From Methanolacinia paynteri (GTDB lineage Archaea; Halobacteriota; Methanomicrobia; Methanomicrobiales; Methanomicrobiaceae): 38,158 nt of DNA. A program made the position numbers and the translations under genes. The stretch spans positions 1 to 38,158 of the forward strand of contig NZ_KN360929.1 in NCBI RefSeq assembly GCF_000784355.1, given 5' to 3'. Positions 1 through 38,158 of the stretch are shown in pieces; the stretch's first letter is position 1, and every line of letters starts with the position of its first letter. The notes beneath the pieces were generated by a model. That model was given only the letters and a program-made list of their open reading frames with translations. It had not been told where the DNA came from and did no database searches.

Positions 1-956
1 TCCACATCCTCGTTGAAGAGATCGATATGGATGCCGTTCTCCCAGTCGAGCGGGACCTCCTCAATCTCCCCGGACTCAGGGTAGTAGGCAAGAACATCCG
101 TCGTGTACCTTATCGGGTATGTCATTCCCCCGTTGTTCATACGCTCGATATATACTACGGATCCGTCAGGCTCCCATGCGATGGCATTTGTATCTTCGTA
201 GCCTTCGGTCAGGTTGAAGAGTCCCGTTTCCTCCCCGGTCGACGTATCCAGAAGTACGTACCTGAAAAGGGCGCCGGACGTCCATTCCTCCGGGTTTTCC
301 GAGGCCTTGTACAGTATGTACCTGCCGTCCGGCGACGGTGACCAGATGGTGATTACATCGTCGTTATCGGAAATAGATTCGGATTCACCTGTCAGTAGTG
401 AATACTTTTTGAGAATCACAGGCTCCGGCATCTCGTCAAAGACGATCGTGTCGTCTTCGTATCCTGCGGTAATCGTCTCATTTGTTGACTCAGCATCCAG
501 GTAGGCCAGTTCGTCGTTGTTTAACCACTGGAAACCGGAGAGCAAAGCTTCGGGAACGTTCTGCGGCTCAGTAACATCCATGTCATCGAACGAGACCACC
601 TTAAGGATCGTATTCCCGCTTTCTTTTTGGGAGGCAGCATATGCTGCCTTTGTTCCGCCGGGTGATAGAGCAAACGAGAGAACGGTTTCCGAATCACCTG
701 AGATTGAGCGTTCCACTCCAGTACCGAGATCGATCAGCATAAGCGTATTGTTCGTGAATTCCGGTGCAAGCTCGGCTCCGTCCGATTTCAGGTAGACAAG
801 ATAATTCCCGTCCGGTGAAAGCGATATCGGACCGGGAATATCCATATGGAGCAGCTGATCAATTGTAATCGTGCCGGTATCTTCTCCAGATGCGGGCAGA
901 ACCACAGTTAATGCAATAATTAACACTAAAAGAGAAAAACCAAGACATTTTCCCAT
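1..956 (-). CDS. Secreted beta-propeller protein, S9 peptidase/TolB-like (3' end cut off)
   Basis: This reading frame runs without a stop from an ATG at 956 off the left edge, giving about 318 residues of an incomplete protein. It starts with a signal peptide (MGKC, a hydrophobic run, then PASG). Repeated motifs of the type SLSPDGNYLVY, ALSPGGTKAAYA and SPSPDGRYILY follow, which are blades of a WD40/TolB-like or dipeptidyl-peptidase-IV-like propeller. In S9 peptidases such a propeller precedes a catalytic alpha/beta-hydrolase domain, which would lie outside the window, so peptidase activity cannot be judged. It is transcribed away from the lipoprotein gene at 1151. A TolB-like binding protein with no catalytic domain is equally possible. 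Confidence 0.75.
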   Translation of the reverse strand, partial: MGKCLGFSLLVLIIALTVVLPASGEDTGTITIDQLLHMDIPGPISLSPDGNYLVYLKSDGAELAPEFTNNTLMLIDLGTGVERSISGDSETVLSFALSPGGTKAAYAASQKESGNTILKVVSFDDMDVTEPQNVPEALLSGFQWLNNDELAYLDAESTNETITAGYEDDTIVFDEMPEPVILKKYSLLTGESESISDNDDVITIWSPSPDGRYILYKASENPEEWTSGALFRYVLLDTSTGEETGLFNLTEGYEDTNAIAWEPDGSVVYIERMNNGGMTYPIRYTTDVLAYYPESGEIEEVPLDWENGIHIDLFNEDV

Positions 957-1106
957 GATACCAATTCTGTCATCATAATCAAATACCTTTTCTTTTTTTC
1001 CCCGATTGAAGGATTCAGTGCCCGATTTATGAGTCCCTACATTACCAAGGATCGAAATATGCCACAGAAATCCCTTAAAAGCATATGCAAAAATTTCTCT
1101 GTAATC

Positions 1107-1131
1107 CTGTATCCTGAATTGCAGGATACAG
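1107..1131. promoter_or_regulatory. 10-bp perfect inverted repeat upstream of lipoprotein gene
   Basis: CTGTATCCTG (1107-1116) and CAGGATACAG (1122-1131) are exact inverted repeats around a 5-base AATTG centre. The element lies 20 bases before the ATG at 1151, just upstream of its AGGTGG ribosome binding site. It could be a dimer operator or a leader hairpin. The sequence alone does not separate these. Confidence 0.45.
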
Positions 1132-1150
1132 CCCGGCCAAAGGTGGTCTG

Positions 1151-2275
1151 ATGGTAAAAAGAAAAGAGAATTTTTTGGCATTAACGGCAGCACTCGGTTT
1201 AATCTGTGCAATTATGGCAGCAGGGTGCACGGCAGGCATAGATCAAAAGGGAGACGGACAGGTTCAGGGAGCTGATCAGGCACCAGGAAAATCAACAGAA
1301 ACTATTCAGTCGCAGATCCCGAAAGTATCCGTTTCGTGGAAGGACTTCTATCCGGACTATGACGACCGGACGAAATCGGAGATTATCGAAAAGGCAAAGG
1401 ATGAGATCATGCAGGTCTTCCCGGATATCGACAGGTCATCGCTTAGTGGGAACTGGGTAGAGAGTGAAAGATACAACGATGCCGGGACAAAGCAGATCGG
1501 CTCTCCCTACATAGAGTTTGAGGATGTCACGTACGCATCCGGCGAAAGCAGGAACTACAAGATAAGAGTCGATCCCACCCGGATGAAGATAACATACTAT
1601 TCACCGAATACCGCATATAACGGCCAGCCTGTAATACCCTACAATGAAGCAAAGCAAAAGGCGATAGAGTTCATAAGAAAGGCACAGGGAGGGGACTCGA
1701 TCGTCGACGATCCGGATGCGATATCCTACTTTAAAAATGCATATTCAGAAGGAGAGCTGCCAATGGCATATGTCGTATATTACAAGACCTATAACGGTGT
1801 TGTTTACCAGGAAAATAGTGTTTCCGTGGATTATGACATGCGAAAGGACAAAGTAGAGAGATACTTCGACGATCTCACTGATCCCGAACTCCTCTCGGGC
1901 CTTACGATCCTTTCGCCCGAGCCCGATATCACATACGAAGAGGCCATACAGGTTCTTGAAGAGACGCTGTCAAAAAAATATAATCTGGAAGAAGAAGGGC
2001 TGGAATATATCACTCTTTCAAATTGCGACAGTTACCTGTCATGGTGGGATAACGACAATCTCGTCTATGCCGACGATCCGAAACCGTTGCCTCTTGTATG
2101 GGATATCGGCATGACCAGTACCGAAAGCAGAAAAGAGTATGAAGAGGAGAGAGTTGATCCCACCAGCGGCAGTTTTCGGATAGATGCACATACGGGAGAA
2201 GTAACCAGACTCGTATACGATGGGGATATCTTTGTCAAAACCTACGGGTATATGGGAAGCAGCAATCCGCAGTGA
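1151..2275 (+). CDS. PepSY-like lipoprotein (paralogue of the gene at 7095)
   Basis: The 374-residue protein has a lipoprotein signal with a lipobox ending in Cys26 (IMAAGC), so it is probably lipid-anchored on the outside of the membrane. The body has two regions resembling PepSY/YcdB-type repeats: one near residues 165-200 (PYNEAKQKAIEFIRKA) and a C-terminal one from SPEPDITYEEAIQVL to IDAHTGEVTRLVY. The VDP/IDAHTGE turns are typical of PepSY domains, which often inhibit peptidases or sense ligands. That role is family knowledge and is not shown here. The same blocks recur in the gene at 7095. An AGGTGG ribosome binding site supports the start. Its exact function is unknown. Confidence 0.75.
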   Translation: MVKRKENFLALTAALGLICAIMAAGCTAGIDQKGDGQVQGADQAPGKSTETIQSQIPKVSVSWKDFYPDYDDRTKSEIIEKAKDEIMQVFPDIDRSSLSGNWVESERYNDAGTKQIGSPYIEFEDVTYASGESRNYKIRVDPTRMKITYYSPNTAYNGQPVIPYNEAKQKAIEFIRKAQGGDSIVDDPDAISYFKNAYSEGELPMAYVVYYKTYNGVVYQENSVSVDYDMRKDKVERYFDDLTDPELLSGLTILSPEPDITYEEAIQVLEETLSKKYNLEEEGLEYITLSNCDSYLSWWDNDNLVYADDPKPLPLVWDIGMTSTESRKEYEEERVDPTSGSFRIDAHTGEVTRLVYDGDIFVKTYGYMGSSNPQ

Positions 2276-2408
2276 TACGAATTATACTTTTTTTTCGCCG
2301 CGAGCAGTTAAAAGAATAGAATTTTGGAACGCCCGGATCTGGTCCGGGGGCTCTCCTCGTCCCTTTTACGGCTCTCGTGTTGATGTCGGTTCCCGTAATG
2401 TTTGGTAA

Positions 2409-2652
2409 GAACAGACGAAAGAGACAATCATCATTTTAATTATTGCTGTAGCTACCCCGGTGAATGCGGGATGCACGAATATGTGACAGAAAGAAATATC
2501 TGTCGCACCGGCACAGGTGAAGACATCTCACGGAAGAAGAAGGGATTTATTCATTCGATGGGATTTTGGCGTTCGATGGGATTTTGGCGTTCGATCCCTG
2601 CGAAGTGGGAGCCAACGTGAAAAAGTTCAACCTGACGGTCATTGTTGAATGA
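2409..2652 (+). pseudogene. Possible decayed small lipoprotein gene
   Basis: This fills most of the 424-base gap between the lipoprotein at 1151 and the NEW3 protein. One frame (2409-2483) reads a hydrophobic stretch, KETIIILIIAVATPVNAGCT, ending in a good lipobox, then hits TGA at 2484. Past that stop the same frame reads QKEISVAPAQVKTS. A different frame then ends ANVKKFNLTVIVE followed by TGA at 2650-2652. No start codon precedes the signal-like part, because a TAA lies at 2406. The simplest reading is a small lipoprotein broken by a stop and a frameshift, but this assembly is my inference and could be chance. Confidence 0.3.
2554..2595 (+). repeat. 18-bp tandem repeat, 2.3 copies
   Basis: The unit TTCGATGGGATTTTGGCG occurs at 2554-2571 and exactly again at 2572-2589, followed by a partial TTCGAT. 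The unit is a multiple of three, so it would duplicate six codons (FDGILA) in the frame that ends at 2652. This fits a slippage event inside the possible lipoprotein remnant. Confidence 0.85.
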
Positions 2653-2699
2653 AATTTCAGCGAAACAAAAAAGAGAGTTTGAGTCAGGGATCCGGAGCC

Positions 2700-4154
2700 T
2701 TAGCGTCGTTCATATTTTCTATACATATAGTATACTCCAGCTCCGACCAAAAGGATCATAATTATTCCTAATAGTCCGACAAGGGAATTCTCCTTTACTG
2801 CCAGTCTTATGCTATCGGAAACCTCTTCCTGGTCGGATACCACATTAACTGTCAGTTTATACTCTGATGCCGCAATATCCGAAGGAGGCACTACATTTAA
2901 TACGACAGTTGAACTTTCATCGGGTTCGATACTTGAAATTGTGGCCGGCGTCGCGGTAACCCTCCATCCGTCAGGGACAGTTGCATTGATCCTTACATTT
3001 GTCAGGGCGATCCCGTTTCCGTTGTTTGTGATCTTAACCGGAATATCCAACTGATCCCCTTTTGAGAGCTCATATAGATATTTTTCAGAGAATACCTGAA
3101 GATCCGCACTTCCTCTTATAGTCGCTTTAAGATCGGTCTCATACTCCATTCCGTCGGATGAGCTGATAACGGATTCGAACAGATATTCGCCTTTCGTAAC
3201 CGAATACGGCATTATGGCTTCAAGATAGAGATCTTTTTCCTCTCCCGCATTTATGAAAACCTCGGATACTTCGCTATTTGAGTCTGTGCTCTCCCTGTAT
3301 GTGGCGTACCATCCTTCAGGCATGTCTTTTGAAGATAGAGAGAATACATCGTCGCTTTTTCCGACGTTCATGAGTGTCATTTCATAAACCGGATTATCTC
3401 CAATCGACGAAGTGATTACAGGCGCCTTGACATCAATATCGAGGCCATAATTCTTTCTCTCGAGCAGTATCGTGCCGAGATCTTCGGTATAGCCGCTCTG
3501 AATGACAACATCGTCTATCTCCCGCTGCAGGTACCCGTCCTTCTCAACAACAAGCCTGTATGTCCCCTGCGGCAGCTCGGTTCTGATCTGGCCGTCCGAC
3601 ATCGACGAAACCACTCCGGTTGCATCTGTGTCTTTTCCTTCAAAGGCGGAGACCTGTGCACCCTTTATGCATTCGCCCTGCTCGTCTACGACCTGCATCT
3701 TTAAGACACCGTTTTCACCTTCATGAGTTTTATCGACTGTAATATAGAGCCAGATCTTTCCGTCATAGACCCTCACCCTGACAGGATAGGTATCTATCGG
3801 AGTATCGCCGGTGGTTTTAACAACTAACTGAATAGTATCAGACTCTCCTTCGGGGATCGAAAGCCGGTCGATTTCTTTGTCACCTGCATAAAAATTGAAT
3901 TCCCAGTCACTTTCACCCACAAATGTCTCTGCATAAAGATTATACGAGTACTCAGGGGCTCCGATATTCTGGATCGTGAGATCGAAGGTTACTGTCTCAC
4001 CGGCCTCAATAATTCTTCCGGGATATTTACAGGACAATTTGATCTTCTGGCCGTCCGAATCGTCGGCCATAACTGGACTGATTATGACAGTCACGAACAG
4101 AAGGGTTATAAAAATCAGTGCATACGCCCTTTTCGGGTAATATCTTTTTTTCAT
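2700..4154 (-). CDS. Membrane-anchored NEW3-domain protein (COG1470-like)
   Basis: The 484-residue protein has an N-terminal signal peptide (residues about 8-30, ending PVMA) and one C-terminal membrane helix (about 455-476, VGLLGIIMILLVGAGVYYMY) followed by a short basic tail. The body is a chain of beta-sandwich domains: a NEW3-like domain at about 37-140, a carboxypeptidase-regulatory-like domain at about 150-232 (GAQVSAFEG, LPQGTYRLVVEKDGY), and two more NEW3-like domains up to about 450. Such proteins sit on the outer face of archaeal membranes and, from memory, are often found near ABC-2 exporters. Here an exporter lies 4 kb away. A GGGGGG-containing ribosome binding site precedes the ATG. 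The ligand is unknown. Confidence 0.8.
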   Translation of the reverse strand: MKKRYYPKRAYALIFITLLFVTVIISPVMADDSDGQKIKLSCKYPGRIIEAGETVTFDLTIQNIGAPEYSYNLYAETFVGESDWEFNFYAGDKEIDRLSIPEGESDTIQLVVKTTGDTPIDTYPVRVRVYDGKIWLYITVDKTHEGENGVLKMQVVDEQGECIKGAQVSAFEGKDTDATGVVSSMSDGQIRTELPQGTYRLVVEKDGYLQREIDDVVIQSGYTEDLGTILLERKNYGLDIDVKAPVITSSIGDNPVYEMTLMNVGKSDDVFSLSSKDMPEGWYATYRESTDSNSEVSEVFINAGEEKDLYLEAIMPYSVTKGEYLFESVISSSDGMEYETDLKATIRGSADLQVFSEKYLYELSKGDQLDIPVKITNNGNGIALTNVRINATVPDGWRVTATPATISSIEPDESSTVVLNVVPPSDIAASEYKLTVNVVSDQEEVSDSIRLAVKENSLVGLLGIIMILLVGAGVYYMYRKYERR

Positions 4155-4212
4155 AATAAATTCCCCCCATTAATCTTTTTCGCTAAATCACAAATTTTAA
4201 ACATAGAATTAA

Positions 4213-5019
4213 TCATACATGCAAACCGGTTTTGGCTTCATTTTGAAGGAGAATCTCATAACCGGCATTAATATAATACCGGGTGGTTCTCCCGGCTCTT
4301 ACGACTTCGATCAAACCGGAGTTTTCGAGCCTTTCCAGGTGCCATGTAATCGACGGGCCGGAGAGGCTAATTTCGCCTGCAATCTCTTTCCTTGTAATAC
4401 CAGGACTGTTCCTGACAAGTTCGATGATCTTACTGTCATGCGGATTTTTCTTTATAAGATACAACATCTTTTCGTTATCCGAATAAGTGTCATTGTTCCT
4501 GAAATACCCGGATCTGCCGTTATTGGAATGCGGGGTAATTAATCCATAATACAAAAGCCTGTCGAGATGGTACTTGGCCATAGTCTTCGTTATTCCAAGT
4601 TCTCTTACGATTTCGGTAAAGCTGATTCCTGGTTTTTCTTCAACTATTCTATAGATCAAGTTGCGGTTTTTGTTTTCAAGAACATTTTTCCTGTTGACAA
4701 GTTTTATTCCGAAAAAGTAGGCTAATCCAGTAAATGCGGAAAACAGCAGGATTACAAAAACTTCCCCAAATATAGGAATATTATCGTAGATTAAACAGAA
4801 AATAATCATCTGCGGAGAATTTTCCCAGAAATCAATTTTTTGAGTTTCAAGCACTTCTCCCTCGGAAATATTGTGATCATAACCGGATGTCACAACATAC
4901 CCTTTTTTTGTTTCAATGATATCGTCATTCCATGCAGCCGCTGGCATTGCTATGAATATGCCGAAAATAACTGTTAAAACGAATATTAAATTTACATTTT
5001 TTTTTGAGAGAGAAACCAT
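4213..5019 (-). CDS. Membrane-anchored transcription regulator with two winged-helix domains
   Basis: The 268-residue protein starts with a signal-anchor (residues about 10-29), has a short outer segment, and re-enters the membrane at about 72-106. Two winged-helix DNA-binding domains follow: one at about 118-170 (ISFTEIVRELGITKTMAKYH) and one at about 195-252 (ITRKEIAGEISLSGPSITWH). Domains of this type occur in many archaeal one-component regulators. The outer segment (34-48, IIETKKGYVVTSGYD) matches the start of the mature secreted protein encoded just upstream (gap 44 bases, same strand). This suggests the pair works together. The GGGTGGG before the ATG is a usable ribosome binding site. 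The target genes are unknown. Confidence 0.8.
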   Translation of the reverse strand: MVSLSKKNVNLIFVLTVIFGIFIAMPAAAWNDDIIETKKGYVVTSGYDHNISEGEVLETQKIDFWENSPQMIIFCLIYDNIPIFGEVFVILLFSAFTGLAYFFGIKLVNRKNVLENKNRNLIYRIVEEKPGISFTEIVRELGITKTMAKYHLDRLLYYGLITPHSNNGRSGYFRNNDTYSDNEKMLYLIKKNPHDSKIIELVRNSPGITRKEIAGEISLSGPSITWHLERLENSGLIEVVRAGRTTRYYINAGYEILLQNEAKTGLHV

Positions 5020-5063
5020 TCTTGCCCACCCTTAATAAAAATCTAAATCATTCATATAAAAGT

Positions 5064-5534
5064 TTATGCTGCTATTACCTCCCAGTCATAATATTCTGTT
5101 CCAGATACCGAATATCCACGTACCCTGCCTTTCCAAGATCCACTTGAAAGGTCACCGGAGTTGGAGATCTCCAGATATATTCTTCCATCCGTAGAGCCAT
5201 CAATCGAATCATGATAATACCCTAAATATGTTCCATCCGGTGTTACAACCTGAAGGCCAAGATCATTATCCGAATCGCCCCAGTCGACATCGTAGGTTAT
5301 CAAAGTTTTGCCGGAACTCACATAGTTGCTGTGATAATTAATTTCGCCTTGGGTTATAGAATAAAGAGAACTCGCCAGAGCATTCATCGAAAGAACTCCT
5401 GTTTCTTCCTCAACATCATAACCAGATCTCACGATATAACCGTTTTTTTCCTCAATGATCTGGGCAGAAGCCGTCCAGGTTATCATCAAAGTACCGACTA
5501 TTGCAATTAATAATAATCTGTTAATTTTTTTCAT
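5064..5534 (-). CDS. Small secreted protein with PPC-like beta-sandwich, partner of the regulator at 4213
   Basis: The protein has 156 residues, with a signal peptide cleaved after TASA (about residue 24). The mature protein begins with IIEEKNGYIVRSGYD (26-40), the same motif as in the outer segment of the neighbouring regulator. The rest (about 60-154) resembles bacterial/archaeal pre-peptidase C-terminal (PPC) domains: ITQGEINYHSNYV, then VDWGDSDNDLGLQVVTPDG, and WKGRVRGYSV near the end. A TATA-like TTTTTATA at 5559-5566 lies 25-32 bases before the ATG, which fits a leaderless transcript that would also carry the regulator gene. The function is unknown. A signal or ligand-binding partner for the regulator is an inference. 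Confidence 0.7.
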   Translation of the reverse strand: MKKINRLLLIAIVGTLMITWTASAQIIEEKNGYIVRSGYDVEEETGVLSMNALASSLYSITQGEINYHSNYVSSGKTLITYDVDWGDSDNDLGLQVVTPDGTYLGYYHDSIDGSTDGRIYLEISNSGDLSSGSWKGRVRGYSVSGTEYYDWEVIAA

Positions 5535-5558
5535 ACGAATTATGAATTAATGATCGAC

Positions 5559-5566
5559 TATAAAAA
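5559..5566 (-). promoter_or_regulatory. TATA box for the secreted-protein/regulator operon
   Basis: TTTTTATA on the minus strand lies 25-32 bases before the ATG at 5534. This is the spacing expected of an archaeal TATA box when transcription begins at or near the start codon. Confidence 0.5.
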
Positions 5567-5653
5567 TCTCTTACGCCACTATAGTCTACACATCCCTGGA
5601 CATGAAATATATCTTCAACTGTCTGTTATTCAAATGCGGTAAATTATTTTTCA

Positions 5654-5750
5654 GACATGTAGAGGATCGTTCAACAAGACCTTTAACATATCAGCCTTAA
5701 TTTTATCCGGGGCCTTTTGGGAGCACGACCAATCCTTAACAGGAGGCAGG
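5654..5750 (+). repeat. Dispersed repeat A, copy 1
   Basis: This 97-base stretch aligns without gaps to 6089-6185, and its core also matches 8314-8350. The core can fold as stem TAGAGG (5660-5665) with CCTTTA around a 14-base loop containing GTTCAACAAGA. The end of the copy reads AATCCTTAACAGGAGGCAGG, close to the end of copy 2. No terminal inverted repeats or target duplications were seen. Confidence 0.75.
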
Positions 5751-6088
5751 ACATTTACACTCAGCAAACTCACCTGAACATTAAACATTCTGCCATGCCT
5801 TCCAATCCCCATTGTACCATCTAAAATTCACTTGAAACCAGAACCAGATTCCAGACCACAAAACCAAAGACTGCATGCCAGTTACATTCTCAAGGATAGG
5901 ATCGCACCCAATAGGGTCCATACTTTTTTTTAAGTCTATATTAAAGAATACTCAAACGGAAGATGTCTCTCTTTGCTGCCCCGCGACCAACTACTTCTTT
6001 TCAGGCATTTTCTATCGTATGTTCTGCGTGAGACTACACCGGAGATAAATCCACGTTTTTTTCATATTAATAAACGAGATTTCTCACA

Positions 6089-6185
6089 AACATGTAGACG
6101 ATTGTTCAACAAGACGTTTAATATATCGAACTAAATTTTTCTTCGTGGGCAGTGGGGGGCACAATAATCCTTCACTGGGGACAGG
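6089..6185 (+). repeat. Dispersed repeat A, copy 2
   Basis: This copy has the same length as copy 1 and aligns without gaps. Its stem reads TAGACG with CGTTTA, so the G-C pair of copy 1 has become C-G while pairing is kept. The loop sequence ATTGTTCAACAAGA is nearly unchanged. The sequence after the core runs into the G+C-rich hairpins at 6148-6223. Confidence 0.75.
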
Positions 6186-6197
6186 GATAATCCACTG

Positions 6198-6223
6198 CCG
6201 GACACAGGCCACCTGTTGTCCGG
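6198..6223. other. Strong hairpin in the intergenic zone
   Basis: CCGGACACAGG and CCTGTTGTCCGG pair over 11 base pairs with one bulged T and a three-base loop. The stretch is clearly richer in G+C than the sequence around it. No T run follows, so a simple terminator is not obvious. It may be part of a structured RNA. Confidence 0.45.
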
Positions 6224-6266
6224 GAGCACCCTGCCCCGCCTTGACAGGCCCCTGCGAAGGGACTTA

Positions 6267-6395
6267 CACAACCCTGCAGGAAACCGCTACTGAAACAGTC
6301 GTTCCAGGCACTGTTTCATGAAAAATCCAATGGCGATTCCAGGCATCCGGGTTCTCCGAAATGAACCCATGCAAATTGTATCAATCATCCGGATT
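6267..6395. repeat. Dispersed repeat B, copy 1
   Basis: Shared blocks with 11741-11842 are CACAA-CCTGCAGG, the 20-base TGAAACAGTCGTTCCAGGC region, TTTCATGA-AAATCC, and AATCATCCGGAT. This copy carries about 30 extra bases before the last block. It contains the perfect inverted repeat TGAAACAG (6291-6298) and CTGTTTCA (6311-6318) around a 12-base loop. Confidence 0.7.
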
Positions 6396-6574
6396 GACCA
6401 GACAGGAGCCCCTTCAAAATAAAATGCGTGTATGAACGGATGTTTCGCTCCGGTAGGCAAGTGACAAATTATTGACTCCGTAAAAAAGGCAGCGATCGTC
6501 CCTGCGCGCACGCATGACGGGAAATCACATATGATTTCCCTTTCCCAAAAAACTGAAACAAAGGTGAAAAAGAA

Positions 6575-6982
6575 ATGAAAACATTCAATTTCAGAAAACT
6601 TGGCATCCTCCTTGTGATGATGCTTGTTGGCGGAATGGTCCTTGTAGGATCTGCGAGTGCAGTTACTAGCTCAACTTCTACAAATAATTACAGAGTTACA
6701 GCTGTAAATAATTGGATAAGCAGTCCCAATGAATTAGAGTATATTGGTACTGTAGTAGAGAAGAATGATAATTATGGAGCTATGTCACTCACGGTTCAAC
6801 TTACAGGAGTAGATGTATACCAATCTCCTAAGTCATATAGTACATCTAATGCCTTCGAATTGAGTAGCGGATACCATTTTTATTCTGATTCCAATCCAAC
6901 TACAACTCCATACCGCCCCACACTAACTGCCAGATTTAGTGCGAGAGGAGAATCAGGCACAGCGATCGCTATACTTTCTTGA
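6575..6982 (+). CDS. Small secreted protein of unknown function
   Basis: The protein has 135 residues. A signal peptide covers about residues 1-29 (MLVGGMVLVGSASA with a clear AxA cleavage site). The mature part is rich in Ser, Thr, Asn and Tyr, carries no cysteine and shows no domain I recognise. It ends GESGTAIAIL. The ribosome binding site AGGTGA nine bases before the ATG is good, and a strong stem with a T-rich tail follows the stop, so it looks like a single-gene unit. The coding sequence is AT-rich like the lipoprotein gene that follows. A small cell-surface or exported protein is all that can be said. Confidence 0.65.
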   Translation: MKTFNFRKLGILLVMMLVGGMVLVGSASAVTSSTSTNNYRVTAVNNWISSPNELEYIGTVVEKNDNYGAMSLTVQLTGVDVYQSPKSYSTSNAFELSSGYHFYSDSNPTTTPYRPTLTARFSARGESGTAIAILS

Positions 6983-7007
6983 AAGTAATAATCAAAGATT
7001 ATTACTT
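6983..7007 (+). terminator. Terminator-like hairpin after the secreted protein gene
   Basis: AAGTAATAATC (6983-6993) and GATTATTACTT (6997-7007) form a perfect 11-bp stem with an AAA loop, directly after the TGA at 6980-6982. The T-rich ATTTTTTATT follows. It fits a terminator of the gene at 6575 or a barrier before the gene at 7095. Confidence 0.55.
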
Positions 7008-7094
7008 ATTTTTTATTAGAAATATTTTGACCAATTAGACTTCACAAAAATCCATAAAGGATTATTAGTAAAAAAATTCTTCAAGGTGTAAAAA

Positions 7095-8261
7095 ATGGTT
7101 TTAAAAATCGAGCATTATTCTCTCTTATTAATAGTAGTTTTTATAATTACTATTCTTTCAGGAGGGTGTGCAAACAGTTCATATGATCCTGGTATAGAAA
7201 ATCCCATCACTACAGTGCCAACCGCTGAACAAACGACTATTCCTGCAAGTTTATATGAAAACAGCACTCTTAAAGTAAAACTGCCCGGACCTATAGATCC
7301 TCCTGCTCCTCCGGTCTCTTATGATGACGAAACGAAACAAATGCTGGTTGAAAATGCTAAAAAAGAAATATTGAGAGTTTTTCCAGAAATCAAGGAATCA
7401 TCATTAAACGATTATAAATGGGATGCAGGTAATTATGGCGGGTACTATGCTCCTGTAATAAAATTTGAAAATGTTGTCGATGAATCCAAAACAAAAGAAA
7501 GACTTGCAAAAGATAAATGGTTTACAGAACATATCGTAGAGATATCAGTTGATCCGGAAACAGGGCAAATATTGGATTATAAAGGACTTACCGGTTATTC
7601 AGGAACTCCCGAAGAGATCATATCATATGAGGTAGCTAAAGAACATGCAATGGATTTCTTTATAAATGCAATAGGAGAGGAACAATATAATGAAAACAAG
7701 GATAATTATTCCGTTTATGTAATGGATAATAAAATTGCATATAAAAACGATGCATTCACGACTATCAGTTTAATTATACACAATTCCCATAACGGGGTTA
7801 AATACATGGGTGACAGGGCTATAGTCGAATATGATTTGACAATCGATGCAGTTGATAACTATGTAAACTTCTTCAGGGACCCTGAATTCCATACGAAAAT
7901 CACCACTTTGTCTCCTGAACCTGATATAACACTGGACGAAGCGAAGGAAATTTTTGAAGCGAAAATGAATGAAAATAACCCGGGGAAAGATCTTAAGATA
8001 GAATATCACGAAAATTACGAAGGTGCGGTCTTACCGTCGGGTTACTATTGCTCGCTTAACTGGCTGGATTCAGCGTATTATATGAATATCAGTGACGGTT
8101 ATGTACGTGAGCCCCTCAAACTCGTATGGCGGTTCTATTTTAATACCGGGGATATGAGAAATAATCCATCTGAAACTGTCCGCCAGGTCTGTGTCGATGC
8201 ACATACGGGAGAGATTGTGTATCTCAAATATAGAGATATTTGCATTCCTGCCAACATATAA
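7095..8261 (+). CDS. PepSY-like lipoprotein (paralogue of the gene at 1151)
   Basis: The 388-residue protein has a lipobox ending at Cys25 (ILSGGC). It lines up with the protein at 1151 in several blocks: YDDETKQMLVENAKKEILRVFPEI near residue 75, EVAKEHAMDFF, SPEPDITLDEAKEIFE and, near the end, VDAHTGEIVYLKY. These are PepSY/YcdB-like elements. The N-terminal third is a low-complexity Pro/Thr linker, as expected of a surface lipoprotein. AAGGTG is the ribosome binding site. Base composition is more AT-rich than in the paralogue, so this is probably an old duplication or a separate acquisition. Its function is unknown. Confidence 0.75.
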   Translation: MVLKIEHYSLLLIVVFIITILSGGCANSSYDPGIENPITTVPTAEQTTIPASLYENSTLKVKLPGPIDPPAPPVSYDDETKQMLVENAKKEILRVFPEIKESSLNDYKWDAGNYGGYYAPVIKFENVVDESKTKERLAKDKWFTEHIVEISVDPETGQILDYKGLTGYSGTPEEIISYEVAKEHAMDFFINAIGEEQYNENKDNYSVYVMDNKIAYKNDAFTTISLIIHNSHNGVKYMGDRAIVEYDLTIDAVDNYVNFFRDPEFHTKITTLSPEPDITLDEAKEIFEAKMNENNPGKDLKIEYHENYEGAVLPSGYYCSLNWLDSAYYMNISDGYVREPLKLVWRFYFNTGDMRNNPSETVRQVCVDAHTGEIVYLKYRDICIPANI

Positions 8262-8313
8262 TTTTTAAGATTAGAGATCTATTTCAACCCCATTTAGTTC
8301 TACATTATAAAAA

Positions 8314-8350
8314 GCGTAGACGATCGTTCAATAAGATGTTTAAGGGATTC
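8314..8350 (+). repeat. Dispersed repeat A, copy 3 (core only)
   Basis: GTAGACGATCGTTCAATAAG and the following ATGTTTAA match the cores of the copies at 5654 and 6089. The stem TAGACG/TGTTTA keeps pairing with one G-U in place of G-C. Similarity fades after the core. It lies in the 283-base gap (8262-8544) between the lipoprotein gene and the ABC operon. Confidence 0.65.
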
Positions 8351-8510
8351 CAATTTATTCATTCATATGTAGACTGTCTAAGAATCGCGTTCATTTATCA
8401 GGGAGTAACCAAAGAAACATGAACTCTAGCAAAAATAAAAAAACAACATCCGCCACATAAATCCTATTAAGAAAGTAGAACAGACTAACAGTAAATTTGT
8501 TAAAAACTCA

Positions 8511-8527
8511 ATTAAATCAGATTTAAT
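8511..8527. promoter_or_regulatory. Perfect 17-bp palindrome, likely operator of the ABC operon
   Basis: ATTAAATC, a central A, then GATTTAAT form a perfect odd-length palindrome. It ends eight bases before the GGGGG ribosome binding site of the ATPase gene. Its size and symmetry fit a site for a dimeric winged-helix repressor. A chance AT-rich palindrome is less likely but not excluded. Confidence 0.45.
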
Positions 8528-8544
8528 CTTAAATGGGGGTAAAT

Positions 8545-9468
8545 ATGATAAAAACTGAAAACCTCACCAAGGAATACAACGGAAAAAACGCGGTCGACAA
8601 CCTCAACCTCGAAGTCGGAGACGGGGAAGTCTTCGGTTTTCTCGGCCCGAACGGGGCGGGAAAGAGTACGACCATCCTGATGCTCACGGGAATGATCGAG
8701 CCCACCTCCGGTACATGCACGATAGAAGGAGTAAACGTTGCGTTAAATCCGCTCAAGGGAAAGGAGATCCTCGGTTACCTCCCTGAAGATGTCGGGTTCT
8801 ACAGGAATCTCACCGGGTACGAAAATCTCGACTACCTCGGAAAATTCTACCCTATTGAAAAAAGCGAGAGGGAAGATCGGATCGAGAGACTCTTAAAAAG
8901 CGTCAGGCTCAACGGGGTAACCCAGAAAGTAGGCGAATATTCAAGGGGAATGAACCAGAGACTCGGGCTCGCCCTTGCTCTTTTGAACGACCCGAAGGTC
9001 GTGATCCTCGACGAACCGACTGCAAACCTAGACCCGGAAGGAGTACTCAGGTACAGGGAGATAATAAAAGAGCTGGAAAAAGAAGGAAAGACAGTCCTTA
9101 TCTGCTCACATATCCTCTCCGAAGTCCGGGCAGTCTGCACGACACTCGGAATAATCTCGCAGGGAAAACTCGTTGCAAAAGGGTCCGTCGAAGAAGTCGA
9201 AGACGAACTCATCAGGCAGAGCGGCACAAGGCAGAAGATCGTTATCAAATCCATAAACCCGGATCTTTATGCAGAGATCGAGTCGATCAAAAATCCCGAC
9301 ATTCTTGAGATCGAAAAGACGAATGACCGTATCGAGATCTCGGTTGAAAGTGATATCCGGCCTGTCCTCGCAGAAAAATTAAAAGATCACTGCTCAGGAA
9401 TAACAGAGATGTATCTTGACCGGCCGGTGCTTGAAGACTTATTTCTGAAGGTTTACAGGAGGGAATAG
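8545..9468 (+). CDS. ABC-2 type transporter, ATP-binding subunit
   Basis: The 307-residue protein has a full nucleotide-binding domain: Walker A GPNGAGKST, signature YSRGMNQRLGLA, Walker B VVILDEPT and the switch histidine in SHILSE. A C-terminal extension of about 90 residues is typical of drug/NatA-type exporters. It should power export through the two permeases downstream. I chose the ATG at 8545 over that at 8533 because the GGGGGT between them is a ribosome binding site for 8545. The stop is followed after three bases by the TTG of the first permease. The coding sequence is visibly richer in G+C than the permease genes. The substrate is unknown. Confidence 0.9.
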   Translation: MIKTENLTKEYNGKNAVDNLNLEVGDGEVFGFLGPNGAGKSTTILMLTGMIEPTSGTCTIEGVNVALNPLKGKEILGYLPEDVGFYRNLTGYENLDYLGKFYPIEKSEREDRIERLLKSVRLNGVTQKVGEYSRGMNQRLGLALALLNDPKVVILDEPTANLDPEGVLRYREIIKELEKEGKTVLICSHILSEVRAVCTTLGIISQGKLVAKGSVEEVEDELIRQSGTRQKIVIKSINPDLYAEIESIKNPDILEIEKTNDRIEISVESDIRPVLAEKLKDHCSGITEMYLDRPVLEDLFLKVYRRE

Positions 9469-9471
9469 ATA

Positions 9472-10485
9472 TTGGATCTCACAAGACTAGCGATAATTTC
9501 CCAAAAGGAGTTCTCGGATCATATAACCAGTAAAAAATTAATCCTAATACTCATCATATTCTGTCTAATTCTTGCTGTAGAGACTGCAAACGGAGTTGCA
9601 TCTTACAATGAAGCATTAGAAAAATATGCAAACGGCGATTCAACCGAAATATATCAACCGACTGCTGTAAGGGTATTTTTAGGAATTGTAAATGCCATAG
9701 GTGTTGATGGTCTTGGAATAGTCATAGGTTTAGCGTTTGGTTTCGACCTGGTCTCAGGCGAACGCGAGGACAGATCCCTGAAAACAATTCTATCACAGCC
9801 GTTATATCGCGATGAACTGATAAACGGCAAAGCAATTGGAGGCATTGTTGCTCTTACTCTAATCACTTTAGCAGGATTTGCAATTGTTTTTGCAGTAATG
9901 CTTATTTTGGGAATTGTTCCAAACATTAATGAGATATTCGGTATAGGGATAATATGGTTTTTGACCCTTTTACTTATAATTACTTCCTTTTCTTTATCAT
10001 TAATGACCTCGGTGATTGCAAACACAAGCAGTGGATCTTTAATCTTGGCGCTGGTAATTATTTTTATTACGCTTCTTGTTATCCCCGTAGGTGGAGGAGC
10101 ATTAGGTACCTATATTCTGTTTGGATCTCCTCCCGAGGAACCAACCTCAAATCTGGTTTCCTATGCTGAATATACTTCATACCAGGAAATGCAGGCAGAT
10201 TACAATAAAGTAAGTGAAACAGTTCAAGATTTCTGTAATTTCTTTTCAATAAGAAGTGTGTATGAGGAAATAACCATCCCCATAACTTCACCATCTTCAT
10301 ATATTATAGAAAAAGTTGGCCTTGGTGAATTTTTTTCCAACCCGGATAGCGCAAAAAGCGTAGGAGAACCCACATTCTGGACCATAATAAAAGACAAATG
10401 GATAAAAGTCATTGTTTTTATTACCTGGCCCGTTCTTTTTTTTGGAATTGCTTACCTGAGGTTCATGAGGTCTGATTTAAGATGA
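9472..10485 (+). CDS. ABC-2 type transporter permease, first copy
   Basis: The 337-residue membrane protein has about six hydrophobic helices: one at about 23-43, several between 75 and 205 and one at the C-terminus. A large loop lies at about 215-300. The signature DLVSGEREDRSLKTILSQPLYRDELINGKAIGG (residues about 90-120) is typical of ABC-2/NatB-like permeases. The start is TTG. It is supported by AGGAGG just upstream and by alignment of MDLTRLAIISQKEFSDHITS with the start of the next gene. It probably forms a heterodimer with that protein. Confidence 0.88.
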   Translation: MDLTRLAIISQKEFSDHITSKKLILILIIFCLILAVETANGVASYNEALEKYANGDSTEIYQPTAVRVFLGIVNAIGVDGLGIVIGLAFGFDLVSGEREDRSLKTILSQPLYRDELINGKAIGGIVALTLITLAGFAIVFAVMLILGIVPNINEIFGIGIIWFLTLLLIITSFSLSLMTSVIANTSSGSLILALVIIFITLLVIPVGGGALGTYILFGSPPEEPTSNLVSYAEYTSYQEMQADYNKVSETVQDFCNFFSIRSVYEEITIPITSPSSYIIEKVGLGEFFSNPDSAKSVGEPTFWTIIKDKWIKVIVFITWPVLFFGIAYLRFMRSDLR

Positions 10486-10497
10486 GGAGGATGGATT

Positions 10498-11499
10498 ATG
10501 GATTTACATAGAATAAAAACCATTGCTGCAAAAGAAGTCCGGGATCATATAACAAGTTCACGGTTTCTTGCCCTTTTGTTCCTGTTCCTGACAATTTGTG
10601 GCATATATTTGCTTAGGGAAACAGGCTGTTACCTGGAAGAAATTGGCAAATATGCTAGCAATCCAAATTATCCTCTATTTTACCTTCCATATTCTATCAA
10701 TATTTTCGAAGGTATCCGGGGAGCACTTGGAGGAAGCTCAATATTTGGATCAATCATTGCAATTGCTTTGGGTTTTGATTTAATTACAAAAGAAAAAGAA
10801 TCAGGATCTCTAAAGGCTATTTTATCAGTTCCTGTTTATCGGGATGAAATAATCAACGGGAAAGCCCTTGGCGGAATAATTGTAATAGCGATCGCAACAA
10901 CTATTGTTTTCATCCTTGCACTTGCAATTCTCCTAATGCATTCGATAGTTCCTAGTATCTCAGAATTGGGTTATCTTTTTGTTTTTTGGATCTTCACTAT
11001 CCTGTTCTTATCAGGTATCTTTACCATGTCCTTAATGATGTCTACTGTTGCAAAAAAAAGCGGAATATCCCTTATTTTTTCTTTATTGACCCTATTATTG
11101 ATTACAAGCGTGATCTCCACAGTAGGAACCTTTACAGCGAATACAATTATCGGATCTGATCCTACTATCGAATACAATAATTTGGAAAATGTAGACTATG
11201 GAACATTGCATGAAGTATCCACAGAGTACTATAAAAAGAAAGAAGCAATTCTGCAATTTTCAACATATCTCACAATAAATGCAAATTATGCTAAGCTATC
11301 TTATGTCTTCCTAAAGCCTCAGAACAGCAAAGTAACAAATGCAGATAACCTGGATGATGAGCAGAGGAATGACAGAACACTGCCTCCCATAGGAGAAGTT
11401 CTTGCCCCAATGTGGGGTTATGTCCTCTTCCTGATTGCTTATCCCGTAGTCTTTTTCGGGATAGCCTATGTCAAGTTCATGAGGATGGATCTACGGTGA
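10498..11499 (+). CDS. ABC-2 type transporter permease, second copy
   Basis: The 333-residue paralogue of the preceding permease has the same layout: N-terminal helix after AAKEVRDHITSSRF, the cytoplasmic signature DLITKEKESGSLKAILSVPVYRDEIINGKALGG, several helices, a large loop at about 215-300 and a final helix ending FGIAYVKFMRMDLR. The first permease ends almost identically in FGIAYLRFMRSDLR. The gap to the first permease is 12 bases with GGAGG as ribosome binding site. Together with the ATPase these make a complete exporter. A T-rich stretch follows at about 11526-11541. Confidence 0.88.
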   Translation: MDLHRIKTIAAKEVRDHITSSRFLALLFLFLTICGIYLLRETGCYLEEIGKYASNPNYPLFYLPYSINIFEGIRGALGGSSIFGSIIAIALGFDLITKEKESGSLKAILSVPVYRDEIINGKALGGIIVIAIATTIVFILALAILLMHSIVPSISELGYLFVFWIFTILFLSGIFTMSLMMSTVAKKSGISLIFSLLTLLLITSVISTVGTFTANTIIGSDPTIEYNNLENVDYGTLHEVSTEYYKKKEAILQFSTYLTINANYAKLSYVFLKPQNSKVTNADNLDDEQRNDRTLPPIGEVLAPMWGYVLFLIAYPVVFFGIAYVKFMRMDLR

Positions 11500-11959
11500 T
11501 CCTCATATGAAAAATAAAAACACAATCCTTTCTTTTTTATTGATGATCACAGGTTTAGTTCTCATTAAATTGTCCTTCTTCTTTCACAGTCGCATCATGT
11601 AATCTATTGACTCGAAGGAATACAAAAAAAGAAAATCTTAACCAAACAATCAAACAGGATTAAACAAATTAAATCCCAAAAGCAAAACAGTAATCATTCC
11701 CAGAAAAGGAGAATCCGAAAGGGATTACCCTCGTTCTGTTCACAATCCTGCAGGCGTTGCATGATTCTGAAACAGTCGTTCCAGGCCCTATTTCATGAGA
11801 AATCCTAAGTCGGATCCGTGCAGCCTGCAAAATCATCCGGATAAACCTGCTCAAAACTGAACAAGGCTTAAAGACATTCTCGGCTTTATAACGTATAATA
11901 ATTCCGATCATTACCAGTTCAGGACAGTACAGGAAAAAATAAAAAAATATCAAAAAAAT
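11500..11959. other. Intergenic region with a copy of repeat B
   Basis: No supported gene lies in these 460 bases. The left part is AT-rich with a run CTTTCTTTTTTATTG that could end the ABC operon. The right part holds the second copy of dispersed repeat B. The gene on the right (trmO) is on the minus strand and ends here, so the region has gene ends on both sides and no obvious need for a promoter. Confidence 0.6.
11741..11842. repeat. Dispersed repeat B, copy 2
   Basis: This copy matches 6267-6395 in four blocks, including a nearly 20-base identical block around GAAACAGTCGTTCCAGGC. The inverted repeat is TGAAACAG (11768-11775) with CTATTTCA (11788-11795), again around a 12-base loop. Read on the minus strand the one changed pair is a U-G wobble, so the stem is kept only if that strand is transcribed. 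Confidence 0.7.
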
Positions 11960-12538
11960 TCAATTCTTTCTCTTTTCATCGATCTCTTTGTGAAGTTCTT
12001 CCATCCACCAGGCGGTCTTCACGCCGTCCTTCGGGAGTGAATCCTGCACGAAAGGCTTTATATCGATCACCGGGCTCTTATCGATCGCATCGAGACCCGA
12101 GACTTCAAGGATATTTCCCTTCCGGGCGTGGAGCTTCACTATGGTCATTAAGACAGGATTCGGCCTTGCCGGACTGCACGTGCAGAATATTCCTTTCTCA
12201 GGGTAGTCCTTTCTTCCCATCGGGTGTATCTTCTTAAGATTCCGGCCCTCATTCGTCACCTCATGACCCCAGAATAAAACGACGAGATGTGAATAATCCT
12301 CGACGCCGTCAAGAAGTTCTTCGTACTTTTCATCGACGATTATCTCTGAGATCTCGTCCCGCCTGCTCCGGATCTGCGAGACATTCTCATCATTTCCACC
12401 CTGCATCTCGAGGCCGTTCTTATCGGCAACGAGGAAAGGTTTTTCCACATTGTTCCTGACAATTCCAACCGGCCGGATAACAAATTCCCTGTACTCCGGG
12501 AGATCTCCCGGCATGTCATTCTCTATATTGGTATTCAT
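11960..12538 (-). CDS. trmO: tRNA (t6A37) methyltransferase TrmO
   Basis: The 192-residue protein belongs to the TrmO/TsaA (UPF0066) family. Bacterial TrmO methylates N6 of threonylcarbamoyl-adenosine at tRNA position 37 using S-adenosylmethionine. Visible family features are the N-terminal RPVGIVRN, HLVVLFWGHEV, and the core GIFCTCSPARPNPVLMT followed by VSGLDAIDKSPVIDIKPF. The usual ATRSPxRPNP motif reads CTCSPARPNP here. A TTG nine bases upstream (12547) is a possible longer start. I prefer the ATG at 12538, though neither has a strong ribosome binding site. It stands alone, 73 bases after the aquaporin gene. Confidence 0.85.
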   Translation of the reverse strand: MNTNIENDMPGDLPEYREFVIRPVGIVRNNVEKPFLVADKNGLEMQGGNDENVSQIRSRRDEISEIIVDEKYEELLDGVEDYSHLVVLFWGHEVTNEGRNLKKIHPMGRKDYPEKGIFCTCSPARPNPVLMTIVKLHARKGNILEVSGLDAIDKSPVIDIKPFVQDSLPKDGVKTAWWMEELHKEIDEKRKN

Positions 12539-12611
12539 AATTTTCAAATCCGTGTTACAGGGATTTAAGATACGATAAAAAAAGGGTTTTGATCCGTTCC
12601 GGGGGGAACGA

Positions 12612-13376
12612 TCATGCAGCTTTCCCTGCCGGTTCGTCTTCCTTTACAATCCAGGAATACAGGAACACCGCGATGACTGCTCCAATGATCGGTCCTGCGA
12701 CATAGATCCAGTACACCCCGACGACATCAGGGCCGCCAAAGATCAGGTCCGCAATCATCGGCCCGAACGAACGTGCGGGATTGATCGACGCACCTGAAAT
12801 ATTGCCGATCGTCGTGATGATCCCTGCGACCGTAAGCCCGATTGCAAGACCGGCGAATCCAGGCGGTGCATTTTCATCCACAGCCGCACCCATGATAATG
12901 GTCATGAGAAGGAAAGTTCCGATGATCTCCGCAAGGAGGGCCTCCCAGACGGTTATGCCGGTGAAAGGGGCGGTTGCACCCAGGCCGCCGACAGTAATCG
13001 CTTCGGGACCGACAGACAGTGCGAACAGGATACTCCCCGCAAGCGCCCCTATGAGCTGTGCGACGACATATGCGACCATATCCTTTACAGGAAAGAGGCC
13101 CTTCGCCCAGAGAGCGATCGAGACCGCCGGATTGATATGTGCGCCGGATACCCTGCCGAACATATAGATAACAGCCATCACGGTGATGCCGAATGCGAGT
13201 CCTATGGCGAGCCAGTCGCCGAGACCGCCGAGCAGGCCGATGCCGATATTGAAGACATTGGGAGTCTTCTCTCCTTCAACCAGCATCAGGGTCATCGCCG
13301 CCGCACCCGCACCGAAATAGACCAGGAGCAAGGTCCCGATCAGTTCGGCGACCGAACGCTTCAAAAGCGACACCAT
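12612..13376 (-). CDS. aqpM: Aquaporin (AqpM-type MIP channel)
   Basis: The 254-residue channel has six membrane helices and both pore motifs, HINPAVSIALW in the first half and SINPARSFGPM in the second. It is a water/small solute channel. The archaeal relatives (AqpM) also pass glycerol slowly and possibly H2S or CO2, from family knowledge. The ATG at 13376 is supported by AGGTGAT five bases ahead, which overlaps the stop of the DUF2180 gene. A GTG at 13385 is the alternative. It is the last gene of a three-gene operon with DUF2193 and DUF2180 proteins, which hints that its cargo matters to that unknown process. Confidence 0.92.
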   Translation of the reverse strand: MVSLLKRSVAELIGTLLLVYFGAGAAAMTLMLVEGEKTPNVFNIGIGLLGGLGDWLAIGLAFGITVMAVIYMFGRVSGAHINPAVSIALWAKGLFPVKDMVAYVVAQLIGALAGSILFALSVGPEAITVGGLGATAPFTGITVWEALLAEIIGTFLLMTIIMGAAVDENAPPGFAGLAIGLTVAGIITTIGNISGASINPARSFGPMIADLIFGGPDVVGVYWIYVAGPIIGAVIAVFLYSWIVKEDEPAGKAA

Positions 13377-13381
13377 CCGGA

Positions 13382-13591
13382 TCACCTGCCCTTTATCGCT
13401 TCAGAGCAGTAGGGGCACAGGATTCTCGGGAGCGTCTTAGATACCTTCTTGGAGGGGAAGGGGTAACCTCCCTCCCAGACCTCCTGCTCCTCGCGGATCG
13501 CATGCTCCATGCAGAGTCCCATTCCGCAGACGATACATATCGCTACCGCTTCGGTATCCTTCCCCTGCTCGGCGCAGATATAGCACTTCAT
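13382..13591 (-). CDS. Small zinc-binding protein, DUF2180 family
   Basis: The 69-residue protein has eight potential metal ligands: C3, C6, C19, C22, C27, H30, C59 and C62 (MKCYIC, CIVCGMGLCMEH, CPYC). This suggests two zinc sites of a small treble-clef or ribbon fold. The size and pattern match the archaeal DUF2180 family, whose function is unknown. It lies between the DUF2193 gene (20 bases upstream) and the aquaporin gene (its start is five bases past this stop), so the three are almost certainly co-transcribed. It may be a metal-binding partner of the DUF2193 protein, which has its own C-terminal cysteine cluster. Confidence 0.8.
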   Translation of the reverse strand: MKCYICAEQGKDTEAVAICIVCGMGLCMEHAIREEQEVWEGGYPFPSKKVSKTLPRILCPYCSEAIKGR

Positions 13592-13611
13592 AATACAGCC
13601 CTCTCACCTTC

Positions 13612-15108
13612 TCAAACCGCGTTCCTGTACTCGCAGTACTGGTGCCTGAAGTCGACGCAAGATGCCGATGCACAGTTCTTGCATGCACGAACCGGGGCCG
13701 CCGCCGTCTTCTTGTCGAGTGCGATGAGGTTCGTCATCATCGTCGCCGTAACCGGTTCGGACGTAAGGAGACACGGGTAGTCGGCGAGGCTCATCATCGC
13801 CGCGAACCTGACCGTGATCGCACAGGCGGGGTATACGTACCGCTGCGGGTTCTGGATCACGTCATGATTGTCGACAGGCGACAAGTCGATCGGCAGACCG
13901 GACACCTTCGGAGTCAGCGGTGCATCCGATCCGGCTTTCGTTTTTCTGGCATGATCCATGATGTGCCAGCCGCGGAAGATCATATCCATGAAATCGCAGT
14001 TGTGAAGCTCGGCGGCCGCACCCCTCGTCGGGTAGAGCTGGACATAGTTGTGGAACCTTCTCGTCAGGAACTCCACGACCGCAGGGCCGTTGAATCCGTC
14101 GAGTTCGAGGATGTATTCGGCCGCAGCGGCGGTAGATCCCGTCGCAAGAGCGAGGAGCTGATCGTAACCGCTGAACTTGTCGATATTCTGGCGGAGAGTA
14201 TTCTCCATGACGTCGGTGCCTGCCTCGATAATTCCCATCACCATGTCGTCCTTGCACATGTTGAAGGTCGACTGCGCGATGTGGTGGGCGATATCTCCCA
14301 CACAGTACGCCGGAACAGTCACGATGTTGGCATAATGAACCTCGTCGTCGATCGCCTTTTTGACGTAAGGCTCCATCTTTCGCCTGTACTCCTCCATGTA
14401 CTTCGCCGGGTCGAACGAGCTCATTCCGGCGGACTCCATCAGTTTGACCTGTGCGGCCATCGGTTCGTCGTAGATGAACTGGAGCTCGTTGATCTCCTTG
14501 TCAACCGCTGCGGCAAGGGTTCCGCCGTTCTCGATATCGTGAGCGAATACGTCTCCCACACCGTAGGACGTATTCATTCCCCACGACTTCGCCGCAAGGA
14601 TCGCCTCCTTGTGATCGGTCGGGATATCCGTCTTTTTCAGGATCTGGTTCACGACATTGGATGTGCTCCCTGGTATAAGTGCGAAATCCACGACACATGT
14701 CGGGCCGTAGAATCCTGCATACCTCCTGGCCGATTCGAGCCCGATCAGCGCCTCGGATTTTGCGATCTCTTCGATGAACTTATCCACGCTCTTCCGGAAG
14801 CTCTCGTCGAGATCGTAGAGAATCTCCAGGACGGCCGGTGTCTGGTAATGCTCGACGAACGGGTCGTCCTCGGGCCGGACATAGTCCGTAAGGGACGTAA
14901 GAGTGTCATAGTGGGCGTTCACCGACTGGACGTGAAGATCGATCACAGCCTCCGACTGGCCGTCTCCGGCTTTCATCTTGTTCACGGCATCAACATACGG
15001 TCTGCCGTCCTTCACTTCGAACTTCTGCCCGCGTTTCCTCTGGAGAACAGAAAGATCCGCACGTTGCGCACCCATTGCTTCATCGATAATTTTTTTATAC
15101 AACTTCAT
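13612..15108 (-). CDS. DUF2193 family protein of methanogens
   Basis: The 498-residue soluble protein has no signal or membrane segment. I recognise it as DUF2193, an uncharacterised family I know from methanogenic archaea. It is largely helical and acidic at the N-terminus and ends in a cysteine cluster, VRACKNCASASCVDF and QYCEYRNAV (spacing CX2CX4CX8C). That cluster could bind zinc or an iron-sulfur cluster. It also has His-rich spots such as GDIAHHIAQ, RRFHNYV and HIMDHARK. AGGTGA six bases before the ATG is a strong ribosome binding site, and a TATA-like ATTATAT lies about 45 bases upstream. It heads the operon with DUF2180 and the aquaporin. No enzyme activity can be assigned. Confidence 0.82.
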   Translation of the reverse strand: MKLYKKIIDEAMGAQRADLSVLQRKRGQKFEVKDGRPYVDAVNKMKAGDGQSEAVIDLHVQSVNAHYDTLTSLTDYVRPEDDPFVEHYQTPAVLEILYDLDESFRKSVDKFIEEIAKSEALIGLESARRYAGFYGPTCVVDFALIPGSTSNVVNQILKKTDIPTDHKEAILAAKSWGMNTSYGVGDVFAHDIENGGTLAAAVDKEINELQFIYDEPMAAQVKLMESAGMSSFDPAKYMEEYRRKMEPYVKKAIDDEVHYANIVTVPAYCVGDIAHHIAQSTFNMCKDDMVMGIIEAGTDVMENTLRQNIDKFSGYDQLLALATGSTAAAAEYILELDGFNGPAVVEFLTRRFHNYVQLYPTRGAAAELHNCDFMDMIFRGWHIMDHARKTKAGSDAPLTPKVSGLPIDLSPVDNHDVIQNPQRYVYPACAITVRFAAMMSLADYPCLLTSEPVTATMMTNLIALDKKTAAAPVRACKNCASASCVDFRHQYCEYRNAV

Positions 15109-15243
15109 CTGCTTTCACCTCTGTTTATAGTGAAGGGAAGGGAAAGATAGGATATAATACTTTTGCAACCTGAGAAGTTCCATAAATATTACAGGACATA
15201 TTTCGCTTAAAATTAAATATAACAAAAAATTAAGGCGAATTTT

Positions 15244-15260
15244 ATTTTTCCACGAAAAAT
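15244..15260 (-). terminator. Terminator-like inverted repeat after the CPBP protease gene
   Basis: ATTTTTC and GAAAAAT pair over seven bases around CAC, 20 bases beyond the stop of the minus-strand CPBP gene. The surrounding sequence is very AT-rich. A terminator is plausible but the stem is weak. Confidence 0.35.
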
Positions 15261-15279
15261 TAATAAGATATATCGATTT

Positions 15280-16146
15280 TCATTTGATTCCGGCCGGAAT
15301 ACCTGAACGATAGTGCCAGAACACAACCGCCAGCAGCACGTACGCAACAGGGCATGCCCACCCGAATTCACCGAGCATCATATCCGATGCAGGAGTTGAG
15401 ACGGTAAGCATCGGATAGAACTGCTGGATGAAATAGTTCCAGAAACCATGAAAGAGGATCGCCGTAATCACGCTCCCTGACTTCAGCCTCAGCCATGCAA
15501 GTATAAGGCCGGCACCCATGACGGAGGGAATGAATACGAGAACCGAATACCACAGCGGACCTGCACCGTTGTAAGTCGAGAAGAGTATCAGGGGAAAATG
15601 CCAGACTGTCCATATCGCACCGCTGATAAGCGCAAGTTCGGTAAATCCCATGAACTTTGCCATCTCGGGGACCAGGAGCCCTCTCCAGCCGATCTCCTCT
15701 CCTGCGGCAGCAAAGATATTGAGACAGAGTGAATAAGCAAAGGCCGGGATATACGCGAGACTGAGGATCGTCGATGCCATATAAGAATTGAATCCGGCAA
15801 TGCCCGACACCCAAGCGGCCCCGAAGATCAGCAGGCCGACTGCTACGGGAAGCCCGAACGCGATGACCTGCCATCTGTATTCCCCGATACAGAACCCGAA
15901 TCCTTTCAGGTTTCCCTGGAAATAATAACGGGTAATCAGCCCGGCAATACCCGGGCACCACATGGTGAATATGGTAGCCAGAACAAGACCCAATCGGTCT
16001 CCGGCAGAGGTGTATTTTGTAACAAAAATCCAGCCCACGACGCTCAAGGCAAACGCAAGAACCAGAAAGAATGCCACCTTTTTTCTCGCCGCCTTCTCAG
16101 GACTGTCCTTTTGATCCGGACAAAAGGTCCCGGATATACATTTCAT
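15280..16146 (-). CDS. CPBP-family intramembrane protease (CAAX-like)
   Basis: The 288-residue multi-pass membrane protein carries the family motifs in order: AAGEEIGWRGLL (EExxxR), WHFPLIL (second motif with His) and LFHGFWNYF (third). Members are Rce1-like glutamic proteases or have lost activity and serve in other roles. All key residues are present here. The frame extends upstream to 16317 but would overlap the divergent ribonuclease gene, so I chose the ATG at 16146. A TATA-like ATATAACA 22-30 bases ahead supports a leaderless start there. It stands alone; nothing nearby suggests its substrate. Confidence 0.82.
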   Translation of the reverse strand: MKCISGTFCPDQKDSPEKAARKKVAFFLVLAFALSVVGWIFVTKYTSAGDRLGLVLATIFTMWCPGIAGLITRYYFQGNLKGFGFCIGEYRWQVIAFGLPVAVGLLIFGAAWVSGIAGFNSYMASTILSLAYIPAFAYSLCLNIFAAAGEEIGWRGLLVPEMAKFMGFTELALISGAIWTVWHFPLILFSTYNGAGPLWYSVLVFIPSVMGAGLILAWLRLKSGSVITAILFHGFWNYFIQQFYPMLTVSTPASDMMLGEFGWACPVAYVLLAVVFWHYRSGIPAGIK

Positions 16147-16255
16147 ATTCCATAATTGCCGTTTTACTGTTATATCCTTTGCAGGAGGAGTGGCGGCATG
16201 TTTTGTCCGGTCAGTATTTAAGCCCTGAAACGAATCTCTTTGCAGTGACGGGAAA

Positions 16256-17731
16256 ATGAGCCGCAGGGTCAATCTTGAAGCAATTGCATACGAAACCATG
16301 GAGAGATACGGGTTCAATCCCTTCTATCCCGCAACGGTGATCAGGGAGACCGATTCGATCAAAAAGGATGACTGCGAAAACAATAGCAACAGCCTAGGAA
16401 TAAAAGATCTGAGACGTCTGATGTGGTCCTCGATCGACAACTACGACTCGATGGACCTCGACCAGATAGAATACTGCGAGAGAGGAGAAAACGGCGAGAT
16501 CAATGTAAAAGTCGCGATCGCTGACGTCGACATTTTTGTCCCCAAGAATTCGGAGACCGACAGGTTCGCGGCATTCAACGGTACTTCGGTCTATACGGGA
16601 GTAAAGACATTTCCGATGCTTCCCGACAGGCTCTCGAAAGGGATCTCGTCCCTTCTCCCCGACGACTGGCATTCGGCAATTGTAATAGAATACGCGGTCC
16701 TCCCCGACGGCTCGGTGAGATACGGGGAACTCTACAGGGCGCTTGTGGCAAACAGCGCCAAATTAATTTATGAAGAAGTCGGCGACTGGCTCGAAGGGAC
16801 CGGACCGGCGCCGGGGAATTTTGCAGAGATACCGGGCCTGGCAAAGCAGGTGAAGCTCCAGTACGAGGCAGCAAAGCGGCTGAAGGAATTCCGGAGAAGG
16901 AGCGGTTCTCTTGAATTGGAAACACCGGAGGCCGAGGTTGTTATGAACGGAAACCAGGTTGCGGATATTGTTGAGCAGAAACAGAACTCAGCCCGCAACC
17001 TGATCGAGGAGTTCATGGTCGCGGCCAACAAGACCATAACCGCTTTCCTGGAGAGGGCGGGAATCCCGATGATCCACCGGATCGTGAGAACGCCCAAGCA
17101 CTGGGACGGGATCGTATTCACAGCGATGGAGCTCGGCGAAAAACTCCCGGGCGAACCCGACGGGAAGGCGCTGTCGAAGTTTCTCATCCGGCAGAGGGAA
17201 TCCGATCCCGAACGGTTCCCGGATCTTTCGCTTACGATCGTCAAACTCATGGGCGCTGGCGAATACGTCGCCTTCAGGCCGGGAAAAGAGCCGGTCGGCC
17301 ATTTTGCTCTTGCGGTAAAGGACTACACGCACGGAACCGCCCCGAACAGGCGCTATGTAGATCTCGTCATACAGAGGCTCGTCAAGTCCGTTCTCGACGG
17401 AAAAAAGAGCCCGTACAAATACAGGGAGCTCGACGATCTCTCCGAATGGCTCTCCGAGAGGGACCAGATGGCAAAAAAGGCCGAGAGATTCATGCTTAAA
17501 GCTGCGGCAGGAGTTCTTCTTCAGACAAGTGTCGGCAGGATCTTCGATGCGATGGTTACCGGTGCATCACAGAAAGGGACATATGTGCGTATCCTCGATC
17601 CTCCTGTCGAAGGAAAGGTGGTTCAGGGCGGAGAGAAACTGTATGTAGGCGAGAAGGTGCAGGTCCGCCTGCTCTCCACCAGCCCGGAAAAAGGGTATAT
17701 AGACTTCGAGTATATCGGCGGCAGGAGATAA
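16256..17731 (+). CDS. RNB-family exoribonuclease (RNase II/R-like)
   Basis: The 491-residue protein has an RNB catalytic domain (about 50-370) and a C-terminal S1-like beta barrel (about 435-488, YVRILDPPVEGKVVQGG). RNB enzymes degrade RNA from the 3' end using metal ions held by four Asp. The motif here is SIDNYDSMDLDQ, so D61, D67 and D69 are kept but the fourth position is Gln70. The N-terminal cold-shock domains of RNase R are missing, so it is a short form. DRLSKGISSLLPD and later FMVAANKTITAFL fit the family. Two small paralogous genes follow on the same strand, each with its own TATA box. Confidence 0.88.
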   Translation: MSRRVNLEAIAYETMERYGFNPFYPATVIRETDSIKKDDCENNSNSLGIKDLRRLMWSSIDNYDSMDLDQIEYCERGENGEINVKVAIADVDIFVPKNSETDRFAAFNGTSVYTGVKTFPMLPDRLSKGISSLLPDDWHSAIVIEYAVLPDGSVRYGELYRALVANSAKLIYEEVGDWLEGTGPAPGNFAEIPGLAKQVKLQYEAAKRLKEFRRRSGSLELETPEAEVVMNGNQVADIVEQKQNSARNLIEEFMVAANKTITAFLERAGIPMIHRIVRTPKHWDGIVFTAMELGEKLPGEPDGKALSKFLIRQRESDPERFPDLSLTIVKLMGAGEYVAFRPGKEPVGHFALAVKDYTHGTAPNRRYVDLVIQRLVKSVLDGKKSPYKYRELDDLSEWLSERDQMAKKAERFMLKAAAGVLLQTSVGRIFDAMVTGASQKGTYVRILDPPVEGKVVQGGEKLYVGEKVQVRLLSTSPEKGYIDFEYIGGRR

Positions 17732-17749
17732 CGAATTTCAGAAAATTAG

Positions 17750-17756
17750 TTATATC
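17750..17756 (+). promoter_or_regulatory. TATA box for the small gene at 17777
   Basis: TTATATC sits 21-27 bases before the ATG, so the transcript is probably leaderless. No ribosome binding site is seen in CCCCTTATCTCGATCT. Confidence 0.45.
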
Positions 17757-17776
17757 ATCTCCCCTTATCTCGATCT

Positions 17777-18004
17777 ATGAAAACGATATTAAGGACAACC
17801 CAGGGCGATAACGGAATTCTTGTTATCTGGCTTTCCGGAGACGATGCCGAATCGAAGCTGTTTTTATACGAAAAACTCGTTGAGATGAATATCAACATCG
17901 GCGATCTGCTCAATCACCCGGAATATTACGGTGTGACCGACGACGGGTCGGAAGTAAAGAGAACCGACTTCTGCATGCCCGAACTCCATGATAAATGCGA
18001 GTAA
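17777..18004 (+). CDS. Small protein, tandem paralogue 1
   Basis: The protein has 75 residues, with no signal, membrane helix or family I recognise. It is acidic, and its C-terminal half aligns with the next protein: KLFLYEKLVEMNINIGDLLNHPEYYGV here against ELFSYENLIDMRINALDLLDNPLFYSF there. The shared pattern is LF-YE-L--M-IN--DLL--P-FY followed by an Arg and KRT/VKT. The C-terminus carries two Cys (FCMPELHDKCE). It starts 45 bases after the ribonuclease stop, with a TATA-like box ahead, so it has its own promoter. The pairing with an exonuclease may matter but is not evidence of function. Confidence 0.65.
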   Translation: MKTILRTTQGDNGILVIWLSGDDAESKLFLYEKLVEMNINIGDLLNHPEYYGVTDDGSEVKRTDFCMPELHDKCE

Positions 18005-18008
18005 CGGA

Positions 18009-18018
18009 TAATATTATA
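18009..18018 (+). promoter_or_regulatory. TATA box for the small gene at 18043
   Basis: ATATTATA within 18009-18018 lies 25-34 bases before the ATG at 18043. It falls right after the stop of the first small gene. This again points to a leaderless, separately started transcript. Confidence 0.45.
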
Positions 18019-18042
18019 ATCCGTAAAAGGCAAGATCCAACT

Positions 18043-18249
18043 ATGGAACAGATAATCGATGCACGGAAGAGCTTCAACGGGATACAGGTAACATACGCCA
18101 CCGATGAAGAAATCGGCAACGCCGGCACAGAGCTTTTCTCCTATGAAAACCTCATCGACATGCGTATAAATGCCCTGGATCTGCTTGACAACCCGCTATT
18201 TTACTCATTCGATCCTATCGGCCCACGCATAGTCAAAACGGTCGAATAA
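18043..18249 (+). CDS. Small protein, tandem paralogue 2
   Basis: The 68-residue protein is homologous to the one just before it (see the shared LF-YE-L--M-IN--DLL--P-FY pattern). The N-termini differ: MEQIIDARKSFNGIQVTYAT here. I start at the ATG at 18043 rather than the earlier ATG at 17995. The later start has a TATA box at the right distance, and the extra residues would read through that box. No known domain is seen. The two could form a heterodimer, like many small paired proteins, but that is inference. Confidence 0.65.
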   Translation: MEQIIDARKSFNGIQVTYATDEEIGNAGTELFSYENLIDMRINALDLLDNPLFYSFDPIGPRIVKTVE

Positions 18250-18390
18250 AAATTAAATTGAAAACAAAGTCGACATCAGCGGGTATATTCCCGGGGAGTG
18301 GGATTCTGACGGCCGTTCTATCGTAACTTATATCAAACCGCCACTTTTTTTCCTTACAAAGACAATCGATATAATAAATTATTTCATGTC

Positions 18391-18412
18391 GCTCTGCTTC
18401 ATAGTGCAGAGC
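18391..18412 (+). promoter_or_regulatory. Hairpin in the leader of the polyamine operon
   Basis: GCTCTGC (18391-18397) and GCAGAGC (18406-18412) pair perfectly around an 8-base loop. They lie between a TATA-like GATATAATAAATTATT (from 18368) and the GGAG ribosome binding site at 18422. It would be near the 5' end of the mRNA and could affect translation. Confidence 0.4.
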
Positions 18413-18432
18413 TGGTCATATGGAGTTGATAA

Positions 18433-19620
18433 ATGCACAAAGTCCTTATAATCGGTGCCGGCGGTGTAGGCAGCGTTGTGGTTCATAAATGCGCCACACA
18501 GCCGGATGTTTTTAGTGAAATAACCCTTGCAAGCAGAACTTGTGAAAAATGTATCGAAATTGCAGAATCCGTCAGGAAACGAACCGGACAAAAGATCCGA
18601 ATCGAGAAGGTCGATGCGGACAGCGTCGATGAACTGATCGGACTGATATCGAAGACAAATCCTTCTATTGTTATCAATACCGCACTTCCCTATCAGGATC
18701 TTACTATTATGGAGGCCTGCCTGAAGACCGGAGTTTCATATCTCGATACTGCAAATTACGAGCCTCCTGAAGAGGCGAAATTCGAATACAGCTGGCAATG
18801 GGCATACCAGGAACAGTTCACCGAAAAAGGGCTTACTGCAATACTCGGATGCGGATTCGATCCCGGTGTAACGAATATATTCTGTGCATATGCGAGAGAC
18901 AAAATATTCGACACTATTGAATATATCGACATTATAGACTGCAATGCCGGCGATCACGGCCATCCATTCGCAACGAACTTCAACCCCGAGATTAATATCC
19001 GCGAAGTTACACAGAAAGGAAAATACTGGGAAAACGGCGAGTGGAAGTATATCGAACCGCTCTCCGAATCGATGATAATAGACTTTCCCGAGGTGGGGGA
19101 GAAAAAGGCGTACCTGCTCTATCATGAAGAGGAGGAGTCCCTTGTCAAAAATATTCCTGGCTTAAAGAAGATCAGGTTCTGGATGACGTTCTCCGACGAA
19201 TACCTGACCCATCTCCGCGTCCTCGAAAATGTCGGGATGACCGGGATAGAGCCGGTGGAGTTCGAGGGGCACAAGATAATTCCGCTCAAATTCCTGAAAG
19301 CGCTCCTTCCCGATCCATCGTCCCTTTCCGAAGGCTATACCGGAAAGACGAGCATAGGTTGCATCATCGAGGGGCTCAAAGACGGAAAGAGGATCAGGAA
19401 GATGATCTACAACGTCTGCGAGCATGAAAAAGCACACGACGAAGTAGGGGCACAGGCGGTGAGCTACACTACAGGAGTGCCGGCGGCACTCGGTGCAGAG
19501 ATGTTCCTACGCGGGATCTGGAACAAACCCGGCGTCTGGAACGTGGAGCAGTTTGACCCTGTTCCTTTCCTTGAAAAGCTTGGAGAAAGAGGGCTACCCT
19601 GGAAGATTACGGACCTTTAA
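18433..19620 (+). CDS. Carboxynorspermidine/carboxyspermidine synthase (saccharopine dehydrogenase family)
   Basis: The 395-residue enzyme begins with a Rossmann NAD(P)-binding site, VLIIGAGGVGSVV, and continues with the saccharopine-dehydrogenase-like pattern SIVINTALPYQDLTIMEACLKTGVSYLDTANYE. In this subfamily the enzyme joins aspartate semialdehyde to a diamine (diaminopropane or putrescine) with reduction, making carboxynorspermidine or carboxyspermidine. The next gene, three bases on, is the matching decarboxylase. That makes this assignment much stronger than lysine biosynthesis. Which diamine is used cannot be read from the sequence. A GGAG ribosome binding site lies before the ATG. 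Confidence 0.88.
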   Translation: MHKVLIIGAGGVGSVVVHKCATQPDVFSEITLASRTCEKCIEIAESVRKRTGQKIRIEKVDADSVDELIGLISKTNPSIVINTALPYQDLTIMEACLKTGVSYLDTANYEPPEEAKFEYSWQWAYQEQFTEKGLTAILGCGFDPGVTNIFCAYARDKIFDTIEYIDIIDCNAGDHGHPFATNFNPEINIREVTQKGKYWENGEWKYIEPLSESMIIDFPEVGEKKAYLLYHEEEESLVKNIPGLKKIRFWMTFSDEYLTHLRVLENVGMTGIEPVEFEGHKIIPLKFLKALLPDPSSLSEGYTGKTSIGCIIEGLKDGKRIRKMIYNVCEHEKAHDEVGAQAVSYTTGVPAALGAEMFLRGIWNKPGVWNVEQFDPVPFLEKLGERGLPWKITDL

Positions 19621-19623
19621 AAA

Positions 19624-20802
19624 ATGAAGAGCAAGATCGATCTAAGACACGAAAGGTCCGGGGTACTGCCGGATCTCTCCGGGATAAAGACGCCGTGCTA
19701 CCTTCTCGACCTCTCGGCACTGAAGAGCAACGGCGAGATCATCTCGGAGGTTGCGAAGGAGAGCGGAGGAAAGGCACTCCTTGCACTGAAGGCATTTGCG
19801 GCATGGCCGGTCTTCCCGGAGATCAGCAGTTATTATTCGGGTACATGTTCTAGCTCTCTCGACGAGACGAGACTCGGCTTCGAGGAGTTCGGCGGAGAGG
19901 TGCATGCATTTTCGCCGGCATACAAGGACTGCGAGATTGAAGAATATATCAGGATGTGCTCGCACCTCTCATTCAACTCGCTTTCACAGTGGGAGAGGCA
20001 TAAGCGAACGATCCTCGATTCTGAGAAGAAGGTCTCCTGCGGGCTTAGGGTGAACCCGGAGCACTGCGAGGTAGAGACCGCGATATACAACCCGTGCAGG
20101 CCGGGATCGAGACTCGGGATCAGGGCGGGCGAGTTGGAAAAATTCGATTTCGAAGGGATCGAAGGGCTTCATTTCCATGCACTCTGCGAGAACAACGCCG
20201 ATGCACTCGAAAGAACGCTCGATGCATTTGAGGAGAGATTTGCACGCTATCTCGACGGGATGAAATGGGTAAACTTCGGAGGCGGGCATCATATTACAAG
20301 AAAGGATTACGATACCCAACTCCTCGTCGATCTGATAAAAGAGTTCAGAAAGAGATGGGGATGCGATGTCTATATCGAACCCGGCGAGGCCTGTGCACTT
20401 AACGCAGGGTGGCTGATCTCGGAGGTCGTCGATATCAAGGACAACGACGGAATGATCGCAATAGTGGACGCATCCGCAACTGCTCATATGCCGGACGTTT
20501 TGGAGATGCCCTACCGCCCGTATATCGTCGGGTCGGGAAAGCCGGGAAAGAAGAAATACACCTACAGGCTCGGCGGCCCGAGCTGCCTTTCCGGCGATGA
20601 CATAGGGACCTATTCCTTCGACTGCGAACTGAAGCCAGGCGACAAGCTGGCGTTCACCGACATGGCGCACTATACGATGGTGAAGAACACCACGTTCAAC
20701 GGGATCAGGCTCCCGGACATTCTTCTATGGGACCCAGAGAAAGACTCGATCGAAGTTCTCCGAACCTTCGGGTACGAGGACTTCAAATCGAGACTCGGAT
20801 AA
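19624..20802 (+). CDS. nspC: Carboxynorspermidine/carboxyspermidine decarboxylase
   Basis: The 392-residue PLP enzyme has an alanine-racemase fold. The likely cofactor lysine is K56 in ALLALKAFAAWPVF. Other family marks are TCSSSLDETRLG, LRVNPEH, HFHALCENN, the phosphate-binding NFGGGHHITR and EPGEACALNAGWL. It removes CO2 from carboxy(nor)spermidine to give (nor)spermidine, completing the pathway started by the preceding gene. It is co-transcribed with that gene. This route makes spermidine-type polyamines without decarboxylated S-adenosylmethionine, so it produces no methylthioadenosine. Confidence 0.92.
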   Translation: MKSKIDLRHERSGVLPDLSGIKTPCYLLDLSALKSNGEIISEVAKESGGKALLALKAFAAWPVFPEISSYYSGTCSSSLDETRLGFEEFGGEVHAFSPAYKDCEIEEYIRMCSHLSFNSLSQWERHKRTILDSEKKVSCGLRVNPEHCEVETAIYNPCRPGSRLGIRAGELEKFDFEGIEGLHFHALCENNADALERTLDAFEERFARYLDGMKWVNFGGGHHITRKDYDTQLLVDLIKEFRKRWGCDVYIEPGEACALNAGWLISEVVDIKDNDGMIAIVDASATAHMPDVLEMPYRPYIVGSGKPGKKKYTYRLGGPSCLSGDDIGTYSFDCELKPGDKLAFTDMAHYTMVKNTTFNGIRLPDILLWDPEKDSIEVLRTFGYEDFKSRLG

Positions 20803-20872
20803 ACCTCTTTTTTTGCCGCAATAAAAATACAGATAGACAGGGATGAGACAATAGTCCGTAAAGGCTTGGATC

Positions 20873-21712
20873 ATGCCGCCGTTTGAAGCCGGGGATGTCA
20901 AAAGATATGCCGTCTTCGTCGTACTCACAGCCGTTGCGGTTATCATCTCAGCCTACGCCGTATTTCTCCTTCAGAATATCCTGATAATATTTCCTGCAGA
21001 CCATCCGCTCCCCCTCGCAGTCGCAACAGAGATCTCGTTGCTGGTTCCGGTAATGATTGTTCTTTTGTGGAAATACTTAATGACAGGAAAAGGAATCCTT
21101 CAGTTGGCAGGAGTCATTATAATCTTGTGGCTCGCCCCGCAGGTCACTTTTGTACTCGACGTTGAAGCGGAATACGGAGCGGTCAAGGAAGATTACAGGA
21201 TATTTGCCGAAGAGCGGCTCGATGCCGCAAACGATCAATCAGCTGTCGCATGGAACATATCGAAAAGATATCTCGATTCATTTTCATCCTCGGGAAACGA
21301 CATCAGGAGCCCTGTTCCGGTGCGGAGCATATTTCCCGGAAACGGTGTGTATGCGTTTCACCTGCTGTTGTATCATTATCTCTTCGATATGAACGGCCTC
21401 GAAAAGCTGACCGCAGTTGACGGCAGAGGAAACTGCAGCGAATATGCCGTGGCCGTTGCATTCCTCGTGAACAGGACGATGAATCTCCCGGCACGGTTCG
21501 TGATCATGTACGGCTACGATCATAAGTTCGCGGAGGCACTGACGGAAGACGGATGGATAATTCTCGACCCATTAAAAACAACATCGGACAGGCCGGTCGG
21601 GGCGGAGGAATATGCAGAATATCTCGGGAGTTCAAAACCGGCGATATACGAGCAGGTAACAGGGATCATTTCGGTGGACGGGGAGAATCTCTCATCGGCT
21701 CACGGCTTCTGA
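20873..21712 (+). CDS. Membrane-anchored transglutaminase-like protein
   Basis: The 279-residue protein has three N-terminal membrane helices (about 13-38, 48-66 and 74-94). A transglutaminase-like domain follows with the expected catalytic trio in order: Cys in GRGNCSEYAVA, His in GYDHKFAEAL and Asp in WIILDP. Archaeal members are thought to be peptidases or cross-linking enzymes acting outside the cell, and most are untested. The first residues (MPPFEAGDVKRYAV) are soluble. No strong ribosome binding site is present. It lies 70 bases after the decarboxylase gene and converges on the methyltransferase gene. Its function is otherwise unknown. Confidence 0.78.
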   Translation: MPPFEAGDVKRYAVFVVLTAVAVIISAYAVFLLQNILIIFPADHPLPLAVATEISLLVPVMIVLLWKYLMTGKGILQLAGVIIILWLAPQVTFVLDVEAEYGAVKEDYRIFAEERLDAANDQSAVAWNISKRYLDSFSSSGNDIRSPVPVRSIFPGNGVYAFHLLLYHYLFDMNGLEKLTAVDGRGNCSEYAVAVAFLVNRTMNLPARFVIMYGYDHKFAEALTEDGWIILDPLKTTSDRPVGAEEYAEYLGSSKPAIYEQVTGIISVDGENLSSAHGF

Positions 21713-21721
21713 TCTCTCCTT

Positions 21722-22522
21722 TCAGATCTTCCGGAGATCGAAAACCCATCTCGCGACACCCTTCGCAACGTTGCCGCAACGGCGGACGGAGATTGACTCC
21801 AGGCCGGATCTTTCATACGACTCACTCAGCCCTTCGATCTCGGAAGGTCTTTTGAATGTATAAAAATGAATGAATCCGCCTTTCTTCACGCAGGACGCGG
21901 AAAGGGGCAGGGATTCGTCAAACCCGTAGGGGGCTGGGACGATTGCACGATCGAATTCCTTCGAAAACACATTTGGAATATCATGTACATCCCCGCGGAC
22001 AATCTCAAGGCTCCCGCTGACATCGTTTAACTCCACGTTCTTCCCGAGCCACCCGCAGGCGGCCGGGTTCATCTCAAATGCGTAAACTTTCGCACCCCTC
22101 TTTGCAGGCGAGATCGCGAACGGCCCGACCCCGGCAAATGGGACCAAAACACTCTCGTTTCCGTTTACCATCCCGGCAACCCGCATCCGTTCGGTGCAAA
22201 GCCGCGGGTTGAAGAACGAATCCTTAAGATCCACCATATAAGAAAATCCCGACTCCCTGTGAACGGTAACAGTCCGAGGATCGCCATAGATCACCTCAAA
22301 GCCGGGGACCCTGAAGTCGCTCCCGGCGGAAGCCGTACGGTTGAGAACGGTCCTGACATTCTTTCTCTTCCCGGCAATATAAGAGACAATTTCGCTGTAA
22401 TAATCTTCATATTCAGCAGGTATGTTTACGACCGCAATATCCCCTATTACATCGAATCCCGCGGGAATTCCTTCCGGAAGGCAGGGGTTGCCGCTGCATT
22501 TTCCTCTCTTCTGCCGGGGCAT
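21722..22522 (-). CDS. Trm5/TYW2-family tRNA methyltransferase-like protein
   Basis: The 266-residue protein belongs to the COG2520 class of S-adenosylmethionine-dependent enzymes. Family marks are FDVIGDIAVVNIP at the N-terminal domain, DLKDSFFNPRLCTER, the SAM-binding VLVPFAGVGPFAI, and FEMNPAACGWLGKN. Trm5 makes m1G37 in tRNA, and relatives act in wyosine synthesis. The usual NLP motif after the FDR is replaced by VPAPYGFDE, so it may be a side branch with another substrate. The ATG at 22564 would add 14 residues (MLLIPNSRYYTIYI). I chose 22522 because the added stretch overlaps TATA-like sequence, but this is not settled. Confidence 0.78.
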   Translation of the reverse strand: MPRQKRGKCSGNPCLPEGIPAGFDVIGDIAVVNIPAEYEDYYSEIVSYIAGKRKNVRTVLNRTASAGSDFRVPGFEVIYGDPRTVTVHRESGFSYMVDLKDSFFNPRLCTERMRVAGMVNGNESVLVPFAGVGPFAISPAKRGAKVYAFEMNPAACGWLGKNVELNDVSGSLEIVRGDVHDIPNVFSKEFDRAIVPAPYGFDESLPLSASCVKKGGFIHFYTFKRPSEIEGLSESYERSGLESISVRRCGNVAKGVARWVFDLRKI

Positions 22523-22621
22523 GATATATATCGTATAATATCTTGAATTCGGGATTAGTAACATTTTCCGGATAAAAAAGGCAATTATGATATACAGCCG
22601 CGACCGATAAAGGGAGTACAG

Positions 22622-23074
22622 ATGGAGAAGAAAGTTCTAAAATACATTACCGACATCGAGGTCGTGATCTATCTCGCCCTCATGGTCATCCTGATGGTTA
22701 TCCTCATCTTTTCAACCCTTGAACTCGCTTATCTGATAATAGATGCATTGTTCTTTGACGATACGATGTTAAAGCTCGAAACAAAGGGAATTCTTGCCTC
22801 ATTCGAGTTCTTCCTCTTAATCCTCATCGGCCTCGAGCTCATGGAGACGATAAAATCGTTCCTCGAGACACGAAAGATACAGGTAGAGATCGTTATCATA
22901 CTTGCAATAATCGCCGTCGCAAGAAAGATCATCATAATAGACCCGATGACAATCTCGAACGATATTCTTCTTGGAATAGGTGTGGTCATATTCGCACTGA
23001 CAGCCGGTTATTTCTTCATAAAAAAGGCCGATTCATTGACTCCGGAACGTGCAGCAGAACCAAAAAAAGAATAA
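22622..23074 (+). CDS. PsiE-family membrane protein
   Basis: The 150-residue protein has four membrane helices, at about 14-42, 60-80, 86-106 and 110-132. The conserved stretch LIGLELMETIKSFLETRKIQVEIVIILAIIAVARKIIIID matches the PsiE (phosphate-starvation-inducible) family. The role of PsiE is unknown even in bacteria. GGGAG before the ATG is a good ribosome binding site. It converges on manC with a T-rich gap. PiT and DUF47 genes elsewhere in the window also deal with phosphate, but there is no direct link. Confidence 0.85.
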   Translation: MEKKVLKYITDIEVVIYLALMVILMVILIFSTLELAYLIIDALFFDDTMLKLETKGILASFEFFLLILIGLELMETIKSFLETRKIQVEIVIILAIIAVARKIIIIDPMTISNDILLGIGVVIFALTAGYFFIKKADSLTPERAAEPKKE

Positions 23075-23099
23075 TTAATTTTTTTATTTTATATTTTTT
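23075..23099. terminator. T/A-rich stretch between convergent genes
   Basis: The 25 bases between the stops of psiE and manC read as a nearly pure A/T tract with runs of seven T. Archaeal polymerase stops at such T tracts, so this may end transcription of psiE. The minus strand is less T-rich. Confidence 0.45.
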
Positions 23100-24461
23100 T
23101 CAAACCCGTCCGAAATCGTCGTCGAACCTGACGATGTCGTCCTCTTCCAGGTACTCGCCGATCTGGATCTCGATTACTTCTAAGGGGATCTTACCTGGAT
23201 TTCCGAGCCTGTGAACGACTCCCTGGCCGACGAATGTGCTCTGCCCCCTTGAGAAATTCATGACCTTGTCACCGAGCTGCACCTCTGCGGTTCCGCTCAC
23301 GACTACCCAGTGCTCGCTCCTGTGGTGGTGAAGCTGGAGGGAGAGTGACTTCATCGGGTTTACCGTCACCCTCTTTATCTTGAAGAACTTCTTCGATTCG
23401 AGTATCGTATACGAACCCCAGGGACGGTGGACGGTCAGATGATACTTCGTGATGTCATCACCGCGGCCCGCATATATACCGACAAGCTCCTTTACCGATT
23501 CTGTATTGTCAAGGTCACAGACCAAAAGTGCATCGCCGGAATCGATAATCGCTGTGTTTTTCATCCCGAGGACTGCGACCTTTTTGTCCTTCGAATAGAC
23601 GAAGTTGTTCTCCGAACCGACAAACTCCGCATCGCCGGCATTCCCTTTCTCGTCCTTCCCCGAGTTTTCATAAAGGGCCCTGAAGCTCCCGAGATCGTTC
23701 CATCTCAGGGCCAGCGGGACGACCGCAACCCTGTCGGATATTTCGAGAAGACCGTAATCTATCGAGATCGACTCGACCTCAGAGTAATCGGGATGAGGCC
23801 TTTCGAACTCTTCATACATGTTAGGCCGGTACTTCTTCAGCTCCTCGAAGAAGACTTCCGGGCTGAACAAAAACATCCCGCTGTTCCACAGGTAACCGGA
23901 ATCCATATACTCCTTCGCCTTTTCGGGCCCCGGCTTCTCTTTGAACTCTTTTACGGCAAAACCGCCGTTGAGGGCTTCCCCGGGTTTTATATAACCGTAA
24001 CCGGTGAGGGGGGCGGTCGGCTTAATCCCGAACACCACGAGGTTTTCTTTTGCAAGAGGAGCGGAATTCTTTATTATGTCCATAGCCTTTTCATCGAGGA
24101 TATGATCGCTCGGGAATACGGCCACCGGAATATCCCCGAAGATGTCGTACAGAACACGGACGCCCCATGTTATTGCAGGGAGAGTGTTCTTACCTTCGCT
24201 CTCAAGGAGGATCCGGCTGTCGTCTATCGAATAACCCAATTCCTCTACCTGGTTCTTAACGTGATACCTGAAGTTTTCGTTCGTAACAACTACGATCTCC
24301 TCCGGGGACGAGATCCTGAGAGCTCTTGTATATGTATCCTGGAAGAACGATGTTCCGTTCAATTTGAGGAACTGTTTCGGGAACTGCTCTCTTGAAAGGG
24401 GCCAGAGCCTTGTTCCGACTCCTCCGGCAAGAATAATTGATCCTATCGGGATATTCGTCAC
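23100..24461 (-). CDS. manC: Mannose-1-phosphate guanylyltransferase / mannose-6-phosphate isomerase
   Basis: The 453-residue bifunctional enzyme makes GDP-mannose for glycans and S-layer glycoprotein sugars. The N-terminal nucleotidyltransferase domain carries ILAGGVGTRLWPLSREQFPKQF and FKEKPGPEKAKEYM. The C-terminal cupin (about 345-450) has RPWGSYTIL and the metal-site LQLHHHRSEHWVVVSGTA, the isomerase part. The length fits the family. The start is GTG at 24461 with AGGAGA almost touching it, so the true start might differ by a few codons. No other sugar genes flank it. It is divergent from the lipoprotein gene at 24565. Confidence 0.93.
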   Translation of the reverse strand: MTNIPIGSIILAGGVGTRLWPLSREQFPKQFLKLNGTSFFQDTYTRALRISSPEEIVVVTNENFRYHVKNQVEELGYSIDDSRILLESEGKNTLPAITWGVRVLYDIFGDIPVAVFPSDHILDEKAMDIIKNSAPLAKENLVVFGIKPTAPLTGYGYIKPGEALNGGFAVKEFKEKPGPEKAKEYMDSGYLWNSGMFLFSPEVFFEELKKYRPNMYEEFERPHPDYSEVESISIDYGLLEISDRVAVVPLALRWNDLGSFRALYENSGKDEKGNAGDAEFVGSENNFVYSKDKKVAVLGMKNTAIIDSGDALLVCDLDNTESVKELVGIYAGRGDDITKYHLTVHRPWGSYTILESKKFFKIKRVTVNPMKSLSLQLHHHRSEHWVVVSGTAEVQLGDKVMNFSRGQSTFVGQGVVHRLGNPGKIPLEVIEIQIGEYLEEDDIVRFDDDFGRV

Positions 24462-24564
24462 TCTCCTACTTTATTTTCTACCGAATGAAAGATAAATCAA
24501 TTCCATTCGCCGGGATATTTATAAATTGTCCGGCGAAGTCATATCATATATAGGAGTTGGAGAA

Positions 24565-24972
24565 ATGAAGATCGGAACATTCCTTATCGCAGCCGCGATG
24601 CTTGCCCTGCTCGTATCTGCAGGATGCACGGATTCTGGCTCGCAGTCTTCAGGCGGGGGGTCGTCGTCCGGAAATTCGGATGGTCTCACCTACTCTCTTT
24701 CATCCGGCCCGGTTCAGCACTACAGGTCGGACGGGACATGTTATTACAGGGTTGAGACAGTCGATGTCAGGAACAACGGAGCGGACGACGCACGGAACGT
24801 CGTCGCAAGGTGCAACCTTGTCGATCCCTCGACAAATGAAGTCGTCGATACGTACAGCAAGTACTTCGAAGTGATCGAGGCAGGGGATCACCAGGGCTTT
24901 TCGGTCAGTCTTAACGGAGAATGCGGAACTGCATACAAACTGGAAGTCGAGATTTCGAGGGATGAGAAATGA
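24565..24972 (+). CDS. Small lipoprotein with FxLYD-like domain
   Basis: The protein has 135 residues. The signal peptide ends in a lipobox at VSAGC (Cys21), followed by a Ser/Gly-rich linker (about 22-42). The rest looks like the FxLYD/NEW3-type small beta-sandwich: VETVDVRNNGADDARNVVARCNLVDPSTNEVVDTYSKYF. The start at 24565 has GGAG ahead and puts the signal at the N-terminus; the longer frame does not. Its TGA overlaps the ATG of the flavoprotein gene (ATGA), so the two are translationally coupled. The function is unknown, perhaps a surface anchor or sensor. Confidence 0.75.
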   Translation: MKIGTFLIAAAMLALLVSAGCTDSGSQSSGGGSSSGNSDGLTYSLSSGPVQHYRSDGTCYYRVETVDVRNNGADDARNVVARCNLVDPSTNEVVDTYSKYFEVIEAGDHQGFSVSLNGECGTAYKLEVEISRDEK

Positions 24973-25634
24973 AAATTCTTGCACTGCTCGGGAGCCCGAG
25001 AGGGAAAAAAGGCAACACCTACAGGCTGATTGAATCGGCACTGAAGGGAGCCGAAGATGCGGGAGCGGAGATCCTTTTCGTCGACATCACCGAGATGGAC
25101 ATCGGCTACTGCACGGGTTGCAGCACATGCTACTCCACCGGAAGCTGCATACAGGGCGACGATTACGAGGATATCCTCGACCTGATCCTTGAAAGCGACG
25201 GGATAATACTTGGATCTCCGGTTTACATCAACTCGGTTACAGCACAGCTCAAGACGCTATTCGACAGGATGCCCGACGTGGTCCACTGCCAGATGCTTCT
25301 CGGCAAATACGGATTTTCCGTATCGACCGCCGGAGGAGGAAACGCCGACATCGTATGCGACTACATGAACAACACTCTCCAGGTCATGGGCGCGAACACG
25401 ACGGAAGACGCGTACGCGGTTTTAGCCGAAGGAGACGAGGCGTTCGGGGATGCCTGCAGAAGATCCTACGAACTTGGAAAGGATCTCGTCGCTGCCATCT
25501 CGGAGAAGAGAGTCTACCCGGAACAGGAAGCTTTTCACGACAGGATGCACGAGAGAATGAAGAATCTCGTCTTATTCAACAAGGACGAGTGGACGCACGA
25601 ATACGATTACTGGAAAGAGAAAGGCTGGCTGTAG
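24969..25634 (+). CDS. Iron-sulfur flavoprotein / NADPH-dependent FMN reductase family
   Basis: The 221-residue flavodoxin-fold protein has a phosphate-binding start, LALLGSPRGKKGNTYRL, and SPVYINSVTAQLKTLFDR. Four cysteines C48, C51, C54 and C60 (spacing CX2CX2CX5C) match the compact cluster motif of the methanogen Isf proteins. Isf proteins carry a 4Fe-4S cluster and FMN and pass electrons, for example to reduce O2 and peroxide. Related FMN reductases also have similar cysteines without a cluster, so the cluster is likely but not certain. Its ATG overlaps the stop of the lipoprotein gene. Confidence 0.82.
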   Translation: MKILALLGSPRGKKGNTYRLIESALKGAEDAGAEILFVDITEMDIGYCTGCSTCYSTGSCIQGDDYEDILDLILESDGIILGSPVYINSVTAQLKTLFDRMPDVVHCQMLLGKYGFSVSTAGGGNADIVCDYMNNTLQVMGANTTEDAYAVLAEGDEAFGDACRRSYELGKDLVAAISEKRVYPEQEAFHDRMHERMKNLVLFNKDEWTHEYDYWKEKGWL

Positions 25635-25640
25635 ATAATT

Positions 25641-26126
25641 TTAATCGCCCTTTCCGGGCGATACTTCTTTCAGTTTTTCTTCGAGATTTGCCGCATGGGA
25701 GCCCATCCAGTAGAGCTTTCCGCAGACAGGGCACCATGCAAATTTTTTGCCGGTTTTATCTTTCGGGGCATAGCTGCATCCGTCGATCTCGTCCTGCTTC
25801 GCTTTCCGTAATACATGGTTGCAGACCGAGCACCGGTGCATTCTGAGAGTCAGGTCGGGATCGATCAGGCCCTCTTCGACTAGCTGCCTCACCTGCCCTA
25901 CCGCGTCTTCGGAGTTCAGGAATACGCACTCGTCCCCGCGGCACGACAGCTCCCTGTCCCTCGTGAGAAGTATCCGCCCGTCGGATCGTGCAATTCCGAG
26001 CAGGACCGTGTCCTCGCGGGTATTCCCGGGCTCGAGCGTATCGGCGGAAAGTGTATCGTAGTCCAGAAACCTCAGGTACTTTGCAAGCGTTCCGAGCATC
26101 CTGTCTGCCAGAAATGAATTTTTCAT
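25641..26126 (-). CDS. Mut7-C RNase domain protein (PIN-like, with zinc ribbon)
   Basis: The 161-residue protein starts NSFLADRMLGTLAKYLRFLDYDT, with the PIN-like acidic site completed by LLTRDREL and DECVFLNSED. It ends in a four-cysteine zinc ribbon, CSVCNHVL and CPVCGKLYWMGSH. This is the Mut7-C (formerly DUF82) family, predicted to cut RNA. It is the downstream gene of a pair with the radical SAM gene (gap 22 bases). The stop codons of this gene and the flavoprotein gene face each other six bases apart. Confidence 0.85.
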   Translation of the reverse strand: MKNSFLADRMLGTLAKYLRFLDYDTLSADTLEPGNTREDTVLLGIARSDGRILLTRDRELSCRGDECVFLNSEDAVGQVRQLVEEGLIDPDLTLRMHRCSVCNHVLRKAKQDEIDGCSYAPKDKTGKKFAWCPVCGKLYWMGSHAANLEEKLKEVSPGKGD

Positions 26127-26148
26127 GGTTCAAAAAAATAAGAACAGA

Positions 26149-27165
26149 TCATTTTACATCAGTCACTACCGGGATCTTCGCTCCGCATTTGCTGCATCTC
26201 GTCCCTTCAAGACCTACAATCCCGGCGGAAAAACCTGATCTCTCTATCAGCAGGCTCCCGCACTCGGGGCAGTAGGTGTTATTGTACCTGTGGGACGCGA
26301 TATTTCCCGTATATACGTACCTTACCCCTTTTTCAACAGCCATATCGTGGAGCTTTTCGAGCGTATTCACGGGTGTCGGCGGAATATCGGTCATCCTGAA
26401 ATCCGGGTGAAAAGCGGTGAAGTGCATGGGCACGTCCGGGCCGAGGTTTTCAAGCACCCAGTCCACAAGACCGGTCATCTCCTCCATGCTGTCGTTTACA
26501 CCCGGGATTACGAGGGTCACGGTCTCGATATGCATGCCGAGCTCCTTCGCCCTGATCGTCGAATCGAGGACCGGCTGTAGGCGGGCGCCGCAGATCTTTT
26601 TGTAGAATTCGTCGGAGAAAGACTTCAGGTCAACGCTGAATGCATCAAGCATAGGAGAGAGATCGTCGAGGGCTTCCTCGGTCATGTAGCCGTTGGTCAC
26701 GTAGACAGTCCCGAGGGACTCCTTCTTCGCGAGGTTTCCCATGTCCTTTGCGTACTCGTGCCAGATCGTCGGTTCGTTGTATGTCCACGCGATGCTCCGG
26801 CACCGGGCAGAGAGCGCCCTCCGGACGCCTTCCTCCGGAGAGATCGTCCTGTACATCCCGGTCAGGTCGTGGTCCTGCGAGATCTGCCAGTTCTGGCAGT
26901 GTGTACAGTGGAAATTGCATCCAAGCCCCCCGAGGGAGTACACATTCGTCCCGGGAAGGAAATGGTAGAGAGGCTTCTTCTCGATTGGATCTACAGCTTC
27001 GGCGACTACCTTTGCGTAATTTTCCGCGTAGAGAGTTCCGCCGCGGTTTATCCTCATCCCACAGATCCCGCTTTTTCCTTCGCCGATCCTGCACCTGTGG
27101 CTGCACACCCTGCACCTGACGGCGTCCTCCTCGATTTTATCATATAATTCTGCAACATGGGACAT
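26149..27165 (-). CDS. AmmeMemoRadiSam-type radical SAM enzyme
   Basis: The 338-residue protein is related to pyruvate-formate-lyase activating enzymes. The radical SAM cluster motif is CNFHCTHC (CX3CX2C). An extra cysteine block precedes it (CRVCSHRCRIG, GICGMR), and the C-terminus has two zinc-knuckle-like pairs (CPECGSL, CSKCGAK). The family normally works with AMMECR1 and Memo proteins, but neither partner is in the window. The ATG at 27165 is chosen; GTG at 27174 sits only two bases after GGAGG. It forms an operon with the Mut7-C gene. Each reaction would release 5'-deoxyadenosine, the substrate of the deaminase encoded at 35033. Confidence 0.9.
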   Translation of the reverse strand: MSHVAELYDKIEEDAVRCRVCSHRCRIGEGKSGICGMRINRGGTLYAENYAKVVAEAVDPIEKKPLYHFLPGTNVYSLGGLGCNFHCTHCQNWQISQDHDLTGMYRTISPEEGVRRALSARCRSIAWTYNEPTIWHEYAKDMGNLAKKESLGTVYVTNGYMTEEALDDLSPMLDAFSVDLKSFSDEFYKKICGARLQPVLDSTIRAKELGMHIETVTLVIPGVNDSMEEMTGLVDWVLENLGPDVPMHFTAFHPDFRMTDIPPTPVNTLEKLHDMAVEKGVRYVYTGNIASHRYNNTYCPECGSLLIERSGFSAGIVGLEGTRCSKCGAKIPVVTDVK

Positions 27166-27220
27166 GGATATCACAGCCTCCGGGTTTTCCTGTTACGTTC
27201 TTTCCCCCGGGGATCATATT

Positions 27221-27244
27221 ATTGTATTGATCATTGTATTGATC
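27221..27244. repeat. 12-bp tandem repeat in a divergent promoter region
   Basis: ATTGTATTGATC occurs twice in exact tandem, 85 bases before the UMP kinase ATG and 56 bases before the radical SAM ATG. Tandem half-sites between divergent genes can bind regulators, but a simple slippage repeat is as likely. Confidence 0.6.
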
Positions 27245-27328
27245 CTCGAGACACCATGAAATTAATTTTCACTGCAATCGCCAGACTTGAATAATTATAT
27301 TTCATTGGAGGCAAATAATTCAGCCAGA

Positions 27329-28036
27329 ATGAAAAAGATTGTCCTGTCAGTCGGAGGTTCGATTCTTGTTCCGTCGCTTGAATCCAACAATATCAGTAAA
27401 TTTTCCGGAATCCTGAAGGAATTGTCGAAAAAGTATGCCGTCTATGTAGTCGTCGGAGGAGGGGGAGAGGCCCGGAGATATATAGATCAGGCAAGAAAGC
27501 TCGGGATCGACGAGGCGACATCCGACGAGCTGGGGATTCTTGTCACGAGGATAAATGCATCGATGCTCGTATGGGCTCTCGGGGATGCCGCATACAGGTC
27601 GGTGCCGGAAGATTATACCGAAGCGCTCATTGCCGGAGATTCGGGAAAGATCGTTGTGATGGGCGGTGTCACACCCGCACAGACCACGGACGCGGTCTCG
27701 GCTGTTCTCGCGGAGAGGGCTGGTGCGGACTTCTTCGTCAATGTAACATCGGTTGACGGGATATACTCCGAAGACCCGAAGAAGAATCCCGGCGCAGTAA
27801 AATACGAAAACATCACACCGGACGAACTCCTTGAGATCGTCTCGGGGGCCGGGATGGAAGCGGGCTCGAATACGGTCATCGATCTCGTCGCGGCAAAGGT
27901 CCTGAAGAGAAGCGGAATTCCGCTTGTGGTTATAGACGGAAGAAGACCCGAAAACCTGAGGGACGCCCTGATCGACGGGAAATTCAGCGGCAGCATAGTG
28001 TCTCCCGGCGGTGTCAATCCGCTCGATGGGATCTAA
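27329..28036 (+). CDS. pyrH: Uridylate kinase (archaeal UMP kinase)
   Basis: The 235-residue kinase phosphorylates UMP to UDP and belongs to the amino-acid kinase fold. Marks are IVLSVGGSILVPSLES at the start, VVVGGGGEARRYI, SDELGILVTRINASMLV and NVTSVDGIYSEDPKKNP. The archaeal form is shorter than bacterial PyrH and matches this length. The start ATG at 27329 gives the standard MKKIVLSVGGS N-terminus. A TATA-like AATTATATT lies about 29-37 bases ahead and GGAGG at 27307 is rather far. Confidence 0.93.
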   Translation: MKKIVLSVGGSILVPSLESNNISKFSGILKELSKKYAVYVVVGGGGEARRYIDQARKLGIDEATSDELGILVTRINASMLVWALGDAAYRSVPEDYTEALIAGDSGKIVVMGGVTPAQTTDAVSAVLAERAGADFFVNVTSVDGIYSEDPKKNPGAVKYENITPDELLEIVSGAGMEAGSNTVIDLVAAKVLKRSGIPLVVIDGRRPENLRDALIDGKFSGSIVSPGGVNPLDGI

Positions 28037-28099
28037 TCTGCTTATAATCAATATCGGCAGCTATTTTTACAAAAAACACACATTTATTTAGGTAAAAAC

Positions 28100-28174
28100 G
28101 GGGTAGTAGGGTAGCCTGGTCCATCCTAGAGCGTTTGGGACGCTTTGACGGCAGTTCGAATCTGCCCTACCCCA
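28100..28174 (+). tRNA. tRNA-Pro (anticodon TGG)
   Basis: The acceptor stem is GGGGTAG (28100-28106) with CTACCCC (28167-28173) and discriminator A at 28174. The anticodon arm is GAGCG, loop TTTGGGA (28134-28140), CGCTT, so the anticodon is TGG for proline. The T arm is GGCAG, TTCGAAT, CTGCC. No CCA is encoded and no intron is seen in the anticodon loop. A TATA-like ATTTATTTA lies just ahead (28082-28090). The endonuclease III gene starts 13 bases after the tRNA. Confidence 0.95.
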
Positions 28175-28187
28175 TCAGGTCTTTTTT

Positions 28188-28835
28188 ATGCAGCGGGAAA
28201 AGGCATGCAGGATCTACTCGATCCTCGCAGCGGAATACCTGGACGAAGATACGAATCTCAACTTTCTCGACTTTGACAACCCGTTCCAGATCCTTGTAAT
28301 GACGATCCTTTCGGCCCAGACCACCGATAAAATGGTGAATTCAGTGAAGGACGATCTCTTCTCGAAATACCCCAACCCCGCTGCACTTTCACAGGCTAAG
28401 CAGGAGGACGTCGAGAAGATCATAAGGAAGACGGGGTTCTTCAGGGCCAAGGCGAAAAACATCATCGCGTCTTCGAAGATCCTCGTCAGCGATTTCGGCG
28501 GCGAGGTTCCCCGGACGATGGAGGAGCTTGTCACCCTCCCCGGCGTCGGCAGAAAGACAGCGAACATAGTCCTCAATCATGCATTCGGGATCGACGAGGG
28601 GATCGCAGTCGACACTCATGTAAAAAGAGTTTCATGGAGGATCGGGCTGACGGACAACACCGATCCGGTAAAGATTGAAAGGGACCTGACCGCTTTATTC
28701 CCGAAAGAGGCATGGGGAAAGATGAACTACCTGCTGATCTCCCACGGGAGAGCAGTGTGCACCGCAAGAAATCCAGCCTGCGAGAGATGCGTGATAAAAG
28801 ATCTTTGCAGGTATTCCAGGGAACAAAATAATTAA
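28188..28835 (+). CDS. nth: Endonuclease III
   Basis: The 215-residue DNA glycosylase/AP lyase removes oxidised pyrimidines from DNA. The helix-hairpin-helix LVTLPGVGRKTA contains catalytic Lys123 and the following VDTHVKRV holds the conserved Asp142. A 4Fe-4S cluster is bound by C191, C198, C201 and C207 (CX6CX2CX5C). Length is as in the family. The ATG comes 13 bases after tRNA-Pro and has only a T run ahead, no ribosome binding site, so it could be translated from a transcript that starts or is cut right at its ATG. Confidence 0.94.
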   Translation: MQREKACRIYSILAAEYLDEDTNLNFLDFDNPFQILVMTILSAQTTDKMVNSVKDDLFSKYPNPAALSQAKQEDVEKIIRKTGFFRAKAKNIIASSKILVSDFGGEVPRTMEELVTLPGVGRKTANIVLNHAFGIDEGIAVDTHVKRVSWRIGLTDNTDPVKIERDLTALFPKEAWGKMNYLLISHGRAVCTARNPACERCVIKDLCRYSREQNN

Positions 28836-28892
28836 TAACCTGACTGGAAATATTATCCACGCCAAAAAAAAGAGAAATGAGATCCAACGGAT

Positions 28893-29963
28893 CTAGGCGA
28901 TAAAAACTTTACTTCCTATATACGCTTTGATTCTGTCCTTAACATTCTGCTCTAAGTTCCTGTACCAGAACGCATAATCATAGCGGTGATAGACACCCTC
29001 GGGATACGAGCCGATATCAAGCTCCTCTCCCTCGGGAATATTCGTCATAAGTGCGCCGGAGGTCATGTTGATCTGTGCATCCGAGTAATTTGCGACTTCA
29101 CGAAGGAACTCTCCAGTCGAATCGTCGTAGAACCTTGCGCCGATATTCTCCGATGACGGAGCATATGTATCGTCGGTCCTCCAGTTGAGCGGATTGATGC
29201 AGTGTGCACCCGCCATGAGCATCGGTCCTCCGACCGAAGTCGGCGACTGCGTGTTGTACGTAATTACGACACCAGTGTCGGTCGCCCCCGTCGCTGCCGT
29301 CAGGCCTGCCTGTGCCAGATCGTCGTCCGTAACAGTATAACCGATCAGGTAAGCCGCAACCATACGGCTGCGAAGCTCTTCGTCGTCACCGAAACGGTTC
29401 TTTATCAGTTCGATCAGCGCCATCGCCCCCTGGCTGTGACCTGCGATGATAAACGGCCGTCCCTCATTCAGGTTCTCGATATAATACTCAAATGCATCCT
29501 GCACATCGACCGCACCCTGCTTGAACTCGGGAGTGTCGGTCGCAAGCTCGTCAGCCGAAGTCATAGAAACTCCGGTCGACATCTGCCTGTAGTATGGGGC
29601 GAATACATTTGCACTCGGCTCGTATACACTCGCCTGCGCCTCGAAGATTCCCTGTGCAAGGGCCCTGTCCACATCATCGGTAATGAGCATCGAACCCGAT
29701 TCGTTCGCACTCACCGTCGGGTACACATAGAAGACGTCTACCTCTTTATCGACAGCGGGAAGAGAGAGCCAGTTGTAAGAGTCCGAATAATCGACACTCT
29801 CCCCCGCCGCCGGGACTTCTTCTGTGGGCGTAGCCATTACAGTAGGAGTCTCCGTCTCCTCTGCAGGAGCAGAACTCCCTTCATCCGTACAGCCTCCTGA
29901 AAATACCATGCAGATCGCTGCAATCATCAAGAGAATAATCAAACCGGGCTTCCAAAAAGTCAT
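28893..29963 (-). CDS. Lipoprotein with DUF3089 alpha/beta-hydrolase domain
   Basis: The 356-residue protein has a lipobox ending at VFSGGC, so it is anchored outside the cell. The body is a DUF3089 domain: VFYVYPTVSA near the N-terminus, the nucleophile elbow FIIAGHSQGAMALIEL and a C-terminal PEGVYHRYDYAFWYRN with a likely catalytic His. The fold suggests an esterase or lipase of unknown substrate. A Thr/Glu/Pro-rich linker follows the lipid cysteine. I chose the ATG at 29963 because AAAGGTG lies about six bases ahead; GTG at 29972 is the alternative. The hairpin-rich region at 30095-30237 lies 130 bases upstream. Confidence 0.82.
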   Translation of the reverse strand: MTFWKPGLIILLMIAAICMVFSGGCTDEGSSAPAEETETPTVMATPTEEVPAAGESVDYSDSYNWLSLPAVDKEVDVFYVYPTVSANESGSMLITDDVDRALAQGIFEAQASVYEPSANVFAPYYRQMSTGVSMTSADELATDTPEFKQGAVDVQDAFEYYIENLNEGRPFIIAGHSQGAMALIELIKNRFGDDEELRSRMVAAYLIGYTVTDDDLAQAGLTAATGATDTGVVITYNTQSPTSVGGPMLMAGAHCINPLNWRTDDTYAPSSENIGARFYDDSTGEFLREVANYSDAQINMTSGALMTNIPEGEELDIGSYPEGVYHRYDYAFWYRNLEQNVKDRIKAYIGSKVFIA

Positions 29964-29999
29964 CCAGAACACCTTTCCTTATCCCGGTAAACTTAACCG

Positions 30000-30372
30000 C
30001 AATCTTACTTAAAATTCGCCATTTGCCGGGAACAGTGTTCTAAAAAGAACTCTTTGCCAAAAACGTTCATAAAACAAAGGTTTCATGCACTGTTCATGTA
30101 AATCACAAAGTGATTTGCATGTAAAACCAAATAAACAGCCAGGGGACCCTTGCCGGTCCCCGGGCGTGCAATGAGATAGCTATCTTAAGGCAAGGCCCCT
30201 GGGCAGGGGCCGTCCGGCGGGCAGACCTGGCCGCCGGTGCCGGGGTCGCCTGATAAAGACATGAGACAGCAAAGAGCCAAAAAGTTTATTGAGATTAGGG
30301 CAGGGGATCTAAAGGACCCGAGTCCGGATTTTTATAGCAAATAATAAAATTCTTCATCCGGGATCTTATGGA
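30000..30372. other. Intergenic region with hairpin array, no gene seen
   Basis: The 370 bases between the DUF3089 gene (start side) and the PiT gene (stop side) contain no convincing protein gene. A 26-codon frame from the ATG at 30261 (MRQQRAKKFIEIRAGDL) to 30341 is possible but unsupported. The middle is a run of strong inverted repeats, annotated separately. The AT-rich part next to 29963-30060 should hold the promoter of the DUF3089 gene. Confidence 0.5.
30095..30237. ncRNA. Candidate structured RNA: array of five inverted repeats
   Basis: In order: CATGTAAATCAC with GTGATTTGCATG (12-bp stem, one G-T, loop AAA, 30095-30121); GGGGACC with GGTCCCC (7 bp, loop of six, 30142-30161); the palindrome AGATAGCTATCT (30174-30185); GGCCCCT with AGGGGCC (7 bp, loop GGGC, 30194-30211); CCGGCGG with CCGCCGG (7 bp, loop of ten, 30214-30237). 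From 30142 on the G+C content is far above its surroundings. No known RNA family is recognised. It could also be the 3' region of PiT mRNA or the long leader of the DUF3089 gene. Confidence 0.35.
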
Positions 30373-31551
30373 TTATATGTATATGCTGATAATCAGGTAG
30401 ACGATCCCGGAGACGAAGGCCGACGCAGGGATCGTTATGAACCACGCCATCACGATCTCTCTCACGTTGTTCCAGCGGACCGCAGACGAATATCCCCTCG
30501 TCGAACCCGCACCCATGATCGATCCGCTGATCGCGTGAGTAGTCGAGACCGGCACACCGAAAGAGGTCATCAGCGACAGAACCGCACCGCCCGCGACCGC
30601 CGATGAAAAACCCTGGTACGGTCTGATCTTCGTAATCTTGTGGGCCATCTTGTCTATGACCCTCCAGCCCCCGAGCATTGTTCCAATGGAAATTGCAAGA
30701 CATGAAGATATTATAACCCAGAGCGGAACCTCGAAGACCGAGATCATTCCGGCCGCAAAGAGCATGGCAGTAATCATTCCCATCGCATTCTGTGCGTCGT
30801 TCGCACCGTGGCCAACCGACTGCCAAGCTCCAGCTATTATCTGGAGAGGCCTTAAATTGCGGTTGACCTTCGCCGGGTTCGAGTTGCGGAGATGCCGCAT
30901 CATCAGTATACCAAGAAGGAAAGCCGCGATGAACCCGAGCATGGGGGACACCACGATAAATACAATAATCGCAAGAATACCGCTTATCTCAAGAAGGCCC
31001 GAGATAATCAATGCAGGAATCGTCACTGCAATACCCGAAAGAATGGTAAATGCCAGATAACGCCGCCAATCCTCACCTACAGCTACAAGCAGTGCCGAGA
31101 AGACTATCGTTATAAGAAGCGTTCCGGCCAGCGTGTATAATACGAGCAGATAGACCGTGGATATTTCGGGCCATAATATGACGGTAACTCCTCCCATCGC
31201 TATACCGGCTCCGACGATGCCCCCGACAAGGGCATGGCTGCTCGACACCGGAATACCAAAGACGGAAGAGACGAAAACCCACAAAACTGCGCCGAACATG
31301 GCAGCGAAAACAAGATAAGGTGTAAGAAGAGAAGATTCGATAAGTCCTTTACCGATAGTTTTTGCAATCGCGGTCGAGAACAAAAACGGCCCGATCATAT
31401 TGAAGACTGCCGCCATTCCCACCGCCTGAAGGGGCGTCAGGGCCCTTGTGGCAATCACGGTCGCTATTGAATTTGCCGCATCATTCAGCCCGTTCACAAA
31501 GTTGAACAGCAGGGCGAGGATTATTCCGGCAAAAATAATAATCATATCCAT
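30373..31551 (-). CDS. pit: PiT-family inorganic phosphate transporter
   Basis: The 392-residue protein has about ten membrane helices. It carries two PiT signature halves, FVNGLNDAANSIATVIATRAL at the N-terminus and GHGANDAQNAMGMIT in the second half, each with the GxNDxxN core. Matching SSSHALVGGIVGAG and STTHAISGSIMGAG repeats are present. It takes up phosphate using an ion gradient. It is six bases downstream of the DUF47 gene on the same strand, the usual archaeal/bacterial pairing. Confidence 0.94.
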   Translation of the reverse strand: MDMIIIFAGIILALLFNFVNGLNDAANSIATVIATRALTPLQAVGMAAVFNMIGPFLFSTAIAKTIGKGLIESSLLTPYLVFAAMFGAVLWVFVSSVFGIPVSSSHALVGGIVGAGIAMGGVTVILWPEISTVYLLVLYTLAGTLLITIVFSALLVAVGEDWRRYLAFTILSGIAVTIPALIISGLLEISGILAIIVFIVVSPMLGFIAAFLLGILMMRHLRNSNPAKVNRNLRPLQIIAGAWQSVGHGANDAQNAMGMITAMLFAAGMISVFEVPLWVIISSCLAISIGTMLGGWRVIDKMAHKITKIRPYQGFSSAVAGGAVLSLMTSFGVPVSTTHAISGSIMGAGSTRGYSSAVRWNNVREIVMAWFITIPASAFVSGIVYLIISIYI

Positions 31552-31557
31552 ATTTGA

Positions 31558-32187
31558 TCAGGAATGTTTTATTGCAAGGTCAAAGAGAACGTTCGCCACT
31601 TCTTCGCATTTGTCCGTCGCGATCTCCAGTGTTTCATAGATGTCCTTGTTCTTAATAATCTTCTTGGCATCGTCCGAGAGAAACAGTTCGCGAAGTGCAT
31701 TTCCGAGGATCTCGTCCGCGAGATTTTCAAGGCGGTTGATTTCGATGCATTTCTCCTCGATCATTTCGATATTCTTGAAATGCCTCATCTCCTTAACCAC
31801 ATCCTCGATCTCGTTCGCCTGGCTGTCGATGAGTTTTGCAAGATCGACCATGTAATGATCTGCCTCGGTTATCCCGTAGAAGTACATCTTGCTGGATGTA
31901 TCGTCTATATGATCGAGAATATCGTCAAGAACCTTGGCAAGCCGGGATATGTCTTCGGGTTCTATAGGCGTCACGAAACTCTTGTTTAGGAGCTGGTAGA
32001 TGTCATGAGTAATTTCGTCGCCCTGGTGTTCGTAATTCTTCATCTTGTGGCATTTGTTCTTGACATCCTCAAAAGATTCAAAAGTATTCAGGAGATGCGC
32101 AGAAGCCTTCTTCAGTACAACAGCCTGTCTTTCAAAGAGGTCAAAAAATCTGTCATCATTGGGGACAAGCATGTCTCTTAAGCCCAA
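31558..32187 (-). CDS. DUF47 family protein, PhoU-like partner of PiT
   Basis: The 209-residue all-helical protein of the DUF47/PhoU-like family is usually encoded next to PiT transporters and thought to regulate them. Family marks are FFDLFERQAVVLKKASAHLLN at the N-terminus, EHQGDEITHDIYQLLNKSFVTPIEPEDI and the acidic ENLADEILGNAL. The start is TTG at 32187 with AGGTGAT six bases ahead; ATG at 32172 is less well placed. A TATA-like CATATATC at about 32243-32250 gives a short leader. The pair is the first two genes of this phosphate operon. Confidence 0.92.
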   Translation of the reverse strand: MGLRDMLVPNDDRFFDLFERQAVVLKKASAHLLNTFESFEDVKNKCHKMKNYEHQGDEITHDIYQLLNKSFVTPIEPEDISRLAKVLDDILDHIDDTSSKMYFYGITEADHYMVDLAKLIDSQANEIEDVVKEMRHFKNIEMIEEKCIEINRLENLADEILGNALRELFLSDDAKKIIKNKDIYETLEIATDKCEEVANVLFDLAIKHS

Positions 32188-32398
32188 AGTAAGATCACCT
32201 TAACACCTGTATGTCCTGAACTGAAAAAGTTCTTTTGATTCCGATATATGCAGTTGACAAAACAAACGGGAATCAGGAAATATATCCGTCAGAGAATAAT
32301 ATTTCAGATGGTTTTTCGATAAAAGCGAGCATAAATCATGGCATCCCTGCCGCAAGCCTGTCCGCCAGAACGACCGTTGAGAATCATAAGGCACAGTA

Positions 32399-32405
32399 TA
32401 TATGT
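32399..32405 (+). promoter_or_regulatory. TATA box for the histidine kinase gene
   Basis: TATATAT lies 23-29 bases before the ATG at 32428, and no ribosome binding site is seen. A leaderless transcript is likely. Confidence 0.45.
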
Positions 32406-32427
32406 TGAAAAAATAATTTAATTGCGA

Positions 32428-33405
32428 ATGAAAAACCGGGAAGAAAGCGTGTGCGAAGAGAAAAATATAGAATTCTTAAATGAGCACCAGAAGGCCAAAA
32501 CCCGGTTTTTAAAGAATATTTCGATTGTTTTCATCCTGACTTTCATATTCATGTCGGCTTACGAATTATCCAAGCAGGCATTGTTCCCGGGGATTACGAT
32601 CTGGACATCCCACATAGTAACGATAATCGTCACTACGATACTGGCGGTAATAATCGCATCCATCCCGCTGCTAAGAACCGAAAGGCTGATCCTCCAGCTC
32701 GACCGGAAACAGAACGAGATCGAAACAATGGAGACGTCGATACTCAAATCGAATAAAAAGCTCAATATGCTCTCAAGCATTACGAGGCACGACATGCTGA
32801 ACCTGCTGACTGTCATTACGGCCTATACGGAGATGATTGCTGATGCAGATGCTGTCAGGAAGAATCCCGAGAATAACAGCTATGTTCAGAAGATCCAGAG
32901 ATCGGTTCGCAGCCTGAACAACGTCGTAATAAGCACGAGGGATTACCAGGACATCGGGGTAAACGCTCCCACATGGATCGACGTCAGGGAGACTTTCCGG
33001 AAGGTTTACCAGAGCAATTCCCTGTTTCATCAGTTAAGGGCAATAGATCCTGACGAGGATATCGAGATCTACGCAGACTCGATGTTTGAAAGAGTGCTCT
33101 ACAACCTGATGGACAACACTATGAGGCATGCAACGGGAGCCTCTGCAATAAGCCTGTCATTCTCCCGGGAAGGCGAAACAGGCTGCCTGTTCTTCCGTGA
33201 TGACGGCACGGGCATTCCTGAAGATGAAAAAGAGAAGATATTCAATCACTCATATGGAAAAAATTCGGGCCTGGGGCTGTTTTTAGTCAGGGAGATCCTG
33301 GGAATTACCGATATTGCGATCAGCGAGAACGGGGTTCCGGGCGAAGGTGCCTGCTTCAGGATTACGATTCCACCGGACAAGTGGAGATATAATGGAGCCG
33401 TTTAA
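32428..33405 (+). CDS. Orphan membrane sensor histidine kinase
   Basis: The 325-residue protein has two N-terminal membrane helices (about 30-50 and 60-82) with a very short outer loop, then a short coiled segment. The kinase core has the phospho-His in SSITRHDMLNLLT (H121), the N box NLMDNTMRHA, the G1 box DDGTGIP and the G2 box SGLGLFLVREI. It should sense a membrane or cytoplasmic cue and autophosphorylate. No response regulator is encoded nearby. The ATG at 32428 is preferred to TTG at 32422 because of the TATA box spacing. It faces away from the phosphate operon, so a link to phosphate is possible but untested. Confidence 0.87.
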   Translation: MKNREESVCEEKNIEFLNEHQKAKTRFLKNISIVFILTFIFMSAYELSKQALFPGITIWTSHIVTIIVTTILAVIIASIPLLRTERLILQLDRKQNEIETMETSILKSNKKLNMLSSITRHDMLNLLTVITAYTEMIADADAVRKNPENNSYVQKIQRSVRSLNNVVISTRDYQDIGVNAPTWIDVRETFRKVYQSNSLFHQLRAIDPDEDIEIYADSMFERVLYNLMDNTMRHATGASAISLSFSREGETGCLFFRDDGTGIPEDEKEKIFNHSYGKNSGLGLFLVREILGITDIAISENGVPGEGACFRITIPPDKWRYNGAV

Positions 33406-33431
33406 AATCAGACTCTCCTGATCACAAAGTC

Positions 33432-33439
33432 TTTATAAT
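33432..33439 (+). promoter_or_regulatory. TATA box for the MFS exporter gene
   Basis: TTTATAAT lies 24-31 bases before the ATG at 33463. This fits a leaderless transcript separate from that of the kinase gene. Confidence 0.45.
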
Positions 33440-33462
33440 CTCACCTGCTTTTTCTGGATTAA

Positions 33463-35019
33463 ATGAATATTCTCAGGCGGTCCGCCGATACGAACAAGTC
33501 CCACTGGGGAGTTCTTGCTATCGCGTGCATGGCCGTATTCATTATGGTCATCGATACGACGATAATGAACGTATCAATCTCCGCACTTGTGGCCGACCTG
33601 AACACCGACCTTCCGTCAATTCAATCCACCATCGCAGTATATGCCCTGATCATGGCATCGTTCATGCTGTTCGGGAGCAGGATGCAGGATATAATCGGGA
33701 GAAAGAGAGCGTTCCTGTTCGGGGTCCTGCTATACGGTGCGGGCACGTTCACTGCCTCCGTAAGCTGGAATATCAATTCGCTTCTTATAGGATGGTCTGT
33801 GCTCGAAGGGCTCGGTGCGGCTTTTATGCTCCCTGCTACATCGGCATTTCTGACAGATTCATACGAAGGAAAGGAGAGAGCTTTCGCTTTCGGCTTATGG
33901 GGAGGGGTCGGGGCGGCAGGAGCGGCCTTCGGGCCGATAGTCGGAGGTTTTCTGACAACATACTACAGCTGGAGATGGGCGTTCCGTCTTGAGCTGATCG
34001 TAGTAATTGTAATTATCATATTTTCATACCTGCTCAAGGAACGGAAAACAGGATCGGGATGGAGGGAACTTGATCTCTTCGGCACGGTATTATCATTCGG
34101 CGGACTCTCCCTGTTGGTTGTCGGGATATTAATGCTCAGGAACGTATTCATGTGGGATCTGATTCCGCTACTGATAATCTCGGGAATCGTTCTCCTCGGC
34201 ATTCTCTACTTCTGGCTGGTAAGGAGGAAGAAAAACGGCAGGATGCCGTTGGTGGATGTCGACGTCTTCAAAAACAGAACATTCAGTATAGGGATCATAC
34301 TGGGCATCATTCAGAACCTGGTCATAGCCGGGATTCTGTTTATAATTCCCGTCTTCCTCCAGTCGGTCACAGGTGCGACCGCTTTTCTGACAGGTTTTGC
34401 TCTTCTCCCCATGTCGCTTGCAATACTCGTGTTCTCGATCTCTGCAAACCGCCTCAACGTCTTTGCCGGCCCGAAAACATTGCTCCTGGCCGGATTTGCT
34501 GTTGCAATCGGCGGTTCGCAGCTTTTGGGCGGGGTGTTCGGATTATATACCGAAGCATTCGACATTGTTCCCGGATCGGTGATCTTCGGCATAGGAGTGG
34601 GAATAATATTCTCGCAACTGACGAACATCACCCTCTCGTCCTCGTCAAAGGAGCATGAAAGCGATGCATCGGGAGTCCTTAATACTTCGAGACAACTGGG
34701 GACATCGCTCGGAACCGCGATCATCGGGGTATTGCTGTTCATCTCATTGTTCGGCGGGTTGATTGCAGGGCTGGAACTCGACGAACAGCTTGACGATCTT
34801 TCCGTCGAAGAGAAAGCGCTTCAGCTCCAGGAGTGGACCTACAGGATGGGAGAGTCGCCTCTGCCCGGCTCTCTTACGCCCGTACAGGCTGAAGCGATAA
34901 AAATTATTGTTGACGACGCTCTCGCGTCTGCTATGAAAACTACGTTCAGTGCAATATCCATAATTCTTGCACTGGGCTTTATTCTTGTACTCGGACTTCC
35001 GAAAAGAGAGAGTGATTGA
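33463..35019 (+). CDS. MFS drug exporter, DHA2 (EmrB/QacA) family
   Basis: The 518-residue protein has about 14 membrane helices. Motif A is FGSRMQDIIGRKRAFLFG after helix 2 and motif C is GAAGAAFGPIVGG in helix 5. The first helix carries VMVIDTTIMNVSISAL, where the Asp is typical of the DHA2 family. It should export hydrophobic compounds using the proton gradient. A large segment before the last helix (about 430-480) faces outward. It ends 13 bases before the convergent deaminase gene. The substrate cannot be told from sequence. Confidence 0.9.
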   Translation: MNILRRSADTNKSHWGVLAIACMAVFIMVIDTTIMNVSISALVADLNTDLPSIQSTIAVYALIMASFMLFGSRMQDIIGRKRAFLFGVLLYGAGTFTASVSWNINSLLIGWSVLEGLGAAFMLPATSAFLTDSYEGKERAFAFGLWGGVGAAGAAFGPIVGGFLTTYYSWRWAFRLELIVVIVIIIFSYLLKERKTGSGWRELDLFGTVLSFGGLSLLVVGILMLRNVFMWDLIPLLIISGIVLLGILYFWLVRRKKNGRMPLVDVDVFKNRTFSIGIILGIIQNLVIAGILFIIPVFLQSVTGATAFLTGFALLPMSLAILVFSISANRLNVFAGPKTLLLAGFAVAIGGSQLLGGVFGLYTEAFDIVPGSVIFGIGVGIIFSQLTNITLSSSSKEHESDASGVLNTSRQLGTSLGTAIIGVLLFISLFGGLIAGLELDEQLDDLSVEEKALQLQEWTYRMGESPLPGSLTPVQAEAIKIIVDDALASAMKTTFSAISIILALGFILVLGLPKRESD

Positions 35020-35032
35020 TTAAAAGGCAGGA

Positions 35033-36358
35033 CTATCCCGCGTCTTCCTTTCTCTTTACGAGATCGAAGGCGGTCTCAGAAGCTTTCTTCAGGATCTCCT
35101 CTTCGCCGGGGATAGTCCCCTCGTGCATGAGAACTCTTCCGTCGCAGATGACGGTATCAACGGCATTCGAACCGCACGAATAGATTATATTCGAGACAGG
35201 GTTGTAGAGCGGGGTGTTGCATGCTACATCGGTCCGTATCAGGACTATATCCGCAGGCGCTCCCTTTTCGATCCTTCCCGGTCCGAAGCCGAGCGCCTTC
35301 GCACCCGCCGAGGTGATCATATCGTATGCCTCGTTTGCAGGCAGAACAGTATCCGAGTTCCAGAAGAATTTCTGGAGCAGTGCCGCGAATTTGACCTCTT
35401 CGAGGATGTCAAGGTTGTTGTTCGACGAACACCCGTCGGTTCCGAGCGTGGGATTCGCACCGGCATCGAGGAGCTTCTGGTATGGCATCGCCCTTCCCCC
35501 TGCAAGCTTCATGTTCGATGCGGGATTGTGCGATGGCGAGACTCCGTATTTTCCGAGCAGTTCGCATTCGGCATCGTCGAGCCAGCAGCAGTGTGCAGCG
35601 ATAGTCTTGTTCGTAAGACAGCCGCATTCTTCGAGGAGTTCGGCGGGCTTCTTTCCGTGCTGCTCGATGCACTCCTTCACCTCGGTCTCGGTCTCGCTCA
35701 GGTGTATATGAAGGTGAACGTCCTTCTCCTTCGAGAATTCGGCGCACCATGTAAGGCCCTCCCTCGAAATTGTGTAAGGAGCATGCGGGCCGGTCGCCAT
35801 CTTGATCCTCGGGTTGTTCATGGCTTTGACGTGCGAGTAGAGGACCTCGGTCGCTTTTATCTCCGACTCCCTCTTCGCTTCGTCCCCGAAATCGATGAAA
35901 CCGTGGCACAATACCGCTTTCATTCCCATCTCGTCGACCGCCTTTGCGGCCTGGTCCATGAAGAAGTACATGTCGTTGAACGCGATCGTCCCTGATCTGA
36001 TCATCTCGAGGCAGGCGAGTTTCGTTCCCCGGTAGACGTCTTCGCCGGTCAGGTGTGCTTCGAGCGGCCAGATCTTCTCGCTCAGCCACTGCTGGAGGTG
36101 CATGTCGTCCGCGTAGCCTCTCAGAAGAGACATCGCCGCATGGGTGTGAGTATTCGTGAACCCGGGAGTTGCAATAGCACCGTTTCCGTCGATGATGAAT
36201 TCAGCCTCCGCCTTTAGTCCTGCGTTTGCTCCTTCGCAGGTCTCACCTATTTTTCCGGTCTCGTCGATGTATATGCTGCCCTTCTTTCCGTTCACTATTA
36301 CGTTTACAAGCAGGATCGAGCTCCCGCCGCCGAATATATCAGGATCTTCGTTCGTCAT
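35033..36358 (-). CDS. dadD: 5'-deoxyadenosine / MTA / SAH deaminase
   Basis: The 441-residue amidohydrolase has metal-site motifs NTHTHAAMSLLRGYADD, HIHLSET, AAHCCWLD and LGTDGCSSNNNLD, with SHNPASNMKLAGG between. Methanogen homologues (DadD) deaminate 5'-deoxyadenosine, methylthioadenosine and S-adenosylhomocysteine to the inosine forms. The phosphorylase gene 19 bases upstream would take the next step, so the assignment is well supported by context. AAGGAG before the ATG is a good ribosome binding site. Confidence 0.9.
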   Translation of the reverse strand: MTNEDPDIFGGGSSILLVNVIVNGKKGSIYIDETGKIGETCEGANAGLKAEAEFIIDGNGAIATPGFTNTHTHAAMSLLRGYADDMHLQQWLSEKIWPLEAHLTGEDVYRGTKLACLEMIRSGTIAFNDMYFFMDQAAKAVDEMGMKAVLCHGFIDFGDEAKRESEIKATEVLYSHVKAMNNPRIKMATGPHAPYTISREGLTWCAEFSKEKDVHLHIHLSETETEVKECIEQHGKKPAELLEECGCLTNKTIAAHCCWLDDAECELLGKYGVSPSHNPASNMKLAGGRAMPYQKLLDAGANPTLGTDGCSSNNNLDILEEVKFAALLQKFFWNSDTVLPANEAYDMITSAGAKALGFGPGRIEKGAPADIVLIRTDVACNTPLYNPVSNIIYSCGSNAVDTVICDGRVLMHEGTIPGEEEILKKASETAFDLVKRKEDAG

Positions 36359-36377
36359 ATTTTGTGCTCCTTAATTT

Positions 36378-37049
36378 TCAACCAAGTCTTTCGATAATAT
36401 CTTCGAGTATCTTCTCGGTCGTTTCCTTGTTGCTCCTCGATTTTTCGAGGATGTATTCATAGCTCAGCTCCTCCGCACCGAGGCCGTGGCAGAAGTTATC
36501 CACCATGCATACCGCAGCAAAGGGGAGAGAGAGCTCGTTTGCAATTGTCGCCTCGCTTGAAATGGTCATCCCCACGACATCGCCGAGATCTTTAAGAGCC
36601 ATTATCTCCGCCCTCGTCTCGAGCCTCGGGCCGTCGGTCTGGACGTATGTCCCTTTCTTCACGGCCTCGGGAACGATATAAGACAGCTCGTCGTGGATCT
36701 CCGCATCTATCGACGGCGAGGCATGCCCGATCGAACTGTCAAAGATCGTCGGGATCTTCGACATAGAAAGATAATCATCGGGCAGAACCACGCTTCCCGG
36801 TCCGATCGACCTGTTGAGCGATCCCACCGAACCGAATGCGACTATACGGGACACCCCCGAGAGCTTCAGTGCGGAAAGGCATGCAGGAAAATTGATCCTG
36901 TGCGGCGGGGTATTGAACTGGTGCCTCATAAGTAGGACGATATCCCCGAAAAGCACCTCAGCGGGGCCGAAAGGTGTCGGCACCACCTTCTTCTCCAGTT
37001 CGGGCAGATCGGCATACAAAAGGCTTGTGCCTCCAATTATTCCAAGCAT
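36378..37049 (-). CDS. 5'-methylthioinosine/methylthioadenosine phosphorylase
   Basis: The 223-residue protein is somewhat short for the MTAP/PNP family. It starts MLGIIGGTSLL, with RHQFNTPPHRINF, QTDGPRLETRAEI and GMTISSEATIANEL following the family. In human MTAP the base-binding loop reads ATDYDCW. Here the aligned VDNFCHG has Asn185 where the purine-contacting Asp lies, and Asn at this site favours 6-oxopurines such as hypoxanthine. So methylthioinosine, the product of the deaminase in the same operon, is the likely substrate. MJ0060 of Methanocaldococcus has that activity, from memory. The start ATG has GGAGA ahead. Confidence 0.87.
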   Translation of the reverse strand: MLGIIGGTSLLYADLPELEKKVVPTPFGPAEVLFGDIVLLMRHQFNTPPHRINFPACLSALKLSGVSRIVAFGSVGSLNRSIGPGSVVLPDDYLSMSKIPTIFDSSIGHASPSIDAEIHDELSYIVPEAVKKGTYVQTDGPRLETRAEIMALKDLGDVVGMTISSEATIANELSLPFAAVCMVDNFCHGLGAEELSYEYILEKSRSNKETTEKILEDIIERLG

Positions 37050-37209
37050 CGGCGGTCTCCATCTAAAATTATGTCAATCATCTCATATCAATCCCGCCGC
37101 CCTAAAGCAGTTGCCCTCCCTGCCGGAGTGCGTAATATTTTATGAAATGCTTTAAGGGCCCCGAAAATTTACAAAAAACTAATCTTTTCAATCGCCAATA
37201 TACCAGTGA

Positions 37210-38158
37210 ATGGGAATCTTTCATACTGTTGACGACAACGAGATAAAGTCAGGCGAAAATACCGATATATACTTCGTCAGGACATCAGACATCCTTGCCC
37301 TCGAGGGAAAGAACCCGGTGGTCAGCGTCGAGATCACCGCCCAGAACCTCCCCGACGAATGGGGTGTCTTCTGCGGCCTGGACGACGCCCTCTCGCTTCT
37401 CGAAGGACTTCCCGTAGATGTCTACGCAATGCCGGAGGGGAGCATCTTCTACCGCGGCGAACCGGTGATCAGGATCTCCGGACATTACCGTGATTTTGCG
37501 AAGTACGAGACATCCCTCCTGGGATTCATCTGCCATGCATCCGGGATCGCGACATCTGCGGCGATAATAAAGGCCTGCGCCGCCCAGAGGCCGGTATACT
37601 CGTTCGGGTCAAGGAGACAGCACCCGGCGATATCGCGGATGATCGAGAGATCTGCATGGGTCGGCGGAGTGGACGGTGCAAGCAGTACGAGTGCGCCGGC
37701 GGGAATTCCGCTCGCCGGGACAATGCCCCACGCCTTTGTCATGTGCTTCGACAAGCCCCTCGATGCATGGCTCTCGTTCGATCGCCACGCTCCGGACGAC
37801 GTTCCCCGCGTGATGCTCTGCGATACTTACTGCGACGAGAAGAGAGAGGCGCTCGAAGCGGCAAAGGCGGGCGCTTCTGCGGTCCGCCTCGACACACCCT
37901 CATCACGTAAAGGAGATATGAGGCAGATCCTTGAAGAGGTTCGCTGGGAGCTTGATATAAACGGATTCCCGGATGTCGGGATCTTTCTCTCCGGCGGGCT
38001 TACTGCCGACGACATCCTGAAGTACAGGGATATAGTAGATGCATTCGGGGTCGGCGGTTCGATCGCCAATGCGCCGGTCATCGATTTTTCGCTCGATATC
38101 GTCGAGATAGAAGGGAAGATCTACTCGAAGAGAGGCAAGAAGAGCGGAGTCAAGGAGG
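37210..38158 (+). CDS. Nicotinate phosphoribosyltransferase (3' end cut off)
   Basis: The reading frame runs from the ATG at 37210 off the right edge (about 316 residues without a stop). It matches the archaeal NAPRTase class: VEITAQNLPDEWGVF, YRGEPVIRISG, then YSFGSRRQHPAISRMIERSAWVGGVDGASSTSAP and FLSGGLTADDILKYRD near the end. It joins nicotinate to phosphoribosyl pyrophosphate to start NAD salvage. No good ribosome binding site is seen. It is divergent from the phosphorylase gene. Confidence 0.9.
   Translation, partial: MGIFHTVDDNEIKSGENTDIYFVRTSDILALEGKNPVVSVEITAQNLPDEWGVFCGLDDALSLLEGLPVDVYAMPEGSIFYRGEPVIRISGHYRDFAKYETSLLGFICHASGIATSAAIIKACAAQRPVYSFGSRRQHPAISRMIERSAWVGGVDGASSTSAPAGIPLAGTMPHAFVMCFDKPLDAWLSFDRHAPDDVPRVMLCDTYCDEKREALEAAKAGASAVRLDTPSSRKGDMRQILEEVRWELDINGFPDVGIFLSGGLTADDILKYRDIVDAFGVGGSIANAPVIDFSLDIVEIEGKIYSKRGKKSGVKE

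Follow-up and report, generated by a model that had tools for sequence, protein, structure and literature searches.

The cluster of hairpins at 30095-30237 of the window, the 38,158-nucleotide stretch of Methanolacinia paynteri DNA analysed here, is probably one copy of a non-autonomous, dispersed MITE-class repeat of Methanolacinia with a three-hairpin RNA module (module A) that is strand-specific and conserved in structure. Comparison of the sequences, on which this reading is built, revealed many copies, terminal repeats, target duplications, empty sites, an architecture in which module A is combined with a diverged homologue (module B), arrays, a preference for convergent gene pairs, and selection on base pairing. 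Our strongest claim is that the feature appears to be a dispersed element of MITE-like kind whose anatomy recalls that of BIMEs; that the A and B modules may work as RNA is less certain.

A PHO4-family phosphate transporter gene (PiT; PF01384; 30373-31551) and a DUF3089 lipoprotein-like gene (28893-29972), both on the minus strand, enclose the 400-bp gap that holds the cluster. All five inverted repeats claimed for this gap in the preliminary description were located in the window sequence, with 11 of 12 pairs in the first stem (CATGTAAATCAC/GTGATTTGCATG, 30095-30121, plus strand), and the palindrome AGATAGCTATCT (30174-30185, plus strand) is present here and is not a 12-bp palindrome in other copies. 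The sharp jump in G+C content reported there was also recovered, from 36-38% to 72% at the hairpin cluster. Folding of the plus strand of 30080-30345 gave -109.7 kcal/mol, compared with -81.5 +/- 4.9 for shuffled sequences (z -5.7; 0 of 200 shuffles were as stable), and the minus strand gave a z of -2.8. As had been stated, the cluster resembles no known RNA family: a search of the window with Rfam 15 covariance models at the gathering score matched only a tRNA elsewhere, and Rfam searches at E values up to 1 returned nothing relevant for ten further loci.

The hairpins are genuine, but they do not form the single 143-base feature that had been proposed, because 30062-30125 belongs to one repeat family (repeat M) and 30126-30261 to another (module A), which extends past 30237 to ~30261. 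Repeat M is an AT-rich, palindromic dispersed repeat on the plus strand that includes the 12-bp stem at 30095-30121. It has 46 copies in the sequence searched and 35 in the 2.4 Mb of M. petrolearia (of 2,843,290 bp) covered by our analyses of clusters, repeats M and X, and element ends; an A or B module is within 300 bp in only 8 of the 35, and M occurs mostly without A. Weak further matches to repeat M were seen in the window at 6285-6324 and 11763-11804. On the other side, repeat X (30281-30342, plus strand) flanks many copies beyond their short A-side end and usually accompanies one class of A copies, with 38 copies in the sequence searched and 17 of the 20 in M. petrolearia within 300 bp of A or B. 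The copy also has two arms resembling terminal inverted repeats, both on the plus strand and with the same ends as those flanking other copies: AACTCTTTGC on the left (30048-30057), with two mismatches to the consensus GGCTCTT(C/T)GC and 8 bp perfectly complementary to 30269-30276, and GCAAAGAGCC on the right (30269-30278), with no mismatch to the consensus end. The window copy is atypical, having no B module, M and X as flanks, a poor left end and only short arms.

Module A is the structured core (plus strand; 123.9 bits with nhmmer), and the covariance model matched the window copy at 30124-30262 with 145.5 bits. The module is ~130 nt long, is preceded by AACAGC and carries no GTAG or CGTC tag. 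Its hairpin 1 (30136-30168) consists of an outer helix CAGC/GC(G)TG, an inner helix GGGGACC (30142-30148)/GGTCCCC (30155-30161) and the loop CTTGCC (30149-30154); the inner helix has both-sided changes at three pairs and is paired in 98.9-99.6% of cells. Hairpin 2 (GGCCCC/GGGGCC, 30194-30211) is almost invariant, with 98.8% of cells paired, and hairpin 3 (CCGGCGG/CCGCCGG, 30214-30237), which reads CCACCGG/CCGGTGG in other copies, shows both-sided changes at two pairs, each in 4-5 copies. The 3' end of the module (GGGG(T/C)(T/C)GCC-like, 30242-30250) is kept in most of the 64 copies aligned. A possible pseudoknot between the hairpin 1 loop and GGCAAG (30189-30194) was set aside: 94.5% of its cells are paired, but it shows no covariation, and the exceptions are U>C changes opposite a constant A.

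A profile of module A also detects module B, a diverged inverted homologue found upstream of many A copies, at a distance of ~30-50 bp and on the opposite strand (down to an E value of 4e-7). The parts of B follow the same order as those of A: hairpin 1, with a CTYGYC-type loop, is followed by a GGCCCC/GGGGCC hairpin, then by a third hairpin and finally by a GGGGTTGCC-like end that matches the end of A on the other strand. In the 2.4 Mb of M. petrolearia, clusters are mostly A-B pairs arranged 5' to 5' and ~33 bp apart, and arrays with as many as nine modules also occur. The complete A/B unit measures ~350-500 bp, with terminal inverted repeats and target duplications of 8-9 bp; no ORF lies between A and B, where gaps are at most 137 bp. 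Copies of A and B recombine, as arrays and hybrids attest. Tandem A-B arrays flank a chemotaxis-type gene cluster (1689186-1695953 of M. petrolearia contig C1, corresponding to 8286-15055 of locus L056; L047 on M. paynteri contig C39), and array length there differs between species.

We found 47 matches to 30080-30345 in a DNA search of the window's own genome (G000; 2.79 Mb, 46 contigs), and the same search of 40 relatives gave many matches only in M. petrolearia (G001), of the same genus. A covariance model built from the alignment of 64 module A copies recovered at least 55 matches in each of these two genomes, a figure that counts full copies and a few fragments and is a lower bound because it equals the number of candidates scored. 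Beyond these two, the model found a single weak match in G002, a genome of the same genus, and one in G017, from the same family; the remaining relatives searched gave none. Exact-pattern scans of 84,980 species and of viral contigs, and blastn against plasmids and phages, returned no copies from collections in which records near the window's own may have been omitted. The module A repeat thus appears to be limited to Methanolacinia, bar traces in two relatives, and was not found in the others searched. The preliminary description had named a match to a mobile repeat as grounds for rejecting an RNA; the feature is a mobile repeat in kind, and one that is apparently undescribed. Literature searches found no description of it, and the available portions of the published M. 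petrolearia and M. limicola genome descriptions mention no such repeat and list 0 CRISPRs. G002 also contains, as two copies in tandem (locus L071, 1364-1432 and 1501-1568), a shorter relative that has only hairpin 1; its loop, CTGCC, might pair with GGCAG downstream.

At the ends of full units lie GGCTCTT(C/T)GC inverted repeats, which reach a length of ~30 bp. The terminal repeat GGCTCTTYGCTRWTYHNTGTGGGTAWAWAA was found, with up to three mismatches, at 27 sites in M. paynteri and 12 in M. petrolearia, almost only beside A/B modules, and a reversed control found none. Two good ends are present in 17 units, and nine of these are flanked by target duplications of 8-9 bp matching at 7 of 8 positions or better, compared with 1.0 expected by shuffling and a maximum of five in 2000 shuffles; these duplications are mostly A/T-rich. 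Among 39 M. paynteri clusters that could be placed in M. petrolearia, 27 sites are occupied and 12 are not, the window's site being one of the 12. The M. petrolearia gap holds 74 unrelated bases at this site, so the window copy has no clean empty joint and its target duplication is unreadable. At three shared loci the element has opposite orientations in the two species (L036:743, L048:727 and L054:683 and their M. petrolearia sites).

Terminal inverted repeats, a target duplication of fixed length, and multiple non-coding copies with empty orthologous sites are all features by which MITEs are recognised, and the short A/B unit has each of them. A related transposase-bearing element, or a trans-acting transposase, is a further such feature, and in 2.4 Mb of M. 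petrolearia we found no ORF enclosed by these ends. We call the unit MITE-like because its cognate transposase was not found and may have been lost. Unlike in MITEs with a known parent transposon, the interior consists of two inverted homologous modules that appear to be structurally selected, rather than IS remnants. IS1595, ISL3, IS1 and Y1 transposases were rejected as partners, as PF12762, PF01610, PF03400 and PF01797 are absent from both M. paynteri and M. petrolearia. PF01609 was likewise rejected as a mobiliser, with eight copies in M. petrolearia and none in M. paynteri; one of the eight lies inside an A/B unit (M. petrolearia C1, 1569104-1570493), as if an insertion sequence had landed there.

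The covariation suggested as a test by the preliminary description was found in the stems of the 64 copies of A, in which 97.6% of cells form a standard pair. Both-sided changes number 14 cells, compared with 1.5 in shuffles and at most nine in slid versions, and the loops and joining segments are conserved too. Since such shuffles ignore the relatedness of the copies, we added two further tests. In the first, changes away from Watson-Crick pairs were counted on a tree: in A, 52 led to G.U and 21 to A.C, and in B, read in its own orientation, 50 led to G.U and 18 to A.C. Against unpaired-column controls, in which C>T and G>A rates per base are equal in A and nearly so in B, the G.U excess is significant in both modules (binomial p 0.0006 for A and 0.005 for B). 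As the element has A on one strand and B on the other, mutational strand bias cannot explain both excesses. The preference for G.U over A.C in the orientation of A, and of B on the other strand, indicates folding as RNA, although a role as a DNA hairpin retains some likelihood, G.T being less disruptive than A.C in single-stranded DNA as well. The second test compared 18 same-orientation orthologous copy pairs, in which paired positions differ by 6.0% and unpaired positions by 15.1%; eight base pairs changed on both sides yet stayed Watson-Crick, 18 differ by G.U and six by A.C, and since copies recombine, gene conversion could account for part of this compensation. Covariation beyond chance and strand-specific tolerance of G.U, both hallmarks of structured RNA, are thus present in the A/B modules. 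The earlier suggestion of an undescribed structured RNA is borne out to this extent, with plus-strand RNA favoured in the window, and fails as an RNA gene of one locus, the structure being carried by a dispersed mobile repeat.

We found that A/B clusters in M. petrolearia lie between convergent genes more often than other gaps do (23 of 55, compared with 123 of 640 gaps of at least 150 bp; Fisher p 0.0002, with genes taken from our own simple calls), and that divergent gaps are depleted (6 of 55). The flanks of the clusters are often T-rich, and dozens of copies adjoin unrelated genes. We suggest that the unit may have been spread into T-rich gene ends by a trans-acting DDE-type transposase that has since been lost or has escaped recognition, and that read-through or local transcripts there would contain A and B as folded RNA. 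Judging from their placement, the hairpin modules may then influence neighbouring transcripts at their 3' ends, through end protection or processing, much as has been proposed for REP/BIME elements in bacteria. This RNA role is the least certain step of our explanation. Copies are strongly uneven along the M. petrolearia chromosome and nearly missing from ~1 Mb of it (C1 1-470 kb and beyond 2.3 Mb).

REP/BIME elements occur as intergenic inverted dimers and tandem arrays, are rich in convergent and unidirectional gaps, and keep their palindromes through complementary changes (PMC2817692, PMC3733652). The A/B modules likewise form inverted dimers and tandem arrays in intergenic space, with convergent and tandem gene pairs favoured as for the REPs of PMC3733652 and the BIMEs of PMC2817692, and a wider repeat family, C, recalls Pseudomonas REPs in starting with GGAGC ahead of a hairpin with a CTTGCC loop. 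Hairpins recognised and moved as single-stranded DNA by a Y1 (HUH) tyrosine transposase, with RNA folding incidental, would account for this layout. Such an origin is nonetheless unlikely: the Y1 family PF01797 is absent from G002 as well as from the two A/B genomes, which are archaeal and have no RAYT; terminal inverted repeats and 8-9 bp target duplications are unexpected of Y1 chemistry; and modules of ~130 bp with three hairpins fall outside the 20-40 bp GTAG- or CGTC-tagged palindromes that define REPs. The multiple copies, terminal repeats, target duplications and lineage-specific insertions would also fit an ordinary, functionless MITE whose hairpins are mutationally inert passengers, and recombining copies and differing array lengths make it conceivable that covariation arose from a few source elements and gene conversion. 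We consider this improbable, given that G.U is in strand-specific excess in A and, on the other DNA strand, in B as well, and that divergence is 2.5-fold lower at paired sites of shared copies.

Explanations tied to the individual locus fare worse. Strong folding of one strand and the lack of an Rfam match are what a small RNA, riboswitch or 5' leader serving the phosphate transporter or lipoprotein gene would show, but both flanking genes are on the minus strand while module A is on the plus strand, and the many copies beside unrelated genes, together with the empty gap in M. petrolearia, rule out a single-locus structured RNA for practical purposes and dissolve the supposed link with the phosphate transporter. 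Position downstream of gene ends and in convergent gaps could instead suggest stacked intrinsic terminators or DNA-level protein-binding palindromes, such as gyrase or nucleoid-protein sites. Terminators were already judged a poor explanation in the preliminary description and are ruled out by the absence of a T run 3' of any hairpin at 30095-30237, and tolerance of G.U is unexpected of double-stranded binding sites, and loops and joining segments are conserved as well, so this pair of explanations is very unlikely.

HEARO and omega RNAs are structured RNAs of IS200/IS605-type elements, for which ORF-less copies exist. Module A resembles them as a candidate structured RNA on a mobile element with ORF-less copies, but the window has no Rfam match, no ORF lies between A and B, and the ends and duplications differ. 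ERIC, BOX and Correia-type repeats are structured, interspersed, mobile and intergenic, and able to fold in transcripts. The A/B unit is likewise a mobile, intergenic repeat capable of folding, but it occurs in other hosts and shows apparent strand-specific selection on two opposed modules; our comparison with these repeats was made through Rfam only. Repeats of this type are reviewed in PMC2229807.

If our reading is correct, two Methanolacinia genomes contain dozens of mobile-element copies that keep their RNA folds at each site. As cultured species provide orthologous gene pairs in which the element is present or absent, these copies would offer a natural test, with many replicates, of how an inserted RNA structure affects archaeal transcripts. 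The case also advises caution, as hairpins packed into a methanogen's intergenic space may belong to mobile repeats rather than to locus-specific riboregulators.

The match in G017 led to the wider family C, a dispersed, GC-rich repeat of ~95 bp that combines GGAGC, a CTYGYC-loop hairpin like hairpin 1 of A, GACCTATCGC and a G-rich hairpin; its segment GACCTATC resembles that of B, and homology with A/B is suggested. A less probable and more speculative reading is that the A/B units form a novel class of mobile element in archaea, with a divergent homologous pair of structured RNAs as cargo under RNA-level selection after insertion, within a superfamily that would include C and have a conserved, undescribed RNA-binding partner or RNA-based function across Methanomicrobiaceae. 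Family C has no match in Rfam. It is present in both A/B genomes, G002 and several other Methanomicrobiaceae genera (loci L231-L240), with dozens of copies in M. petrolearia, ~65 of them full-length by eye (for example at C1 1710505, 944737 and 432755).
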